Source: Aquibaculum arenosum (GTDB lineage: Bacteria > Pseudomonadota > Alphaproteobacteria > Kiloniellales > DSM-21159). Taken from it: a stretch of 64,000 nt of DNA. Location: the NCBI RefSeq assembly GCF_029222965.1, contig NZ_JARHUD010000001.1:62001-126000 (forward strand), in the 5' to 3' direction. Positions 1 through 64,000 of the stretch are shown here, piece after piece. The notes beneath the pieces were generated by a model. That model saw nothing but the letters and a program-made list of their open reading frames with translations. It had not been told where the DNA came from and did no database searches. Made by a program: the position numbers and the translations under genes. Within the stretch, counting starts at the first letter, position 1, and every line of letters starts with the position of its first letter.

Positions 1-1
1 G

Positions 2-769
2 CGGCTGCTGGCGGCGGGCTGCCCCGGGCGCGACCTTGATGCCGTGCTGCTCACCCACCTGCACAGTGATCACCTGGTCGATCTCTATCAGCTCATCGTC
101 TCCGCCTGGCACCAGGGCCGCGCGCGGCCGCAGCAGGTCTACGGCCCGCCCGGCACCCGGACCTATGTCGAGGGGCTGATGGCGCTCTGGCGCCAGGAAT
201 TGACCCAGCGCATCGCCCATGAGAAGCGCCCCTCGACCGAAGCGCTCGAGGTCGAGGTGACCGAGATCACGCCCGACTGGCGCCTGGCGCTGGGCGGGCT
301 GGAGATCGAAGCGGTGGAGGTGGACCACCGGCCGGTGCGCCATGCCTTCGGCTTTGCCTTTGCCGCCGAAGGGCGGCGGCTGGTGCTTTCGGGCGATACC
401 CGGCCCTGTCCGGGCCTGGAGGCGGCGGCCAGGGGCGCGGACCTGCTGCTCAACGAAGTCTTCGTACACCGGGAGATGCCGGTGATCGAGGGCGTGCGTT
501 CGGCCGAGACGGTGGAGAATGTCGGCGCCTATCACACGCTGTCCTGCGAGGTCGGCAAGCTGGCCGCGCGCGCCGGTGTGGGCTGCCTGGCACTCACCCA
601 CTTCGTGCCGCCGGCCTGCGACCGCGCCGCCCTGCTGGCAGAGGTGCGTCAGGACTTCACCGGGCCGGTGATCGTGGGCGAGGATTTGATGACCTTCGAC
701 CTCACGGCTGGAACGCTCACCTACGGCCAGGCCCACCTCAGCCTGCCGCTGGAGCGCGCAAGCGCCTGA
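2..769 (+). CDS. MBL-fold metallo-hydrolase (5'-truncated)
   Basis: Only the downstream part of the gene is present; the reading frame is open from base 2, so the real start lies before the window. The frame encodes the metallo-beta-lactamase metal-binding motif THLHSDH near the beginning (about base 50), then a later GDTRPC block (about 395) and a THFVPP block (about 597) that would supply further metal-binding Asp and His residues. This arrangement matches the ribonuclease Z/arylsulfatase-like branch of the MBL fold. That branch includes RNases and small-molecule hydrolases, so the substrate cannot be named. No signal peptide can be judged because the N-terminus is missing. The gene ends about 90 bp before a tRNA and has no obvious operon partner here. 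Confidence 0.85.
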   Translation, partial: RLLAAGCPGRDLDAVLLTHLHSDHLVDLYQLIVSAWHQGRARPQQVYGPPGTRTYVEGLMALWRQELTQRIAHEKRPSTEALEVEVTEITPDWRLALGGLEIEAVEVDHRPVRHAFGFAFAAEGRRLVLSGDTRPCPGLEAAARGADLLLNEVFVHREMPVIEGVRSAETVENVGAYHTLSCEVGKLAARAGVGCLALTHFVPPACDRAALLAEVRQDFTGPVIVGEDLMTFDLTAGTLTYGQAHLSLPLERASA

Positions 770-860
770 CCACAACTCTGCGACGCCGCTCCACGCCTTG
801 ACGCAGCGCCTTGACGCAGCCCTGCCGCTGCGCAGAATGCGCCGCACCCGCCATGCGGAG

Positions 861-936
861 GGGCCCGTAGTTCAGTGGTCAGAACGCGCCGCTCATAACG
901 GTGTTGTCGCAGGTTCGAATCCTGCCGGGCCCACCA
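861..936 (+). tRNA. tRNA with CAU anticodon (Met elongator or Ile2)
   Basis: A complete cloverleaf can be folded. The acceptor stem GGGCCCG (861-867) pairs with CGGGCCC (926-932), followed by discriminator A and an encoded CCA (934-936). The D arm is GTTC/GAAC, the anticodon stem is CGCCG/CGGTG around loop CTCATAA, and the T arm is GCAGG/CCTGC with loop TTCGAAT. The anticodon CAT is at 894-896. The perfect G-C acceptor end argues against an initiator tRNA, which has an unpaired first position. Elongator Met and Ile2 (lysidine-modified) cannot be told apart by eye. No partner tRNAs are adjacent. Confidence 0.95.
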
Positions 937-983
937 ATGATTGCATATGACGGAATATATACTTGTTAAAGTAGAATGGCGGG

Positions 984-1733
984 TTAGGGCCTGAGCGCAT
1001 CCAGTCGGCTGTCGCCGGCGAAATCATCGAGGCGGTACTCGCGCTGGACCTTGGGCCATTCGCACCAGGCCTGGATCAAGCCGCTCCGAATGAACAGATG
1101 CCAAGTCTGAAAGTTGAGCGGCTCGCGACTGGACAAGGCGCGCGGCGTGAGGAGGGCCATGTTGCGTCCAGCCTGTTCCGGATCGCGCACGGACTCATAA
1201 CGAATGGCTTCAAGACCTGAGGTTCGCGCACTGTCAGCGAAGGCTTGGCAGGGGCTGTAGTCTTCCTTCTCGCGCCAGATATGGGCGTAGGACGCGAGGC
1301 GCCCAGTGGTGAGATCGACGCAGAATGCGGTGCTGCCCCGCACGCTGAAGGCGCTGTACTCCGCAGGCCCCTGCGGCAAGCGAGTGCCCGGAGCCTCGGC
1401 CAGGAAGAGAAAGCGGTAGAAAGCCATCTCGGCCACCGCTGTGGTCACGGCTTCGGCGGCATAGAAGGCGCCATCGCGTTGATGAGCGCGGCGAAAGCGG
1501 GAGCCCCAGGGATAGGGAGCGTAGCGGAAGGGTGCGGCCAGCAGCGGATGAAGGCCCGCGCATTCAGGAGGCAGGGGAGGCTTGACAACCTCGATCTCCT
1601 CTTCAAGCAGAGCTTGATCGTCCAGGCTTTCCGTGAGGCTGAGGGTCACAACCCGGTGCTGTCCCTCGACTAGGCGCCAGACCTCTGCCGACCATGGTAC
1701 CGCGTCAGAGGGGAGCGCGTCGGGAATCGACAT
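984..1733 (-). CDS. RES-domain toxin of a type II toxin-antitoxin pair
   Basis: The 249-residue product carries a RES domain in its middle and C-terminal half. A basic segment with adjacent arginines (about residues 79-82), Tyr91, Glu102 within TAVAEMAFYR, and Ser181 in RYESVR fit the Arg-Glu-Ser residues that give the family its name. Characterised RES toxins degrade cellular NAD+ and so arrest growth. The start overlaps the end of the upstream Xre-type gene by 29 bp on the same strand, the usual antitoxin-then-toxin order. The protein is longer than minimal RES toxins (about 150-230 residues), mainly from an N-terminal extension of about 65 residues. The pair sits directly after a tRNA gene, a common island site. 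Confidence 0.85.
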   Translation of the reverse strand: MSIPDALPSDAVPWSAEVWRLVEGQHRVVTLSLTESLDDQALLEEEIEVVKPPLPPECAGLHPLLAAPFRYAPYPWGSRFRRAHQRDGAFYAAEAVTTAVAEMAFYRFLFLAEAPGTRLPQGPAEYSAFSVRGSTAFCVDLTTGRLASYAHIWREKEDYSPCQAFADSARTSGLEAIRYESVRDPEQAGRNMALLTPRALSSREPLNFQTWHLFIRSGLIQAWCEWPKVQREYRLDDFAGDSRLDALRP

Positions 1734-2094
1734 AGTTGATCACACTCACCAGACCCGTAACGCTGCCGATCATCTCGATCGGTTTGTTGCCCAAAGCCAG
1801 ATTGGGCGACCGCATCCATGACCGCATCGCCTCGTCGTCGTTCAGAATGGCGTTCAGGCTTCTGAACAAGCGCAGCAACAGGACCGCCAACTCATAGGGC
1901 TTGGTCCCCTTCGAGAGCCTATAGCTATCGGCCCGCAGGCGCGAAGCCGTGGCATCGGAAACCCCAATGACCCGGGCTAAGAGGGCATTAGAGAGTCCAA
2001 GCCGCTCAGCGGCCCGCACAACGGCCTGGGAGACCACGCGCGAGCGATCTTCGTCACTGACCTTTTTTTCATCAAAGGCACGCTCAGGTGTCAC
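1705..2094 (-). CDS. Xre/MbcA/ParS-type antitoxin
   Basis: The 129-residue product has an N-terminal helix-turn-helix (about residues 20-60, including LSNALLARVIGVSDATASRL) and a C-terminal MbcA/ParS/Xre toxin-binding domain (about 75-128, with WMRSPNLALG and the G..G pattern typical of DUF2384). Antitoxins of this family bind and block the RES toxin and repress their own operon. The start is GTG, preceded on the minus strand by AGGAGAAGGG. The gene lies immediately upstream of, and overlaps, the RES toxin, so the two are almost certainly co-transcribed and translationally coupled. Regulation is probably autogenous, through a short palindrome just upstream (2131-2142). Confidence 0.87.
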   Translation of the reverse strand: MTPERAFDEKKVSDEDRSRVVSQAVVRAAERLGLSNALLARVIGVSDATASRLRADSYRLSKGTKPYELAVLLLRLFRSLNAILNDDEAMRSWMRSPNLALGNKPIEMIGSVTGLVSVINYVDSRRAPL

Positions 2095-2130
2095 GTCCCT
2101 TCTCCTGGAAAATAGAGCAATTGATCATTC

Positions 2131-2142
2131 TACAGAAATGTA
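2131..2142. promoter_or_regulatory. candidate antitoxin operator (TACA-N4-TGTA)
   Basis: TACAGAAATGTA is an inverted repeat with 4-bp arms and a 4-bp spacer, about 40 bp upstream of the antitoxin GTG on the minus strand. Xre-type antitoxins usually bind short palindromes overlapping their own promoter, so position and form fit. The arms are short enough to occur by chance. The rest of the 2095-2368 gap shows no supported gene. Confidence 0.3.
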
Positions 2143-2368
2143 AGTGCAGCCTCGAATCAATGCAAGCTGGCAGTTCAGCCATTTCTGCGAGCGACCGGAA
2201 GCGATTTCCGCTTCGAGCAGTTGCGCAGTCGCAAAGCCAGGTTTCGGACTTCGGTGTAGCGGTCCCGTCCCGATTCTTTTGCTCGCCAGGGGTGGCGTCG
2301 GCGGGGTGTGGTCCTTAGGTTGGGAGGACGCCCGAGCGAGCGATACTTGAAGCAAAGGAACAGAGATT

Positions 2369-2797
2369 ATGAGCGCAGCGAAGCAGGGCGATACCGTCCG
2401 CGTGCACTACAACGGCACCCTGAAGAACGGGACCCAGTTCGATTCCTCCCGCGAGGCCGAGCCCCTGGAGTTCAAGATCGGTGAGGGACGGATCATTCCC
2501 GGATTCGAGTCTGCGGTCGTGGGCATGGCGCCCGGCGACAGCAAGAAGGTGGAGATTCCTTCCAACGAGGCCTATGGCCCGCGCCGCGAGGAACTGACCC
2601 AGGAGGTGGATCGCAGCCGGCTGCCGTCCGATCTCGAGGTGCAGCAGGGCATGCAGCTTCAGGCCACCGGCCCGAACGAGCAGCCGCTCGTGGTGACCGT
2701 GGCCGAGGTGAAGCCCGAAAGCGTGGTGCTGGACGCCAATCATCCCCTGGCCGGGGAAGACCTCACCTTCGATATCGAACTGGTCGAGGTGGTGTGA
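2369..2797 (+). CDS. FKBP-type peptidyl-prolyl cis-trans isomerase (SlyD-like)
   Basis: The 142-residue cytoplasmic protein has the SlyD-like arrangement. A split FKBP domain opens with VRVHYNGTLKNGTQFDSS and IPGFESAVVGM, an insert-in-flap chaperone segment lies at about residues 71-122, and the hallmark LDANHPLAG (121-129) precedes the final beta-strand. The family catalyses prolyl isomerisation and helps folding. The His-rich metal-binding tail of E. coli SlyD is absent, so it is closer to the short SlyD-like/FkpB group. It has no signal peptide. It appears monocistronic, with a strong hairpin just downstream. Confidence 0.93.
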   Translation: MSAAKQGDTVRVHYNGTLKNGTQFDSSREAEPLEFKIGEGRIIPGFESAVVGMAPGDSKKVEIPSNEAYGPRREELTQEVDRSRLPSDLEVQQGMQLQATGPNEQPLVVTVAEVKPESVVLDANHPLAGEDLTFDIELVEVV

Positions 2798-2808
2798 TTC
2801 TTGGGTGC

Positions 2809-2829
2809 CGCCGCCCACTTTGGGCGGCG
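2809..2829 (+). terminator. hairpin terminator after the FKBP gene
   Basis: CGCCGCCCA pairs perfectly with TGGGCGGCG (9 bp) around a 3-nt loop, 12 bp after the FKBP stop. The following sequence is only moderately T-rich. A second hairpin with stem TCTCCCCC/GGGGGAGA occupies about 2844-2869. The two stems in tandem support termination before the amidase gene, which starts at 2918. Confidence 0.6.
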
Positions 2830-2917
2830 TCTGCCTGACTCTTTCTCCCCCTTGGCGTAAGGGGGGAGAAGCGGCTAGGTTGCGCTGACTTCAAGACAGC
2901 GCAAAAGGCTAGCCCAC

Positions 2918-4357
2918 ATGACCGAACTCTGCGATCTCCCGGCCGTCGACCTCGTGAACAAAATCGCTGGCCGGGAGGTATCTCCCGTGGAGCTTCTGGA
3001 CTCCTGCCTCTCGCGCATCGACGCGGTCAATCCGAGCCTCAATGCCATCGTGGCGCAGGACGTCGAGGCGGCGCGCCGCGGTGCGCTGGCGGCGGAGAAG
3101 GCGGTGAAGGAAGGTGAAAGCCTTGGCCTGCTGCACGGCCTGCCCGTGGGCATCAAGGATCTGAACGAGACCGCGGGCCTGCGCACCACCTATGGCTCAG
3201 AGCTCTTTGCCGAGAACGTGCCGGCGCAGGATGCACTGAATGTTGCACGGGTACGCGAGGCCGGCGGCCTGCCCTGGTTCAAGACCAACACGCCGGAGTT
3301 CGGCGCCGGCGCCAACACCCGCAACGCGGTCTATGGCGCCACCGGCAACCCCTTTGACCCGGCATTGACCTGCGCCGGCTCCTCCGGCGGATCGGCAGTG
3401 GCGCTGGCCACCTCCATGCTGCCGCTCTGCAATGGCTCCGACCTCGGCGGCAGCCTGCGCAGCCCGGCAGCCTACTGTGGCATCGTGGGTCTGCGGCCCA
3501 CGGCGGGGCTGGTGCCCAAGGAAGGCTCCTTGACCGCCTACTCGCCGCTGTCGGTCGAGGGGCCCATGGGCCGCAGCGTCTCAGACCTCGCCCTGCTGCT
3601 GGCCGCCATGGCCGGCGAAGACCCCCGTGATCCCCTGTCCCGTCCGATCGACCGTGACGCGCTGGCCCGGCCGCAGGCCGCCGACCTCTCAGGTCTTAGC
3701 GTCGCCTTCTCTGAGGATCTGGGCTTCGCCCCCATCGACGAGCAGGTGCGCAAGCTCTTCCGCGAGCGCAGTGGCGCCTTCCGGCATCTCTTCCGTGACG
3801 CCATGGACCGCGATCCGGAAATGGGCGAGAACCCGGATCGCGTTTTCGAGGTGCTGCGCGGCGTCGGCTTCCTGGCGGCGCATCTGGAGAAGGTGCGCAA
3901 GACGCCGGAGAAGGTCGGCCCCAATGTGACCGCCAACGTCGAACTCGGCCTGACCTACAGTGCAGAGGACGTGGCCTGGGCACAGACCCGGCACAGCGAC
4001 ATCTTCCGCCGTTTCCTGGCGATGATGGACGAGGTGGATGTGCTCATTACCCCGGCGGCCTCGGTTCAGCCTTTCGACAAGAATGAGTGGTACCCCCGCG
4101 AGATCAATGGCAAGCCGCTGCAGAGCTATATTAACTGGGTGGCCATCGCCTATGGCCTGACGCTGACCGGCCATCCCGTGCTCTGCCTGCCGTGCGGCAC
4201 CGACGAGAACGGACTGCCCTTCGGCATCCAGGTGGTGGGGCGGCGTTTCGAGGAGGCGAAGCTGCTGTCGGTCGGCCTCGCCCTGGAGCAGGCGCTGGGC
4301 GGCATTGCCGGCTGTGCCCGGCCGCTGCCGAATCTCGCGCGCCTCTCCGCGGCCTGA
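2918..4357 (+). CDS. amidase (amidase-signature family)
   Basis: The 479-residue protein carries the full amidase-signature catalytic triad: Lys80 (in VGIKDLN), cis-Ser155 (in AGSSGGSA) and nucleophile Ser179 (in DLGGSLRSP). The spacings of 75 and 24 residues match well-studied family members. The family hydrolyses amide bonds and includes GatA, which works in the glutamyl-tRNA amidotransferase. No gatB or gatC is adjacent, so a stand-alone amidase is more likely than GatA. The substrate is unknown. No signal peptide is visible. The gene ends 13 bp before glmU, whose ribosome-binding site overlaps the stop region, so some co-transcription with glmU is possible. Confidence 0.9.
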   Translation: MTELCDLPAVDLVNKIAGREVSPVELLDSCLSRIDAVNPSLNAIVAQDVEAARRGALAAEKAVKEGESLGLLHGLPVGIKDLNETAGLRTTYGSELFAENVPAQDALNVARVREAGGLPWFKTNTPEFGAGANTRNAVYGATGNPFDPALTCAGSSGGSAVALATSMLPLCNGSDLGGSLRSPAAYCGIVGLRPTAGLVPKEGSLTAYSPLSVEGPMGRSVSDLALLLAAMAGEDPRDPLSRPIDRDALARPQAADLSGLSVAFSEDLGFAPIDEQVRKLFRERSGAFRHLFRDAMDRDPEMGENPDRVFEVLRGVGFLAAHLEKVRKTPEKVGPNVTANVELGLTYSAEDVAWAQTRHSDIFRRFLAMMDEVDVLITPAASVQPFDKNEWYPREINGKPLQSYINWVAIAYGLTLTGHPVLCLPCGTDENGLPFGIQVVGRRFEEAKLLSVGLALEQALGGIAGCARPLPNLARLSAA

Positions 4358-4370
4358 AGGAGTCTGCCCC

Positions 4371-5726
4371 GTGAGCACTGCGCTGGTCGTCGTCGTTCTG
4401 GCGGCAGGCAAGGGGACGCGCATGCGCTCCAGCCTGCCCAAAGTCCTCCATGCGGTTGCCGGCCGGCCCATGGTGCAGCACGTGCTGGAAGCCGCCGCTG
4501 CCCTGGAGCCGGCCGGCAGCGTGGTGGTGATCGGCCCAGAGGGCGAGGCCATCGCGGAGGCGGTGCGGCCCTATCCCGTGGCGGTGCAGCGCGAGCAGCT
4601 CGGCACCGCCGACGCCCTCAAGGCAGCGCGTGACCAGGCCCTGCCACTGCTGGGCGATGGCGGGGACGTGCTGGTGCTCTATGGCGACGGTCCGCTGATC
4701 ACCCCGGAGACGCTGCAGCGCATGCGCGCTGCGCGGCAGCAGGCACCGGCGCCCGACTTTGTCTGGCTGGGTTTCCGGCCGCCCGATCCCACCGGCTACG
4801 GAAGGATGCTGCTCGATGAAGAACAGCGTCTGACCGCCATCGTCGAGGAGAAGGACGCCAGCGAGGAGGAGCGCCGGGTTGACCTCTGCTGGGGTGGGCT
4901 ATTGCTGGGCGACGGGCCGGCGCTCTTCCGCCTACTGGAGCAAATCGACAACAACAACGCCAAGGGCGAGTACTATCTCACCTCCCTGGTCGCACTCGCC
5001 GCCGACGAGGGCCTGCGAGCCGGCGTGGTGGAGTGCGATGCCGAAGAGGTGCGTGGCGTGAATTCCCGCGCGGAGTTGGCCGAGGCGGAAGCGATCCTGC
5101 AGCGTCGCCTGCGCCGCCGGGCCATGGACGCCGGCGTCACGCTGATCGCACCGGAAACGGTGCAGTTTTGCTGGGACACGGAGCTCGCGCCCGACGTCGT
5201 GGTGGAGCCGCATGTGGTCTTCGGGCCAGGCGTGCGAGTGGGGGTCGGGGCGCAGATTCTCGGCTTTTCCCATCTGGAAGGCGCGCTGGTCGAGGCCGGC
5301 GCGCGCATCGGGCCCTTTGCCCGCCTGCGGCCCGGCACCCGGATCGGTCCGGAGGCCCGGGTGGGCAACTTCGTGGAGATCAAGGCCACCAGTCTCGGCG
5401 CCAAGGCCAAGGCCAACCACCTGAGCTACGTCGGCGACGCCGAGGTCGGGGCCGGGGCCAACATCGGGGCCGGCACCATCACCTGCAACTACGACGGCGT
5501 CTCCAAGCACCGCACCGTGATCGGGGAGGGCGCCTTTATCGGCTCCAACACGGCCCTGGTGGCTCCCGTGACCATCGGTCCCGGCGCCGTCATCGGTGCC
5601 GGCAGCACCCTGGTCGAGGCGGTGCCGGAACAGGCGCTGGCGCTGGCGCGCGCGCCGCAGACCACCAAGCCGGAGGGCGCGACGCGCCTGCGTGAACGGC
5701 AGAAGAAGCAACGGACAGAGGAGTAG
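4371..5726 (+). CDS. glmU: bifunctional GlmU: glucosamine-1-P acetyltransferase / GlcNAc-1-P uridyltransferase
   Basis: The 451-residue product makes UDP-N-acetylglucosamine in two steps for peptidoglycan and lipid A. The N-terminal nucleotidyltransferase domain has LAAGKGTRM (residues 10-18) and NNAKGEYYLTSLV. The C-terminal half is a left-handed beta-helix of hexapeptide repeats with the acetyltransferase signature ANHLSYVGD and GAGTITCNYDG. The length is close to E. coli GlmU (456). The GTG at 4371 is chosen because AAGGAG sits 9 bp upstream and translation begins STALVVVVLAAGKG; the frame extends 22 codons further upstream without family similarity. glmS follows 7 bp later, giving a glmU-glmS operon. 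Confidence 0.97.
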   Translation: MSTALVVVVLAAGKGTRMRSSLPKVLHAVAGRPMVQHVLEAAAALEPAGSVVVIGPEGEAIAEAVRPYPVAVQREQLGTADALKAARDQALPLLGDGGDVLVLYGDGPLITPETLQRMRAARQQAPAPDFVWLGFRPPDPTGYGRMLLDEEQRLTAIVEEKDASEEERRVDLCWGGLLLGDGPALFRLLEQIDNNNAKGEYYLTSLVALAADEGLRAGVVECDAEEVRGVNSRAELAEAEAILQRRLRRRAMDAGVTLIAPETVQFCWDTELAPDVVVEPHVVFGPGVRVGVGAQILGFSHLEGALVEAGARIGPFARLRPGTRIGPEARVGNFVEIKATSLGAKAKANHLSYVGDAEVGAGANIGAGTITCNYDGVSKHRTVIGEGAFIGSNTALVAPVTIGPGAVIGAGSTLVEAVPEQALALARAPQTTKPEGATRLRERQKKQRTEE

Positions 5727-5733
5727 CGGCGGC

Positions 5734-7560
5734 ATGTGCGGCATCATCGGCATTCTCGGCACCAATCCCGTGGCACCGCTGCTGCTCGAAGCGCTCAAGC
5801 GGCTCGAGTATCGCGGCTATGATTCCGCCGGCGTGGCCAGCCTGGTCAATGGCACCATCGAGCGTCGCCGGGCCGAGGGCAAGATCGTGCGCTTGGTGGA
5901 GCGGGTGGAGCGCGAGCCCCTGGGCGGCGTGGTCGGAATCGGCCACACCCGCTGGGCGACCCACGGCCGGCCCAATGAGGTCAATGCCCATCCGCATGCC
6001 AACGAGCGGCTGGCGCTGGTGCACAACGGCATCATCGAGAACCACCGCGAACTGCGCAGTGAGCTGGAGGCCGCGGGCTACGGCTTCGAGACCGAGACCG
6101 ACACGGAAACCGTGGTCCATCTGGTCGACCGCAATCTCAAACAGGGCCTGGCGCCGGCTCAAGCGGTGAGTCGCGCGCTGCAGCGGCTGGAGGGCGCCTT
6201 TGCCTTCGCCATGATCTTTGCCGGCCATCACAACCTGATGATCGGGGCACGGCGCGGCAGCCCCTTGGCGGTGGGATACGGCGACGAAGGCGCGCTCTAT
6301 CTCGGCTCTGACGCCCTGGCCCTGGCGCCGCTGACCGATCGCATCTGCTACCTGGAGGAAGGGGATTGGGTCGTCTTGCAGGACGGCAAGGCCGAGATTT
6401 TCGATGCCGAAGACCGACCGGTGGACCGCCCGATCGTGCGCACGGCTCTGTCGGGTGCGGCCATTGGCAAGGGCAACTTCCGCCACTTCATGCAGAAGGA
6501 AATCCACGAGCAGCCGGCTGTGATCGGCGACACGCTGCACAGCTACGTGAATCTGCAAACCCGCGCCGTCACCCTCCCGGAGATGCCGCTGGACTTCGCC
6601 GCCCTGCCACGATTGACCATCTCCGCCTGCGGCACGGCTTTCTATGCCGGCTTCGTGGCTAAGTATTGGTTCGAGCAGATCGCCCGCCTGCCGGTGGAGG
6701 TCGACATCGCCAGCGAGTTCCGCTATCGCGAGGCCCCCATGCCCGAGGGCGGGGCTGCGCTCTTCATCTCCCAGTCCGGCGAGACCATCGATACCCTGGC
6801 CGCGCTTCGCTATGCCCGCAGTCAGAAACAGACCATCCTCTCCATCGTCAATCAGCCGGAAAGCGTGATCGGGCGGGAATCCGACCTGGTGCTGCCGACC
6901 CTGGCGGGGCCGGAGATCGGGGTGGCCTCCACCAAGGCCTTCACCACCCAGCTCACCGTCCTGGCCTGCCTGGCGCTGGCGGCGGCGCGGGCGCGCGGGG
7001 CCATCGACGCGGCCGCCGAGGCCTGCCTGAGCTCGGCCATCACCGAGGTGCCGGCGGCGATCACTCAGGTGCTGGAGCATGCCGAGCCACTGGAAGCCAT
7101 CGCCCATGACATTTCGGCCGTGCGCGACGTGCTGTTCCTGGGCCGCGGATCGCTCTTCCCCATCGCCCTGGAAGGGGCGCTGAAGCTGAAGGAGATCAGC
7201 TACATCCACGCGGAAGGCTACGCCGCCGGCGAGCTGAAGCACGGGCCGATTGCCCTGATCGATGAGGATGTGCCGGTGGTGATCGCCGCACCCTCCGGCC
7301 CGCTGTTCGACAAGCTGGCCAGCAATATCCAGGAGACGATTGCCCGCGGTGGCCGGGCGATCATCTTCAGCGATCGCGCCGGGTTGGAGCGGATCGGCGA
7401 TGGCGCGGCCTACACCGTGGAGATGCCCACGATAGACCCCTTCGTGGCCCCGATCCTCTACTCCCTGCCCATGCAGCTCCTGGCCTACTACACCGCTGTG
7501 GCCAAGGGCACCGACGTGGATCAGCCGCGCAACCTGGCGAAGTCGGTCACGGTGGAGTAG
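5734..7560 (+). CDS. glmS: glutamine-fructose-6-phosphate aminotransferase (isomerizing)
   Basis: The 608-residue enzyme converts fructose-6-phosphate and glutamine to glucosamine-6-phosphate, the entry step of amino-sugar synthesis. The start at 5734 yields MCGIIGILG, so Cys2 becomes the N-terminal nucleophile after Met removal. The glutaminase domain has HTRWATHG and HPHAN. Two SIS sugar-isomerase domains follow, with SQSGET and STKAFTTQ, and the C-terminus LAKSVTVE is the typical family ending. The length equals E. coli GlmS (609). It lies 7 bp after glmU. No glmS ribozyme or other leader is visible in this short gap. Confidence 0.98.
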   Translation: MCGIIGILGTNPVAPLLLEALKRLEYRGYDSAGVASLVNGTIERRRAEGKIVRLVERVEREPLGGVVGIGHTRWATHGRPNEVNAHPHANERLALVHNGIIENHRELRSELEAAGYGFETETDTETVVHLVDRNLKQGLAPAQAVSRALQRLEGAFAFAMIFAGHHNLMIGARRGSPLAVGYGDEGALYLGSDALALAPLTDRICYLEEGDWVVLQDGKAEIFDAEDRPVDRPIVRTALSGAAIGKGNFRHFMQKEIHEQPAVIGDTLHSYVNLQTRAVTLPEMPLDFAALPRLTISACGTAFYAGFVAKYWFEQIARLPVEVDIASEFRYREAPMPEGGAALFISQSGETIDTLAALRYARSQKQTILSIVNQPESVIGRESDLVLPTLAGPEIGVASTKAFTTQLTVLACLALAAARARGAIDAAAEACLSSAITEVPAAITQVLEHAEPLEAIAHDISAVRDVLFLGRGSLFPIALEGALKLKEISYIHAEGYAAGELKHGPIALIDEDVPVVIAAPSGPLFDKLASNIQETIARGGRAIIFSDRAGLERIGDGAAYTVEMPTIDPFVAPILYSLPMQLLAYYTAVAKGTDVDQPRNLAKSVTVE

Positions 7561-7574
7561 CGCCGAAGCGCTTT

Positions 7575-9284
7575 TCAGTCCGGTCCTTCGCCCCCACCGG
7601 GGCGGGCCTGGGCGATGGCGCGGGAGAGCAGCAGCACCGGGATCAGGCCGACGGCCACGATCATCAGCGCCGGGGTGGCGGCCGCGCCCAGCCGTTCGTC
7701 GGCAGCGTAGTTGTGCGCCTGGACAGCCAGGGTGTCGAAGTCGAAGGGCCGCATGATGAGCGTGGCGGGCAGTTCTTTCATCACGTCGACGAAGACCAGC
7801 AGCCCGGCGGTCAGCAGCGAACTCCAGAGCAGCGGCGCGTGTACTGCCACCAGCGTCCCCGAGGGGCCGCGCCCCAGGGTGCGTGCTGCGTCGTCCATGG
7901 AGCCGCGCACCTTGGCCAACCCGGCCTCCACCGCTTGCAGGGAGACGGCCAAAAAGCGCACCAGATAAGCGAAGACCAGGGCGGCGATCCCGCCGGTGAG
8001 CAGGAGGCCGGAGGAGATGCCGAGGCTGTCCCGCAGCCAGGCGTCCAGGCTGTTGTCAAACCAGGCGAAGGGAATGAGGATGCCGACACCGATGACCGAA
8101 CCGGGCACGGCATAGCCCAGGCTCGCCACGCGGCTGGCGAAGGTAGTGAGCGGTCCCGGCTGCAGGCGCGCGCCATAGGCGACCAGGATAGCGAAGCCGA
8201 CTGCCAGAACCGCGGTCACGGCGCCCAGGATGAAGGTATTGAAAGCCTGGGGCAGGAAGCGGCCAACGTCGATGCCATTGTCGAGGCCCATGGAGACAAG
8301 CACGGCGGCGGGCAGCAGGAAGCCGAGGACGACCGGCAGGGCACAGATCAGGGTGCTCAGCCAGCGAGCGGTACCGCCCAGGCGCGGCTGTGGCAGGTGG
8401 CGGTAGCGAACTGAGGTGTGGTGGTAGCGTTGCGCCCCCCGGTTCCAGCGCTCCAACAGCAGGAAGAGCAGCACGATGCCGAGCAGCATGGCCGAGAGTT
8501 GGGCTGCCGTTGTGTGGTCATAGAGCGAGAACCAGGCCCGATAGATGCCGGTGGTGAAAGTCTGGACCCCGAAGTACTGCACGGTGCCGTAGTCGGCGAG
8601 CGTCTCCATCAGCGCCAGCACTGTCCCGGCGACGATGGCCGGCCGGGCCAGAGGCACGCCCACGCGCAGAAAGGTGCTCCATCCGTTGCAGCCCAGCGTG
8701 CGACTGACTTCGAGAGCGCAGACCGATTGCTGCAGGAAGGCGGCGCGGGAGAGCAGGTAGACATAGGGGTAGAGCACCAGCATCAGCATGATGCCGGCGC
8801 CCTCAACCGAGCGGATATTCGGAAACCAGTAGTCCCGCGGCGTCTGCCAGCCGAAGAGATCGCGCAGTCCGCTTTGCACCGGTCCGCTGAACTGCAGGAA
8901 ATCGGTGTAGGCATAGGCCATAACGTAGGCCGGCACCGCCAGCGGCAGGATCAGCGCCCATTGCAGGATGCAGCGGCCGGGGAAACTGTACATGGTCACG
9001 AGCCAGGCCGTGCCGACGCCGATGAGCATCACGCCGCTACCAACCACCGCAACGAGGATCAGCGTGTTGACCAGATAGCGTGGCAGCACCGTGGAGGCGA
9101 GGTGCGCCATGACGTCACTGCTGGGCTGAACGACATTCCAGGCAATGGTCAGCACCGGGATCGAGAGCAGTAGGGCTACCAGGAGTGCAAGGAGCGTCAG
9201 GAGGCCCAGTCTCCGGGAACGCCGTATGGCCGCGGGGCGCGGAGGCGTGGCATCGATCCCGAGCGTGTCGGTGAGTTGGCTCAT
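7575..9284 (-). CDS. Fe(III)-type ABC transporter permease (FbpB/SfuB family)
   Basis: The 569-residue inner-membrane protein contains two consecutive binding-protein-dependent permease domains, each with about six membrane segments. This two-in-one form is characteristic of ferric iron permeases. EAA-loop-like segments are seen near VSRTLGCNGWSTFLRVGVPLARPA and AARTLGRGPSGTLVAVHAPL, where the ATPase would dock. The opening region IPVLTIAWNVVQPSSD also resembles the family. No periplasmic iron-binding protein or ATPase gene lies nearby, so the partners must be encoded elsewhere. It converges on glmS (15-bp gap). Thiamine and phosphonate permeases share the fold, so Fe(III) is inferred from overall resemblance. 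Confidence 0.85.
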   Translation of the reverse strand: MSQLTDTLGIDATPPRPAAIRRSRRLGLLTLLALLVALLLSIPVLTIAWNVVQPSSDVMAHLASTVLPRYLVNTLILVAVVGSGVMLIGVGTAWLVTMYSFPGRCILQWALILPLAVPAYVMAYAYTDFLQFSGPVQSGLRDLFGWQTPRDYWFPNIRSVEGAGIMLMLVLYPYVYLLSRAAFLQQSVCALEVSRTLGCNGWSTFLRVGVPLARPAIVAGTVLALMETLADYGTVQYFGVQTFTTGIYRAWFSLYDHTTAAQLSAMLLGIVLLFLLLERWNRGAQRYHHTSVRYRHLPQPRLGGTARWLSTLICALPVVLGFLLPAAVLVSMGLDNGIDVGRFLPQAFNTFILGAVTAVLAVGFAILVAYGARLQPGPLTTFASRVASLGYAVPGSVIGVGILIPFAWFDNSLDAWLRDSLGISSGLLLTGGIAALVFAYLVRFLAVSLQAVEAGLAKVRGSMDDAARTLGRGPSGTLVAVHAPLLWSSLLTAGLLVFVDVMKELPATLIMRPFDFDTLAVQAHNYAADERLGAAATPALMIVAVGLIPVLLLSRAIAQARPGGGEGPD

Positions 9285-9360
9285 GCAGCAGAAATAGCAG
9301 TCCAGCAGCGGCTATGAAAGTGCGATGCGTTAGCACTCGCAAAGTTTTACCCTGTTAGCC

Positions 9361-10125
9361 TTAGACGCCTGCCACCGACACCTGCACCTCGGCCTCAAGC
9401 AGCGCGGCTGCCAGATCGCCGTCCGGGCTACGGTCGGTGACCAGTTCGTCGACCTCTGCAAAGGCGCCGACCTGCACCAGCCCTTGCTGGCCAAACTTGG
9501 AGGCATCGGTCACGACCAGGCGTCGCCGACCCTGTGCCAGCACCGCGCGCCCGAACTCGGCTTCTGCCAGATCGTGGTCCATCACGCCGGTCTCGGCGCT
9601 CAGTGCACCGGCAGAGATCACAGCGTGATCCACGGTGAAGCGGCTGATGAATTCGATGGCCGACATGCCGAAGGCAGCGCCGCTGTCGCTGCGCAGCTCG
9701 CCGCCGGCCATATAGACCCTGTTGCCGTTCACTGTTGCCAGGGTGCGGGCGATGTCCGAGGAGTTGGTGACCACGATCAGGCGGCGATGGCCGAGCAGCG
9801 CACGGGCCAGGAAACTGGTGGTGGTGCCGGTGTCAAGCATGACCGACTGGCCGTCGGCGATGCTGGCCGCGGCCCGACGCGCGATGGCTTCCTTGGCGGC
9901 ACGATTGCGGCGCATGCGGCGCTCGAAGGGGGCCTCGCCCACCACGGCCGGCAGGCCGATGGCACCGTGCATGCGAATGACCTGGCCCTGATCCGCGAGG
10001 GGCTTCACGTCGCGGCGTATGGTTTCCAGGGAGACGCCCAGATGGTCGGCCAAGGTGCTAACGCTAACCGTGCCTTGCTCCTCCAGGAGGGCAAGTATGC
10101 GTGTATGGCGTGGGGAGGGCGGCAT
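9361..10125 (-). CDS. DeoR-family transcriptional regulator
   Basis: The 254-residue protein has an N-terminal DeoR helix-turn-helix (HTRILALLEEQGTVSVSTLADHLGVSLETIRRD, given here only as the span of about residues 6-38) and a DeoRC sugar-phosphate-sensing domain with MLDTGTT and VVTNSSDIA. The ATG at 10125 is chosen over a possible start at 10218 because it gives the usual family length and MPPSPRHTRIL at the domain edge. The upstream choice would also place a strong inverted repeat inside the gene. It is divergent from the kinase-flavoprotein-EutH operon, which it probably controls. DeoR members usually respond to phosphorylated small molecules, which fits a pathway beginning with a kinase. 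Confidence 0.92.
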   Translation of the reverse strand: MPPSPRHTRILALLEEQGTVSVSTLADHLGVSLETIRRDVKPLADQGQVIRMHGAIGLPAVVGEAPFERRMRRNRAAKEAIARRAAASIADGQSVMLDTGTTTSFLARALLGHRRLIVVTNSSDIARTLATVNGNRVYMAGGELRSDSGAAFGMSAIEFISRFTVDHAVISAGALSAETGVMDHDLAEAEFGRAVLAQGRRRLVVTDASKFGQQGLVQVGAFAEVDELVTDRSPDGDLAAALLEAEVQVSVAGV

Positions 10126-10148
10126 GGCTGAGGACGTATCTGCTGAGA

Positions 10149-10219
10149 CTTGTGGTAATATGACCGTTAAGTTGGTTTTCTGCCTCACAATGGTAAAGAA
10201 TAGGTCATAAAGCCACAAG
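10149..10219. promoter_or_regulatory. 17-bp inverted repeat, candidate DeoR operator pair
   Basis: CTTGTGGTAATATGACC (10149-10165) and GGTCATAAAGCCACAAG (10203-10219) are reverse complements at 14 of 17 positions: two perfect 7-bp blocks flank a 3-bp mismatch. The centres are 54 bp apart, about five helical turns. They lie between the divergent DeoR and kinase starts. The arrangement fits two operator half-sets bridged by a multimeric repressor. Binding by this DeoR protein is inferred from position. Confidence 0.55.
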
Positions 10220-10296
10220 AATCGTTGACTCCGATAAACGCCGCGTCAATGCTTCCTGCATAAGAAGGTGACAAGCTTACGGGAGGCAGCAGCGGC

Positions 10297-11202
10297 GTGA
10301 CGGAGCAAACGACCGACAGTCAAACCCGCATCCGGGCCCTGCCGATCTGGGAGGGGGAGATCGGCGTCGAGCCACTGCTCGGCGGTATCAGCAATGAGTG
10401 TTGGCTGGTGAGCGATGGCCGGGGGCGTCATGTGGTGCGCTTCGGCAAGGACTACCCCTTTCACCATGTTTTCCGCGAGCGCGAAACCATGACGGCCCGC
10501 GCTGCCGAGGCTGCCGGCTTCGCGCCGGCTCTGGAGTATGCCGAGCCCGGGGTGATGGTCTCGCGCTACATTGATGGCGCCAAGACCTACGGTGAGGCGG
10601 ACGTGCGCGCAGCCCTGGACCGGGTTGGGCCGCTGCTGCGTGCCTTTCACCAGGAAATGCCCAAGCACGTCTATGGCCCGGGCTTCATGTTCTGGCCCTT
10701 TCACGTCATACGTGACTATGCACGCACCCTGCGCGAAGGCGGCAGTCGGATGACCGCGCACCTGGACGAGTATCTGGAGCTGGCCGACCAGCTCGAGCGG
10801 GCGCAGGTGCCGCTGCCCATCGTCTTCGGCCACAACGACCTGCTGCCGGCAAATCTGCTCGATGACGGCGAGCGGCTCTGGCTGATCGACTTCGAGTATG
10901 CCGGTTTCTCCACCGCCATGTTCGACCTGGCAGGGCTGACCTCGAACGCCGGCTGCTCGGCAGAGGAGTCGGAGGACCTGCTCGGCCTCTACTTCGATCG
11001 CCGGCCGGACCAGGATCTCCTCCGCTCGCTCGTGGCCATGCAGTGCGCCTCACTGTTGCGCGAGGCGATGTGGAGCATGGTCTCCGAACTTTATCTCAAC
11101 GCGCCGGGAACGGACTACGAAGCCTACACCCAGGAGAACCTGGATCGGCTTGCCGCCGCGCTCGATGCCTACCACAGCCGCTACGGACGCCCTGCATCAT
11201 GA
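10297..11202 (+). CDS. choline/ethanolamine-kinase-like phosphotransferase
   Basis: The 301-residue cytoplasmic kinase has the phosphotransferase fold of choline/ethanolamine kinases: GGISNECWLV in the N-lobe, the catalytic Brenner-type motif HNDLLPANLL (His179) and the metal-binding IDFEYAGF (Asp198). HNDLL plus IDFEY is the choline/ethanolamine kinase version, as opposed to the aminoglycoside or homoserine versions. It would phosphorylate an amino alcohol using ATP. The start is GTG with GGGAGG 10 bp upstream. The stop overlaps the next gene's start (ATGA), implying tight coupling to the flavoprotein. The exact amino alcohol (choline, ethanolamine or an N-methylated form) is not known. Confidence 0.87.
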   Translation: MTEQTTDSQTRIRALPIWEGEIGVEPLLGGISNECWLVSDGRGRHVVRFGKDYPFHHVFRERETMTARAAEAAGFAPALEYAEPGVMVSRYIDGAKTYGEADVRAALDRVGPLLRAFHQEMPKHVYGPGFMFWPFHVIRDYARTLREGGSRMTAHLDEYLELADQLERAQVPLPIVFGHNDLLPANLLDDGERLWLIDFEYAGFSTAMFDLAGLTSNAGCSAEESEDLLGLYFDRRPDQDLLRSLVAMQCASLLREAMWSMVSELYLNAPGTDYEAYTQENLDRLAAALDAYHSRYGRPAS

Positions 11203-13658
11203 CTGAGAGCCTTCCCGCCCACGCCCAGGTTGTCGTCATCGGCGGCGGCATCATTGGCTGCTCCACCGCCTACCATCTGGCCCGCGACCATAAAGCGGAC
11301 GTGGTGTTGCTGGAGCAAGGGCAGTTGACCTCAGGCTCGACCTGGCACGCGGCGGGGCTGGTTGGACAATTGCGTTCTTCGGCTTCGATCACCCGCGTGC
11401 TCAAGTACTCGGTCGATCTCTACAAGCGTCTCCACGAGGAAACGGGGCTGGAAACCGGCTGGAAGATGACCGGTTGCCTGCGGCTGGCCACGAATGAAGA
11501 TCGCTGGGCCGAGTACCGGCGGCTGGCCACCACGGCGCGCAGCTTCGGCATGGAGATGCACCTGATCTCGCCGGAGGAGGTGAAGCGCCTCTGGCCGCTG
11601 ATGGACACCTCCGACCTCGTCGGCGCCTCCTGGCTGCCAACAGACGGTCAGGCCAGCCCCTCGGACATCACCGCCTCTCTCGCCAAGGGCGCCCGGATGA
11701 ACGGCGCGCGCTTGTTTGAAGGTGTGCGCGTGACCGGCTTTGTCATGGAGGGCACGCGGATCACGGCGGTGGAAACCGACCAGGGGCCGATTGCCTGTGA
11801 GACGGTGGTGAACTGCGCCGGGCAGTGGGCGCGCCAGCTCGGCGCCCTGGCCGGAGTGTCCGTGCCGCTGCAACCGGTCAAGCATCAGTACATCGTCACC
11901 GAAGCCATCGAGGGCCTCCAGTCCGATACGCCCACCGTGCGCGACCCCGACCGGCGCATCTACTTCAAGGAGGAGGTGGGCGGTCTGGTGATGGGCGGCT
12001 ACGAGCCCAATCCCCAGGCCTGGGACACGGGGCTGCCGGGCGGCGACGTGCCCGAGCGCTGGGAATTCCAGCTCTTCGACGACGACTTCGACCACTTCGA
12101 ACAGCACATGACCCAGGCGGTGGAGCGGGTGCCGGCCCTGAACACCGCGGGCATGAAGCAGATGATCAACGGTCCGGAAAGCTTCACCCCGGATGGCAAC
12201 TTCATCCTCGGCCGGGCGCACGAGTGCGACAACATGTATGTCGGCGCCGGATTCAACGCCTTTGGCATCGCTGCCGGCGGCGGGGCCGGCTGGGCGCTGG
12301 CGGAATGGATCATGCGCGGCGAAGCGCCGCTCGATCTCTGGGTGGTGGACATCCGGCGCTTCGCCGGACTGCATCGCGACCGCGCCTGGGTGCGCGCACG
12401 CACGCTGGAAGCCTACGGCAAGCACTACGCCATTGGTTTTCCCTTCGAGGAATATGAAAGCGGTCGGCCCTACATCGTCTCGCCACTCTACGACCGGCTG
12501 AAGGCGCACAACGCCGTCTTCGGCTCCAAGTTGGGGTGGGAGCGGCCGAACTGGTTCGCACCGCCGGGTGTGGAGCCGGTCGACCGCCCCTCCATGGGGC
12601 GCCAGAACTGGTTCGAAGCGGTGGGTGAGGAGCACGCCCATGTCCGCGAGAAGGTCGGGCTCTTCGACCAGTCCTCCTTCGCCAAGTTCGAGCTCAAGGG
12701 GAGCGATGCGCTGGCGGCGCTGGATTTCATCTGCGCCAACGACGTCACCCGCCCGGTGGGGCGCCTGACCTACACCCAGATGCTCACCAGCCGCGGCGGC
12801 ATCGAGTGTGATCTGACCGTGGGGCGTCTGGCCGAGGATCACTTCTACATCGTGACGGGCACCGGCTTTCGCACCCACGACTTCGCCTGGATCCGCGACC
12901 ACATTCCCAACGGGGCTGACGCGTCACTGAGCGACGTCACCGAGGCCTGGGGCACCCTGTCTCTCATGGGGCCGCGCGCGCGAGACGTCCTGGCGGCCGT
13001 GACCGATGCAGATGTGAGCAACGCCGCCTTCCCCTTCGGCCACCTGCGCGAACTCACCATCGCCGGCGTTTCGGTGCGGGCGCTGCGCGTGACCTACGTC
13101 GGAGAACTTGGCTGGGAATTGCATGTGCCGCTGGAGGGCACGGCGGCGGTCTTCGATGCGTTGATGGCCGCCGGTGCGGCCAGCGACCTGCGTCCCGTGG
13201 GCTATCGTGCGCTGGAGTCCCTGCGGCTTGAGAAGGGCTATCGCGCCTGGGGCTCCGACATCACGCCCAATGACAATCCCTTCGAGGCGGGGCTCGGCTG
13301 GGCGGTGAAGCTGCGCAGCGGCCGCCCCTTCCTTGGGCGCGACGCCTGCGAACAGGCGGTTCAGAAACCGCTACGCCGCAAGCTGATGGGCTTCACCACC
13401 GAGGATCCCGAGGTGGTGCTGCTGGGGCGTGAAACGATCCTGCGCGACGGCGAGCCGGTGGGCTACCTGACCAGCGGTGGCTTCGGCCACACCATCGGTT
13501 GCCCCGTGGGCTACGGTTACGTCAACAACCCTTCCGGCGTCGACGAGACCTTCGTGAAGGAGGGTCGCTACGAACTGGTGGTCGCCAACGAGGCTGTTGC
13601 CGCCCGGGTGCACGATGGACCGCTCTACGATCCCAAGCTGGAGCGGGTGAAAACCTGA
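11199..13658 (+). CDS. dimethylglycine/sarcosine-dehydrogenase-like flavoprotein with GcvT domain
   Basis: The 819-residue enzyme has an N-terminal DAO-type FAD domain (GGGIIG at 15-20) with the STWHAAG motif whose His50 corresponds to the covalent flavin site in dimethylglycine and sarcosine dehydrogenases. An FAO_M-like linker follows, then C-terminal folate-binding GcvT domains (from about residue 435; SLMGPRARDVL, VTYVGELGWELH). The family oxidatively removes N-methyl groups and passes formaldehyde to tetrahydrofolate. The ATG overlaps the kinase stop. No second electron-transfer subunit is adjacent. Other family substrates are possible, so N-demethylation of an ethanolamine-type compound is an inference from its neighbours. 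Confidence 0.88.
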   Translation: MTESLPAHAQVVVIGGGIIGCSTAYHLARDHKADVVLLEQGQLTSGSTWHAAGLVGQLRSSASITRVLKYSVDLYKRLHEETGLETGWKMTGCLRLATNEDRWAEYRRLATTARSFGMEMHLISPEEVKRLWPLMDTSDLVGASWLPTDGQASPSDITASLAKGARMNGARLFEGVRVTGFVMEGTRITAVETDQGPIACETVVNCAGQWARQLGALAGVSVPLQPVKHQYIVTEAIEGLQSDTPTVRDPDRRIYFKEEVGGLVMGGYEPNPQAWDTGLPGGDVPERWEFQLFDDDFDHFEQHMTQAVERVPALNTAGMKQMINGPESFTPDGNFILGRAHECDNMYVGAGFNAFGIAAGGGAGWALAEWIMRGEAPLDLWVVDIRRFAGLHRDRAWVRARTLEAYGKHYAIGFPFEEYESGRPYIVSPLYDRLKAHNAVFGSKLGWERPNWFAPPGVEPVDRPSMGRQNWFEAVGEEHAHVREKVGLFDQSSFAKFELKGSDALAALDFICANDVTRPVGRLTYTQMLTSRGGIECDLTVGRLAEDHFYIVTGTGFRTHDFAWIRDHIPNGADASLSDVTEAWGTLSLMGPRARDVLAAVTDADVSNAAFPFGHLRELTIAGVSVRALRVTYVGELGWELHVPLEGTAAVFDALMAAGAASDLRPVGYRALESLRLEKGYRAWGSDITPNDNPFEAGLGWAVKLRSGRPFLGRDACEQAVQKPLRRKLMGFTTEDPEVVLLGRETILRDGEPVGYLTSGGFGHTIGCPVGYGYVNNPSGVDETFVKEGRYELVVANEAVAARVHDGPLYDPKLERVKT

Positions 13659-13709
13659 TCAACAGGTCGAGAAACGACAGAACAAAAGGGAGGCCAGAGG
13701 GGAAGCATC

Positions 13710-14942
13710 ATGGAACAGATCGGTACCTTCGTCATCTACATCATCATGGCCTGCGCCGTCGCCGGGGCGATCGCCTCAATCCGGGATTCGGAAAGCGGGC
13801 TGGGCAAGGAGTTCATTGAGGGCCTGCATTCCATCGGGCCGATCTTCATCCCGGTGGCCGGCATCATGGCCTCCATTCCCTATCTCTCGGAGTTCATCCG
13901 CATCGTCGCCGGGCCCATCTTCGCGGCCATCGGCGCCGATCCGGCGATCGCTGCCACCACCCTGATCGCCGTGGACATGGGTGGCTATCAGTTGGCCGAT
14001 GCGCTGGCCGGCAGCCGGGATGCCTGGATCATGGCGGCCGTGGTCGGCTACATGGCCGGCGCGACCATCATCTTCTCCATTCCCGTCGGCCTGGCGATGC
14101 TGGCCAAGTCGGATCACAAGTACATGGCGCTGGGCATCATGTCCGGCATTCTCAGCGTGCCGGTGGGTGTCTTCATCACCTGCGTGCTGATCGCGCTGGT
14201 CGGCTTGAACGTGCGCCCGGACATCTCGGCCAGCGGCGCGGCGAGCTATGAGATGATGCTGACCATCGGCGACATCCTGCGCAATCTGCTGCCGCTCATC
14301 GTCTTCTGTGTCGCCATCGCCCTGGGCCTGCGCTTTGCGCCGGATGCCATGATCGCCGGCTTTCTCTGGTTCGGGCGCATCATGTATGCGGGCATCACGT
14401 TGGTGCTGGCCTTCTCCATCGTGGAGTACTTCACCGGCCTCTTCTCCACCCTGTTCGGCGGCTGGGGCTTCGACCCGATCATCGCCGACGAGGAGGACCA
14501 GTTCCGGGCCCTGGAGATCGCGGGCTACATCGGCATCATGCTGGCCGGCGCCTTTCCGATGGTCTACCTGCTGACCAAGTATTTGGCCCGCCCGATGGAG
14601 GCCATCGGCTCACGCATCGGTGTTTCGCCGGAGGGCGCGGCGGGGCTGCTGGCGGCGATTGCCAACATCATTGCCATGTACCGCCTGATCGAGCGCATGC
14701 AGCCGCGCGACAAGGTGCTGGCCATTGCCTTTGCCGTCTGCGCGGCCTTTGCCTTCGGCGACCACCTCGCCTTTGCGGCCAATTTCCAGCCGACGATCAT
14801 CCTGCCGCTGCTGGTGGGCAAGCTCCTGGGCGGCGCCTGTGGCTTCTTGCTCGCGGTCTGGCTCTCGGTGCCCAAGGCCGAGGCCTTGGCGGCGGAAGAT
14901 GCCGCCCTTGCCGGGAAGGTTCAGCCACAGCCGGCGGAGTAG
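13710..14942 (+). CDS. EutH-like ethanolamine transporter
   Basis: The 410-residue protein is almost entirely membrane segments (about 10-11). It shows EutH-family landmarks: DMGGYQLADALAG near residue 90, a TIIFSIPVGLAM segment near 111, and FAFGDHLAFAA near the C-terminal end. EutH proteins carry ethanolamine across the inner membrane. None of the other eut genes (ammonia lyase, microcompartment shell) are present, so it must feed a different route. The start has AGAGGGGAA just upstream and lies 51 bp after the flavoprotein, in the same transcription unit. It may carry methylated ethanolamines; the sequence alone does not settle specificity. Confidence 0.85.
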   Translation: MEQIGTFVIYIIMACAVAGAIASIRDSESGLGKEFIEGLHSIGPIFIPVAGIMASIPYLSEFIRIVAGPIFAAIGADPAIAATTLIAVDMGGYQLADALAGSRDAWIMAAVVGYMAGATIIFSIPVGLAMLAKSDHKYMALGIMSGILSVPVGVFITCVLIALVGLNVRPDISASGAASYEMMLTIGDILRNLLPLIVFCVAIALGLRFAPDAMIAGFLWFGRIMYAGITLVLAFSIVEYFTGLFSTLFGGWGFDPIIADEEDQFRALEIAGYIGIMLAGAFPMVYLLTKYLARPMEAIGSRIGVSPEGAAGLLAAIANIIAMYRLIERMQPRDKVLAIAFAVCAAFAFGDHLAFAANFQPTIILPLLVGKLLGGACGFLLAVWLSVPKAEALAAEDAALAGKVQPQPAE

Positions 14943-14958
14943 GGGGAACGGTCAGGGG

Positions 14959-15819
14959 TCAGGTCACGGGCTCGGCTGTGAAGCTGCGCCTGGGCCTGAC
15001 CAGACCTTCCTGGGCCGCGATGAACTGCAGCTCCCGCGTGCCCGCCGCGTTGGTGGTGGCGATCACCTCGTAGATCGCCGCAGCCATGCCGGAGAGTGCT
15101 TCGGGTACGGAGCGATTGCTTTTCAGATAGTGGGCCAGGAAGAGGGCCGTCACGGCATCGCCGGCTCCGTTGGGTGGCGGCTCCAGCGGCAGGAAGGGCG
15201 TGGAGACCAGCCAGGCGCCCTCCGGTGAGACGGCAAGCATCTGGATCGTATCGTCTGGCGTGCGTTCATGGCGCAGCGAGGTGATGACAACGATCTTCGG
15301 CCCCCGCGCCTGCACGGCTCGTGCGGCTGAAAGTGCCGTCTCCAGGGTGGAAACCTTGTGGCCGGTGAGCAGCTCGAGTTCGAACTGATTGGGAATGACG
15401 ATGTCCGCCGCGGGCAGGGCGCGCTCACGCATGAACTCGGGAATGCCGGGACGCACGAAGATGCCGCGGCCAACGTCCCCCATCACGGGGTCGCAGGCAT
15501 AGATCGCATCGCCACGTGCCGCGCGGACCTTTGACACGGTCTCGAGAATGCCTTCGCCCAGGTCCGCGTCGCCGAGATAGCCGGAGAGCACGGCATCGCA
15601 GGCTGCAGGTTCCACGCGCTGGAAAATGCCATCGATCACCTTGCGCACATGCTCGGCCGAGAAGACCTCGCCTGTCCAGGAGCCGTAGCCCGTGTGGTTG
15701 GAGAACTGGACGGTGTTCACCGCCCAGACCTCGAAACCCAGCCGCTGCAGCGGAAAGACGGCGGCGCGGTTGCCGACATAGCCGTAGGCCACATGGGATT
15801 GCACGGACAGCACGTTCAT
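14959..15819 (-). CDS. pdxY: pyridoxal kinase
   Basis: The 286-residue cytoplasmic enzyme phosphorylates pyridoxal (vitamin B6 salvage) to give PLP. It starts [17 protein letters not shown], the family's substrate-binding opening, includes CDPVMGD and [11 protein letters not shown], and has the catalytic [13 protein letters not shown] segment near the C-terminus. The length equals E. coli PdxY (287). It is convergent with the EutH-like gene, with a 16-bp gap, and divergent from the malyl-CoA lyase gene. The neighbourhood may be coincidental. PLP supply would be useful if ethanolamine phosphate is degraded by a PLP-dependent lyase encoded elsewhere. Confidence 0.94.
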
Positions 15820-15955
15820 GGCATTCGCTTCGGATCAGTTACGGGGTAGCCCAAGCTGCCGGGCGCAGCGGTCCCAGACAATAGCCATTTTTGCCTGGGG
15901 AGTAGGTGCCAATTCCGGCCGTCAGCCTGCCGCCTTCGAACAAGGGAGGAATTCA

Positions 15956-16840
15956 ATGCTCAAGAATGCCCGTCCGCGCCGCTCCATGCTCTATATGCCC
16001 GGCAGCAACACGCGCGCGCTGGACAAGGGACGCAGCCTGCCGGCCGATGCGCTGATCCTCGATCTGGAGGACGCGGTGGCGCCGGATACGAAGGCCCAGG
16101 CACGCGCGAACATCGTCGAGGCACTGCGCGCCGGCGGCTACGGGCGGCGCGAGATCGTGGTGCGGACCAATGGCCTGGACAGTGAGTGGGGGCGCGACGA
16201 CATCGCGGCGCTGGCCGCGGCCGGGGCCAACGCGCTGCTGCTGCCCAAGGTGGAGTCCGCCGCCATGGTGCAGGAGGCCGAGGCCCTGATGGTGCGGGCC
16301 GGCGCGCCCGAGACCCTGGGCATCATGTGCATGATGGAAACGCCGCTCGGTATCCTGCGCGCCGACGAGATTGCGGGGGCATCGAAGCGGCTGACCTGTC
16401 TCGTCATGGGCACCTCCGACCTGGTAAAGGACCTGAACGCCGCCCACACGCCGGAGCGCCTGCCGGTGCTCACTTCGCTCTCGCTCTGCGTTCTGGCGGC
16501 GCGCGCCCATGGCCTTGCGATCGTCGACGGGGTGCACCTCGATCTCGACGATGCGGAAGGCTTCGCCGCGCACTGCCTGCAGGGCAAGCAGCTCGGCTTC
16601 GACGGCAAGACCCTGATCCACCCCAAGACGCTGGCCAAGACCAACGAGGTCTTCGCGCCCTCCGCCGAAGAGGTGGCCCAGGCGCACCGCATCATCGAGG
16701 CCCATGCCGCCGCCGTCGCCGAGGGCAAGGGCGTGGTGGTGCTCGACGGCAAACTGGTCGAGAACCTGCATGTGGAGTCCGCAAAGCGCAGCGTCGCCCT
16801 GGCGGAAGCCATCGCCGAACTGGAGGCCGACGCGGACTGA
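15956..16840 (+). CDS. L-malyl-CoA/beta-methylmalyl-CoA lyase-like CoA-ester lyase
   Basis: The 294-residue protein belongs to the HpcH/HpaI aldolase/CitE family: RRSMLYMPGSNTRALDKG at the N-terminus, ILDLEDAVAPDTK, then CMMETPLGIL and GTSDLVKDL supplying the metal-binding and CoA-contacting residues. The combination with the next gene, mesaconyl-CoA hydratase, points to the L-malyl-CoA/beta-methylmalyl-CoA lyase branch used in acetyl-CoA assimilation by the ethylmalonyl-CoA pathway. The start is ATG 15956, with GGGAGGA 6 bp upstream. CitE-like citramalyl-CoA lyase is the main alternative. The next gene starts 4 bp after its stop. Confidence 0.85.
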   Translation: MLKNARPRRSMLYMPGSNTRALDKGRSLPADALILDLEDAVAPDTKAQARANIVEALRAGGYGRREIVVRTNGLDSEWGRDDIAALAAAGANALLLPKVESAAMVQEAEALMVRAGAPETLGIMCMMETPLGILRADEIAGASKRLTCLVMGTSDLVKDLNAAHTPERLPVLTSLSLCVLAARAHGLAIVDGVHLDLDDAEGFAAHCLQGKQLGFDGKTLIHPKTLAKTNEVFAPSAEEVAQAHRIIEAHAAAVAEGKGVVVLDGKLVENLHVESAKRSVALAEAIAELEADAD

Positions 16841-16844
16841 GGCC

Positions 16845-17880
16845 ATGGCCAAGACTGACAGCGGCAACTTCTTCGAGGACTTCCTCCTGGGCCAACTGCT
16901 GCGCCACCCGACGCCGCGCAGCGTGACCGAGGGCGATGCAGCGCTCTACCTGGCGCTGACCGGCGGGCGCTTCCTATTGGAGTCCTCGGCCGAGGCCGCG
17001 CGTGCCCATGGCCTGAAAGCCGCGCCGCTGGACGATCTGCTGGTCTTCCATCTGGTTTTCGGCAAGTCGGTGCCGCAGATCTCGCTGAACGCGGTTGCCA
17101 ACCTCGGCTATGCCGATTGCCGTTTCCTGGCGCCGGTCTACCCCGGCGATACGCTCTCGGCCGAAAGCCGGGTGATCGGCCTCAAGCAGACCTCGCGCGG
17201 CGACAGCGGTATCGTCTATGTCGAGACGCTGGGCCGCCGCCAGGACGGGGAGCCGGTGCTGAACTTCAAGCGTTGGGTGCTGGTGCGCAAGCGGGATCCC
17301 GAGAACCCGGCGCCGGAGACGATGGTGCCCGAGCTCGCCCCGTTGGTGGCGGCGGAGGATCTGGTGGTGCCCAGGGGCCTGCACGGGCGTAACTGGGACG
17401 TGGAACTGTCGGGCAGCCCCCACCTCTGGGAGGACTATGCGCTGGGGGAGCGCATCGACCACAGCGACGGCATGACCCTGGAAGAGGCCGAGCACCAGAT
17501 GGCAACCCGGCTCTACCAGAACACTGCCAAGGTCCACTTCGACCAGCTCCTGGCCTCCGAGGGGCGCTTCGGCAAGCGCCTGGTCTACGGCGGTCACATC
17601 ATTTCGATGGCGCGTGCGCTCTCCTTCAACGGCCTGGCCAACGCGATCCGCATTGCTGCGATCAATGGCGGGCGCCACGTCGCCCCGACCTTTGCCGGCG
17701 ACACGCTCTTTGCCTGGTCGGAAGTACTGGAGAAATGGACTCTGCCGGGCCGCAGCGATCTCGGCGCCCTGCGGTTGCGCACGCTCGCCGTGAAGAACCG
17801 CCGGGCCGAGGGCTTCCCCGACAAGGACGAGGCAGGCCGCCCGGATCCCGCGCTGGTCCTCGACCTGGATTACACGGTGC

Positions 17881-17897
<17 letters not shown>
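16845..17897 (+). CDS. mesaconyl-CoA hydratase-like MaoC-family protein
   Basis: The 350-residue protein is a double hot-dog MaoC-type hydratase. The first domain starts GNFFEDFLLGQ and the second contains AKVHFDQLLASEGRFGKRLVYGGH (span about 220-245), with the catalytic-type Asp/His arrangement. The size and both domain openings match mesaconyl-CoA hydratase (Mch, about 343 residues), which interconverts mesaconyl-CoA and beta-methylmalyl-CoA. The start follows the lyase stop by 4 bp, so the two enzymes act in consecutive steps from one transcript. The last 17 bp overlap the end of the convergent carbamoylase gene. Confidence 0.87.
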
Positions 17898-19747
<1,850 letters not shown>

Positions 19748-19770
19748 GCCACTAGTACCGGCTTAAAGTT

Positions 19771-19801
19771 CGGGCCCCGCAGCGGGGAGCTGCGGGGCCC
19801 G
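19771..19801. terminator. bidirectional terminator hairpin
   Basis: CGGGCCCCGCAG pairs perfectly with CTGCGGGGCCCG (12 bp) around a 7-nt loop. It lies midway between the convergent SDR and UxaA-type genes and could stop transcription from both sides. T-tracts are weak on both sides. Confidence 0.7.
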
Positions 19802-19830
19802 GTCGTCCTCTATTCCAGGCAGCGCCGGCG

Positions 19831-21357
19831 CTAAACGGTTGCGCCGATCTGCCAGGGGACGAACTCGTTGTCCCCGAAATCGAACTCCTCGCTCTTGCTC
19901 CGCTTACCCGAGGCGGTGTCGAGGAAGAGGCGGAAGAGGCGCTCGCCCATCTCCTGCACGGAACAGTCGCCGTCGGCGATCTCGCCGCAGTTCAGGTCCA
20001 TATCCTCATCCATGGAGCGGTACATGGGTGTGTTGGTGGCGAGCTTGAGTGTGGGCGCCGGCTTGAAGCCGGAGACCGAGCCACGGCCGGTGGTGAAGCA
20101 GACGAGCTGGCAGCCGCCGGCGATCTGGCCGGTCACCGAGGCCGGGTCGTAGCCCGGCGTGTCCATGAAGACGAAGCCCCGCTTGCGCAGCCGCTCGGCA
20201 TAGCGCAGCACGTCGACCAGGTTTGTGGTGCCGCCCTTGGCCGCGGCGCCCAGCGACTTCTCCAGAATGGTGGTGAGGCCGCCGGCCTTGTTGCCGGGGG
20301 AGGGGTTGTTGTTGAGCTGTGCGCCGTTGCGCTCAGTGTACTCCTCCCACCAGCGGATGCGCTCGATCAGGCTCTCGCCCACCTCCCGGTTCTCGGCCCG
20401 GCGGGTGAGAAGATGTTCGGCGCCGTAGATCTCCGGCGTTTCTCCCAGCACACCGGTGCCGCCGTGGCGCACCAGCAGGTCCACCGCAGCACCAAGAGCA
20501 GGGTTGGCCGTGATGCCGGAGTAGGCGTCGGAGCCGCCGCACTGTAGCGCCACCGCCAGTTCGGAGGCAGGGATGGTGGTCCGTTTCGCCTCGTTGGCCT
20601 GGGGCAGCATGCCCTTCAGGCGCTCGACCCCGGCTTCGATGGTCCGCCGGGTACCGCCGATCTCCTGGATCGTCATGGTCTGGAACAGCGGGCCGGGCTG
20701 CAGGTTGTAGGCATCCAGCAGGAAGGGGATCTGGTTGACCTCACAGCCCAGACCCACCAGCAGGATGCCGGCGAAGTTGGGGTGGCCGGCGTAGCCCCAG
20801 AGCACACGCTGCAGGTTGGCGAAGCCCTCACCGCTGTCGGCCATGCCGCAGCCCGTCCCGTGAGTCAGGGCGACCACGCCGTCGACATTGGGATAGGCGG
20901 CCAGTAGCTCGGGCGTGAAGCGCGCGGCGATGGCCTTGGCCACGGTGGCGGAGCAGTTCACCGAGGTGAGCACACCCAGGTAGTTGCGCGTGCCGGCCCC
21001 GCCATTGGCGCGGCGATAGCCCTCAAAGGTGGCCCGCTCGGCCTCCGGAACGAAAGCGGTCGGGGTGGCGTCGGCACAGTAGGCATAGTCGCGCTCGAAG
21101 TCGGCCATGGCCATGTTGTGCACATGCACATGCTCGCCGGGCTCGATGGCCTGACGGGCCACGCCGATGATCTGGCCGTACTTGCGCACGGGCTCGTTGG
21201 CCGCAATCCCGCGTAGCGCAACCTTGTGTCCCCGGGGGATGCGCTCGCGGGTGGTCACTCGCTCGCTGGGCAGCGGCGTGTCCGGCAGGATATCCGCCCG
21301 AGCGACGGCAACATCGTCGCTTTCCTTGAGGCGCAGGGTCAGGTGGGGCTCGCTCAT
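19831..21357 (-). CDS. UxaA-family altronate/galactarate-type sugar-acid dehydratase
   Basis: The 508-residue protein matches the UxaA architecture. An N-terminal SAF-type domain (VARADILPDTPL, GEHVHVHNM) joins a C-terminal dehydratase domain with YLGVLTSVNCSATVA, HGTGCGM, LGLGCEVNQIP-like VGLGCEV, and the Cys-containing QIAGGCQLVCFTTGRGS. Such enzymes remove water from aldonic or aldaric acids (altronate, galactarate) to give 2-keto-3-deoxy acids, using iron. The ATG at 21357 is chosen because GGAGAG precedes it and the family begins there; an upstream extension has no similarity. It is divergent from the D-2-hydroxyacid dehydrogenase. The exact sugar acid is unknown. Confidence 0.87.
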   Translation of the reverse strand: MSEPHLTLRLKESDDVAVARADILPDTPLPSERVTTRERIPRGHKVALRGIAANEPVRKYGQIIGVARQAIEPGEHVHVHNMAMADFERDYAYCADATPTAFVPEAERATFEGYRRANGGAGTRNYLGVLTSVNCSATVAKAIAARFTPELLAAYPNVDGVVALTHGTGCGMADSGEGFANLQRVLWGYAGHPNFAGILLVGLGCEVNQIPFLLDAYNLQPGPLFQTMTIQEIGGTRRTIEAGVERLKGMLPQANEAKRTTIPASELAVALQCGGSDAYSGITANPALGAAVDLLVRHGGTGVLGETPEIYGAEHLLTRRAENREVGESLIERIRWWEEYTERNGAQLNNNPSPGNKAGGLTTILEKSLGAAAKGGTTNLVDVLRYAERLRKRGFVFMDTPGYDPASVTGQIAGGCQLVCFTTGRGSVSGFKPAPTLKLATNTPMYRSMDEDMDLNCGEIADGDCSVQEMGERLFRLFLDTASGKRSKSEEFDFGDNEFVPWQIGATV

Positions 21358-21497
21358 GGGACTCTCCGTTGAGGGCTGTGGCCGGCTGTCGTTGACGGCC
21401 TTCAGGCTTTTGTCAGACAATAGCGCGTTCCCGGGCCGCTTTCGAGGGGCCTTTACGCATGCCTGATCGCACAAACACAGTCCCGAAGGAGAAGAGG

Positions 21498-22535
21498 GTG
21501 GCGCGTTTTCGCATTCTGGTGCCCGACGCCAAGTTCGACGACGACGGCGTCATCGAACGCCGCCTCTCCGGGGACGACTACGACTGGACGATCTGCCGCG
21601 CCAAGACCATGGATCAGCTGCCCGCCGAGGTGCTCGACAGCTGCGACGGCATCGTCACCTGGCATGTGCTGCGCTTCGATCCAGCGCTGGTGGCCCGCCT
21701 GCAGCGCTGCCGCATCATCGTGCGCGCAGGGGTGGGCTATGACCACATCGATCTGGACAGCACCGCTGCCGCCGGCATCGCGGTGAGCAATACGCCGGAT
21801 TATGGCACCATGGAGGTGGCCGACCATGCTCTCGCCATGGCGCTGGTGCTCAGCCGCGGCCTGCTGCGCTATCACACGGAACTGTTGGCCGATCCCAAGG
21901 GCGCCTTCAACAGCGCCGCCTCCATGGGGCAGCGGCGCCTGACCGGACAGACCTTTGCGGTGCTCGGCATCGGGCGGATCGGCACCGCGGCGGCGCTGCG
22001 CGCCAAGGCCTTCGGCTTCCGCGTCGTCTGCTATGACCCTTACGTTTCCCGCGGCGTGGAGCGGGCGTTGGGCATCGAACGGGTGGAGAGCCTGGACGAA
22101 CTTCTGGCCCAGGCGGATGTGCTCAGCCTGCACGCGCCCTTGACCGCGAACACCCGCAATATCCTGGGCGCTGACGCCCTCAAGAAGATCAAGCCCGGTG
22201 CCGTGCTGGTCAACACCGCACGCGGTGGCCTGACCGATCCGGAAGCGGTTCTGGAGGCCTTGCACGATGGTCGCCTCGCGGCCGCCGGCCTCGACGTTTT
22301 CCCGCAGGAGCCCATCGATCCCGAAACACCCTGGTACAAGACCTGGGTCGAACAGCCGGCTTGGTTGCGCGGGCGACTGCTGCTAAGTCCGCATACGGCT
22401 TGGCTGTCCGATGAGAGCCGTCAGGATGCCCGCTCCAAGGCGGTGGAAACCCTGATGGCTTTTCTGGAGCGGGGCGAACTGCGCAACTGCGTGAACGGAA
22501 TGACCGCCGCGGCGGTTCGAAGCAATCTGTCTTGA
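21498..22535 (+). CDS. D-2-hydroxyacid dehydrogenase (CtBP-like)
   Basis: The protein of about 345 residues has the D-isomer 2-hydroxyacid dehydrogenase fold: NAD-binding LGIGRIGT, catalytic Arg in VNTARGG, Glu in PQEPID and His in LSPHTAW. The GTG at 21498 has AAGGAG with a 6-bp spacer; an ATG 13 codons upstream (21459) is possible but lacks a good ribosome-binding site. RAGVGYDHIDL and the C-terminal-binding-protein-like segment place it among broad-specificity glyoxylate, hydroxypyruvate and lactate-type reductases. It opens a three-gene run (12-bp gap to the next) with an SDR and a FAH hydrolase. Here it could act on the 2-hydroxy or 2-oxo acid released by the FAH enzyme. Confidence 0.87.
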   Translation: MARFRILVPDAKFDDDGVIERRLSGDDYDWTICRAKTMDQLPAEVLDSCDGIVTWHVLRFDPALVARLQRCRIIVRAGVGYDHIDLDSTAAAGIAVSNTPDYGTMEVADHALAMALVLSRGLLRYHTELLADPKGAFNSAASMGQRRLTGQTFAVLGIGRIGTAAALRAKAFGFRVVCYDPYVSRGVERALGIERVESLDELLAQADVLSLHAPLTANTRNILGADALKKIKPGAVLVNTARGGLTDPEAVLEALHDGRLAAAGLDVFPQEPIDPETPWYKTWVEQPAWLRGRLLLSPHTAWLSDESRQDARSKAVETLMAFLERGELRNCVNGMTAAAVRSNLS

Positions 22536-22547
22536 GGAGAAGAAGGA

Positions 22548-23303
22548 ATGGCTAATCGCTACGATCTGGCGGGCAAGCGCGCGGTCGTCACCGGAGGTGC
22601 CCAGGGTATCGGCCTGGCAATCGTCAAGCGCCTGCTCGAGTCCGGCGCCAAGGTCGCGATCTGGGACCAGGACGGGCCACTGCTGGAGCGCACACTGGGT
22701 GAATTGGGCGCCGGCGATCAGGCCATCGGCAAGGCAGTCGACGTCACCGACGCCGCCGCGGTGGAAAAGGCCGCTGCCGAGACGGCCGAGAGCCTGGGCG
22801 GCATCGACATCCTGGTAAACAACGCCGGGATCAGCGGGCCGAACACCAGCGTAATAGACTACCCCATCGAGGAGTGGCGTCGGGTGGTCTCGATTGACCT
22901 GGACGGCGTGTTCCACGGCTGCAAGTACGTGGCCCCCTTCATGGTGCAGCAGGGCTACGGCCGCATCGTCAACGTGGCGTCGATTGCCGGCAAGGAGGGC
23001 AACCCCAACGCCGCCGCTTACAGCGCGGCCAAGGCCGGCGTGATCGCGCTCACCAAGTCGCTTGGCAAGGAACTGGCGGGCCAGGATATTGCGGTCAACT
23101 GCATCACACCGGCCGTGGCGAAAACCGCGATCTTTGACCAGATGACCGAAGAGCATATCAACTACATGCTCTCCAAGATTCCGCGCGGACGCTTCCTGAA
23201 GGTGGACGAGGTCGCCGCCATGGTGACCTGGCTGGTCTCGGCCGAGAACTCCTTCACCACCGGCGCCGTCTTCGACGTCAGCGGCGGCCGCGCCACCTAC
23301 TGA
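22548..23303 (+). CDS. SDR oxidoreductase (sugar or hydroxyacyl dehydrogenase)
   Basis: The 251-residue classical SDR has GGAQGIGLA, NNAGISG, the Ser of VASIAGKEG with YSAAK, and a C-terminal FDVSGGRATY. It resembles L-rhamnose/L-fucose 1-dehydrogenase-like and 3-oxoacyl-ACP-reductase-like proteins, which are difficult to separate by eye. AGGAG lies just upstream of the ATG. Set between a D-2-hydroxyacid dehydrogenase (12 bp) and a FAH hydrolase (45 bp), it is best read as the dehydrogenase that begins or continues sugar oxidation in this cluster. The subunit size is typical and it is cytoplasmic. Confidence 0.83.
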   Translation: MANRYDLAGKRAVVTGGAQGIGLAIVKRLLESGAKVAIWDQDGPLLERTLGELGAGDQAIGKAVDVTDAAAVEKAAAETAESLGGIDILVNNAGISGPNTSVIDYPIEEWRRVVSIDLDGVFHGCKYVAPFMVQQGYGRIVNVASIAGKEGNPNAAAYSAAKAGVIALTKSLGKELAGQDIAVNCITPAVAKTAIFDQMTEEHINYMLSKIPRGRFLKVDEVAAMVTWLVSAENSFTTGAVFDVSGGRATY

Positions 23304-23348
23304 TCGCTAACCCAAATTGACCGTTGCACCTTCTGTAAGGAGAAAATC

Positions 23349-24194
23349 ATGAAGCTTTTGCGCTGGGGTGAGAAGGGGCGTGAGAAGCCGGGCCTGCTCG
23401 ATGCGTCTGGCAAGATCCGCGACCTCTCGGGCGTCGTGGACGATATCGACGGCTCTGCGGTGACCGCGGAAGGTCTGGCGAAGCTCGCCGGCGTCAATGC
23501 GAGTTCCCTGCCGGAGGTTCCGGCCGGCACGCGCCTGGGCCCCTGTGTCGGCAATGTCGGTAAGTTCATCTGCATCGGCCTGAACTATGCCGACCATGCC
23601 GCGGAATCCAACCTGCCGGTGCCGACCGAACCTGTGGTGTTCAGCAAGGCCACCAGCTGCATCGTCGGCCCCAACGACGACATCGAGATCCCGCGCAACT
23701 CGGAGAAGACCGACTGGGAGGTCGAGCTGGGTTTCGTGATCGGCAAGGAAGCCAAGTACGTCAGCGAAGACGAAGCGCTGGACTATGTGGCCGGCTATTG
23801 CGTCGTGAACGACGTCTCGGAGCGCGCCTTCCAGGCCGAGCGTGGCGGCCAGTGGGTCAAGGGTAAGAGCCATGACACCTTCGGTCCGGTTGGGCCCTGG
23901 CTGGTGACCAAGGACGAGGTGGCGGACCCGCAGAACCTCGGACTCTGGCTCGAGGTGGACGGCCACCGCTATCAGGACGGCACGACCAAGACCATGATCT
24001 TCCCGGTGAAGGAAATCGTGGCCTACCTGTCGCAGTTCATGAGCCTGCAGCCGGGTGACCTGATCACCACCGGCACCCCGCCGGGCGTGGGCATGGGCAT
24101 CAAGCCCGAGGCTGTCTACCTGCGCGCCGGTCAGCGCGTGCGCCTGGGCGTCGAAGGCCTGGGCGAGCAGGACTGCAAAACGATCCAGGCCTGA
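23349..24194 (+). CDS. fumarylacetoacetate-hydrolase-family protein (diketo-deoxy-acid hydrolase-like)
   Basis: The 281-residue protein has the FAH catalytic core with metal ligands Glu124 and Glu126 (DWEVELGFVIG) and Asp155 (VNDVSERAFQ), plus the closing LITTGTPPGVG. N-terminal ICIGLNYADHA is also typical. Close relatives include 2,4-diketo-3-deoxy-L-fuconate hydrolase and proteins loosely named ureidoglycolate lyase. It would cleave a C-C bond in a diketo acid to yield pyruvate and a 2-hydroxyacid. TAAGGAG precedes the ATG. It is the last gene of the run, ending at a strong terminator. Confidence 0.9.
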   Translation: MKLLRWGEKGREKPGLLDASGKIRDLSGVVDDIDGSAVTAEGLAKLAGVNASSLPEVPAGTRLGPCVGNVGKFICIGLNYADHAAESNLPVPTEPVVFSKATSCIVGPNDDIEIPRNSEKTDWEVELGFVIGKEAKYVSEDEALDYVAGYCVVNDVSERAFQAERGGQWVKGKSHDTFGPVGPWLVTKDEVADPQNLGLWLEVDGHRYQDGTTKTMIFPVKEIVAYLSQFMSLQPGDLITTGTPPGVGMGIKPEAVYLRAGQRVRLGVEGLGEQDCKTIQA

Positions 24195-24217
24195 GGCCTG
24201 TTTCAGCCAGCCTGAAA

Positions 24218-24256
24218 AAAAGGGGCGCGTGGCACACACTGCTGCGCGCCCCTTTT
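24218..24256 (+). terminator. Rho-independent terminator after the FAH gene
   Basis: AAAAGGGGCGCG pairs perfectly with CGCGCCCCTTTT (12 bp) around a 15-nt loop, and the stem ends in a T-run. A run of A residues on the 5' side would also give a T-run on the other strand. It starts 24 bp after the FAH stop. The rest of the gap to 24376 holds only the leader of the next gene. Confidence 0.85.
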
Positions 24257-24376
24257 CCGTCATAGGAAGACCCATTTCGAACACGGCGCGAAGAGGGATG
24301 CGTAGCTCCCGGTCTGCGTAAACTCACTGAGAGCCACGGCTCGATCGAGTGAGACAGCAGTCAAGGGAGCCCTAGC

Positions 24377-24724
24377 ATGTCCGACAAGAACGACGCGCCG
24401 AAATCCACGCAACAAACACGCCGCCAACTCCTGCAACGCCTGGGCCTGGGCGCCGCAGCCGCCGGCCTGGCCTATGCCAGCCCGGTACTGCTGGACCTCA
24501 ACGAGGCGAGTGCGTCTCGCGGAAGCTGGGGAAGCCGGGGCAGTTGGGGCAGCCGCCACCGTCGTGGCAGCCATGGCTCACGCGGGCGCGGTCGCCGGCA
24601 CCCGGTCTTCGGCCATCATCCCGGCAAGGGACCGCCGCGCCGGCCACGCCGTGCCGAACGCCGTCGTCGTTCCCGCGATCTCACCGATTGGCAGCTCTGG
24701 ATCGGCCTCGACGGTAAGCTGTGA
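24377..24724 (+). CDS. small basic Ser/Gly/Arg-rich protein with Tat-like signal
   Basis: The 115-residue product does not match a family I recognise. Its N-terminus resembles a twin-arginine signal: TRRQLLQ at 14-20 followed by a hydrophobic stretch LGLGAAAAGLAYASPVLL. Residues 47-72 consist of short repeats of SRG, SWG and SRH type (GSWGSR twice), and the rest is strongly basic (residues 86-100 are mostly Arg), ending in a short DLTDWQLWIG tail. GGGAG lies upstream of the ATG. Its stop overlaps the GTG of the HprK-like/PqqD-like gene (GTGA), so the two are translationally coupled. It may be the substrate or precursor of that enzyme. That role is inference. Confidence 0.7.
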   Translation: MSDKNDAPKSTQQTRRQLLQRLGLGAAAAGLAYASPVLLDLNEASASRGSWGSRGSWGSRHRRGSHGSRGRGRRHPVFGHHPGKGPPRRPRRAERRRRSRDLTDWQLWIGLDGKL

Positions 24725-25926
24725 GTGACAAGCTGATCGCCTTCGAGGGCCTGGCGGGGCCGGTTGCCTTCGAAGGGGCCGGCCCCGTGCTATACGAACT
24801 GGAGGGCGTGCTTCGCGGCTGGCCACGCTGGCCTGTAGCTGCGGCGGGAGCAGCATCGGAGCCAATGATCTCCGTCGACCGCTGTCGTGGGGGCTACGCG
24901 ATCTCGGTTTCCTGGCGCAATGACGGTTACGTTGAGCCGACGCCGGTGAGCGCGCTCTGCAGCCTGGTGGTGGATCTGGTGGAGGCCTATGTGCGCTCCG
25001 AGCCGGGGCGTTTGTGCCTGCACTGCGCCGCGGTCAAGGTCGACGGCCGGCTTCTGGTCTTTCCCGCTGCCAGTCGTGCCGGCAAATCCACGCTGACGGC
25101 GCGCCTGGCAGCGGCCGGCCGGCAGGCTTTCACTGACGATCTGCTCGCCCTCGACCTATACAATGGCAAAGGCATGGCTTTCGGCGTGCCGCCTCGACTT
25201 CGTCGGCCCTTGCCGCCGGGCCTGGACCCCGCCTTCACGGCCTTCATCGAAGAGCATGCGGGACCGAAGGACGCCTACTATGCCTACCTCGATCTGCCGC
25301 CCGACCGACAGGCGCACTTTGGCACCGTGGCACCTCTGGGAGCTGTGGTTCTGCTCGAGCGCGATCCGGGGGTCCTGCAAGCGCGCCTGGAGCCAGCGGA
25401 ACCGGCACATGCGCTCCGCCTGCTGCTGGGCCAGAGTCTGACCATACAAGGCTGCGGCTCGCGCCTGCTGGAAGACTTGCATGATCTTCTCGCAGCCCGC
25501 CCCTGCCTGACCTTGCATTACAGCGATCTCGAGCAGGCTGTTGCGCTCTTGCAAGACGGCCAGGCGTTCTCTGAACAAGCGGCCCGCCTGGCCGCTTCGC
25601 CGATCGAACTCAGAGCAGTGGAGCAGCCGATCGAACCGCTTGCCCCCAGCTCTGAGCGCAGCCGACGCTTCCAACAGAAACCCGGCGTGCGGGGCAGGGC
25701 GGTGGGAGAGCACCTCTTCCTCACGGAGCCGGACAGCGGCGACCTTTGCGAGTTGAACCTGTTGGGCGCCGGCGTCTGGAACCTGCTTGCCGAACCGCAC
25801 AGTCTGGAAGAGGTGACGGCCGTGTTGGTGGAGGTCTTTGAGGACGCTGCGCCGCCCACCATCGTCGCCGACACCCGGCGCCTGTTGTCAGATTTGGAAC
25901 AACGCGGCCTGATCCAACCGTGCTGA
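24721..25926 (+). CDS. HPr-kinase-related protein fused to a PqqD-like domain
   Basis: The 401-residue protein has an HprK-type kinase core. His101 precedes the Walker A segment AASRAGKST (116-124) and is followed by FTDDLL (Asp139/Asp140), matching the order HG...GDSGIGKS...ADD of HPr kinase/phosphorylase. The C-terminal segment (about 325-401: AVGEHLFLTEPDSGDLCELN, ending LEQRGLIQPC) looks like a PqqD-type peptide-binding winged helix. TIGRFAM names an HPr-rel-A system with separate HprK-related and PqqD-related members, as I recall; here they would be one polypeptide. The start is GTG overlapping the peptide gene stop. No HPr or PTS gene is nearby, so the classical HprK role is unlikely. 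Confidence 0.75.
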   Translation: MSDKLIAFEGLAGPVAFEGAGPVLYELEGVLRGWPRWPVAAAGAASEPMISVDRCRGGYAISVSWRNDGYVEPTPVSALCSLVVDLVEAYVRSEPGRLCLHCAAVKVDGRLLVFPAASRAGKSTLTARLAAAGRQAFTDDLLALDLYNGKGMAFGVPPRLRRPLPPGLDPAFTAFIEEHAGPKDAYYAYLDLPPDRQAHFGTVAPLGAVVLLERDPGVLQARLEPAEPAHALRLLLGQSLTIQGCGSRLLEDLHDLLAARPCLTLHYSDLEQAVALLQDGQAFSEQAARLAASPIELRAVEQPIEPLAPSSERSRRFQQKPGVRGRAVGEHLFLTEPDSGDLCELNLLGAGVWNLLAEPHSLEEVTAVLVEVFEDAAPPTIVADTRRLLSDLEQRGLIQPC

Positions 25927-26168
25927 GGAAAGGCATCAGAGCCGCTAGACTGCTTTTGCCCTCGTGGTATCTCCCTTGCGTGCCGGCTGTGGGCGCGAGT
26001 GACCCGTTATTATGGAACAAGACTTTGGCGCTGTGCTAGGCTCCCGGAGCAAGTTCTCGGGCAATGGGACCAAGCCCCCCCTCCGGAACTTGAGTTCAGT
26101 CGTTCGCGATCCGCTCTACATCAAAAGGGGCAGAACCGTTGATTCGGCCTCACACAGGGAGGAAACTC

Positions 26169-27341
26169 ATGACGCTGAAATCACTTTTCGCGGCCACGGC
26201 ACTTGCTACGGCAGCCATTGCTTTCCTGCCGGCCGCCCAGGCGCAGGAAAGCTTCGATCTGACCTTCCAGTCTGCCTATCCCTCCGGCGATCCACAGTAT
26301 GAACACTTCGCCTGGTGGGCCGAGCGTGTCACCACCTTCACCAACGGGCGCCTGACCATCGAGGCCTTGCCGGCCGGCGCCATCGTGCCGGCCTTCGAGG
26401 TGCTGGATGCCACCCACGACGGGGTGATCGACGGCGCCCATGCCTGGTCCGGCTTCTGGGTCGGCAAGAATCGCGCGGCCGTGATGGTGGCGAGTGGCCC
26501 GGCGGGTCCTTTCGGCATGGACTGGATGGACTACTGGGGCTGGCTCTATCAGGGCGGCGGCATGGAGGTGAACAACACCTTCTTCCAGGAGGATCTGGGC
26601 ATGGACGTGGTTTGGCGCCCGCTGCTCTCCTCCGGCTCTCAGCCGCTGGGCTGGTTCAACCAAGAGATCAACTCTGCCGATGACCTGCGGGGGGTGCGCC
26701 TGCGCATCCCGGGAATCCCCGGCGAGATGTACGAGGGAATGGGCGTGAGCGTTGTCACCCTGCCCGGCGGCGAGATTGCGCCGGCCGGCGAGCGCGGCGT
26801 GATCGACGCGGCGGAGTTTGTCGGCCCCTCCATCGACTACGCCCTGGGCTTCCAGGACATCTGGAAGCACTACTACGCACCCGCCTACCACGAGGTGGTG
26901 ACGACGGCAGAGATCCTGATCAGCAAGGACGTCTGGGAGTCGCTCCCGGACGACCTCAAGAACATCTACGAGCTCGTCACCGAGAGCTCCATGATGTGGT
27001 GGGAGCAGAAGCAGCAGCGGGCCGACAAGGAGGCCATGGACGCCATGCAGGACGAGGGAGTGCAGTTCCACCGCACCCCCGACGACATCCTCGAGGAAAG
27101 TCTTGAGGTCTGGCACCGCCTTTTCCAGGAAGAGTACGAGACCAACGACGCCTTCCGGCGCATCGCCAATTCGCAGATCGCCTACGCCGCGCAGGTGGTG
27201 CCGGCGCGGCGTATCCTGGAGCCCAGCTACTACGACATTGCGGACATCTACTGGGGGCCGGAAGGCTACCTGCAGAGCGTCGATTTCCTCGACGAGTTCG
27301 ATTATGAGGTGCCGGACTACTACCAGACCTTCGCCCGCTGA
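26169..27341 (+). CDS. TRAP transporter solute-binding protein (DctP family)
   Basis: The 390-residue periplasmic protein has a Sec signal peptide ending in AQA (residue 25) and the DctP fold: LTFQSAYPSGDP, INSADDLRGVRLRIPG (solute-clamp region containing a conserved Arg), then GIFDAAEF-like GVIDAAEFVGP. It resembles the 2-oxo-acid-binding TakP group. The ATG at 26169 is preceded by GGAGGAAA. It stands alone on the plus strand and converges on the GntR gene, so its membrane partners would be the DctQ/DctM pair at 29.4-31.3 kb or another set elsewhere. The 242-bp gap upstream (25927-26168) holds no gene I can support. Confidence 0.9.
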   Translation: MTLKSLFAATALATAAIAFLPAAQAQESFDLTFQSAYPSGDPQYEHFAWWAERVTTFTNGRLTIEALPAGAIVPAFEVLDATHDGVIDGAHAWSGFWVGKNRAAVMVASGPAGPFGMDWMDYWGWLYQGGGMEVNNTFFQEDLGMDVVWRPLLSSGSQPLGWFNQEINSADDLRGVRLRIPGIPGEMYEGMGVSVVTLPGGEIAPAGERGVIDAAEFVGPSIDYALGFQDIWKHYYAPAYHEVVTTAEILISKDVWESLPDDLKNIYELVTESSMMWWEQKQQRADKEAMDAMQDEGVQFHRTPDDILEESLEVWHRLFQEEYETNDAFRRIANSQIAYAAQVVPARRILEPSYYDIADIYWGPEGYLQSVDFLDEFDYEVPDYYQTFAR

Positions 27342-27347
27342 CGGCTA

Positions 27348-27376
27348 CTCCCCTCTCGTCGCACGAGGGAGGGGAG
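27348..27376. terminator. hairpin between convergent genes
   Basis: CTCCCCT and CTCGT pair with ACGAG and AGGGGAG around a 3-nt loop, with a 2-nt bulge. It lies directly after the TRAP binding-protein stop and before the GntR stop on the other strand. No long T-run follows, so the stem is a moderate candidate. Confidence 0.5.
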
Positions 27377-27399
27377 CCATCCACTGAGCTGATTTGGGT

Positions 27400-28143
27400 C
27401 TAATCAGAGCCTACGGTGGGATTGGCTCTGACCTCGCCGATGTGCCGGACAATGATGTCCAGCATGGCAGCCCGCGCTGCTCCCTCGTCACCGGCGGCGA
27501 TGGCTTCGGCCAGCCGGCGGTGGCGCGGCAAGGTGGCGCGCCATTGTCGTTCGTCGCGGGTGCCGACGGCAAAGCTGACGGCCAGCGCGCCCCAGACCGC
27601 ACCGCCAAGCGAGAGCAGCAGGGGATTGCCAGCGGCTTCGAGAACGCAGCGGTGGAACGCGAGATCGGCGCTCACCTGTGCACCGAGTGTCTGTGCCGCT
27701 TCCATGACCTCCATGGCGGCGAGAATCTTCGCCTTCTCATCTGGAGAGGCGCGCCGTGCCGCAAGCACCGCCGCCTCGCTCTCAAGCAGGCGGCGGACTT
27801 CCGCCAGATGGCGGGCGAAACGCTCATCCACCCCCAGTTCCGCGCGCCAGACCAGCAGATCGGGGTCCAGGTGGCTCCAGTCAGATTCCGGGCGCACCAA
27901 TGTCCCGAGCTTGGGCCGCGTGGTGAGCAGGCCCTTGGCCGAGAGCAGCTTGACCGCTTCGCGCAGGACTGAGCGGCTGACTGCGAACTCTTCGGCCAGG
28001 GCGCTTTCAATGGGGATCGTGGTGCCGGGCGGGTAATGCCCGGTCAGGATGCGCTGAGCGACCTTCTGGGCCACCTGAAGCGGCAGGCCGCGTCCGGGCG
28101 CCCGGCTGGTGGTGAGCACAGTGGGTAACGCAGTATCCGGCAT
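27400..28143 (-). CDS. GntR/FadR-family transcriptional regulator
   Basis: The 247-residue protein has an N-terminal GntR winged helix (LQVAQKVAQRILTGHYPPGT, then FAVSRSVLREAVKLL and GLLTTRPKLGTLV) and an all-helical FCD ligand domain with the His-containing DLAFHRCVLEAAGN. The FCD subfamily commonly senses carboxylic acids or sugar acids, fitting a TRAP transporter neighbour. ATG 28143 is chosen because the domain begins shortly after it; the open frame further upstream has no similarity. It lies 117 bp after the TRAP binding-protein gene on the same strand, with a hairpin between them, so it may be partly co-transcribed. Confidence 0.9.
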   Translation of the reverse strand: MPDTALPTVLTTSRAPGRGLPLQVAQKVAQRILTGHYPPGTTIPIESALAEEFAVSRSVLREAVKLLSAKGLLTTRPKLGTLVRPESDWSHLDPDLLVWRAELGVDERFARHLAEVRRLLESEAAVLAARRASPDEKAKILAAMEVMEAAQTLGAQVSADLAFHRCVLEAAGNPLLLSLGGAVWGALAVSFAVGTRDERQWRATLPRHRRLAEAIAAGDEGAARAAMLDIIVRHIGEVRANPTVGSD

Positions 28144-28200
28144 CCGAGGCACCGCAAATTTGTCTGATGAATTGTTAGCATGTTTCACTGCGCAAAACCA

Positions 28201-28232
28201 ATGACCCCCTCCCGGCTGCGGAAGGGGGTCAT
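28201..28232 (-). terminator. terminator after the minus-strand TRAP binding-protein gene
   Basis: On the minus strand ATGACCCCCT pairs with AGGGGGTCAT (10 bp) around a 12-nt loop, followed by TGGTTTTGCG. It begins 28 bp after the stop of the TRAP binding-protein gene. It probably limits read-through into the GntR gene. Confidence 0.65.
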
Positions 28233-28259
28233 GAAGGAGTGCGAGATAATCGCTCTGGA

Positions 28260-29318
28260 TCAGGTGTAGCGGTAGGGCCGCCCGGCCTTCTCCATGGTCT
28301 CGTTGTACTCTTTCAAGATCTCCACCACCTTGGCGCAGCGCGGGCTTTCCTCGGCGATCTCGTCCCAGAAGTTGCGCGCCTCGGCTTCCACCGTGGCCCA
28401 CTGATCGTCGGGAATGGTGGTCAGTTCCAGTTTCTCGCCATTCACACGCAGGTTGGCTTCTCCGCCCCAGTACCAGTACTGGCGATAGTAGTGCGAGTTG
28501 TCGATGCACAGCCTGTAGAGCTGCTGGAGGTGCTCCGGCAGTTCTTCCCAGCGTTCCGAGTTGACGAAGTAGGAGCCGATCCAGGCGCCGGAGATGTTGT
28601 TGGTCAGGAAATAGCTGTTCACATCGGCCCAGCCGACCGTGTAGTCCTCGGTGATGCCACACCAGGCGATGCCGTCGAGTTCACCGGTTTGCACCGCCAT
28701 TTCCGCATCTTCGAAGGGCACGTTCACCGGCACCACCCCAAAGCGCGAGAGGAAGCGTCCGGCGGTCGGGAAGGTGAAGACACGTTTGCCGCGCAGGTCG
28801 TCCAGGCTGGTGATGGGGTCCTTGCTGACGAAGTGGCAGGGGTCCCAGGAGCCCGATGACAACCAGGTCACGCCTTCGACCTCGCTGTAAGCCTCCTGCC
28901 AGATCTCCCTCAGGCCCCACTGGTCGAAGAGCACCGGCACGTCGAGGCTGTAGCGGCAGCCGAAGGGGAAGTAGCCGGCGAAGACCGAGACGTCCACCGG
29001 AGCGGCGATCGAATCGTCGTCCGACTGCACCGCGTCGATGGTGCCCCGCTGCATGGCGCGGAAGAGCTCACCGTGCGGCACGAGCTGATCGGCATAGAAG
29101 AGCTCGATCTCCATCTCTCCATTGGCAGCCTTATTGAAGGCGTCGATGGAGGGCTTGATGACGTGCTCGCCCAGGGACGAGCCGGCATAGGTTTGCAGGC
29201 GCCAGCGGATCGGGCTCTGCGCCTTGACGGCAGGCGCCGGGAAGCTCGTCGCAGCCGCGGCGACACCGGCGGTGCCGGCTGCCCCGGCCAGTTTCAGGAA
29301 GTTTCTTCTCTGATTCAT
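28260..29318 (-). CDS. TRAP transporter solute-binding protein with Tat signal
   Basis: The 352-residue protein opens MNQRRNFLKLAGAAG, a twin-arginine signal ending near residue 33 (AVKAQ). The DctP fold follows, with SLDDLRGKRVFTFPTAG as the ligand-arginine region and ELDGIAWCG later. Tat export is well known for TRAP binding proteins. It is the third gene of a minus-strand operon after the small and large permease genes (132-bp gap from the large permease), so it is the natural partner of that transporter. It shows no close resemblance to the other binding protein at 26.2 kb, so ligands probably differ. Confidence 0.9.
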   Translation of the reverse strand: MNQRRNFLKLAGAAGTAGVAAAATSFPAPAVKAQSPIRWRLQTYAGSSLGEHVIKPSIDAFNKAANGEMEIELFYADQLVPHGELFRAMQRGTIDAVQSDDDSIAAPVDVSVFAGYFPFGCRYSLDVPVLFDQWGLREIWQEAYSEVEGVTWLSSGSWDPCHFVSKDPITSLDDLRGKRVFTFPTAGRFLSRFGVVPVNVPFEDAEMAVQTGELDGIAWCGITEDYTVGWADVNSYFLTNNISGAWIGSYFVNSERWEELPEHLQQLYRLCIDNSHYYRQYWYWGGEANLRVNGEKLELTTIPDDQWATVEAEARNFWDEIAEESPRCAKVVEILKEYNETMEKAGRPYRYT

Positions 29319-29450
29319 TGCTTTGCCTCACCTGTTGTGGGGCCGACCCATTCGACCCGCCATTTGCGCTGCCGCTGCGGATGGTACGCGTGAGGGCGCA
29401 CCCACACAGGCAGCTCGCTCTGCCCGACCGGGCAGGAGCGTTCGGGAAAC

Positions 29451-30776
29451 TCAACTGCCGACATAGACATTCTGTGGCAGCCACAGGGCGATCTGCGGGA
29501 AGACCATGACCAATGTCAGGGCCAGCAGCATCACCAGCACGAAGGGCCAGATCGAGCGGTAGATGTCCGCCAGGCTCACCTCCGGCGGGGCCATGGCCCG
29601 CATGAGGAAGAGATTGTAGCCGAAGGGCGGCGTCATGTAGGCGATCTGGCAGGTGATGGTGTAGAGCACGCCGTACCAAATCAGATTGAAGCCCAAGGCG
29701 TCGACCAGCGGCACGTATAGCGGGGCCACAATCACCAGCATGGCGGTGTCGTCCAGGAAGGTGCCCATCAGCAGGAAGGAGAGCTGCATCAGGATCAGCA
29801 CCTCCCAGGGGCCCAGGCCCAGGTTCTGCAGAAAGAAGTCCTCGATCGCCCGCACCGCCCCGAGGCCGTCGAAGACCGAGCCGAAGGACAGGGCCGCCAG
29901 GATGATCCACATGAACATGCAGCTCACGCCCAGCGTCTTGCGCAGCGTCTCCCAGAGCACCGGGAAGGTCAGCCGCCCCTTGGCCAGAGCAATGACCGTG
30001 GCCGCCGTGGCGCCAAAGGCCGCGCTTTCGACCAGGCTTGTCACGCCCATCAGAAAGAGCCCGGTCATGAAGAAGAAGATCAGCAGCGGCGGGATGCCGG
30101 CGCGCAGCAGCTTCAGCTTCTCGCCGAGCGGAATCTGGCGCTCCTCCCGTGACAGGGCAGGACCCAGGTTCGGCTGCAGCCAGCAACGAATGACGATGTA
30201 GAGAATGAAGAGCGAGGCCATGAGCAGGCCAGGGAAGACACCGGCCAACCAGAGCTGGCCCACCGGCTGGCGCGCGATCATGCCGTAGAGCACCAGCACC
30301 ACGCTGGGAGGCACCAGAATGCCCAGTGTCGAGCCGGCCTGGATCACGCCGGTGACCATGATCTTGTCATAGCCCCGGCGCAGCAGTTCGGGCAGCGCAA
30401 TGGTGGCGCCGATGGCCAGGCCTGCGACGCTCAGGCCGTTCATCGCGGAAATGGCGACCATCAGCAGGATCGTGCCCACCGCCAGACCGCCGCGCAGCGG
30501 TCCGAACCAGACGTGGAACATCTGGTAGAGCTCGTCGGCGATTCCCGATTCCGACAAGATGTAGCCCATGTAGACGAAGAGCGGCAGGGTGATCAGCGGA
30601 TACCAGCGCATCAGCTTGATGCCAGACGAGAAGCCGATCTCCGAGCCGCCCTCGCCCCAAAGGAAGAAGGCGGCGACGACGGCGACAAAACCGATGGCGG
30701 CGAAAACCCGCTGCCCCGTCATCAGCATCAGCATCATCGAGGCGAACATCAGAAGGGCGATGAGTTCGTAACTCAT
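29451..30776 (-). CDS. dctM: TRAP transporter large permease (DctM)
   Basis: The 441-residue inner-membrane protein has about 12 membrane segments and DctM-family landmarks: MLMLMTGQRVFAAIG at the N-terminus, GLSVAGLAIGATIALPEL, GSTLGILVPPSVVLVLYG and MGTFLDDTAMLVI. It uses an ion gradient for high-affinity uptake with the small permease and a binding protein. Its start overlaps the end of the small permease gene by 4 bp. The substrate cannot be read from this subunit. Confidence 0.94.
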   Translation of the reverse strand: MSYELIALLMFASMMLMLMTGQRVFAAIGFVAVVAAFFLWGEGGSEIGFSSGIKLMRWYPLITLPLFVYMGYILSESGIADELYQMFHVWFGPLRGGLAVGTILLMVAISAMNGLSVAGLAIGATIALPELLRRGYDKIMVTGVIQAGSTLGILVPPSVVLVLYGMIARQPVGQLWLAGVFPGLLMASLFILYIVIRCWLQPNLGPALSREERQIPLGEKLKLLRAGIPPLLIFFFMTGLFLMGVTSLVESAAFGATAATVIALAKGRLTFPVLWETLRKTLGVSCMFMWIILAALSFGSVFDGLGAVRAIEDFFLQNLGLGPWEVLILMQLSFLLMGTFLDDTAMLVIVAPLYVPLVDALGFNLIWYGVLYTITCQIAYMTPPFGYNLFLMRAMAPPEVSLADIYRSIWPFVLVMLLALTLVMVFPQIALWLPQNVYVGS

Positions 30777-31282
30777 GAAAGGCTCTCGCCGCGCAGCTTG
30801 GCCACGTCCTTGATGAGCTCCGAGAGTGTTTGCAGGAGCATGAGGAAGACCCCGAAGGTCATGATGATCTTGATCGGAGCCATGTAGGGCCGCCAGGCGG
30901 AGAAGCTGCGTTCGTCATACTCCAGCGCGTACATCGTGCTGGAGAGGCCCCCGTAGAGCAGGAACCCGAGGTAGATCAGCAGGAAAACGATGGTGAAACA
31001 GTCGACCTGCGCTTTGCGGCGATCCGACCAGGTGCTGTAAAGCAAATCCATACGCACGTGCGCGCCCATCTGCATGGCGTAGGGCCCGCCCAGCAGGAAA
31101 TAGGCCATCAGTGCGAACTGCGCCATTTCCAGGGTCCAGAGCGGCGGGATGTCCACCGTCTTCATGATGGAGGAATAGATCAGGATGCCGACCATGACGA
31201 AGATCAACAGCATGGCGGCATAGCCGATGGCGCGATTCGCCGAATCGACCCAGCGGACGTAGGCTTTCAAAAATCCTGGCAA
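30773..31282 (-). CDS. dctQ: TRAP transporter small permease (DctQ)
   Basis: The 169-residue protein has four membrane segments. The second begins after LWTLEMAQFALMAYFLLGG, followed by the family-typical HVRMDLLY. It forms the membrane complex with DctM. It is the first gene of the minus-strand operon. The 277-bp region upstream (31283-31559) contains the operon leader and the terminator of the GT8-like gene, with no further gene visible. Confidence 0.93.
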   Translation of the reverse strand: MPGFLKAYVRWVDSANRAIGYAAMLLIFVMVGILIYSSIMKTVDIPPLWTLEMAQFALMAYFLLGGPYAMQMGAHVRMDLLYSTWSDRRKAQVDCFTIVFLLIYLGFLLYGGLSSTMYALEYDERSFSAWRPYMAPIKIIMTFGVFLMLLQTLSELIKDVAKLRGESLS

Positions 31283-31477
31283 GGTTCCCCCTCGCTTCCG
31301 TTTTCCAACCGATCTGGCATCCCGCGCTCATACGGGCGCTTCTGCCCCCAGAGTGAAGGCCGTGCGATCCCTGCCGCGCCCCGAACACTATCGGGTGCTC
31401 CAGACTCGGCTGCTCCATCTCTATACCAGATCGCGTTTCACTTGAATCATGAAGCTTGGGGTCGGCCGCAAAAACAA

Positions 31478-31505
31478 ACGCTGCCGCCCCGGGGGGCGGC
31501 AGCGT
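31478..31505 (-). terminator. Rho-independent terminator after the GT8-like gene
   Basis: On the minus strand ACGCTGCCGCCCC pairs with GGGGCGGCAGCGT (13 complementary bases, the innermost opening to form the loop), followed by TTGTTTTTG. It lies 55 bp after the GT8-like gene stop and before the TRAP operon. A textbook intrinsic terminator. Confidence 0.88.
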
Positions 31506-31559
31506 CAATGAGGAGCCGGAAGTGGGATCGAAGGGCGCGGCGCGAGGCCGAGGAAAGCC

Positions 31560-32471
31560 TTACGCCGCCTGGCGGGCGCTGCGCTCCATGACCTCGAAGG
31601 CATCGTGGCGGACGTGATTGGCAGCCATTTCGGCTCGCAGGAAGTCCTCCGTGACCGTGCCGTTGTCCAAGCACTCACGCAGCAGGCCGAAGAAGAAAGC
31701 CTCCTGCCGCGGGTCGGGATGGGGCTTGTAGCGTTGCGGGCTTGCCGGCAGGCCCAGAAGGTCGCTGCGGATGAAGCGCAGCCAGGATTTCGGCTGGACC
31801 AGCTTCAGGCGCTTGCTGGCCGGCACAAAGTCGACGGGCAGACCGGTCTTCCAGGGTTGGGTCTGGCGCTTGGTGTTGTGCAGCAGCCGCGTCTGGTCAC
31901 TCAGGCGGTCGAAGTCGTTCCAATGGTCCTCGAACAGCCCGAGGGTTTCGCGCGGCTCGAGCTTGAGGCAGATCCAGTCCATGTAGTCGCGCTCGAAGCG
32001 GAACAGCTCCTCGAAGGCCTCTTCCACCCGCCAATGGGTGAGCTTGGCACAGTCGAGCAGCATGACTGAGGAGGCCAAACAGCCGCCCAATCCCTTGGCG
32101 CCCGCGCGGGGACGGCAGAAGATGGCCTTGCCCTCCATGTCACGGTCCAGGAGCTCCCAGATGTCGCCGACGGCAAAAATATCCGGGTCGATCACCACGG
32201 CGCGCCCTTCGTAGCCCATCAGCTGCGGTGGCAGGAAGCGAAGGGGTGTGAAGGACTGCAGATCCTCCATGTGCCAGACCCGCTTGCCCCCGTCGCGCAG
32301 AAACTCCTGCCCTTCCTTGGCGGCCAGAAAGGGATGGTCCGCCGTGTCGATGATGCGCACGTCGAAGGCATCGGGATTGCGCGAGTTGCGCTTGAGCGAT
32401 TGCTGCGAGACGAGCGCGCCCAGCATCTGCTTGTGATTGGTGTGGATGAAGACGGTGGGTCTTGCAGTCAC
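31560..32471 (-). CDS. glycosyltransferase family 8-like protein
   Basis: The 303-residue protein resembles GT8-type transferases. A Rossmann-like opening (TVFIHTNHKQMLGA) leads to the DxD-like metal site VVIDPDIFAVGD near residue 95, and a later HNTKRQTQPWKTG segment resembles the C-terminal His/Lys/Trp motif of GT8. It would transfer a sugar from a nucleotide donor, but the acceptor is unknown. It has no signal peptide or membrane segment. It is a single-gene unit with its own terminator, divergent from an OmpR-type regulator across a region with phased repeats. No polysaccharide cluster is nearby. Confidence 0.65.
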   Translation of the reverse strand: MTARPTVFIHTNHKQMLGALVSQQSLKRNSRNPDAFDVRIIDTADHPFLAAKEGQEFLRDGGKRVWHMEDLQSFTPLRFLPPQLMGYEGRAVVIDPDIFAVGDIWELLDRDMEGKAIFCRPRAGAKGLGGCLASSVMLLDCAKLTHWRVEEAFEELFRFERDYMDWICLKLEPRETLGLFEDHWNDFDRLSDQTRLLHNTKRQTQPWKTGLPVDFVPASKRLKLVQPKSWLRFIRSDLLGLPASPQRYKPHPDPRQEAFFFGLLRECLDNGTVTEDFLRAEMAANHVRHDAFEVMERSARQAA

Positions 32472-32540
32472 GATCCGTGGCTCCTATCGAGCGGGCTGAG
32501 GTCGAAACGGCTGAGGCGGGTATGGCGTGCTTCGCCTGAG

Positions 32541-32589
32541 CCAAAGGTCATTCTTCTTTTGCCAAAGGCCAAGCATGTTTTACCAAAGG
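32541..32589. repeat. three CCAAAGG repeats at 21-bp spacing
   Basis: CCAAAGG occurs at 32541-32547, 32562-32568 and 32583-32589, each start exactly 21 bp apart (two helical turns). The last two copies are also preceded by TTTTN. They sit in the divergent intergenic region between the GT8-like gene and the OmpR-type regulator. Same-face spacing is what is expected for cooperative binding by a regulator such as an OmpR dimer; that reading is inference. Confidence 0.6.
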
Positions 32590-32669
32590 TGGGCCTTGGG
32601 AGTAAGGTGTCATGCTGTCGCTATTCGCAGTAAGGCGACGCGGGGTATTGGCGAGGGGGGACGCCGACG

Positions 32670-33452
32670 GTGGAGTTCATGCATAAGGGGCGCATCAACA
32701 GCTATCGCTCCGAGTGTTGGGAGAGAGGCAGTTTGACGACAGAGGGGGCGCAACAGATTACGCGGCGCCTGCTGGTGGTGGAAGACCAGGACCTTTTGGC
32801 CGAAACCATCACCACCTTCTTGCATCGAGAGGGCTTTGCGGTCGATCACGCAAACAGTCTGTCCCGGGCGCGCGAGTGTCTCGGAGGCAGGAGTTACGAT
32901 CTGGTCATCCTCGATATCACGCTGCCTGATGGGGATGGCCTCGAACTGCTCCCCTTATGCCAGCTGACCGGGGGGCCGGCGGTCATCATCGTCTCCGGCA
33001 AGGGAGACGAACACGATCGCGTGCTGGGGCTGGAACTGGGCGCCGACGATTATCTGGTCAAGCCCTTCTCCCTGCGTGAACTGGCGGCGCGGGTGCGTTG
33101 CGTGTTGCGCCGCAGCTTGCGAGAAGGCGGCGCGATTGGTCGCGCGCTGGAATTCGGACCCTATCGCCTCAACCCCGCTGATCGCAGCCTGTCGCACGCC
33201 ACGAGAGGCGAGGTGCTGCTGACCACGGCGGAGTTCGACGTGCTCCTCTGTCTCGCCAGGCATCAGGCCACGGTGGTGACGCGTGAGGTTCTGACCGAAA
33301 AAGCGCTGAATCGTCAGTGGCAGCCCTTGGATCGGTCGGTGGATCAGATCATTGTGTCTTTGCGCCGAAAGCTCGAAGAAGACGGTGAGCTGGGCGTGCG
33401 GATCGTGACCGTACGCGGACGGGGATATCTGTTGCGCGCCGGACGCTTATAG
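32670..33452 (+). CDS. OmpR-family response regulator
   Basis: The protein of up to 260 residues has a receiver domain with phosphorylatable Asp82 (LVILDITLPD, counting from the GTG at 32670) and Lys131 (YLVKPFS). It is followed by an OmpR-type winged helix (ALEFGPYRLNPADRSL, LLTTAEFDVLLCLARH, then IVTVRGRGYLL). Starts at GTG 32670, ATG 32679 or TTG 32733 are possible; the TTG gives a more usual length, while GAGGGGGG lies 9 bp before the GTG. No sensor kinase is adjacent, so it is an orphan regulator. It probably binds its own upstream region, where three phased repeats occur. Confidence 0.9.
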   Translation: MEFMHKGRINSYRSECWERGSLTTEGAQQITRRLLVVEDQDLLAETITTFLHREGFAVDHANSLSRARECLGGRSYDLVILDITLPDGDGLELLPLCQLTGGPAVIIVSGKGDEHDRVLGLELGADDYLVKPFSLRELAARVRCVLRRSLREGGAIGRALEFGPYRLNPADRSLSHATRGEVLLTTAEFDVLLCLARHQATVVTREVLTEKALNRQWQPLDRSVDQIIVSLRRKLEEDGELGVRIVTVRGRGYLLRAGRL

Positions 33453-33543
33453 GCGCTGCCCTTATGTGGTCTATGTTTGACGGCGACGCTGCGCTTGCGC
33501 TTTTGCGCTCTATTGCCTGGACGGAAACGAAGAAGGAAGCGGC

Positions 33544-34776
33544 ATGATGCACGGCAGGTGGTTCAAAGGTTTCCTGGGGGCGGCGACGCTGGCGCTTGGC
33601 GTGGGGGCGGGTCTGCTGACCGGCTCGGCCGGAACCGTGGCGGCCCAGGACCCGATCCGCATCGGCGAGTTCAACAGCTACACCGGCTTTGCCGCCTTCA
33701 CGCTGCCCTATCGCGATGGCTGGACGCTGGCGCTGGAAGAGATCAATGACGCCGGAGGTGTGCTCGGTCGGCCATTGGAGGTCATCAGCCGCGATGATGG
33801 TGCGTCGCCTGCTGATGCGGTGACCGTGGCCAATGAGCTGGTTGCGCGCGAGGGCGTGGACATTCTCTTCGGCACCTTCCTCAGCAACGTCGGCGTCGCC
33901 GTGTCGGATTTCGCCAAGCAGCGCAAGGTGCTGTTCCTCGCCGCCGAGCCCCTGACCGACACGCTCGCCTGGTCGCTGGGCAATCGCTACACCTTCCGCC
34001 TGCGCCCCGGCACCTACGTTCAGGCCGCGATGCTGGCGGAGGAAGCGGCCAAGATCGAAGACGCGGTGCGCTGGGTCACCATCGCCCCAAACTATGAGTA
34101 TGGTCAGGCGGCAGTCGCCGCCTTCAAGGAGTTGCTGAAGGAGCGCCGGCCGGACGTTGAATTCGTCGCCGAGCAGTGGCCGGGCCTGGGGCAAATCGAT
34201 GCTGGAGCTGCGGTTCAGGCGCTCGAAGCCGCTGATCCTGATGCGATTTTCAATGTGACTTTCAGCGGCGATCTCGCCCGCTTCGTGCGGGAAGGCGAGG
34301 TGCGCGGCCTCTTCGAGGACCGCACCGTGGCCTCGGTGCTCTCGGGCGAGCCGGAGTGGATCGACCCCTTGGGCGCCGAAGCCCCGGAAGGCTGGATCGT
34401 CACCGGCTACCCCTGGTACGCCATTGACACGCCCGAGCATGACCGCTTTCTGGAAGCCTATCAGGAACGCTTTGACGACTATCCACGCCTCGGCTCCGTT
34501 GTCGGCTACGCGGCGCTGCACTCGATTGCCGATGCCATGGAAGCTGCGGGCACCACCGAGGTGGAAGCGGTGATCGACGCCCTGCGCGGCTTGACCATCG
34601 AGTCGCCTGTGGGGCCGATCACCTATCGCGCAATCGATCAGCAAAGCGACATGGGCGCCTACGTCGGCCAACTGACGGTTCAGGACGGCAAGCCGCGCAT
34701 GGTCGACTGGCGCTTTGGCGCAGGCAGCGACTATCTTCCCGACGACGAAACCGTGCGGCAGCTCCGCGGCGAGTGA
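33544..34776 (+). CDS. branched-chain-type ABC transporter substrate-binding protein
   Basis: The 410-residue protein has a signal peptide ending about residue 34 (VAAQ) and a type I periplasmic binding fold (IRIGEFNSYTGFA, TLALEEINDAGGVLGRPLEV, YGQAAVAAF). It belongs to the HAAT family that takes amino acids, amides or urea-like ligands, so the ligand is not fixed by sequence. AAGGA precedes the ATG (a second ATG follows directly). It begins a four-gene operon with fused permease and two ATPases, 79 bp before the permease. Confidence 0.9.
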   Translation: MMHGRWFKGFLGAATLALGVGAGLLTGSAGTVAAQDPIRIGEFNSYTGFAAFTLPYRDGWTLALEEINDAGGVLGRPLEVISRDDGASPADAVTVANELVAREGVDILFGTFLSNVGVAVSDFAKQRKVLFLAAEPLTDTLAWSLGNRYTFRLRPGTYVQAAMLAEEAAKIEDAVRWVTIAPNYEYGQAAVAAFKELLKERRPDVEFVAEQWPGLGQIDAGAAVQALEAADPDAIFNVTFSGDLARFVREGEVRGLFEDRTVASVLSGEPEWIDPLGAEAPEGWIVTGYPWYAIDTPEHDRFLEAYQERFDDYPRLGSVVGYAALHSIADAMEAAGTTEVEAVIDALRGLTIESPVGPITYRAIDQQSDMGAYVGQLTVQDGKPRMVDWRFGAGSDYLPDDETVRQLRGE

Positions 34777-34855
34777 GCGCGCCGCGGCAGTTCGTGCCGC
34801 TTGGCATCGTCTATTGGCTGTTTCCAGGCCGCGTGAGAGGGCCGGCACCTAATCC

Positions 34856-36730
34856 ATGGAATTCCTGCTGCAGCAACTGCTGACCGGGCTTGCAAGCGCC
34901 TCCGGCCTCTTTCTCGTGGCCAGCGGCTTGACGATCATTTTCGGGGTGACCCGTATCGTCAATTTCGCCCACGGCAGCCTCTACATGCTGGGTGCCTATC
35001 TTGGTGTCAGCCTGATCGGGTTGTTCGGCGGGGGGACGCTGGGCTTCTGGGGCGGGCTGCTGCTGGCGGCACTGGTGGTGGGGGCGGTGGGCGCCCTTTT
35101 CGAGATGGCGGTGTTGCGGCGCATCTATCAGGCGCCCGAGCTCTTCCAGCTGCTGGCAACCTTTGGGCTGGTTCTGGTGGTTCAGGATGCAACGCTGTGG
35201 ATCTGGGGCGCGCAGGATCTGCTTGGGCCGCGTGCCCCGGGACTGGGCGGAGCGACGCAAGTCTTTGGCCTTCGGGTTCCCACCTACGACATCTTTCTCA
35301 TTCTCTTCGCGCCAGTGGTCCTCGGCGCCCTCTGGCTGCTGTTCAATCGCACCCGCTGGGGCATCCTGATCCGCGCGGCGACCCAGGATCGCGAGATGGT
35401 CTCGGCCCTGGGCGTGAACCGAAAGTGGCTCTTTACCGGGGTCTTCTTCCTTGGCGCGGCACTGGCCGGGCTCGGTGGGGCAGTGCAGCTTCCCAAGGGT
35501 AGCGCGCACCTGCACATGGACCTGCAGATCATCGCCTCGGTCTTTGTGGTCGTGGTGGTGGGCGGCATGGGTTCGATCCTGGGCGCCTATCTGGCGGCCC
35601 TGCTGATCTCGCTCATCCGGGTCCTGCTCATCACCAATGCCCAGGTTACTCTGGGTGGGGTGGCGGCCTGGCAGATGGAACTGGTCTCCATGTTCCTGGT
35701 GATGGCGCTGGTGCTGATCCTGCGCCCCTGGGGGCTGCTCGGCCGCCGGGAGGTGCTGGGCTATCAGCACAGCGGCACACCTGAGCCGATGCTGCGTCCC
35801 GCCGACCGCAGCTTGCAGCTGGCGGGCCTGGCGGTTCTCGTGCTGCTGCTTGTGCTTCCCTGGATCGCCGGCCCCTATCTGGTGTCGGTGGCGACCGAGG
35901 TGCTGATCTTCGTGCTCTTTGCCGCCTCACTGCAGTTTCTGATGGGTCTGGGCGGCGTGATCTCCTTCGGCCATGCCGCTTACTTCGGCCTGGGCGCCTA
36001 TGGCGTCGGCCTGGCCGTTCGCCATTGGGGCGCACCAATGGAGCTGGCGCTGTTGGCCGCGCCGCTGCTGGCGGCGGGCGGCGCGCTGCTCTTCGGCTGG
36101 TTCTGCGTGCGCCTCAGTGGCGTCTATCTTGCGATGCTCACGCTGGCTTTCGCGCAGATCGCCTGGTCCATCGCCTTCCAATGGATCGAGCTCACCGGCG
36201 GCGATAATGGGATCATCGGAATCTGGCCGCCGGCCTGGGTGGGCAGCGTAACAGCCTACTACTACTTCGCAGGGACGATCTGCGTGATAGGCTTGCTGCT
36301 GCTGCGGCACTTCGCCTTCGCGCCCTTCGGCTACACCCTGCGCGCCGGACGGGATTCGCCCCTGCGTGCCGATGCCATCGGCATCGACGTGCGCCGGCAC
36401 CGCTGGCTGGCATTCACGCTGGCTGGCTGCTTTGCCGGAGTCGCGGGCGGGCTTTTTGCCTACCTCAAAGGTTCGGTGTCCCCGGAGGCCATGGCGTTGC
36501 CCTTATCGGTGGACGCTTTGGTCATGGTGCTGCTCGGCGGCGTCCAGGCGCTGACAGGCCCCATTGCCGGGGCGGCGGCCTTCACCCTGCTGAAGACCGA
36601 ACTGCTCAGCTTGACCAATTACTGGCGCGCCATACTTGGTTGCATCATCATCCTGTTGGTCGTGCTCTTTCCCCAGGGTCTGGCCGGTGCCACTGCGGGT
36701 TTGCGTCGCCGCGGGGAGGGGCAGGCATGA
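34856..36730 (+). CDS. fused LivH-LivM-type ABC permease
   Basis: The 624-residue membrane protein joins both permease halves in one chain. Residues 1 to about 295 are LivH-like (SGLTIIFGVTRIVNFAHGSLYMLGAY, spanning the hallmark NFAHG, and VVVGGMGSI). From about residue 315 the rest is LivM-like (LIFVLFAASLQFLMGLGGVISFGHAAYFG region, with MVLLGG near the end). HAAT systems normally have two genes for these, so this is a real fusion. The start of the ATPase gene overlaps its stop by 4 bp. Confidence 0.92.
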   Translation: MEFLLQQLLTGLASASGLFLVASGLTIIFGVTRIVNFAHGSLYMLGAYLGVSLIGLFGGGTLGFWGGLLLAALVVGAVGALFEMAVLRRIYQAPELFQLLATFGLVLVVQDATLWIWGAQDLLGPRAPGLGGATQVFGLRVPTYDIFLILFAPVVLGALWLLFNRTRWGILIRAATQDREMVSALGVNRKWLFTGVFFLGAALAGLGGAVQLPKGSAHLHMDLQIIASVFVVVVVGGMGSILGAYLAALLISLIRVLLITNAQVTLGGVAAWQMELVSMFLVMALVLILRPWGLLGRREVLGYQHSGTPEPMLRPADRSLQLAGLAVLVLLLVLPWIAGPYLVSVATEVLIFVLFAASLQFLMGLGGVISFGHAAYFGLGAYGVGLAVRHWGAPMELALLAAPLLAAGGALLFGWFCVRLSGVYLAMLTLAFAQIAWSIAFQWIELTGGDNGIIGIWPPAWVGSVTAYYYFAGTICVIGLLLLRHFAFAPFGYTLRAGRDSPLRADAIGIDVRRHRWLAFTLAGCFAGVAGGLFAYLKGSVSPEAMALPLSVDALVMVLLGGVQALTGPIAGAAAFTLLKTELLSLTNYWRAILGCIIILLVVLFPQGLAGATAGLRRRGEGQA

Positions 36731-37503
36731 CCGCCTTGCTGCAGGTTCGCGGCCTGTCCAAAGCTTTCGGCGGTGTGCAGGCGGTGCGCGCCGTGGACTT
36801 CGACCTGAAGCCCGGCGAACTGCTGGCCATGATCGGCCCCAATGGTGCGGGCAAGTCCACCTGTTTCAATCTCATCAACGGCCAGCTGCAGCCCGACGCC
36901 GGCAGCGTGCGGCTGGCGGGCGAGGAGATGATCGGTCTGACGCCGCGGCGAATCTGGCGCCTTGGGGTCGGCCGCACCTTCCAGATCGCAGCCGCCTTTG
37001 CCTCCATGTCGGTTCGCGAAAATGTGCAGATGGTGCTGATCGCCCATCACCGGCGCCTGCGCGCCCTGCTGCCCTCGGCCGCGGCGCTCTACCGGGATGA
37101 GGCGATGGCGCTGCTGGAGCAGGTGGGCATGGCCGGCCAGGCGGAGCGTGCCTGCGGCATCCTGGCCTATGGCGACATCAAGCGGGTGGAACTGGCACTG
37201 GCATTGGCGGCCGCGCCGCGGATGCTCCTGATGGATGAACCCACGGCCGGTATGGCCCCGGCCGAGCGCAAGGCGCTGATGGCGTTGACGGCGAGCATCG
37301 TGCGCGAGCGCGGCATTGCCGTGCTCTTCACCGAGCATGACATGGATGTGGTCTTCGGCCATGCCGATCGCATCATGGTGCTGGATCGCGGCCAGAAGAT
37401 CGCCGAGGGCGAGCCTGAGGCCGTGCGTGCCGATCCCCAGGTGCAGGCCAGTTATCTTGGCAGCGGCGCCCCGGCGGGTGCGGGCTGGGAGGCGGACGCA
37501 TGA
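36727..37503 (+). CDS. LivG-type ABC transporter ATP-binding protein
   Basis: The 258-residue ATPase has Walker A GPNGAGKST, a signature ILAYGDIKRVELALALA (degenerate, as in many LivG proteins), and Walker B MLLMDEPTAGMAP. It also has the LivG-type GIAVLFTEHDMDVVFG H-loop. ATG 36727 is chosen because it overlaps the permease stop (ATGA) and matches the family N-terminus TALLQVRGLSKAFGG. The open frame reaching upstream is not coding. It partners with the LivF gene, which overlaps its stop. Confidence 0.95.
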   Translation: MTALLQVRGLSKAFGGVQAVRAVDFDLKPGELLAMIGPNGAGKSTCFNLINGQLQPDAGSVRLAGEEMIGLTPRRIWRLGVGRTFQIAAAFASMSVRENVQMVLIAHHRRLRALLPSAAALYRDEAMALLEQVGMAGQAERACGILAYGDIKRVELALALAAAPRMLLMDEPTAGMAPAERKALMALTASIVRERGIAVLFTEHDMDVVFGHADRIMVLDRGQKIAEGEPEAVRADPQVQASYLGSGAPAGAGWEADA

Positions 37504-38210
37504 GCCCGGTGCTGCAGGTCGAGAACCTCGAGGCCTTCTACGGCCGCGCCCAGGTGCTCTTCGGCCTCTCCTTTGCCGTGGCCCGCGGAGAGGTCGTTGC
37601 CCTCATCGGGCGCAATGGTGCCGGAAAGTCGACCACGTTGAAGGCGATCATGGGCATGCTCGCGGGCACCAGGGGGCGGGTCCATTTCGCCGGGCAGGAG
37701 GTGACCGGCTGGCCGTCGCATCGCATCGCCCGCCTGGGGCTGGGCTACGTACCCGAGGAGCGGCGGATCTTTCCCGAGCTCACTGTGCTGGAGAACCTCG
37801 AGGTGGGGCGCCAGCCGCCGCGTGACGGGGCCCCGCAGTGGACACCGCAACGCCTCTTCGAGCTCTTTCCCAACCTTGGAGAGATGCGAGACCGGGCCGG
37901 CGGCCGCATGTCCGGCGGTGAGCAGCAGATGCTCACCATCGCCCGCACGCTGATGGGCAATCCCCAGGCGATCCTGCTGGATGAGCCGTCGGAAGGCCTC
38001 GCCCCCGTGATCGTCGAGCAGATGGGGCGCACCATCGCTGCACTGAAGGATGAAGGGCTGAGTGTCCTGCTGAGCGAACAGAACCTCCAGTTCGCCGGCG
38101 CCTTGGCGGACCGCGCCTGCGTCATCGAAAGCGGCCAGCTCCGCTTCGAGGGCAGCATGGCGGCACTGCGCGCCGACCGGGCGGTGCGAGCGGCTTACCT
38201 CGGCCTTTAA
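37500..38210 (+). CDS. LivF-type ABC transporter ATP-binding protein
   Basis: The 236-residue ATPase has Walker A GRNGAGKST, signature MSGGEQQMLTIARTL, Walker B AILLDEPSEGLAP and the LivF-type LSEQNLQFA switch. ATGA overlap with LivG. It completes the first HAAT operon and ends 26 bp before the convergent second operon's last gene. Confidence 0.95.
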   Translation: MSPVLQVENLEAFYGRAQVLFGLSFAVARGEVVALIGRNGAGKSTTLKAIMGMLAGTRGRVHFAGQEVTGWPSHRIARLGLGYVPEERRIFPELTVLENLEVGRQPPRDGAPQWTPQRLFELFPNLGEMRDRAGGRMSGGEQQMLTIARTLMGNPQAILLDEPSEGLAPVIVEQMGRTIAALKDEGLSVLLSEQNLQFAGALADRACVIESGQLRFEGSMAALRADRAVRAAYLGL

Positions 38211-38235
38211 GGTTCAGCCTTCCGCCGCAGGCCGA

Positions 38236-38988
38236 TCAGATCGCCAGGTACTGGTTGCGCAGGTCCTCGTTGGCCAGCAGCTCGTCCGGGGAGCCGCTGT
38301 AGACGATCTGACCCATGTCGAGGATGAGCGCGCGGTTCGCCAGCTGCAGCGCGGCCACGGCGTTCTGCTCCACGATAATTGTGGTGATGCCCAGTGCCTT
38401 AATCTCGCGCACGATGCCCTCGATCTCGCGCACGATCACCGGCGCCAGGCCCTCGTAGGGTTCGTCCAGCAGCAGCAGCTTGATGTCACGGGCCAGGGCA
38501 CGTGCCACTGCCAGCATCTGCTGCTCGCCGCCGGAGAGCGTGATGCCTTCCTGCTTGCGGCGCTCCGCCAGGCGCGGGAAGTGCTGGTAAATCTGCTCCA
38601 GGGGCCAGCCCTTGGGCTCGGCGATCTGGGCGAGCTGCAGGTTCTCCTCCACGGTCAGGCCGGGGATGATGCGGCGGTCCTCCTGGACCAGCTGGATGCC
38701 TTTCTGGGCTGCCTGGAAGTCTTTCAGCTTGTGGATGGCTTCGCCGCGCAGCCAGATCTCGCCTGATTTCAGTTCAGGCTCCGCCGCCCTGGCAAGAGTG
38801 CGCAGGGTCGAGCTTTTGCCGGCGCCGTTGCGTCCGAGAAGGGCAACGACGTCGCCTTCGTTCACATCAAAGCTCACGCCCTGAACGATATAGCTCTCGC
38901 CGTAGTAGGAGTGGATGTCGCGCACGCTGAAGAAAGGGGTGGCTTGCGACTCACCGCTTAGATGCGGCCGGGTCAGAGTGGTTGTCAT
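38236..38988 (-). CDS. LivF-type ABC transporter ATP-binding protein
   Basis: The 250-residue ATPase has Walker A GRNGAGKSS, signature LSGGEQQMLAVARAL, Walker B LLLLDEPYEGLAP and the LivF-type IIVEQNAVAALQ region. It is the final gene of a second, complete HAAT operon on the minus strand. Its start overlaps the LivG stop by 4 bp. A 20-residue N-terminal extension precedes the usual domain start FFSVRDIHSYYG. Confidence 0.95.
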   Translation of the reverse strand: MTTTLTRPHLSGESQATPFFSVRDIHSYYGESYIVQGVSFDVNEGDVVALLGRNGAGKSSTLRTLARAAEPELKSGEIWLRGEAIHKLKDFQAAQKGIQLVQEDRRIIPGLTVEENLQLAQIAEPKGWPLEQIYQHFPRLAERRKQEGITLSGGEQQMLAVARALARDIKLLLLDEPYEGLAPVIVREIEGIVREIKALGITTIIVEQNAVAALQLANRALILDMGQIVYSGSPDELLANEDLRNQYLAI

Positions 38989-39746
38989 ACCTGTGTGCCT
39001 CCCAGGTAGGCTTCCTGAACCTTGGGATTGCCGCGGATTTCTTCCGGGGTGCCTTCGGCGATGATCTGGCCTTGCGCCAGTACGCTGATGCGGTCGGCCA
39101 ACGAGAAGACGACGTGCATGTCGTGCTCGATGATAACCTCGGTCATGCCACGCAGTTTAATCTTCTTCAGCAGTTCGATCGTCGTGTTGGTGTCATGGCG
39201 CGACATGCCTGCTGTGGGCTCGTCGAGTAATAGCAGGCGCGGTTTCTGAATGAGACCCATGGCCAGTTCGAGCCGGCGTTTGTCGCCTCGGGAGAGACTG
39301 CCTACCAGCTGATGCTGGTGAGAGAGCAATCCCACGTCCTCGAGCCAATGCTCCGCTTCGCTTTCAAGCTGCCGTTGATCGGCAACAGCCTGCATCATAT
39401 TGAGGCGGAAGGCACCGTCACGTTTGGCGAAAGCCGGAAGCATGACATTCTGCTTCACGCTCAGGTCCGGGAAGATTGCCGGAGTCTGGAAGACCCGCAC
39501 GACCCCCATCTGATTGATTTCGTGGGGTTGCCTGCCAGTGATCACGTCACTGTTGAAGATGACGGCACCGCGATCCGGGGGGAGGCGTCCGATGCAGACA
39601 TTGAGCAGGGTCGACTTGCCGGCTCCGTTGGGACCGATGATCGCGTGGGTGGTTCCTTGCTTGATCTGCAGGTTGATGTTGGAGAGAGCCCGAAGACCGC
39701 CGAAATTCTTGTCGACGTCTGAGACGTCCAGGACCGGTTGACTCAT
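38985..39746 (-). CDS. LivG-type ABC transporter ATP-binding protein
   Basis: The 253-residue ATPase has Walker A GPNGAGKST, signature LSRGDKRRLELAMGL, Walker B LLLLDEPTAGMSRHD and the LivG-type VIIEHDMHVVFSLADR. It is eight bases downstream of the LivM gene, in the same operon. Confidence 0.95.
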   Translation of the reverse strand: MSQPVLDVSDVDKNFGGLRALSNINLQIKQGTTHAIIGPNGAGKSTLLNVCIGRLPPDRGAVIFNSDVITGRQPHEINQMGVVRVFQTPAIFPDLSVKQNVMLPAFAKRDGAFRLNMMQAVADQRQLESEAEHWLEDVGLLSHQHQLVGSLSRGDKRRLELAMGLIQKPRLLLLDEPTAGMSRHDTNTTIELLKKIKLRGMTEVIIEHDMHVVFSLADRISVLAQGQIIAEGTPEEIRGNPKVQEAYLGGTQV

Positions 39747-39753
39747 CTTTGCA

Positions 39754-40887
39754 TTACTCCGCCGGCTTGAGCTGACTGCGTCGCGTAGGATGCTCTGAAG
39801 AACGGCGGCGCAGGTTCTTCATCACGCGCCTGCAACCCTCCATGATGCCGCCCGGCAAGAAGATCACAATCAGCATGAACATGATTCCGAGAGTGAGATG
39901 CCAGCCCTCACCGACGAAGGGCGAGACGATCATCACGATGAAGTCCTGCAAGCCGTCAGGCAGGAAGGCAAAGATCTCGTTGAGCTTGGCGTCACTGAAG
40001 GCCGAGAAGATGTTCTCGAAATACTTGATGATTACCGCGCCAATGAAGGGTCCGAGCAGCGTGCCGGCTCCACCAAGGATGGTCATCAGCACGACTTCTC
40101 CCGAAGCGGTCCATTGCATGCGTTCGGCGCCCGCAAGTGGGTCAGTCACCGCCAGCATTCCCCCCGCAAGGCCGGCGTACATGCCTGAGATGATGAAGGC
40201 TGTGCGGGCATAGGGCTTGGTATTGAAGCCGGTATAGGACATGCGCGTCTGATTGGACTTGATGGCGCGCAGCGCCATGCCGAAGGGGGAGTTATCGAGG
40301 CGCATGGAGAAGTAGAAGCAGGCGAGCAGGATTAAGGCGCAAAAGTAGAAGCCGTACATCCCGTGCATGGACAGCCCAAAGAGATTCGGAAGCGTGCCGT
40401 CTGCGCCAAAGAGGCGATCAAGAACGCGCGGATCGGTGTTTGCCAGCTGAAGCCCGCTGTCGCCGTGGGTGATTGGCATGAGCACCGAATAGGCCAGGCT
40501 GTAGGACATCTGGGCAAAGGCAAGTGTCAGGATCGAGAAATAGATGCCCGAGCGGCGCAGGCTGACCACTCCGACCAGCGCGGCAAAGACACCGCCGACC
40601 ACCATCGCGAAGAGCAGGGCCGGGATCGGGTTCAGGGACAGCAGTTTGAAGGACCAGACGGCGGCATAGGAGCCAGCGCCGAGGAAGGCGGCATGACCGA
40701 AGGAAAGGTAACCCGTCATGCCGAAGAGAATGTTGAAGCCGATCGCGAAGACGCCAAAGATCATAAACCTTTGCATGAGGTCTGGATAACCGGCGCCGAA
40801 GGGCTTCAACCAGAGCGGCATCGCAACAATCACCAGTGCGAAAATCGCGAGGTAAAGCAGGTCCTTGCGGGTCTTGTAGAATGTCAT
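39754..40887 (-). CDS. LivM-type ABC permease
   Basis: The 377-residue membrane protein has about 9-10 segments and LivM landmarks: [25 protein letters not shown] (hallmark [11 protein letters not shown]) and [16 protein letters not shown]. It forms the membrane part with LivH, whose stop lies 1 bp before its start. About 50 residues after the last segment form a basic C-terminal tail ([19 protein letters not shown]). Confidence 0.94.
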
Positions 40888-40888
40888 T

Positions 40889-41914
40889 TTAGCCCTCCAT
40901 CACGCCCTTGCGTCCCATCAGCCCACGCGGAAGGGTGAGCAGGACGATGATTGCAACAACGTAGAGGATGACTTGGTCGATTGCGGGGAGGACCCTCGTC
41001 ACCGCAGCCATGGAGGCGAAGGACTCTACGATACCGAGAAGGAAGCCGGCGAGGACTGCGCCTGGGATCGAGCCCATTCCGCCCACCACGACAACCACGA
41101 AGGAAAGCACCAGGAAATCCATGCCCAGATGATAGTTGGGCGACACGATCGGTGAGTAGAGGACACCGGCCACGCCTGCGACCACGGCAGCGATGCCGAA
41201 GACCACCGTGAAGCGCTTTTGAATATTGATGCCGAGGAAGCCCACCGTCTGGCGATCCTCCATGCCGGCGCGGATCACCATCCCGTAGGTGGTGAACTGT
41301 AGGAAAGCTATAACCAGGCCGATAATTAGCAGGGCAGAGCCAAGATAGATAAGTCGCCACCAAGGGTAGAATATGTCCGTGCCAATCCCCAGTGATGCGC
41401 TGAGATTGAGGCTGCTCGAGACAGCCGGCGGCGCGTAGACAGGGATGGCATTGGCCCCGAAGCTCGCCTTGACGATCTCCTGCAGAACGATAGCGAGACC
41501 AAAGGTGACCAGAATTTGCTCGGCGTGGGTCCGCTTGTAGAAATGGCGGATCAGGCCGCGTTCCATCGCCCATCCGATCAGCAGCATCACCGGGATGGCC
41601 AAGAGAATGGCCAGGGGGACCGAGTACTGAACGAGGAAGGTGCCGAAGTCGCCGAGCCAGAGTTCGACAACAGGGGTACGCACCTCAAGCGGCGTTCCCC
41701 AGGGTGACAGTCGCTCCGGGTCCACTGTCACTGTTTCAAGCCGCACCAGCCGCGAGAAGACGACGGCGCAGAAGGCGCCGATCATGAACAACGCCCCATG
41801 AGCGAAGTTGACCACCCCCAGGGTACCGAAAACGAGAGTCAGACCGAGCGCGATGAGCGCATAGGCTCCGCCCTTGTCCAGCCCGTTGAGAAACTGAAGA
41901 ATCAGCCAATCCAT
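40889..41914 (-). CDS. LivH-type ABC permease
   Basis: The 341-residue membrane protein shows LivH landmarks ([22 protein letters not shown] with NFAHG, and [17 protein letters not shown]). It is somewhat longer than E. coli LivH (308) because of a loop of about 40 residues after the second segment that contains several charged and Pro residues. A long perfect hairpin separates it from the binding-protein gene upstream, suggesting lower expression of the membrane genes. Confidence 0.94.
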
Positions 41915-41955
41915 GATCTGTGCCTTGTTCAGGAAACGCCCGATATCGAACGGGT

Positions 41956-41988
41956 GTAACCGCGATGGAAAGTCTCCATCGCGGTTAC
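41956..41988 (-). promoter_or_regulatory. intercistronic 14-bp hairpin in the HAAT operon
   Basis: GTAACCGCGATGGA pairs perfectly with TCCATCGCGGTTAC (14 bp, 5-nt loop) between the binding-protein stop and the LivH start. Neither strand has a strong T-run directly after, so it is better read as an mRNA-stabilising or partially attenuating stem that raises binding-protein levels over permease levels. It may also act as a partial terminator. Confidence 0.7.
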
Positions 41989-41998
41989 TTTCAGGTTA

Positions 41999-43342
41999 CT
42001 AGCACTGGCTGCGGATGGGGCCCAATTCGCCGCCCCATTTGTCGTCCTCGTAGAGGATTTGTTCGGAGTCGACGACCTGGAACACGTCCTGAATGTCGAA
42101 CCGGTCCTCAGGATCCTCATTACCCTTAACCACGAGCACCTGCTTGAAGCACTGGTGGTCACCTCCGCGATAGAGAGTTGGGCCGTCACCGAGACCGTCG
42201 AACTCGAAGTCTTCCAGAGCCTCGACGACGCCTTCGGGATTGAACGTGCCAGCCCTTTCGCAGGCGTTCGCGTAGAGTAGAGCCTGCACGTAGCCGGTGT
42301 GGGCCGACTGGGAGGGGGGGTGCCCGTAGGCCTGGCCGAAAGAGCGCACAAAGGCCTGGGTGCCCTCGTCTTCCAGCTTCCACATCCAGTTCGCGGTGCC
42401 GAGAATGTCTTTCACCGCGTCGCCGGCGGCCTGGGCGTTTAGGTCGGAGAACATCGGAACGACGATCTCGAAATTCTTGCCGTTAGCCTGGCGCTCACGC
42501 AGGCCGAACTGAACCGCCTGAGTCAGGGCATTGGCCATGTCGTTGCCATAGTGGTTGAGCACCAGGACATCGGCTCCTGAGTTGGCCACCGGAGTGAGCC
42601 ACTGAGAGTAGTCTGACGTGCCGAGTGGTGTGAGCACCCGTTCAGCGGTTTCCCATCCGAGACTTTCGGTGGCCTCGACGATCGACTCTTCCTGGGACCA
42701 GCCCCAGTTGTAGTCGGCGGTGATGTGATAGGCCCGCCGATCAGCGCCATAGGCATCGACGATCACCGGAGCCAGTGCCTGGCCCGACATGTAGGCGTTG
42801 AAGAAGTGCCGGAAGCCGTTGCGTCGCTTGTCCTTGCCCGTCGTGTCGTTCGAGTGGGTCAGGCCGGCCATGTAGATGATGCCCTTGTCCGAACAGAGGG
42901 ACTGCACGGCAATTGCCTCTGCGGAGGAGACCGAGCCTGTCACCATGATGGCACCGTCACGCTCGATCATGCGGTTCGAGGTGGCGCGGCCAGCATCTGC
43001 CAGGGCCTGGCTGTCGCCCGAGACGAACTCTACCTTTTTCCCGAGGACGCCGTTCCCCTTCAGGACCGAGCCCTTGAAGGTGTTCAGCATGCCGCCATCA
43101 CCTTCGCCGTTGAGATGCTGAACGGCGAGCTCATAGCCTCGGAGCTGATCGGCGCCTTCATCCCCATAAGGACCACTCAAGGGAACGCTGAAGCCGAAGG
43201 TCACCGAGCCACCGGTGGGCATGTTGCAGAATTCCTGCGCCCGGGACGCGCTGGTGAAGATGGTCGGCATGGCAAGCCCGGCGCCCGCAATCGCCGTTGT
43301 CTTCAGAAAGCGACGTCGGTCCACATTGCGAAAGTTCATCAT
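41999..43342 (-). CDS. branched-chain-type ABC transporter substrate-binding protein with Tat signal
   Basis: The 447-residue protein starts with a twin-arginine signal (DRRRFLKTTAIAGAGLAMP), followed by a type I periplasmic fold (FGFSVPLSGPYGDEG, YHITADYNWGWSQE). A Cys-containing N-terminal FCNMPTG and the C-terminal Cys are present. The start could be 43342 or 43339; GGGAGG spacing suits the second ATG better. It is the first gene of the minus-strand HAAT operon and divergent from the XRE-type regulator. The ligand is not identifiable; amides, amino acids and short carboxylates all occur in this family. Confidence 0.92.
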   Translation of the reverse strand: MMNFRNVDRRRFLKTTAIAGAGLAMPTIFTSASRAQEFCNMPTGGSVTFGFSVPLSGPYGDEGADQLRGYELAVQHLNGEGDGGMLNTFKGSVLKGNGVLGKKVEFVSGDSQALADAGRATSNRMIERDGAIMVTGSVSSAEAIAVQSLCSDKGIIYMAGLTHSNDTTGKDKRRNGFRHFFNAYMSGQALAPVIVDAYGADRRAYHITADYNWGWSQEESIVEATESLGWETAERVLTPLGTSDYSQWLTPVANSGADVLVLNHYGNDMANALTQAVQFGLRERQANGKNFEIVVPMFSDLNAQAAGDAVKDILGTANWMWKLEDEGTQAFVRSFGQAYGHPPSQSAHTGYVQALLYANACERAGTFNPEGVVEALEDFEFDGLGDGPTLYRGGDHQCFKQVLVVKGNEDPEDRFDIQDVFQVVDSEQILYEDDKWGGELGPIRSQC

Positions 43343-43449
43343 TTCCTCCCCAGTTTGGGATGGGCCGCATTAGCTTGAGCCCGGTTGGTGATGGCAGTGA
43401 TTTGCCAAGGAGCATTTTCCCAGAATCTGTCAACTACGCAACAAGTGTT

Positions 43450-43459
43450 TGTTTAAACA
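43450..43459. promoter_or_regulatory. palindrome in the divergent binding-protein/regulator region
   Basis: TGTTTAAACA is a perfect 10-bp palindrome in an AT-rich, roughly 200-bp intergenic region between the HAAT binding-protein gene and the XRE-type regulator. It could be an operator for the regulator; position is the only support. Confidence 0.3.
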
Positions 43460-43538
43460 GGATTTTTTTGTTAAGAATTATGTTGGTGCACTGCGGTATA
43501 AGTGAATAATTAACAAGCGTGGAATCGGAGAGGTCGCT

Positions 43539-45014
43539 ATGAGCAGGGATTTGGTTGGTTTGAAGATCCGGGCGTTGCGCAAGGAGCGAGGCCTGCTGCA
43601 AGGAGAGTTGGCTCGCAGAGCGGGCATATCCCCCTCTTATCTCAATCTTATTGAGCGCAACAAACGCGCGGTTGCCGGCGGCCTGCTTGACCGCATCGCT
43701 GAGGGGCTAGGGGTCCAACGCCATCTGTTGGATGAAGAGTCCGATCGGTACATCGTTGATACCTTGAGCGAGATCACTGCTGATCCTCTGCTGGCGGAGG
43801 GGGTGGGGCATCCGGGCGCGGCTGTGGAACTGGTGGGGCGCTATCCCGGCTGGGCAAAGTTGATGCTGCGGCTTTACCAGGCCTATCAGGATCGGAACCA
43901 GGCCGTGATGGCCCTGGCGGATCGACTGAATCGGGATCCTTTCCTGGGTGAAAGCATTCACCGCGTCCTCACCCATGTGACGGCGATTCGCGCCGCCGCC
44001 GAGATCATCGAAACCGACGATGCCCTCTCCCCGTTGGATCGGGGGAAGTTTCTCTCGATCATTGCCTCGGACGCAGGCCGGTTGTCGGAGACGGCGCAGG
44101 GACTCTCGAACTTCTTCGACAGCGCCCAGGTGCGCATTGGCTCAGCCACAGCAATGGAGCATGTGGACAGCTTCATCCTTGGTCATCAGAATCACTTTCC
44201 AGCGTTAGAGGAGGTGGCTGCCGAGCTGCGTCGCAAGGTGCGAGCGCATGACGAGCCGGAACGGGCACTCGAGCGGCTTGCTCCAGGAGATGCGGGGCCG
44301 CGGAAGATTGAGAATGTGCTTCCGCTGGAGTCACGGCGTTTTGCGCGGGTGAAGAATCTCATGAAGCTGCCGGCGAAAGACGCCGTGGACGCGCTTACGG
44401 TAAAGAACCCGATACTGAGCGATGAGGCGGCGAAAGCCTTGGCGGCTTCCGCCCTCTACTCTTACGCCGCTGCGGCATATCTCATGCCGTATGAGGAGTT
44501 TCTGGAAGCCGCAGAATCCTGCCGCTATGACCTGGATGTCTTGAGTCAGCGGTTTGAAGTTTCTTATGAGCAGGCGGCCCATCGCTTGGCCACGCTTCAG
44601 CGGCCGGGTGCCAGCGGTTTGCGCTTTGCCTTTATGCGCTCCGATCCTTCCGGCTATGTCACCAAGCGTCTTCCGCTGCCGCGTCTGCCGCTACCGCGCT
44701 ATGGTACCGCCTGTCCCCTCTGGGTGGTTTATAGCGCCTTTCAAACGGCCGGAGTGACGGTCCGATCCTTCGGCGAGCTTCCCACCGGAGAGCAGTTCTT
44801 CTTTTTCGCGCGGGCGGTGGAGAAGCTGCCATCTCCTCCCGGGGCTCCGCGGCGGCTGCTCTCGATTATGCTTGCCTGTCCCGCGGAGGAAGCGCAGCGG
44901 GTTTCAGCAGCAGATGGGCTCAATCGTCCTTCGGCCATGGTTTCCCTTGGCACTGTGTGTCGCCTCTGCCCGCGCGACTGCGCGCATCGTCAGGAAGCGC
45001 CCTTGATCACTTGA
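43539..45014 (+). CDS. XRE/ScfR-like regulator with HisKA-like middle segment
   Basis: The 491-residue protein has an N-terminal XRE helix-turn-helix (residues 7-60, IRALRKERGLLQGELARRAGI start). Residues 140-197 strongly resemble a histidine-kinase dimerisation bundle: IHRVLTHVTAIR lines up with SHELRTPLTSIR, placing His141 at the phosphoacceptor position (though followed by Arg instead of Glu), and LSPLDRGKFLSIIASDAGRL with the second helix. A degenerate IrrE-like stretch (AAAYLMPYEEFLEAAE, 311-326) and a C-terminal Cys cluster CRLCPRDC (474-481) resemble Scf short-chain fatty acyl regulators. A lone receiver and an SSS-kinase gene follow. Confidence 0.78.
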   Translation: MSRDLVGLKIRALRKERGLLQGELARRAGISPSYLNLIERNKRAVAGGLLDRIAEGLGVQRHLLDEESDRYIVDTLSEITADPLLAEGVGHPGAAVELVGRYPGWAKLMLRLYQAYQDRNQAVMALADRLNRDPFLGESIHRVLTHVTAIRAAAEIIETDDALSPLDRGKFLSIIASDAGRLSETAQGLSNFFDSAQVRIGSATAMEHVDSFILGHQNHFPALEEVAAELRRKVRAHDEPERALERLAPGDAGPRKIENVLPLESRRFARVKNLMKLPAKDAVDALTVKNPILSDEAAKALAASALYSYAAAAYLMPYEEFLEAAESCRYDLDVLSQRFEVSYEQAAHRLATLQRPGASGLRFAFMRSDPSGYVTKRLPLPRLPLPRYGTACPLWVVYSAFQTAGVTVRSFGELPTGEQFFFFARAVEKLPSPPGAPRRLLSIMLACPAEEAQRVSAADGLNRPSAMVSLGTVCRLCPRDCAHRQEAPLIT

Positions 45015-45039
45015 AGGCTGGATTACCAGAATCACGAGG

Positions 45040-45051
45040 CCAGAATTCTGG
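45040..45051. promoter_or_regulatory. 12-bp palindrome upstream of the receiver gene
   Basis: CCAGAATTCTGG is a perfect palindrome between the XRE-type gene and the receiver gene, with another CCAGAAT copy 14 bp upstream (45026-45032). No T-run follows, so a terminator is unlikely; it may be an operator for the receiver-kinase unit. Confidence 0.35.
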
Positions 45052-45127
45052 TGAACGGCGTGGCCGGAGCAGTTAGGCTCGCCGGAGAGACAAGAAGAAC
45101 GCCGGATATGAGGGGGAGCGCGAGGGA

Positions 45128-45514
45128 GTGTCGGACCGCCGCCTGTTGGTTGTTGAGGACGAGAGCAATATCGCCGAAGCCTTGAGTTATGTGCTTCGGC
45201 GCGCCGGATTCGTCGTGGAAACCGTGAGTGACGGCGATCTAGCCCTTCAGCGCCTGCAGCGGGAGCATTTCGCTGCGGTTGTCTTGGACATCATGATTCC
45301 CGGGACCAACGGTTTCGAGATACTGCGCGCCGTGCGTGCTGATCCAGCATTAGCTGACCTTCCTGTTCTGGTGCTCACTGCCCGGGGCCAAGCCAAGGAC
45401 CGCCAATTGGCGGAGGAGCTTGGCGCCAGCGCCTTTGTCACGAAACCCTTTTCGAATGCTGAGGTCGTCGAGCGCCTCTGCGCCTTTACCGGCTGCTCAC
45501 AGCAGGAGTCCTAG
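45128..45514 (+). CDS. single-domain response regulator (receiver only)
   Basis: The 128-residue protein is a complete CheY-like receiver with Glu10/Asp11 (VVEDE), phosphorylatable Asp54 (VVLDIMIPG) and Lys106 (FVTKPFS). It has no output domain. The start is GTG with GGGA just upstream. The stop lies 2 bp before the small membrane protein gene, and the histidine kinase follows, so it is probably a phosphate relay or sink for that kinase, possibly relaying to the XRE-type regulator upstream. That pairing is inference from adjacency. Confidence 0.92.
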   Translation: MSDRRLLVVEDESNIAEALSYVLRRAGFVVETVSDGDLALQRLQREHFAAVVLDIMIPGTNGFEILRAVRADPALADLPVLVLTARGQAKDRQLAEELGASAFVTKPFSNAEVVERLCAFTGCSQQES

Positions 45515-45516
45515 AC

Positions 45517-45771
45517 ATGAGCGATCTGGAAAGCCACAGCCATGGCATCAGGGATGCCGCTGTCGTTCTGCCCTTCGCCATGGCGGCTCTGCTTCTGCCC
45601 CCTCTTGTTTTGGTCTTCGCTCGACCGACGCTGGTGGCCGGCATTCCCCTGATCATCCTCTATATATACAGTGTCTGGGCACTGGCGGTGCTTAGCGCCT
45701 TCCTGATCGCGCGGCATCTGGACCTTCGCGAGCGGGCACGTCGTAAGGAGGACGCTGGCGTCTTGGGCTGA
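45517..45771 (+). CDS. small two-segment membrane protein beside the SSS-kinase
   Basis: The 84-residue protein has two predicted membrane segments (about residues 15-35 and 40-65) joined by a short turn, and a basic C-terminal tail LDLRERARRKED. Its stop shares a base with the kinase start (TGATG), so production is coupled. Small membrane proteins of this kind occur next to SSS-family symporters and CbrA-type kinases (YjcH/DUF485 beside ActP is a parallel), so it may be an accessory subunit. I do not recognise a named family with certainty. Confidence 0.75.
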   Translation: MSDLESHSHGIRDAAVVLPFAMAALLLPPLVLVFARPTLVAGIPLIILYIYSVWALAVLSAFLIARHLDLRERARRKEDAGVLG

Positions 45772-48503
45772 TGCTGCACGCCGATTTCGTAATCATCATC
45801 TGCCTGATCTACGTAGCGATCCTTTTCAGCGTCGCATTTGCTGGTGATCGCAAGGCGCGGCGCAACCCAGGCGGTTGGCTGTCCTCTCCCCTGGTCTATA
45901 CCCTTTCCATATCAATCTATTGTACCTCCTGGACCTTCTTTGGCGCGGTCGGAACAGCGGCCCGGGACGGTTTCGATTTCGCGCCCATTTACCTGGGGCC
46001 GGTCATCGTCTTTATCGGGTGGTGGGTTTTCCTGCGCAAGTTGGTGACGGTGGGGCGGGTGCACCAAACCACCTCGATCGCTGACTTCATTTCGGCACGT
46101 TTTGGAAAGCACCCGGGTCTCGGGGCGCTTATCACCATTGTGGCTCTTGTCGCCACCGCGCCCTACATCGCGCTTCAATTGAAGGCTCTAACCGACAGCT
46201 ATCAGGTTCTGACCCATCCCGCGGGCGCGATCGTGGCCTCCAGCACCATATTGAAACCCGACTATTCGGTCGCCTTCTGGCTCGCGGCGGGTCTCTGCTC
46301 TTTCGCGATCATCTTTGGCGTTCGAAACCTCAACGTGAACGAGCACCATCATGGGGTGATTGCGGCGATCGCCGTGGAAGCAGTGGTCAAGCTGGCTGCC
46401 TTGCTGATTGTCGGTCTCTGGGTGGTCCTCAGTATCCGCGGCGTGCCGGCCGAGATGTTCGCCAATGCCCCTGTCAGCCTCATGCAGCCCGCAGATACCT
46501 TCAATGTGCGCTGGATCACGCTCATCTTCCTCTCGGGAATCGCCGTCGTCTGTCTGCCCCGGCAGTTTCAGGTGATGGTGGTGGAGAACTCGAGCGAGCG
46601 ACAGATTCGCACTGCCTCGTGGCTTTTCCCGCTCTATCTCTTCCTGCTTTGCCTCTTTGTGTTTCCGATCGCGATTGCCGGTCTGAATCGCCTGCCGGCC
46701 GGTGCGAACCCCGATCTCTATGTCCTCACGTTGCCACTCCAGGAGGGGCGGCCCCACCTGGCGTTGCTGGCTTTCATCGGTGGTTTCTCCTCGGCAACAT
46801 CCATGGTGATCATCTCGTCCATCGCCTTGTCGACTATGATCTCCAACCACCTGATCGTGCCGCTGGCCCTGCGCTTTTCGGTCATTCCTTCGGCCAGCAC
46901 TCAGAGCGTGCGCCGATTCATCCTGAATACGCGACGCGCCTCGGTCATATTCATCGTCTTCCTGGGCTTCCTTTATTATTGGCTCAGCGGCACCTCCAGT
47001 GCGCTGGCTTCGATTGGCCTGATCTCCTTCTGCGGCGTGGCACAGTTCATGCCGGGGATCATCAGCGGACTTTTCTGGCGCCGCGCCAGCGCCAGCGGCG
47101 TGATCGTCGGGATGATCGCAGGCTTTATACTCTGGGCCTACACGCTATTTTTGCCCAGTTTCGGAGGCATGTTCTTCATGCCGCTGTCGGTGATCGAGGG
47201 AGGTCTCTTAGGCATCACCTGGCTCAAGCCCTATGCGCTTTTTGGGCTTTCGGGCCTCGATCCGCTGGTGCACGCGGTCTTCTGGAGTCTTTTCGTCAAT
47301 GCGACACTGCTGATCGGGATTTCCTTGATCACGGAGCCGACGCCCCTGGCGCGACTGCAGTCCGCGCTTTTCGTCGATGTCTTCCGCCGACAGACTGAGA
47401 GTGAGCAGAGGATCATGCGGCGCACCGCGCGGGTGGCGGATCTGCGCCAGGTGGCCGAGCGTATTCTGGGACCCCGCGAAGCAGTGCAGCTTTTCGCCAG
47501 TGGCCAAGGGGCTAAGCGCACGGTGATCGCCAGCGATGACCTCCTGAGCCAGGTGGAGCAGCGGTTGGCGTCGCATATTGGCGCCGCCTCGGCGCGGTCA
47601 ATGGTTTCGCGGGTGGTGACTAACGAGACGATCAGCGTGCAGGAACTCAAGCGCCTGGCCGGCGAGGCGGAGCAGATCCGCGCCTATTCCGAGGAACTGG
47701 AGCGCAAGTCGCGGCAGGTGGAGGAGGCGGCAGCGGAGCTGGCCTCTGCCAACCGGCGCCTGCGAGAGATCGACAAGCAGAAGGACGAATTCCTGAGCCA
47801 GGTGAGCCACGAGGTGCGCACACCCATGGCCTCGATCCGTTCCTTCAGCGACATCCTGCTGCACGACCGGGACATGGAGGAGGCGCGCCGGGAACGCTTT
47901 TTGGCCATCATCCAGAACGAAAGCATCCGGCTGACTCGCCTGCTGGACAGCATTCTGCACATGAACCAGATGGAGCGCGGCGAGACCGCTTGGCCGCTCG
48001 AACTGCTGGATCCTGAAGAGGCGTTGGACCAGGCGCTGGAGAGCTGCGAGGCGCTGGCGCACTCGGCGGGCGTGCGCCTGGAGCGCGGCCAGCGGGCCGG
48101 TCCTGTCCAGGTATTGGGTGATTCGGACAAGCTGGCACAGGTCTTCATCAACCTGATTTCCAACGCCATCAAGCACAATGCCGATACCGCGCCTTTGGTC
48201 CGGGTCACCAGCGCGGTTCGTGATGGTGTCTACGAGGTGCGCATTGCAGACAACGGCCCCGGCATTCCGCCACAGGAGCGGGAACTGATCTTCATCAAGT
48301 TCGAGCGCGGGCGCTATGCCGGGCGCAGTGGCGCTGGCTTGGGTCTGCCGATCAGCCGCCAGATCGTGGAGCGCTTTGGCGGCAGCCTGGAACTCGCGGA
48401 AGACTGCAAGGTGGGAGCAGAGTTCGTGGTCCGGCTCCGGCCGGTCGAGGCGAGCAGAGCCCGTGACGTGGGAGAGGACGCGCCGCCGGCGGCCGCCAAG
48501 TGA
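45771..48503 (+). CDS. sodium:solute symporter-histidine kinase fusion (CbrA-like)
   Basis: The 910-residue protein begins with an SSS (SLC5) domain of about 13 segments (residues 1 to about 520; GGWLSSPLVYTLSISIYCTSWTF span, with GGFSSATSMVIISSIAL). A coiled-coil linker follows (about 625-670), then HisKA with His680 (SQVSHEVRTPMASIRSF) and HATPase_c (IKHN, NGPGIP, GAGLGLPIS). No PAS domain is evident. In CbrA-type proteins the transporter domain senses or carries a substrate and the kinase controls carbon use. It is coupled to a receiver and small membrane protein gene upstream. The ligand is not predictable. Confidence 0.93.
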   Translation: MLHADFVIIICLIYVAILFSVAFAGDRKARRNPGGWLSSPLVYTLSISIYCTSWTFFGAVGTAARDGFDFAPIYLGPVIVFIGWWVFLRKLVTVGRVHQTTSIADFISARFGKHPGLGALITIVALVATAPYIALQLKALTDSYQVLTHPAGAIVASSTILKPDYSVAFWLAAGLCSFAIIFGVRNLNVNEHHHGVIAAIAVEAVVKLAALLIVGLWVVLSIRGVPAEMFANAPVSLMQPADTFNVRWITLIFLSGIAVVCLPRQFQVMVVENSSERQIRTASWLFPLYLFLLCLFVFPIAIAGLNRLPAGANPDLYVLTLPLQEGRPHLALLAFIGGFSSATSMVIISSIALSTMISNHLIVPLALRFSVIPSASTQSVRRFILNTRRASVIFIVFLGFLYYWLSGTSSALASIGLISFCGVAQFMPGIISGLFWRRASASGVIVGMIAGFILWAYTLFLPSFGGMFFMPLSVIEGGLLGITWLKPYALFGLSGLDPLVHAVFWSLFVNATLLIGISLITEPTPLARLQSALFVDVFRRQTESEQRIMRRTARVADLRQVAERILGPREAVQLFASGQGAKRTVIASDDLLSQVEQRLASHIGAASARSMVSRVVTNETISVQELKRLAGEAEQIRAYSEELERKSRQVEEAAAELASANRRLREIDKQKDEFLSQVSHEVRTPMASIRSFSDILLHDRDMEEARRERFLAIIQNESIRLTRLLDSILHMNQMERGETAWPLELLDPEEALDQALESCEALAHSAGVRLERGQRAGPVQVLGDSDKLAQVFINLISNAIKHNADTAPLVRVTSAVRDGVYEVRIADNGPGIPPQERELIFIKFERGRYAGRSGAGLGLPISRQIVERFGGSLELAEDCKVGAEFVVRLRPVEASRARDVGEDAPPAAAK

Positions 48504-48694
48504 ACGGCACCGGTCTCCCGATAATGCCGATTGCTGTGGCAAAGAGCCTCATACGGAATTCTACGCATTGTAGTGCCCCGGCTCTTGGGCAAGTCTTACC
48601 CCGTATGGAGAAATGGAGAGGTGAGTCATGAACCAGTCTTGTGCCAAAGTGCCAAGCGGTCGTGGCAAGGCCTGGGTCAGCAAGCGGGGGTAAA

Positions 48695-50353
48695 ATGGTT
48701 GGCCAGCTCACGAAGACCGAGCGGCAGTTCGGCCTTGCCATCGCCGTGCTCGTCACGCTGCTCGGCTTGGCGATGGCTGCGGCCGGTCGACAGGACCTGC
48801 TCGGCGTTCACGGTCTCATCGTCGTTGCCTTTGGTGTCGGCGCCGCCTTTCTGGTGATTTCCGGCGCCCACCTGCCGGAGCCTGCCAAGGAGCGGCTGGC
48901 GCACTACTACGACGACCCCATCAAGGTCGGCATCATCCTATCGATGATCTGGGCCATCTTCGGCCTGTTCATCGGTGTCTGGGTGGCCGCCCTGCTGGCT
49001 TGGCCCGAGCTGACTTTCGATGCTGCCTGGTCGAGCTTCGGGCGCCTGCGGCCGGTGCACACCACCTCGGTGATCTTCGGCTTCGGCGGCAACGCGCTGA
49101 TCGCAACCTCCTTCCATGTGATGCAGCGCACCTCGCGCGCACGCATGCCCGACCAGCTCAGCCCCTGGTTCGTGCTGATCGGTTACAACCTCTTCTGCGT
49201 GCTGGCCGCCAGCGGCTATTTCATCGGCATCACCCAGTCCAAGGAGTACGCCGAGGCCGAGTGGTACGCCGACCTCTGGCTGGTGGTCGTTTGGGTGACC
49301 TACCTGGTGCTCTACCTGCGCACCCTGGCCCGCCGGCAGGAGCCGCACATCTACGTGGCCAACTGGTACTATCTGGCCTTCATCCTGGTCGTGGCGATGC
49401 TGCACATCGTCAACGGCCTGGCGATGCCAATCTCCCTGGCGAGTGCCAAGAGCTATCCGATCTTCTCGGGCGTGCAGGACGCCATGGTGCAGTGGTGGTA
49501 CGGCCATAACGCCGTGGCCTTCTTCCTGACCGCCGGCTTCCTGGGGATGATGTACTACTATCTGCCCACCCGGGCGGGGCGGCCGATCTTCTCCTATCGC
49601 CTGTCCATCATCTCCTTCTGGGGCATCACCTTCTTTTATATGTGGGCGGGCTCGCACCACCTGCACTACACCGCCCTGCCGCATTGGGTGCAGACACTGG
49701 GCATGACCTTCTCCGTCATGCTGCTGGTGCCCTCCTGGGCCTCTGCGGCGAACGCGCTCCTGACTTTGAACGGCGCCTGGCACAAGGTGCGCGACGACGC
49801 GACCCTGCGCTTCATGATGGTCGCGGCGGTCTTCTACGGACTCAGCACCTTCGAAGGCTCATTCCTGGCCATTCGCTCGGTCAACTCGCTCTCGCACTAC
49901 ACCGACTGGACGGTGGGGCACGTTCACGCCGGTGCCCTGGGCTGGGTGGCGCTGATCACCTTCGGGGCGATCTACGCCGTCGTGCCCAAGCTCTGGAACC
50001 GCAAGAGTATGTATTCCTGGAAGCTGGTAGAGGTCCACTTCTGGCTCGCCCTGGCCGGAACGCTGGTCTACGTCTTCGCGATGTGGAACTCGGGCATCAT
50101 CCAGGGCCTGATGTGGCGCACCTACAACGAAAGCGGGACCCTGGCCTACTCCTTCCTCGAGTCCATGATCGCTATGCATCCCTACTACGTGGCTCGCACC
50201 TTCGGCGGACTGCTGTTCCTCACCGGTGCTGCGGTCGGGTTCTACAACATCTGGAAGACCATCAAGGAGGCGCCGGCGGTGCAGGAAGAGACTGCTCCCG
50301 ATCGTCCCGCCACCATGCCGGCGCGTGTCGGCACGGTCGAGGCCGGGGAGTAA
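48695..50353 (+). CDS. ccoN: cbb3-type cytochrome c oxidase subunit I
   Basis: The 552-residue catalytic subunit has about 12-14 membrane segments and haem-copper oxidase His ligands (VHTTSVIFGFGGNALIATSFHVMQ region, WYGHNAVAFFLTAGFLG, SHHLHYTALP, VGHVHAGALGW). It reduces O2 at high affinity under low oxygen. ATG 48695 is chosen for its upstream GGGG and because the frame before it (from a GTG at 48641) lacks family similarity. It is longer than typical CcoN (about 480), with an N-terminal extension of about 60 residues. No FNR/FixK box is seen in the 190-bp upstream gap. Confidence 0.95.
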   Translation: MVGQLTKTERQFGLAIAVLVTLLGLAMAAAGRQDLLGVHGLIVVAFGVGAAFLVISGAHLPEPAKERLAHYYDDPIKVGIILSMIWAIFGLFIGVWVAALLAWPELTFDAAWSSFGRLRPVHTTSVIFGFGGNALIATSFHVMQRTSRARMPDQLSPWFVLIGYNLFCVLAASGYFIGITQSKEYAEAEWYADLWLVVVWVTYLVLYLRTLARRQEPHIYVANWYYLAFILVVAMLHIVNGLAMPISLASAKSYPIFSGVQDAMVQWWYGHNAVAFFLTAGFLGMMYYYLPTRAGRPIFSYRLSIISFWGITFFYMWAGSHHLHYTALPHWVQTLGMTFSVMLLVPSWASAANALLTLNGAWHKVRDDATLRFMMVAAVFYGLSTFEGSFLAIRSVNSLSHYTDWTVGHVHAGALGWVALITFGAIYAVVPKLWNRKSMYSWKLVEVHFWLALAGTLVYVFAMWNSGIIQGLMWRTYNESGTLAYSFLESMIAMHPYYVARTFGGLLFLTGAAVGFYNIWKTIKEAPAVQEETAPDRPATMPARVGTVEAGE

Positions 50354-50359
50354 GCGGCC

Positions 50360-51097
50360 ATGTTCGGAGCGCACTACAAACTCGAACGCCATTCCATCGG
50401 CTTCGCGCTGGCCATCATCGTGGTGGCCAGCATCGGCGGGCTGGTGGAGATCGCGCCGCTCTTCACCATCGACGAAACGGTGGAGGAGGCCCCTGACATG
50501 CGGGTTTACACCCCGCTCGAGCAGGCCGGTCGCGACATCTACATCCGGGAGGGCTGCTATGCCTGCCATTCCCAGATGATCCGCACTCTGCGCGATGAGG
50601 TGGAACGCTACGGACCCTACTCGCTTGCAGTGGAATCCCAGTACGACCATCCCATGCAGTGGGGGTCGAAGCGGACCGGACCCGACCTGGCCCGTGTCGG
50701 CGGCAAATACTCCGACGAATGGCACGTCGCGCACCTGAACAACCCGCGCGACGTCGTGCCAGTCTCGGTCATGCCAGCCTATTCCTGGCTCAGCCGTAAC
50801 ACCCTGGACATGAGCGATTTTGACCTTCGTCTCAACGCCCTCAGCAAGATCGGCGTGCCCTACAGCGAGGAGATGATCGCTAATGCTCAGGCCGACGCCT
50901 ACGGCCAGGCCATGCCGAACAGCGATCGCGCGGCCGGGGTCGTGGAGCGCTATGGCGAGGCGACCAATGTGCGGTCCTTCGACGGCAATCCCGACCGAGT
51001 GACCGAAATGGACGCGCTGGTGGCCTATCTGCAGGTGCTCGGTCGCCTGACCGATGCCGCTTACCGGAACGACTCAGAAGAAGCGCTGGAGGAGTGA
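50360..51097 (+). CDS. ccoO: cbb3-type cytochrome c oxidase subunit II
   Basis: The 245-residue membrane-anchored monohaem cytochrome c has one N-terminal membrane segment ([19 protein letters not shown]) and the CYACH haem motif near residue 71 with [15 protein letters not shown] following. MPAYSWL supplies the distal Met. It passes electrons to CcoN. It follows ccoN by 6 bp. Confidence 0.96.
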
Positions 51098-51103
51098 AGG
51101 CCC

Positions 51104-51274
51104 ATGCCTTTCGAGCACGAATCCCTGGTGGCTTTCGCCAAATCATTCGGCCTTTTCTATCTCTTTGCATTCTTTATCGGCGTGCTGATCTACGCGCTTT
51201 GGCCGTCCAACAAGAACCGCTTCGATCGTGCCGCCCACAGCATTCTCAACGATGAGGACCGGCCATGTCGGTAG
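51104..51274 (+). CDS. ccoQ: cbb3-type oxidase small subunit
   Basis: This 56-residue protein is short. It begins MPFEHESLVAFAKSFGLFY, has one membrane segment through LFAFFIGVLIYALWP, and ends NKNRFDRAAHSILNDEDRP, with the FDRAA...I.NDE pattern typical of CcoQ. It helps keep the oxidase assembled. It starts 6 bp after ccoO and overlaps the ccoP start by 10 bp. Confidence 0.93.
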   Translation: MPFEHESLVAFAKSFGLFYLFAFFIGVLIYALWPSNKNRFDRAAHSILNDEDRPCR

Positions 51275-52140
51275 GCGAGCGCGATCCCCATACCGGTCAC
51301 ATGACGACCGGGCACGACTGGAACGGCATCAAGGAACTGAACACGCCGGTGCCCAAGCCCGTGCTGCTCTTCCTGGCGGCCACGGTGATCTTCTCGCTGG
51401 TCTATTGGGTGCTCATGCCGGCTTGGCCGCTCGGTGTGTCCTACACCAAAGGCCTGCTAGGCATTGATCAACGCACCACGGTCGAGACCCGTCTGAGCGA
51501 GGCGGCGCAAGCGCGGGCGAACTGGTCCGAGGCCCTGGCCGAACAGGATTTCGGTCAGATTGCCGAGGACGACACCCTCATGGCGATCGTCCGGCACAGC
51601 GGCAGTACACTGTTTGGTGACAACTGTGCCGTTTGCCATGGCGATCGCGGCGAAGGTGGGCCTGGATACCCTGCGCTGACCGATGGCTCCTGGCTGTGGG
51701 GCGGCGAGGCGGATGACATCTGGGAGACCCTGCGCGTCGGCGTCAATGCCGAGCACTCCGAGACTCGCATCGCCGAGATGCTGGCCTTCGGGCGTGACGG
51801 CATCCTCGACCGTCAGACGGTTCTGGACACGGTGAGCTACGTACAGTCGCTCTCCGGCGCCATGGATGGCCTCGATCCCGATGCCGTGACGCGCGGCGAA
51901 GAGGCTTTCGCCATGAACTGCTCCGCCTGTCACGGTGAAAGCGGGCAGGGGGACGCCACCATGGGCGCGCCGGACCTGACCGACGACTTCTGGATCTACG
52001 GCGGCGATCGCAACGCCATCTATCAGTCGATCTTCCACGGGCGGCGGGGGCATATGCCGCAGTGGGAGACGCGGCTGAGTCCGGTGGAGCGCAAGATCCT
52101 GACACTTTACGTGCGTGACCTCGGGGAGCAGGCGCGATGA
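51265..52140 (+). CDS. ccoP: cbb3-type cytochrome c oxidase subunit III (dihaem)
   Basis: The 291-residue dihaem cytochrome c has a membrane segment near residues 32-52 and two haem sites, CAVCH (about residue 119) and CSACH (about 217). GIKELNTPVPK near the N-terminus and WGG/YGG (WLWGGEADDIW, WIYGGDRNAIY) in both lobes are family hallmarks. It takes electrons from the bc1 complex. Its start overlaps ccoQ and its stop overlaps the next small gene (ATGA). Confidence 0.95.
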   Translation: MSVGERDPHTGHMTTGHDWNGIKELNTPVPKPVLLFLAATVIFSLVYWVLMPAWPLGVSYTKGLLGIDQRTTVETRLSEAAQARANWSEALAEQDFGQIAEDDTLMAIVRHSGSTLFGDNCAVCHGDRGEGGPGYPALTDGSWLWGGEADDIWETLRVGVNAEHSETRIAEMLAFGRDGILDRQTVLDTVSYVQSLSGAMDGLDPDAVTRGEEAFAMNCSACHGESGQGDATMGAPDLTDDFWIYGGDRNAIYQSIFHGRRGHMPQWETRLSPVERKILTLYVRDLGEQAR

Positions 52141-52346
52141 CAGCGCCGAAGGAGGCCTCCGCCCGCCGGCGCTGGCGTCCCAGGCTCCTCATCGGCCTGG
52201 CGGTGGCGGCTGGTGTGCTGATCGTGGTGGGCGCCAACGCGCATCTCCTGCACGTTGCCCTTACGTCCCAGCCGGAGTGCGTGCCGCACGAGAAGGTGAG
52301 CGACGGGCAGCCGGACAGCTTCCGTGCCGCCCGCTCCTCCTGTTGA
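52137..52346 (+). CDS. small single-segment membrane protein with two Cys, in the cco operon
   Basis: The 69-residue protein has a basic N-terminus, one membrane segment (about 15-37) and a short outer part with Cys48 (SQPECVPHEK) and a terminal Cys69 (SSC). It is translationally coupled to ccoP (ATGA). I do not recognise a named family. The Cys pair on the periplasmic side suggests a copper- or redox-related accessory role, by analogy only. Confidence 0.72.
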   Translation: MTAPKEASARRRWRPRLLIGLAVAAGVLIVVGANAHLLHVALTSQPECVPHEKVSDGQPDSFRAARSSC

Positions 52347-52395
52347 TTGAGAATGATGACCTGCCCAAAGACACAGGTAAAGCGAGCGCAGTGAC

Positions 52396-53247
52396 ATGAC
52401 GAGGCTTCCCGATCCCGTACCGCCGCTTCCGCGCGACCGTGGCCTGAAGCGCGACTTTCCCGTTTCCGCCGCTTTCGACTGGCTGGGGCAGGGCTGGTCC
52501 GACTTTAAGGCTCAACCGGCGCCCAGCCTTGCCTACGGCATTGCGGTCTTTATCGTCTCGCTGCTGGTGGTGGCAGCGTTGGTCACTCTGTCCAGGGACT
52601 ACATCCTGCTGCCGGCTCTCGCCGGTTTCATGGTGGTCGGACCGGCGCTGGCGATTGGCCTCTACGAGAAGAGCCGCCGTCTGGCGGACGGGGAGTCTGT
52701 TGGCCTCATGGACATGCTGCGGGTGCACTCGCGCTCCGGCGGGCAGGTCATCTTCACCGGCGTGCTGCTGATGCTCCTGATGCTGCTGTGGATGCGCGCG
52801 GCCGTGCTGCTCTACGCCCTTTTCTTCGGTCTGACGCCCTTCCCGGGACTGGGCGAGGTGATCGGTCTGCTGTTCACCACCGCGTCGGGATGGGGCTTGC
52901 TGCTCGTCGGCAGCCTGGTGGGCGGGCTTTTTGCTGCCTTCGCTTTTGCCATCAGCGTCTTCTCGGTCCCCATGCTGCTCAATGAGCGAAGCGACGCGCT
53001 GACGGCTATGGGCACCAGCATGGCCATGGTCTGGAACAATCTTCCGGTGATGGTCACCTGGGGCGCCATTGTCGTGGTGCTTTCCGCGGGCGGTGTGGCC
53101 ACAGGCCTGCTCGGCCTGATCGTGGTTTTCCCGGTGCTCGGTCATGCCACTTGGCATGCCTACAAGGCCATGCGCCGCGAATCCCACATCGCCGAACAGG
53201 CTGAAGTCGCGGCGGCCCAGGATCGAGCCCGGGAAGCCGTCACGTGA
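52396..53247 (+). CDS. DUF2189-type multi-pass membrane protein
   Basis: The 283-residue protein has about six membrane segments with the DUF2189 pattern: DWLGQGWSDFKAQPAPSLAYG near residue 30, then PALAIGLYEKSRR and NERSDALTAMGTSMAMVWNN. The family is often found beside cbb3 oxidase genes in proteobacteria, but its function is unknown. The 49-bp gap before it holds nothing clear. Its stop overlaps the ccoI start (GTGA), which ties it to oxidase biogenesis. Confidence 0.85.
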   Translation: MTRLPDPVPPLPRDRGLKRDFPVSAAFDWLGQGWSDFKAQPAPSLAYGIAVFIVSLLVVAALVTLSRDYILLPALAGFMVVGPALAIGLYEKSRRLADGESVGLMDMLRVHSRSGGQVIFTGVLLMLLMLLWMRAAVLLYALFFGLTPFPGLGEVIGLLFTTASGWGLLLVGSLVGGLFAAFAFAISVFSVPMLLNERSDALTAMGTSMAMVWNNLPVMVTWGAIVVVLSAGGVATGLLGLIVVFPVLGHATWHAYKAMRRESHIAEQAEVAAAQDRAREAVT

Positions 53248-55541
53248 CCTGCTGCCCGTCCAAGTCGGTGGAGTCCGGGACGTCCAAGCCCAGTTCCATT
53301 GAGCGCGACGGTTCATCGGCTGCTGCTGGGCGAGAGGAGTTGCGCCTGGAAAGCCGCAAGACCGACGAGGGGCAGCATGTGGTGGAGCTCGCCGTTCCCG
53401 CAATGCATTGCGGCGGCTGTATCCGGCGCATCGAAGGCGCGCTCAATGCCTTGCACGGCGTGGTGGGCGCGCGGGTCAATCTGACGGCCAAGCGCGTGGC
53501 TGTGCGTTGGGAGGGCGAGGATCCCCCGCCTCTGTTGGAGACGCTGCAGGATCTGGGCTATGACGCCCACTTCTATAGTCCGACGGAAGACCGCAAGGAT
53601 CGGGTGCTTTCCGAACTGCTGCGCGCGCTCGCCGTGGCCGGCTTTGCGGCCGGGAACATCATGTTCCTGTCCGTGTCGGTCTGGTCGGGTGCTGATGCCG
53701 AGGCCAGGGATCTCTTCCATTGGATATCCGCGGCCATCGCGCTGCCGGTGCTGGCCTATTCCGGGCGGATCTTCTTCCGCTCCGCCTGGGCGGCGCTGCG
53801 GCGCGGGCAGACTAACATGGATGTGCCGATTTCAATCGGCGTGCTGCTCGCCTTCGGCATGAGCCTTTACGACACCATCAATCACGGCCCACACGCGTAC
53901 TTCGATGCCACGGTCATGCTGCTGTTCTTCCTGCTGATCGGCCGCACGCTGGATCATGTCATGCGCGAGCGGGCGCGCTCGGCGGTGGCGGGACTGGCAC
54001 GGCTCGGGGCGCGCGGTGCGGTGGTCGAGGACGAGGAGGGCGGTCGCCGCTACCGACCTGTCGAGGAGATCGAGGTGGGCGCGCGGGTGCTGGTGGCGGC
54101 GGGCGAGCGTGTGCCGCTGGACGGTGAGATCCTTGCCGGCACATCCGATCTCGACGCTTCCCTGGTGAGCGGGGAGAGCGAGCCCTTGACCGTCGCTCCC
54201 GGCGCCCGGCTCCAGGCTGGTACGCTGAATCTCACCGGGCCGCTGACGCTGCGGGCGACGGCCACTGCGCGCGACTCCTTCCTGGCGGAGATGATCCGCC
54301 TGATGGAGAGCGCAGAGGCCGGCCGTGGCACCTATCGCCGGATCGCCGACCGCGCCTCGCGGCTCTATGCCCCGGTGGTGCACTCCCTGGCGCTGCTCAG
54401 CTTCTTCGGCTGGATGATGGTGGCGGGGGACTGGCATCTGGCCGTGACCATCGCCGTTGCCGTCCTGATCATCACCTGTCCCTGCGCTCTTGGCCTCTCG
54501 GTGCCGATGGTGCAGGTGGTCGCCGCGCGTCGCCTCTTCGACCAGGGCATCATGGTCAAGGATGGCGGTGGGTTGGAGCGGCTCGCCGAGGTGGACACGG
54601 TGGTGTTCGATAAGACCGGCACCCTGACCCTTGGCCGGCCCCGACTGCTCGAACGCAACAGTCTGGATCAGGAAGCGCTCGGAATCGCCGCGGCCCTGGC
54701 CGCCTATTCCCGCCATCCGCACTCGCGCGCACTGCTTGACGCGGCGGGCACGCAAGTGCCCGGAACGGCCTTCGAACAAGTGGAGGAGCAGCCTGGCTAC
54801 GGCGTCGAGGGCCGCTCGGGCGATGCGGTCTATCGACTGGGTCTGCCGTCCTGGGCGCTGACGAACGAGGAGGATGCGGGCGAGGGCGGCACGGTGCTCA
54901 GTCGCGACGGCCGGCTGCTCGCGGTCTATCGCTTCGAGGACCCCTTGCGTCCCGGTGCGGTGGAGGCGGTGTCGGCGCTGCGGCGGCGGGGGCTGGCCCT
55001 GGAGATCCTGTCCGGCGACCATCCTGCCGCGGTCGAGAACCTGGCCCGGCGCCTGGGCATCACCGAGCATCGCGCAGCGACCCGGCCGGCGGACAAGGCG
55101 GCCCATCTGGCGGCCCTGGCTGGCAGCGGACGCAAGGTGCTGATGGTGGGGGACGGGCTGAACGACGCGCCGGCTCTGGCGGCCGCACATGTTTCCATGG
55201 CGCCGGCCAATGCCGCCGACGTGGGGCGCAACGCGGCGGATCTCGTCTTTCTGCGCGACAGCCTTGAGGCCGTTCCTGGCGCACTGGAGATCGCCGAGCG
55301 GGCGGGGCGGCTGGTGCAGCAGAACTTCGCGCTGTCGGCGCTCTATAATGTCTTGGCCTTGCCCTTTGCGGTGCTCGGCTTCGTAACCCCCTTGATCGCC
55401 GCGCTGGCCATGTCCCTTTCGTCCATCCTCGTGGTGGCCAATGCTTTGCGCCTCAACGGCAGTCGGCGCCGTTCGTGGCGCTCTGCCACCTCCAAAGCGC
55501 ATCAGGCCAGCCCCGCCACAGCACCGGAGGCAGCATTATGA
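53244..55541 (+). CDS. ccoI: copper-exporting P-type ATPase for cbb3 assembly
   Basis: The 765-residue ATPase has an N-terminal Cys-rich start (MTCCPS), an HMA domain with CGGC (about residue 56), the intramembrane copper motif CPC (412-414), the phosphorylated Asp456 in DKTGTLT, and GDGLNDAPAL. CcoI delivers copper across the membrane for the CcoN active site. GTG start overlaps the DUF2189 gene; stop overlaps ccoS. The HMA-to-ATPase layout matches FixI. Confidence 0.95.
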   Translation: MTCCPSKSVESGTSKPSSIERDGSSAAAGREELRLESRKTDEGQHVVELAVPAMHCGGCIRRIEGALNALHGVVGARVNLTAKRVAVRWEGEDPPPLLETLQDLGYDAHFYSPTEDRKDRVLSELLRALAVAGFAAGNIMFLSVSVWSGADAEARDLFHWISAAIALPVLAYSGRIFFRSAWAALRRGQTNMDVPISIGVLLAFGMSLYDTINHGPHAYFDATVMLLFFLLIGRTLDHVMRERARSAVAGLARLGARGAVVEDEEGGRRYRPVEEIEVGARVLVAAGERVPLDGEILAGTSDLDASLVSGESEPLTVAPGARLQAGTLNLTGPLTLRATATARDSFLAEMIRLMESAEAGRGTYRRIADRASRLYAPVVHSLALLSFFGWMMVAGDWHLAVTIAVAVLIITCPCALGLSVPMVQVVAARRLFDQGIMVKDGGGLERLAEVDTVVFDKTGTLTLGRPRLLERNSLDQEALGIAAALAAYSRHPHSRALLDAAGTQVPGTAFEQVEEQPGYGVEGRSGDAVYRLGLPSWALTNEEDAGEGGTVLSRDGRLLAVYRFEDPLRPGAVEAVSALRRRGLALEILSGDHPAAVENLARRLGITEHRAATRPADKAAHLAALAGSGRKVLMVGDGLNDAPALAAAHVSMAPANAADVGRNAADLVFLRDSLEAVPGALEIAERAGRLVQQNFALSALYNVLALPFAVLGFVTPLIAALAMSLSSILVVANALRLNGSRRRSWRSATSKAHQASPATAPEAAL

Positions 55542-55723
55542 CCGCCCTGCTCTGGCTCATACCCATCTCGCTCGGGCTCGGGCTTATCGGCCTGGGCGCC
55601 TTTCTCTGGTCGCTGCGCAGCGGGCAGTACGAGGACCTCGATGGGGCCGCCCAGCGCATCCTGTTCGACGAAGAGGATGGTCCCGGAGGCTCAAAGGGGG
55701 AGGCGGGTAAAGCTTTGCACTGA
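55538..55723 (+). CDS. ccoS: cbb3 oxidase maturation protein
   Basis: The 61-residue protein starts MTALLWLIPISLGLG, has one membrane segment and the family-typical WSLRSGQYEDLDGAAQRILF, ending in an acidic tail. CcoS is needed to insert cofactors into CcoN. GGAGG precedes the ATG by 7 bp and it overlaps the ccoI stop (ATGA), closing the cco operon. Confidence 0.94.
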   Translation: MTALLWLIPISLGLGLIGLGAFLWSLRSGQYEDLDGAAQRILFDEEDGPGGSKGEAGKALH

Positions 55724-55791
55724 CCCTTCCCGGGCAGACGTGTTAATGCCTCGCTCATCCCAGATGTCGAGCGGAGGCGCAGCAGCCGACC

Positions 55792-56586
55792 ATGAGCAGT
55801 GAACAGCAAGCCGAACAGACTCCCAGCGGCGTGCCGTTGAACCCGCCAGCGGGAGAGCGTCCCACCGTGGTGTTGACAGGCGCCAGCCGCGGGATCGGTC
55901 ACGCCACCGTGCAGCGCTTCAGCCGCGAGGGCTGGCGGGTCATCACCTGCTCGCGTGAAGGCATTCCCGACGAATGCCGTCGCGATCCCAACTGGACTCA
56001 TCACATCACCGTCGATCTCGGCGATCCAGCCGGCGTCGAGGACTTTGTGGAACAGGGCAATGCGGTCCTGGGCGAAGGCGGGCTGCACGCGCTGGTCAAC
56101 AACGCCGCGGTGTCGCCGAAGACTCCCTTCAAAGAACGGCTTGGTTGCCTCAACGGTGAGATCGAAGGGTGGCGGCGGGTCTTCGAGCTCAACTTCTTTG
56201 CGCCGCTGGTGCTGGCCCGCGGTTTTGCCGTGCCTTTGCGCAAGGCTCAGGGCTGCATCGTCAACATCACCTCGATCGCCGGGCATGCCATTCACCCCTT
56301 CGCCGGCTCGGCCTACTCCACCTCAAAGGCTGCGCTTTCCGCCCTGACCCGGGAGATGGCGGTCGAGTTCGCCGAACTGGGCGTGCGCGTCAACGCCGTG
56401 GCGCCGGGAGAGATCGAGACCGCGATGATCGGCCCGGAGTATGAATCGCTGATCCCGCGCATTCCGCTGCGGCGCATGGGCACACCGGACGAGGTGGCCG
56501 GTGCGGTTTTTCGTCTCTGCACGCCGGATTTCGGCTACGTCACCGGTTCGGAGGTCTTTGTCACCGGGGGTCAGCATCTCTTCTGA
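55792..56586 (+). CDS. SDR-family oxidoreductase
   Basis: The 264-residue SDR has GASRGIGHA, NNAAVSPK, Ser in ITSIAGH, YSTSK and a C-terminal VFVTGGQHLF. The substrate is unknown. It has a GCGGAGG site upstream, 69 bp after ccoS, and is possibly on the same transcript. No close functional neighbour points to a reaction; 3-ketoacyl-ACP-reductase-like or sugar dehydrogenase roles are equally possible. Confidence 0.85.
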   Translation: MSSEQQAEQTPSGVPLNPPAGERPTVVLTGASRGIGHATVQRFSREGWRVITCSREGIPDECRRDPNWTHHITVDLGDPAGVEDFVEQGNAVLGEGGLHALVNNAAVSPKTPFKERLGCLNGEIEGWRRVFELNFFAPLVLARGFAVPLRKAQGCIVNITSIAGHAIHPFAGSAYSTSKAALSALTREMAVEFAELGVRVNAVAPGEIETAMIGPEYESLIPRIPLRRMGTPDEVAGAVFRLCTPDFGYVTGSEVFVTGGQHLF

Positions 56587-56615
56587 GTTCTGACTGCTGG
56601 TCCTTATGGCGAAAT

Positions 56616-56693
56616 TTTGCTGCAGCGCACAAAAACTACCTTGACTCCCGATAGGGGCTGATTATGTTCCTTGTCATGCTGCGCTGCAGCAAA
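56616..56693. promoter_or_regulatory. promoter flanked by 14-bp inverted repeats (candidate PhaR operators)
   Basis: TTTGCTGCAGCGCA (56616-56629) is the exact reverse complement of TGCGCTGCAGCAAA (56680-56693). Between them are TTGACT (56641-56646) and TATGTT (56663-56668) with a 16-bp spacer, a sigma70-like promoter for the phasin gene. Each repeat contains GCTGCAGC. PhaR of Paracoccus is reported to bind TGC-rich sites before phaP, so these are good operator candidates. The phaR gene is not in the window. Confidence 0.7.
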
Positions 56694-56790
56694 GCGGTCA
56701 CCCGGAACAAGGTACCGTTCAAGGGGACGCGGCATCAGGGATGCGCGTTCTCCACAGAATGCAGCCCCCTAGAACTCAGGAGATATTGCC

Positions 56791-57330
56791 ATGTCCACCG
56801 CTTCCAGCAAGAAGAGCACTTCCACCCAGGACGCCATGAAGCCCGTCGAGGCTGCCGTCAATGCCGGCAAAGAAAGCGTCGAGGCCTTCGTGAAGGTCAG
56901 CACCGACGCTGCCTCCAAGCAGTACGAGCAGGCCATTTCCATGACTCAGGAGCAGGTCGAGAAGACCTCCGCTTCCCTGTTTCAGAACTACAACGAGCTG
57001 ACGTCTGTGAACCAGGCGAACTTCGAGGCCTTCGTTGCCTCCAGCAACAGCTTCGCCAAGGGCTTCGAGGCGCTCAGCAAGCAGATGCTCGCCATGACCC
57101 AGGCGAACATGGAGCAGAGCCTCACCGCTTCCAAGAAGCTGATGGGTGCGAAGACTGCTCAGGAGTTCGTTGATCTGCAGAGCGAGTTCACGCGCGGCCA
57201 GATCGACAAGATGCTCTCTGAGTCGGCCAAGCTGACCGAGCTCAGCGTGCAGGTCGCCAACGAGGCTTTCCAGCCGCTGCAGGCGCGCATGCACCAGAAC
57301 GTCGAGAAGATGATGAAGCCGGCGGCCTGA
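56791..57330 (+). CDS. phaP: phasin (polyhydroxyalkanoate granule protein)
   Basis: The 179-residue protein is helical and lacks Cys, with a phasin-type pattern: [59 protein letters not shown] and a C-terminal helix [13 protein letters not shown]. Phasins coat PHA granules. AGGAG lies 8 bp before the ATG. It has its own promoter region with an operator-like inverted repeat and a strong terminator, so it is monocistronic and probably highly expressed when PHA forms. Confidence 0.94.
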
Positions 57331-57367
57331 CCGTCTGCAACATCCCGGTTTTACCGGTCTTGAAGGG

Positions 57368-57396
57368 CCCGGCGGAGCGATCCGCCGGGTCTTTTT
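57368..57396 (+). terminator. Rho-independent terminator after phaP
   Basis: CCCGGCGGA pairs perfectly with TCCGCCGGG (9 bp, loop GCGA), followed by TCTTTTT. It starts 38 bp after the phasin stop. The gap to clpS (57397-57574) shows no gene. Confidence 0.92.
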
Positions 57397-57574
57397 GATT
57401 CTGCCCGCTGTTGCAGCCGATGGGAATGCCTATATCCCTGTCAGGGACGACGACTGGATCTGGTCGGTCCGGCGGGTCACAGGAAGCCGTCATCATCCGC
57501 CGGGATTCGTGATAGACTGTGAGCACGCGACAGGTAACGGGCCCGCCGGGCCCGCGGATAGGTTTGAGGGCGAT

Positions 57575-57904
57575 ATGAGTGATGATCAGGGCGGCAGCGG
57601 CGGCCGCGGCCCCTCTACACAGGTGGTGGTTAAACCCCGTGTGCGGCCAAAGAAGCCGGCGCTCTACAAAGTGTTGATGTTGAACGACGACTACACACCC
57701 ATGGAGTTTGTTGTTCACGTTCTGGAACGCTTCTTCGGAAAAAATCGTGAAGAAGCAACGCAGATTATGTTGCACGTGCATCGACGTGGTGTTGGGATTT
57801 GTGGAGTCTTTACCTACGAGGTGGCCGAGACCAAGGTGACCCAGGTGATGGACTACGCACGCAAGCATCAGCATCCGCTGCAATGCACGTTGGAAAAGGA
57901 GTAG
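57575..57904 (+). CDS. clpS: ClpS adaptor for N-degron substrates
   Basis: The 109-residue adaptor has the core [18 protein letters not shown], followed by [19 protein letters not shown] and [11 protein letters not shown]. ClpS binds N-terminal bulky residues of substrates and delivers them to ClpA. ATG 57575 is chosen because the family starts there; the 60 residues before it in the same frame are not similar to ClpS. clpA follows 9 bp later. Confidence 0.95.
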
Positions 57905-57913
57905 GCGAGACCC

Positions 57914-60244
57914 ATGCTCTCCCCCAGCCTGGAAAAGACCCTTCACCGAGCGCTCGCGCTGGCCAACGAGCGGCGTCACGAGTACGCGACGCTTGAACAC
58001 CTGCTGCTTGCCCTCGGTGAGGACAACGATGCCGTAGCTGTGATGCGCGCCTGTGGCGTCGATGTCGACAGGCTGACCTCGGAACTCACCGAGTACATCG
58101 ATAACGAACTCAGCAACCTGATCAACGTCCATGCCGGGGAGAGTAAGCCCACGGCCGGATTTCAGCGCGTGCTGCAGCGTGCCGCCATTCATGTGCAGTC
58201 CTCGGGCCGGGCCGAGGTGACCGGCGCCAACGTGCTGGTGGCCATGTTCTCCGAACGCGAAAGTCACGCGGTCTATTACCTGCAGGAGCAGGATATGACC
58301 CGACTGGATGCGGTGAACTATATCAGTCACGGCATCGCCAAGGTCTCCGGCAAGGAGCAGGCTCGCACCGTGCACGGCTCGGAGAACGACGCACAGTCCG
58401 AGAAGGTCGTGCGCAAGGGACGCGAGGCGCTGGATGCCTATTGCGTCGACCTCAACCGCAAGGCGGGCGAGGGGCGGATCGATCCGCTGATCGGCCGAGC
58501 TGCCGAGATCGAGCGCACCATCCAGGTGCTCTGCCGCCGCACCAAGAACAATCCCCTTCTGGTCGGTGACCCCGGTGTCGGCAAGACTGCCATTGCCGAA
58601 GGGCTGGCCAAGCGAATCGTCGACAAGGACGTGCCCGAAGTGCTGGCCGAGGCCACGATTTTCGCCCTGGACATGGGGGCGCTTTTGGCCGGCACGCGCT
58701 ATCGCGGCGACTTCGAGGAGCGCCTGAAGGCGGTGATGACCGAGATGGAGCAGCAGGATCACGCGATCCTCTTCATCGACGAGATTCACACCGTCATTGG
58801 CGCCGGCGCGACGTCGGGCGGGGCCATGGATGCCTCCAACCTGCTCAAGCCGGCGCTGCAGACCGGCACGCTGCGCTGCATCGGCTCCACCACCTACAAG
58901 GAATACCGCAACTACTTCGAGAAGGACCGCGCCCTGGTGCGGCGCTTCCAGAAGATCGACGTCAATGAACCCAGCGTCGAAGATGCGGTGAAGATCCTGC
59001 GCGGTCTCAAGCCCTATTACGAGAAGCACCATTCGGTGCGCTACACCAATGAGGCGCTGCGTACGGCCGTGGAACTGGCGCACCGCTACGTCCACGACCG
59101 CAAGCTGCCGGATAAGGCCATCGACGTGATCGATGAGGTCGGCGCCGCCCAGGCCTTGTTGCCAGAATCACGCCGTCGCAAGCTGATCGGGGTGAAGGAG
59201 GTCGAGGCCATCGTCGCCAAGATCGCCCGCATTCCGCCGAAAGTGGTCAATCGCGACGACAAGGAAGCTCTGCGCAACCTAGAGCGCGATCTCAAGACCA
59301 TGGTCTTCGGGCAGGACTCGGCCATCGACACGCTGACGGCTGCAATCAAGCTGTCTCGCGCCGGCCTGCGCGACCCGGAGAAGCCCATCGGCAGCTACCT
59401 CTTCGCCGGCCCCACCGGTGTCGGCAAGACCGAGGTGGCCCGCCAGCTCGCGCGCACGATGGGCATCGAGCTCACGCGCTTCGATATGTCCGAGTACATG
59501 GAGCGCCATTCGGTCAGCCGCCTTATCGGCGCGCCGCCGGGCTACGTCGGCTTCGACCAGGGCGGTCTGCTGACCGATGCGGTGGACCAGCACCCCCACT
59601 CAGTGCTGCTCCTGGACGAGATCGAGAAGGCGCACCCCGACCTGTTCAACGTGCTGCTGCAGGTCATGGACTACGGCAAGCTGACCGACCACAACGGCAA
59701 GACAGTCGATTTCCGCAACGTCATCCTGATCATGACCACGAACGCAGGAGCGGCGGAGATGGCCAAGCCGGTGATCGGCTTCGGGCGCGAAGTCCGCACG
59801 GAAGAGGATCTGGAAGCGATCAACCGCCTCTTCACGCCGGAGTTCCGCAACCGACTGGACGCCGTGGTGTCCTTCGCAGGCCTCTCGCCGGAAACCATTG
59901 GCCGCGTGGTCGACAAGTTCGTCATCCAGCTCGAGGCGCAGCTTGCCGACCGCAACGTGACCATCGAGTTGAGCGATGCGGCCCGCGCCTGGCTGGGACG
60001 GAAGGGTTACGAACCGGCCTATGGTGCGCGTCCGCTCGCCCGCGTGATCCAGGAGCACATCAAGAAGCCCCTGGCCGAGGAACTGCTCTTCGGGCGCCTC
60101 ATGGAAGGCGGAACGGTGCGCATTGATGTCGACGGTGAGGGCCTGAGCTTCCACTTCGAGGAGCCCGACAAGGCCACGAAACGCAAGAACTCTGGCCCGG
60201 ACGACTCCTCATCGCAGCCGAAAGTCCCGCTTCTCGTAGAGTGA
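57914..60244 (+). CDS. clpA: ClpA unfoldase subunit of ClpAP protease
   Basis: The 776-residue AAA+ protein has a Clp N-domain (1 to about 140), Walker A GDPGVGKT near residue 218, then a second AAA domain with Walker A GPTGVGKT near 499 and sensor/arginine-finger region ending in YGARPLARV. It unfolds substrates for ClpP, directed by ClpS. clpS-clpA are one operon, 9 bp apart. The first AAA domain is not interrupted by a ClpB-like middle coiled coil, which supports ClpA over ClpB. Confidence 0.97.
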   Translation: MLSPSLEKTLHRALALANERRHEYATLEHLLLALGEDNDAVAVMRACGVDVDRLTSELTEYIDNELSNLINVHAGESKPTAGFQRVLQRAAIHVQSSGRAEVTGANVLVAMFSERESHAVYYLQEQDMTRLDAVNYISHGIAKVSGKEQARTVHGSENDAQSEKVVRKGREALDAYCVDLNRKAGEGRIDPLIGRAAEIERTIQVLCRRTKNNPLLVGDPGVGKTAIAEGLAKRIVDKDVPEVLAEATIFALDMGALLAGTRYRGDFEERLKAVMTEMEQQDHAILFIDEIHTVIGAGATSGGAMDASNLLKPALQTGTLRCIGSTTYKEYRNYFEKDRALVRRFQKIDVNEPSVEDAVKILRGLKPYYEKHHSVRYTNEALRTAVELAHRYVHDRKLPDKAIDVIDEVGAAQALLPESRRRKLIGVKEVEAIVAKIARIPPKVVNRDDKEALRNLERDLKTMVFGQDSAIDTLTAAIKLSRAGLRDPEKPIGSYLFAGPTGVGKTEVARQLARTMGIELTRFDMSEYMERHSVSRLIGAPPGYVGFDQGGLLTDAVDQHPHSVLLLDEIEKAHPDLFNVLLQVMDYGKLTDHNGKTVDFRNVILIMTTNAGAAEMAKPVIGFGREVRTEEDLEAINRLFTPEFRNRLDAVVSFAGLSPETIGRVVDKFVIQLEAQLADRNVTIELSDAARAWLGRKGYEPAYGARPLARVIQEHIKKPLAEELLFGRLMEGGTVRIDVDGEGLSFHFEEPDKATKRKNSGPDDSSSQPKVPLLVE

Positions 60245-60421
60245 CGCTCCTCCGGTGGGGCCTGGAAGGTGACACAAAGCTCCTCGCTTTCTCGCGCGTG
60301 TGACCAAAAGTGGTAGGCGCGGATGACAAGCGGGGGGCAAGCTTTCGCGGGTGCTTGAGCCACGAACTGCAGCCATCAGATGATAGTCACGCTCGAGGAA
60401 TGAACCGAGAGGTGACGGACG

Positions 60422-60964
60422 ATGGTAGGCAGGGACGGTACAAGGGGCTCACTGACCACGCTGGTTTTCGCCGGATTGATCGGCGGAGTCCTGACGACAC
60501 CGGCTGCGGCCGAGGACAACCTTCCGCACCTGGATCCTCACGTTGTTCCCCCAGAGAATGAGCAGATCCGCGGCGCGGAGAATGCTGACCTGGCGGTGAT
60601 GCTTGCTCCCTTCTCAGCAGAGGGAGAGAACCGGTCTACAGCTCCCAATGACGGCAGCGTCGCACTCATGCCGCTGGACCGCCATCAAGCGGCAGGCTTG
60701 TATCATCGCGGCCTGTCGCTGCAGGCGGCAATCGGGGGCGCGCTGCGCGACGCAGATGGAAGCGCCGCGGGCAAGGTGACGGCGGTGCTCGTCGGTGACG
60801 GCGAACCTATCGCCCTGCTGGCGCGCAAGGGCGGCTTTCTCGGTTTCGGCGGCCGGGAGTTCGTCGTTCCATTGAGCGCTATTGTGATCGAGGACAGTAC
60901 GGCAGACAGCCTCAGGCTGGCCGTCAGCGGCGCTCAACTTGCACTGCTGCCCGAATACGATTGA
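60422..60964 (+). CDS. exported PRC-barrel-like protein
   Basis: The 180-residue protein has a Sec-type signal (LVFAGLIGGVLTTPAAAE, cleavage about residue 30) and a C-terminal PRC-barrel-like domain (about 105-178: GGALRDADGSAAGKVTAVLV, GREFVVPLSAIVIED). The function is unknown; PRC-barrel domains act in RNA processing and photosynthetic reaction centres or as small envelope proteins. It stands alone between clpA and an RND adaptor gene. The 60245-60421 gap shows no gene. Confidence 0.75.
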   Translation: MVGRDGTRGSLTTLVFAGLIGGVLTTPAAAEDNLPHLDPHVVPPENEQIRGAENADLAVMLAPFSAEGENRSTAPNDGSVALMPLDRHQAAGLYHRGLSLQAAIGGALRDADGSAAGKVTAVLVGDGEPIALLARKGGFLGFGGREFVVPLSAIVIEDSTADSLRLAVSGAQLALLPEYD

Positions 60965-61082
60965 CTTCAGATCCTGCTGGCAGGCGCAAAAAACCCCTTG
61001 GTCCGCCTTCGTTTCCGGGCCGAAAGTGGTATGGTTCCCGATGGCAGCAGCCTCCTTCCCGACACATCTGACACGGAAGATT

Positions 61083-62243
61083 ATGTTCCCTTTCCCTTTC
61101 GGTTTCTCGCGGATCCATTGGCTCTTGCCCCTGAGTGCAGTTCTTCTGCTGACCGCCTGCAGCGAGGCGGAAACCGATGAAACCGATGCGGGGCCGCCGG
61201 CTCCTCGGGTGACGGTCATGGAGAGCGAGCTGCAGCCGGTCGAGGATTTGGAGCGCTCTTTGGGGCGGCTGCGCGCGCGTGCCGATACGACCATTTCCGC
61301 GGAAGTGGAAGGGCGTCTGATCGAGATCCGGGTCTCCGAGGGCGATGAAGTGGAGCTCGGCGAAGAACTGGCGGTCATCGATCCCCTCGATTTTGAGCTG
61401 CAGCTGAGCCAGGCCCGGGCCGAGATCGGGCAATTGACCGCCGAGATCGAGACCAAGGAAGCCGAGGTGGATCGCCAGCGCCAGCTGCGTGAGGGTGGGC
61501 ACGTGCCGGAAGCTGTGATGCAGCAGACAGAGTCCGACCTCGTCGCCCTGGAGCAGTCTCTGATCATGGCCCGCGCACGGCTGGCAAGCAGTCAGCTCAA
61601 TCGCGATCGCAGCACCATCCTGGCCCCCTTTGCCGGCCGGATCGACGCCCGCTACGTGAGCGAAGGCGAATACATGTCGGCCGGACAGGAGATGTTCCGC
61701 ATCGTGCGCGGCGACCGGCTTGAAGTGGAGATGCGATTCCCGGAACGGCTGAGCGACCGGCTGGAGGTTGGTCAGGCGGTTCGGCTTTATGGCAATGGTG
61801 CCGACGAGGCCACGGTTGAATCGGAAATATCGGCGCTGCTGCCCACGGTCGGCCAGGATAGCCGTGCGATCGTGGCTCTGGCCGAGCTGAGCAATCCCGG
61901 TGATTGGCGACCGGGGGGCAGCGTGCATGCCGAAGTTGTTCTGGAGCTGCGCGAAAGCGTGGTGGTTCCTGGTCAGGCGGTGGTGCTGCGCCCCGACGGT
62001 GACGTGGTCTACGTGGAAGAGGAGGGCGTGGCCGTTGAAACACCGGTCGTGCTCGGCCGAAGAACCGCCTCCTGGGTGGAGTTGCGCGAGGGGGTGGAGC
62101 CAGGCCAGCGCGTTATCATCGATGGCGCCGGGTTCCTGGCTGACGGCGTTGCGGTAGAGGCGCAGCCGGCGTCTGACGACCAGCTGCCTGATCCGAACGG
62201 CAGCGGCGGCGAGCCTCCTGACGCAGCCGAGAGCGAAAGCTGA
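61083..62243 (+). CDS. RND efflux periplasmic adaptor (lipoprotein)
   Basis: The 386-residue adaptor has a lipoprotein signal ending LLLTAC (Cys26) and the HlyD/AcrA-type lipoyl-barrel, coiled-coil and beta-barrel order: GRLIEIRVSEGDEVELGEELAVID, a coiled-coil about 100-170 (AEIETKEAEVDRQRQLRE), then ILAPFAGRIDARYVSEGEYM. ATG 61083 is chosen because GGAAGA lies upstream and it gives a lipobox at the right place. The C-terminal tail is acidic and Pro/Gly-rich. The pump gene follows 4 bp later. Confidence 0.92.
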   Translation: MFPFPFGFSRIHWLLPLSAVLLLTACSEAETDETDAGPPAPRVTVMESELQPVEDLERSLGRLRARADTTISAEVEGRLIEIRVSEGDEVELGEELAVIDPLDFELQLSQARAEIGQLTAEIETKEAEVDRQRQLREGGHVPEAVMQQTESDLVALEQSLIMARARLASSQLNRDRSTILAPFAGRIDARYVSEGEYMSAGQEMFRIVRGDRLEVEMRFPERLSDRLEVGQAVRLYGNGADEATVESEISALLPTVGQDSRAIVALAELSNPGDWRPGGSVHAEVVLELRESVVVPGQAVVLRPDGDVVYVEEEGVAVETPVVLGRRTASWVELREGVEPGQRVIIDGAGFLADGVAVEAQPASDDQLPDPNGSGGEPPDAAESES

Positions 62244-62247
62244 TCCG

Positions 62248-64000
62248 GTGAATCTGCCCGAAGTCTCCGTCCGCCGTCACGTCCTGGCGGTGATGCTCAG
62301 CGCCCTGATCGTGCTTTTCGGAGCGATTTCCATGCGGAGCATCGGCGTGGACCGCATGCCCGACGTGGACTTGCCGGTGATCAGCGTCAGCACGACCTAT
62401 TCCGGTGCTGATGCGCAGATCGTCGACTCCTCGATCTCGGAGCCTATGGAGCGCGGCGTGAATGCTGTGCCGGGCATTCGCAATATCCGATCGATCTCGG
62501 TGCCGGGCGCCTCCATCGTCACGATCACCTTCGAGTTGGGCAAGGACATCGACGTTGCCTTCAACGAGGTGCAGGCGCGCGTAAGCCGCCTGAGCACGCT
62601 GCCGGAGGATGCAAACAATCCGGTCATCGAGAAGGTGAACTCGGCTTCGCAGCCGGTGGTCTGGCTGTCTCTGACCGGCGATTGGACGCTGCAGGATCTC
62701 GATACCTATGCGCGCCAAGTCATCCGATCGCAGATCCGCAGCGTTTCCGGCGTGGGTGAGATCCAGTATGGCGGCGGTGAGATCCGCAACATCCGCGTCG
62801 AGGTCGATCCGGAGAAGCTGGCCGCGCACGACGTCACGGTGACGGAGCTGATCTCCGCGCTGCGCGAAGAGCACGTCATGATGGCGGGTGGGTTTCTCAT
62901 CGCCGGCCAGCGCGAGGAGCAGATCCAACTCGATCTGGAGTTCCACAACCCCGTCGCCCTGCTCGATCTGCTGATCGCCGAGCAGGAAGGGGCCTTGATC
63001 ACCCTTGGGGATGTCGCACGCGTCGTCGACGGGACGGCAGACCGACGTCGCCTGTCGCGCTTCAACGGCGAGCCGACCGTTGGCTTGGGCGTGGTCAAGA
63101 TTCCCGGGGCCAACACTGCTGCCATCGCAGCGGAGATCCGCGAGCGGGTCGAGACTCGTATCGCCCCGGCGCTGCCCCCCGGTCTCGAGCTTTCGATCGC
63201 CTATGATGAGTCCGTGTTCATCCAGGAGCAGGTGGAAGGTCTGTTCTTGACGATCTTCCTCGGGGTCGTGCTGACCGCGCTGATGATCTGGTTCTTCCTC
63301 AAGAACCTGCGCTCCACCCTCATCGTCTCGCTCTCCATCCCCATATCGCTGATGGCCTCGGTCGCGGTCATCTACTTCTTCGGCTACACGCTCAACTCCG
63401 TCACCATGCTGGCGATGCTGCTGCTCATCGGCATCGTGGTGGACGATGCGATCGTGGTGCTGGAAAACATCTACCGGCACCGCGAAAGCGAGGGACGGGG
63501 CGCCTGGGATGGCGCTATCGCCGGCAGTGACGAGGTCTTCATGGCCGTCATCGCCACCTCTCTGGCGCTGGTGTCGATCTTTGTCTCTGTGCTGTTTCTC
63601 GACGCCATCATCGGGCGCTTCTTCGAATCCTTCGCCGTGGTGGTCACCTTCGGCATTTTGGCCTCCTCCCTGGTCGCGCTAACCCTGGTGCCCATGCTCT
63701 GCTCCCGCTTCCTGCAGGTGCGCAAGGACCATGGCCGGGTCTACCGCGCTCTGGAGCGCATTCAGGCGGGGATGGAGAACAGCTACCGGCGTCTGCTCGC
63801 ACTCACCTTGAAGGCGCGTCTGCCCGTCCTGTTTTTGGTGGCGCTCGCTCTGGCGCTGGCTTTCTGGCCACTGCGCAACATCGATGCGGAGTTTACCCCG
63901 CGGGAAGACACCGGACAGTTTACGGTGAGCGTGCAGGCCCCCCTGGGCTCCAGCCTGGACTACACGGCCACGCGCTTGGAACGAGTGGAGGAATTGCTGC
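62248..64000 (+). CDS. RND efflux pump inner-membrane transporter (3'-truncated)
   Basis: The open frame begins with GTG at 62248 and runs 584 codons to the window edge without a stop. It starts MNLPEVSVRRHVLAVML, followed by a periplasmic porter region and the first membrane block with LLLIGIVVDDAIVVLENIYRH, the conserved Asp pair of the proton relay. The pump is a homotrimer that exports drugs or other compounds with the adaptor just upstream (4-bp gap). The outer-membrane factor is not in the window. The missing 3' end should hold about 450 more residues. Confidence 0.95.
   Translation, partial: MNLPEVSVRRHVLAVMLSALIVLFGAISMRSIGVDRMPDVDLPVISVSTTYSGADAQIVDSSISEPMERGVNAVPGIRNIRSISVPGASIVTITFELGKDIDVAFNEVQARVSRLSTLPEDANNPVIEKVNSASQPVVWLSLTGDWTLQDLDTYARQVIRSQIRSVSGVGEIQYGGGEIRNIRVEVDPEKLAAHDVTVTELISALREEHVMMAGGFLIAGQREEQIQLDLEFHNPVALLDLLIAEQEGALITLGDVARVVDGTADRRRLSRFNGEPTVGLGVVKIPGANTAAIAAEIRERVETRIAPALPPGLELSIAYDESVFIQEQVEGLFLTIFLGVVLTALMIWFFLKNLRSTLIVSLSIPISLMASVAVIYFFGYTLNSVTMLAMLLLIGIVVDDAIVVLENIYRHRESEGRGAWDGAIAGSDEVFMAVIATSLALVSIFVSVLFLDAIIGRFFESFAVVVTFGILASSLVALTLVPMLCSRFLQVRKDHGRVYRALERIQAGMENSYRRLLALTLKARLPVLFLVALALALAFWPLRNIDAEFTPREDTGQFTVSVQAPLGSSLDYTATRLERVEELL

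Follow-up and report, generated by a model that had tools for sequence, protein, structure and literature searches.

A putative two-gene system for a secreted phosphopeptide in Aquibaculum arenosum and other Proteobacteria

Described phosphopeptide systems and the Aquibaculum locus

Linear polyphosphorylated peptides (LPPs) of Bacillota, described by Popov et al. in May 2026 (PMC13381572), are formed by a system that combines leader recognition with Ser phosphorylation. According to the sections of that paper used here, discrete lasso RREs recognize the sequence [Y/W]xxPx[L/V/I/F/A] and LPP leaders contain YxxPxV; D70 of LppB bonds to the leader Tyr, and N33 is also important for binding. LppK phosphorylates one core Ser, Ser3, which by our own count from the paper's numbering is found 18 residues after Tyr-16 of LppA. 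The same sections describe an SpI-like leader peptidase (LppS), an MsbA-like exporter (LppD) and an NTP transferase (LppN); the latter was inactive in the test host, where the authors suspect that a partner was missing, and they regard LPP as restricted to Bacillota. In phosphorylated lasso peptides (paeninodin, pseudomycoidin), a precursor Ser is modified by an HPr-kinase homologue that is accompanied by a B1/PqqD-type RRE, the phosphorylated residue being the C-terminal Ser in the part of the source considered (PMC8498205). An HprK-related kinase with a PqqD-like partner is found also in the HPr-rel-A system (TIGR04352).

The window, i.e., the whole 64,000-nucleotide stretch of DNA that was analyzed (A. 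arenosum contig NZ_JARHUD010000001.1, positions 62,001 to 126,000), contains a pair of genes that encode a small, precursor-like protein and an enzyme in which an HprK-like kinase is fused to an RRE domain. The features of the small gene are the following, in window coordinates:

24363–24369, + strand: AAGGGAG, likely the ribosome-binding site for the precursor gene, read from the sequence
24377–24724, + strand: ORF, including its stop codon, for a small precursor-like protein of 115 aa; kept in relatives
24377–24514, + strand: predicted leader, i.e., Tat-like signal peptide, residues 1–46 (TIGR01409 above cut-off; leader alignments)
24419–24424, + strand: twin arginine R15-R16, invariant in 25/25 aligned precursors
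24473–24490, + strand: YxxPxL motif Y33-A-S-P36-V-L38, to which the RRE is predicted to bind; 25/25 precursors have the Y and the P
24506–24514, + strand: AxA sequence A44-S45-A46, predicted signal-peptidase site; A44 and A46 invariant in 25/25
24515–24721, + strand: predicted core, residues 47–115, basic, with SRGSWGSRGSWGSR repeats (from the sequence)
24677–24721, + strand: C-terminal segment with W108, retained in the three closest relatives

The 115-aa protein is basic and its Ser/Gly/Arg-rich tail contains many SRG, SWG and SRH units. The Tat signal model of NCBIfam, TIGR01409, matches it at 20.2 bits (cut-off 16.7), cleavage is predicted to occur after A46 on the basis of the AxA sequence, and the gene overlaps that of the kinase by four bases, GTGA, which hold the stop codon of the former and the GTG start of the latter. 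The two ORFs, their overlap, the twin-arginine-type signal and the SRG/SWG/SRH tail had been noted in the initial annotation and were confirmed here. Beyond that annotation, a YxxPx[LIV] motif was identified within the predicted signal peptide, in its hydrophobic part, and the leader was found to be conserved and the tail variable.

Two NCBIfam assignments of the precursor were considered and rejected, i.e., the His-Xaa-Ser (HxsA4) family (23.7 bits, far under the cut-off of 55) and a formate-dehydrogenase-region Tat family (24.9 bits, far under 48.45). No Pfam family at E ≤ 0.01 matches any of the 25 precursors that were aligned, and no NCBIfam family matches more than two of the 25.

The 12 neighboring ORFs, at 17.9–32.5 kb of the window, encode an FAA hydrolase, dehydrogenases, an altronate dehydratase, a nitrilase-type enzyme, parts of a TRAP transporter and a GntR regulator, and include one ORF without a match; there is no peptidase, RiPP exporter or NTP transferase among them. 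A 303-aa ORF at 31563–32471 is without a Pfam match at E 0.001.

The kinase–RRE fusion enzyme

The features of the second gene are:

24721–25926, + strand: 401-aa fusion of an HprK-like kinase and a PqqD/RRE domain, with a GTG start (ORF, profiles, model)
25021–25023, + strand: H101, invariant in 44/44 kinases
25066–25092, + strand: P-loop region, residues 116–124 (AASRAGKST); G121, K122 and S123 in 44/44
25135–25140, + strand: D139-D140 pair; D139 in 44/44, D140 in 42/44
25663–25923, + strand: PqqD-like RRE domain, residues 315–401 (Pfam PqqD; TbiB1–leader complex, Z 14.1)

In the alignment, R161 and R214 are, like H101, G121-K122-S123 and D139, identical in all 44 kinases. We take H101 to be the HprK-type His and the D139-D140 pair to resemble the Asp pair of HprK. 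The first Gly of the P-loop, present in 24/44 kinases, is absent in the window protein (A116).

Pfam identifies a PqqD domain at residues 335–398 (E 8e-10, 39.3 bits, cut-off 23.4) and does not name an HprK domain on the enzyme at E ≤ 1. A profile of the 44 kinase rows finds the solved HPr kinases 1ko7 (4e-7), 1jb1 (1e-6) and 3tqf (3e-5), and at E ≤ 0.001 HprK_rel_A matches 42/44 kinases and TIGR00679 (HPr(Ser) kinase/phosphatase) 14/44. An AlphaFold2 model of the enzyme, calculated from a four-sequence input (mean pLDDT 76.4, pTM 0.74), displays two domains. The kinase part (residues ~95–290) is matched by the HprK/P structures 3tqf (Z 10.1), 2qmh (Z 9.9) and 1ko7 (Z 9.8); in Foldseek, PEP carboxykinases (PEPCK) rank above HprK for this part, the two being related folds. 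The RRE part (residues 315–401) matches the TbiB1–leader complex 5v1v with Z 14.1 over 86 residues at 1.8 Å and TfuB1 (6jx3), a lasso RRE solved with leader peptide, with Z 12.6, where some unrelated winged-helix chains reach Z 10–11; by sequence, it matches TbiB1 (4e-12) and LppB (6e-7). The model makes it likely that the enzyme core has an HprK-like fold and the RRE part a winged-helix, PqqD-like fold. An HprK-like core with a PqqD-like C terminus had been proposed for this gene, and the Pfam match, the profile matches (4e-7 to 3e-5) and the structure search, in which the kinase core matches HprK structures at Z 9–10, bear out that proposal.

The window residue D384 occupies the place of LppB D70. 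Asp is found at this place in 30 of 31 RRE rows, which at the N33 place have D (18 rows), N (12) or E (1); the alignment omits the RREs of G275 and G145, the other copies of G024, the PqqD-only genes of G001 and G003, Oceanibaculum, four RREs of G156, G264, G353 and G430, near-copies in G006, G030 and G032, and five RREs of carriers added later (G and L denote genomes and loci, respectively). The Asp at the D70 place fits an LPP-type interface, whereas the mixed N33 place argues against a simple copy of it.

Compared with LPP, as described in the parts of the paper considered, the window system has in common an HprK-like kinase and a PqqD-type RRE with a Tyr-binding Asp (D384 in the window), a leader with YxxPx[LV], a conserved N terminus and variable C terminus of the precursor, and the absence of a cyclase; the LPP leader is cut by a signal-peptidase-like enzyme and a signal-peptidase site is predicted here. 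In contrast to LPP, the window system has a Tat-like leader and a kinase fused to its RRE, and is found in Proteobacteria. It shares only YxxPx[LIV] with the LPP motif YxxPxVLxHQxIxFETxxS, i.e., without HQxIxFETxxS, and LppS, LppD and LppN are without counterpart among the 12 neighbors. Because the LPP-specific half of the leader, the peptidase, the exporter and the NTP transferase were not found, the system is not assigned to LPP; by analogy, it may work like the LPP core, and LPP is a described relative in kind. The characterization of this system as undescribed thus stands for the proteobacterial form, of which no account was found in the open-access library searched, but not for the general type, since LPP was described in 2026. 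Neither the macrolactam cyclase C nor the B2 peptidase of lasso systems is encoded among the 12 neighbors of the window pair.

The HPr-rel-A model TIGR04352 finds the enzyme with E 1e-12, yet at 47.6 bits, where the cut-off is 200; two split relatives score 53 and 29.5 bits. True HPr-rel-A kinases are found in the same bacterial family, in G007 (335.7 bits) and G008 (335.5 bits), beside a gene for a Tat-type protein, and in the kinase tree the window-type kinases are separated from two true HPr-rel-A members by long branches. Judged from these scores and the tree, the window system is not HPr-rel-A. The HPr-rel-A loci L022 (5825–9011) and L023 (6925–8974), of G007 and G008, are composed of genes for a 227–239 aa Tat-type protein, which might be the target of the HPr-rel-A system, for a small protein with a sub-threshold match to PqqD_rel_X (17.5 of 35 bits) and for the kinase. 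The next gene in L022 (367 aa) lacks an NCBIfam match and reads like a nucleotidyltransferase.

Genomic distribution of the gene pair

The full fusion was found in four of 12 genomes of the family and in all four the small gene is located directly upstream; Oceanibaculum pacificum has the same gene pair. Outside the family, G030–G032, G375, G286, G075 and G739 have a fusion with an adjacent precursor gene, as do G480, G512, G725 and G798 of another class of the phylum. The small gene is, as the initial annotation required, conserved beside homologous kinase genes in the relatives examined.

The association was quantified in three samples, using E-value limits for leader and kinase that were chosen after the lists had been seen. 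Among 385 genomes of the class, in each of which the best four kinase and 19 leader candidates at most were scored, such that genes may be missed, the kinase (E ≤ 1e-25) is found in 31 and the leader (E ≤ 1e-9) in 31/31 of these, compared with 3/354 of the others (Fisher 1e-42, uncorrected for kinship and hence inflated); 15 families are represented. The best leader score per genome drops from 7e-10 to 2.5e-4 in this sample, with nothing between. The three further genomes with a leader are G145, where it is accompanied by a weaker kinase (1e-18) and an RRE, and G173 and G432, in which these profiles detect neither kinase nor RRE. The latter two leaders are in L178 (G173:C62) and L169 (G432:C3), and the tail in G432 has one Cys as compared to two in its relative in G355, which looks like decay.

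Within the order (61 genomes), the kinase (E ≤ 1e-18) is found in 11 genomes and the leader (E ≤ 1e-7) in 11/11 of these and in none of the 50 others; the search matched 15 genomes, from which G001 and G003 (PqqD part only) and G007 and G008 (HPr-rel-A) are excluded as non-carriers. G001 and G003, two congeners of G002, each have an RRE gene, and neither kinase nor leader was found in them. Across the phylum (398 genomes, a sample that overlaps that of the class in G000, G002 and other genomes), kinase and leader are found in the same 7/7 genomes, five of which are new, and three more genomes display a weak kinase match near 1e-13 with the leader absent. Many of these genomes carry precursor and kinase as unlinked genes (in G002, for example, 40 kb separate them), and the co-occurrence is therefore not a by-product of neighborhood.

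Where the kinase is split from the RRE, an RRE gene adjoins the kinase gene in 26 of 33 cases; the remaining seven belong to a small-genome genus (four), to G357 (one) and to G076 (two of its three kinases). The RRE gene is found 26–30 kb away in G156, G264 and G353 and on another contig in G430. No RRE was found within 16 kb around the kinase of G357, and its congeners G268 and G434 have one. G076 harbors three kinase-like genes and one RRE, in two loci (L092, L099). In a quick kinase tree (SH-aLRT without bootstrap, rooted on the two true HPr-rel-A members, adjacency labels assigned by hand), a clade with SH-aLRT support of 100 contains 26 rows (16 fused, 10 split), with the precursor gene adjacent in 26/26 and tails that are mostly Ser-Gly-Arg or Ser-Gly rich. 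In 17 of the other 23 rows the precursor is located elsewhere; two of these kinases are at a contig edge, which precludes a judgement on adjacency.

The split kinase or RRE genes in L020, L021, L025, L026 and L067 (of G002, G011, G001, G003 and G434, respectively) immediately follow a gene for a response regulator resembling RegA/ActR, as read from its sequence, which suggests redox or oxygen control of these genes. Unlinked precursors in several families (L166, L167, L169, L170, L172, L178) are found near an rfaE/hldE-like heptose gene, often also with an mmcB-like gene or a TPR protein, i.e., at a stable chromosomal place. Locus L024 of G010 (6974–8125) encodes a reversed fusion with the PqqD-like domain ahead of the HprK-like domain, and in L174 and L175 (G255, G141) tandem precursors reside beside a gene for a protein of 1860 or 1977 aa that reads like an RTX protein.

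Leader, core and proposed mechanism

In the 25 aligned precursors, which are a hand-picked spread, R15, R16, L19, L22, G23, Y33, P36, A44 and A46 are invariant and YxxPx[LIV] is found in 25/25, whereas length, charge and repeats vary among the tails, i.e., the leader is the conserved part. A leader profile of the form RRxxLxxLG...YxxPx[LIV]...AxA gave 68 matches, 63 of which pass a pattern that itself requires Y..P and yield 61 distinct tails; the residue at Y+5 is L, I or V in 61/61. The five matches that do not pass are those of the window and its nearest kin, which have the motif and a longer spacer, and three truncated or shifted frames; five precursors added later stand outside the 61. 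As a control, YxxP was found within 45 residues of RR in 0/30 ordinary Tat signals of five carrier genomes (30 of 82 Tat matches, those with loci). TIGR01409 at E ≤ 0.01 matches only one of the 25 precursors, that of the window, such that by sequence Tat export is less well supported for the family than for the window precursor; TatC is encoded in the window's genome. A paralogue in G030–G032, of one genus, has a separate hydrophobic stretch at its N terminus and the motif further inside the protein, where the would-be signal core contains charged residues (hydropathy 0.06 and −0.07, as compared to 1.25 in an ordinary copy). The motif is kept in this lineage where it could hardly be part of an export signal, which fits a role in recognition.

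The cores provide a hint to the site of modification. A sequence P-[S/T]-x(0-2)-C is found at the core start in 28/61 distinct tails, including three from the small-genome genus, which belongs to the kinase clade with support of 100, and its Ser or Thr is at Y+19 in 19/28 and at Y+17 in 7/28. Among tails with exactly one Ser/Thr after Y+15, this residue belongs to P-[S/T]-x(0-2)-C in 8/9. Ser47, Ser50 and Ser53 of the window precursor are at Y+14, Y+17 and Y+20, respectively. The spacing from Tyr to Ser/Thr is the best hint to the position of a phosphate. The core in L163 (491–970) has no Ser and a single Thr, far from the leader. Tails in the other class (G480, G512, G725, G798) contain repeats such as SRPSYSRP, and in the pooled tails SR/RS dipeptides number 120, compared with 78.7 ± 7.1 after shuffling (maximum 101 in 1000 shuffles). 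This excess was discarded as a hallmark of the system because the G031 and G286 precursors tested have none; likewise, the presence of a Ser/Thr among the first 10 core residues (25/25) was not used, as it is about what composition alone gives. Phosphorylation of the Ser repeats, as initially suggested, is not supported in that form, since the repeats are not conserved, 28/61 cores have P-[S/T]-x(0-2)-C instead and LPP, in the sections considered, is modified at a single Ser.

These observations are probably best explained by a RiPP-like system of two genes, with a secreted phosphopeptide as its product and the precursor's own signal peptide as the leader. By analogy with the LPP and lasso systems, the fusion enzyme would bind the leader through its RRE domain at YxxPx[LIV] within the Tat-like signal, which would bring the core to the tethered HprK-like domain, and the latter would phosphorylate at least one Ser just after the leader, with S47, S50 and S53 as candidates. 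The RR signal of the modified precursor would then direct it to export by Tat, with ordinary signal peptidase cutting at AxA, provided that the RRE-bound signal can still reach Tat. The system would thereby dispense with an exporter and a leader peptidase dedicated to it. Capture of the small protein by the PqqD-like part had been suggested at the outset; the invariant YxxPx[LIV] and the Asp in 30/31 RREs give this suggestion a specific basis, with the binding itself being inferred.

We count in favor of this mechanism the co-occurrence, the motif, the matches to lasso RREs, the HprK core, the LPP chemistry, the Tyr spacing, the G030–G032 paralogue and TatC. Counted against it are the mixed N33 place, A116, the Tat model matching 1/25, the genomes G173/G432, G357 and G076, the L163 core, the rank of PEPCK above HprK in Foldseek and the unrelated winged-helix chains at Z 10–11. 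A broader reading, to which we give somewhat less than even chances, is that of a proteobacterial class of secreted phosphopeptides in which the signal peptide is the RiPP leader, an RRE-tethered HprK reads YxxP within the Tat-like signal and phosphorylates the core, and general export replaces the dedicated peptidase and transporter of LPP and lasso systems; here, some lineages would use Ser-Arg repeats, in parallel with SR proteins, and others P-[S/T]-x-C at a fixed distance.

The RRE-kinase could instead bind the precursor and use phosphate as an intermediate, or perform other ATP-dependent chemistry, such as glycosyl-phosphate or nucleotidyl transfer with distant partners or a kinase/phosphorylase switch. 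The presence of LppN in LPP clusters, albeit inactive in the test host (PMC13381572, in the sections considered), the P-[S/T]-x(0-2)-C tails (28/61), which hint at a further Cys-linked step, and the PEPCK matches ranking above HprK would be consistent with such chemistry, which we nevertheless consider rather unlikely, as the 12 neighboring ORFs contain no NTP transferase and the invariant H, GKS, D and R are in keeping with a phosphotransferase of the HprK type.

An improbable alternative is that the leader is only a Tat signal and that the enzyme is a chaperone or kinase that acts on the signal peptide, delaying export, rather than on the core. RR and AxA are indeed as invariant as Y and P, and the motif is located in the hydrophobic part of the signal; however, no single hydroxyl residue inside the signal is conserved (the highest S+T content is 51% at Y+4, mostly Thr), whereas a fixed-distance hydroxyl follows the signal in 26/28 P-[S/T]-x-C tails and the paralogue retains the motif where a signal role is hardly possible. 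That a low-complexity secreted protein resides beside an unrelated HprK-like gene by chance is very improbable: precursor and kinase are unlinked in 17/23 kinase rows outside the main clade, but in the samples searched every genome counted as having the kinase also has the leader, whatever the linkage, and adjacency is found in all 26 rows of one supported clade (both by hand-assigned labels).

RiPP leaders are usually accompanied by their own peptidase and exporter. If the proposed two-gene mechanism is correct, the use of one sequence as both leader and Tat-like signal would constitute a minimal two-gene design, the kinase–RRE phosphopeptide chemistry would extend from Bacillota to Proteobacteria, and a substrate would be assigned to a large group of HprK-like enzymes that score under the cut-offs of curated models. 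The pairing turns the question of the substrate into one that is directly testable with two proteins and ATP.
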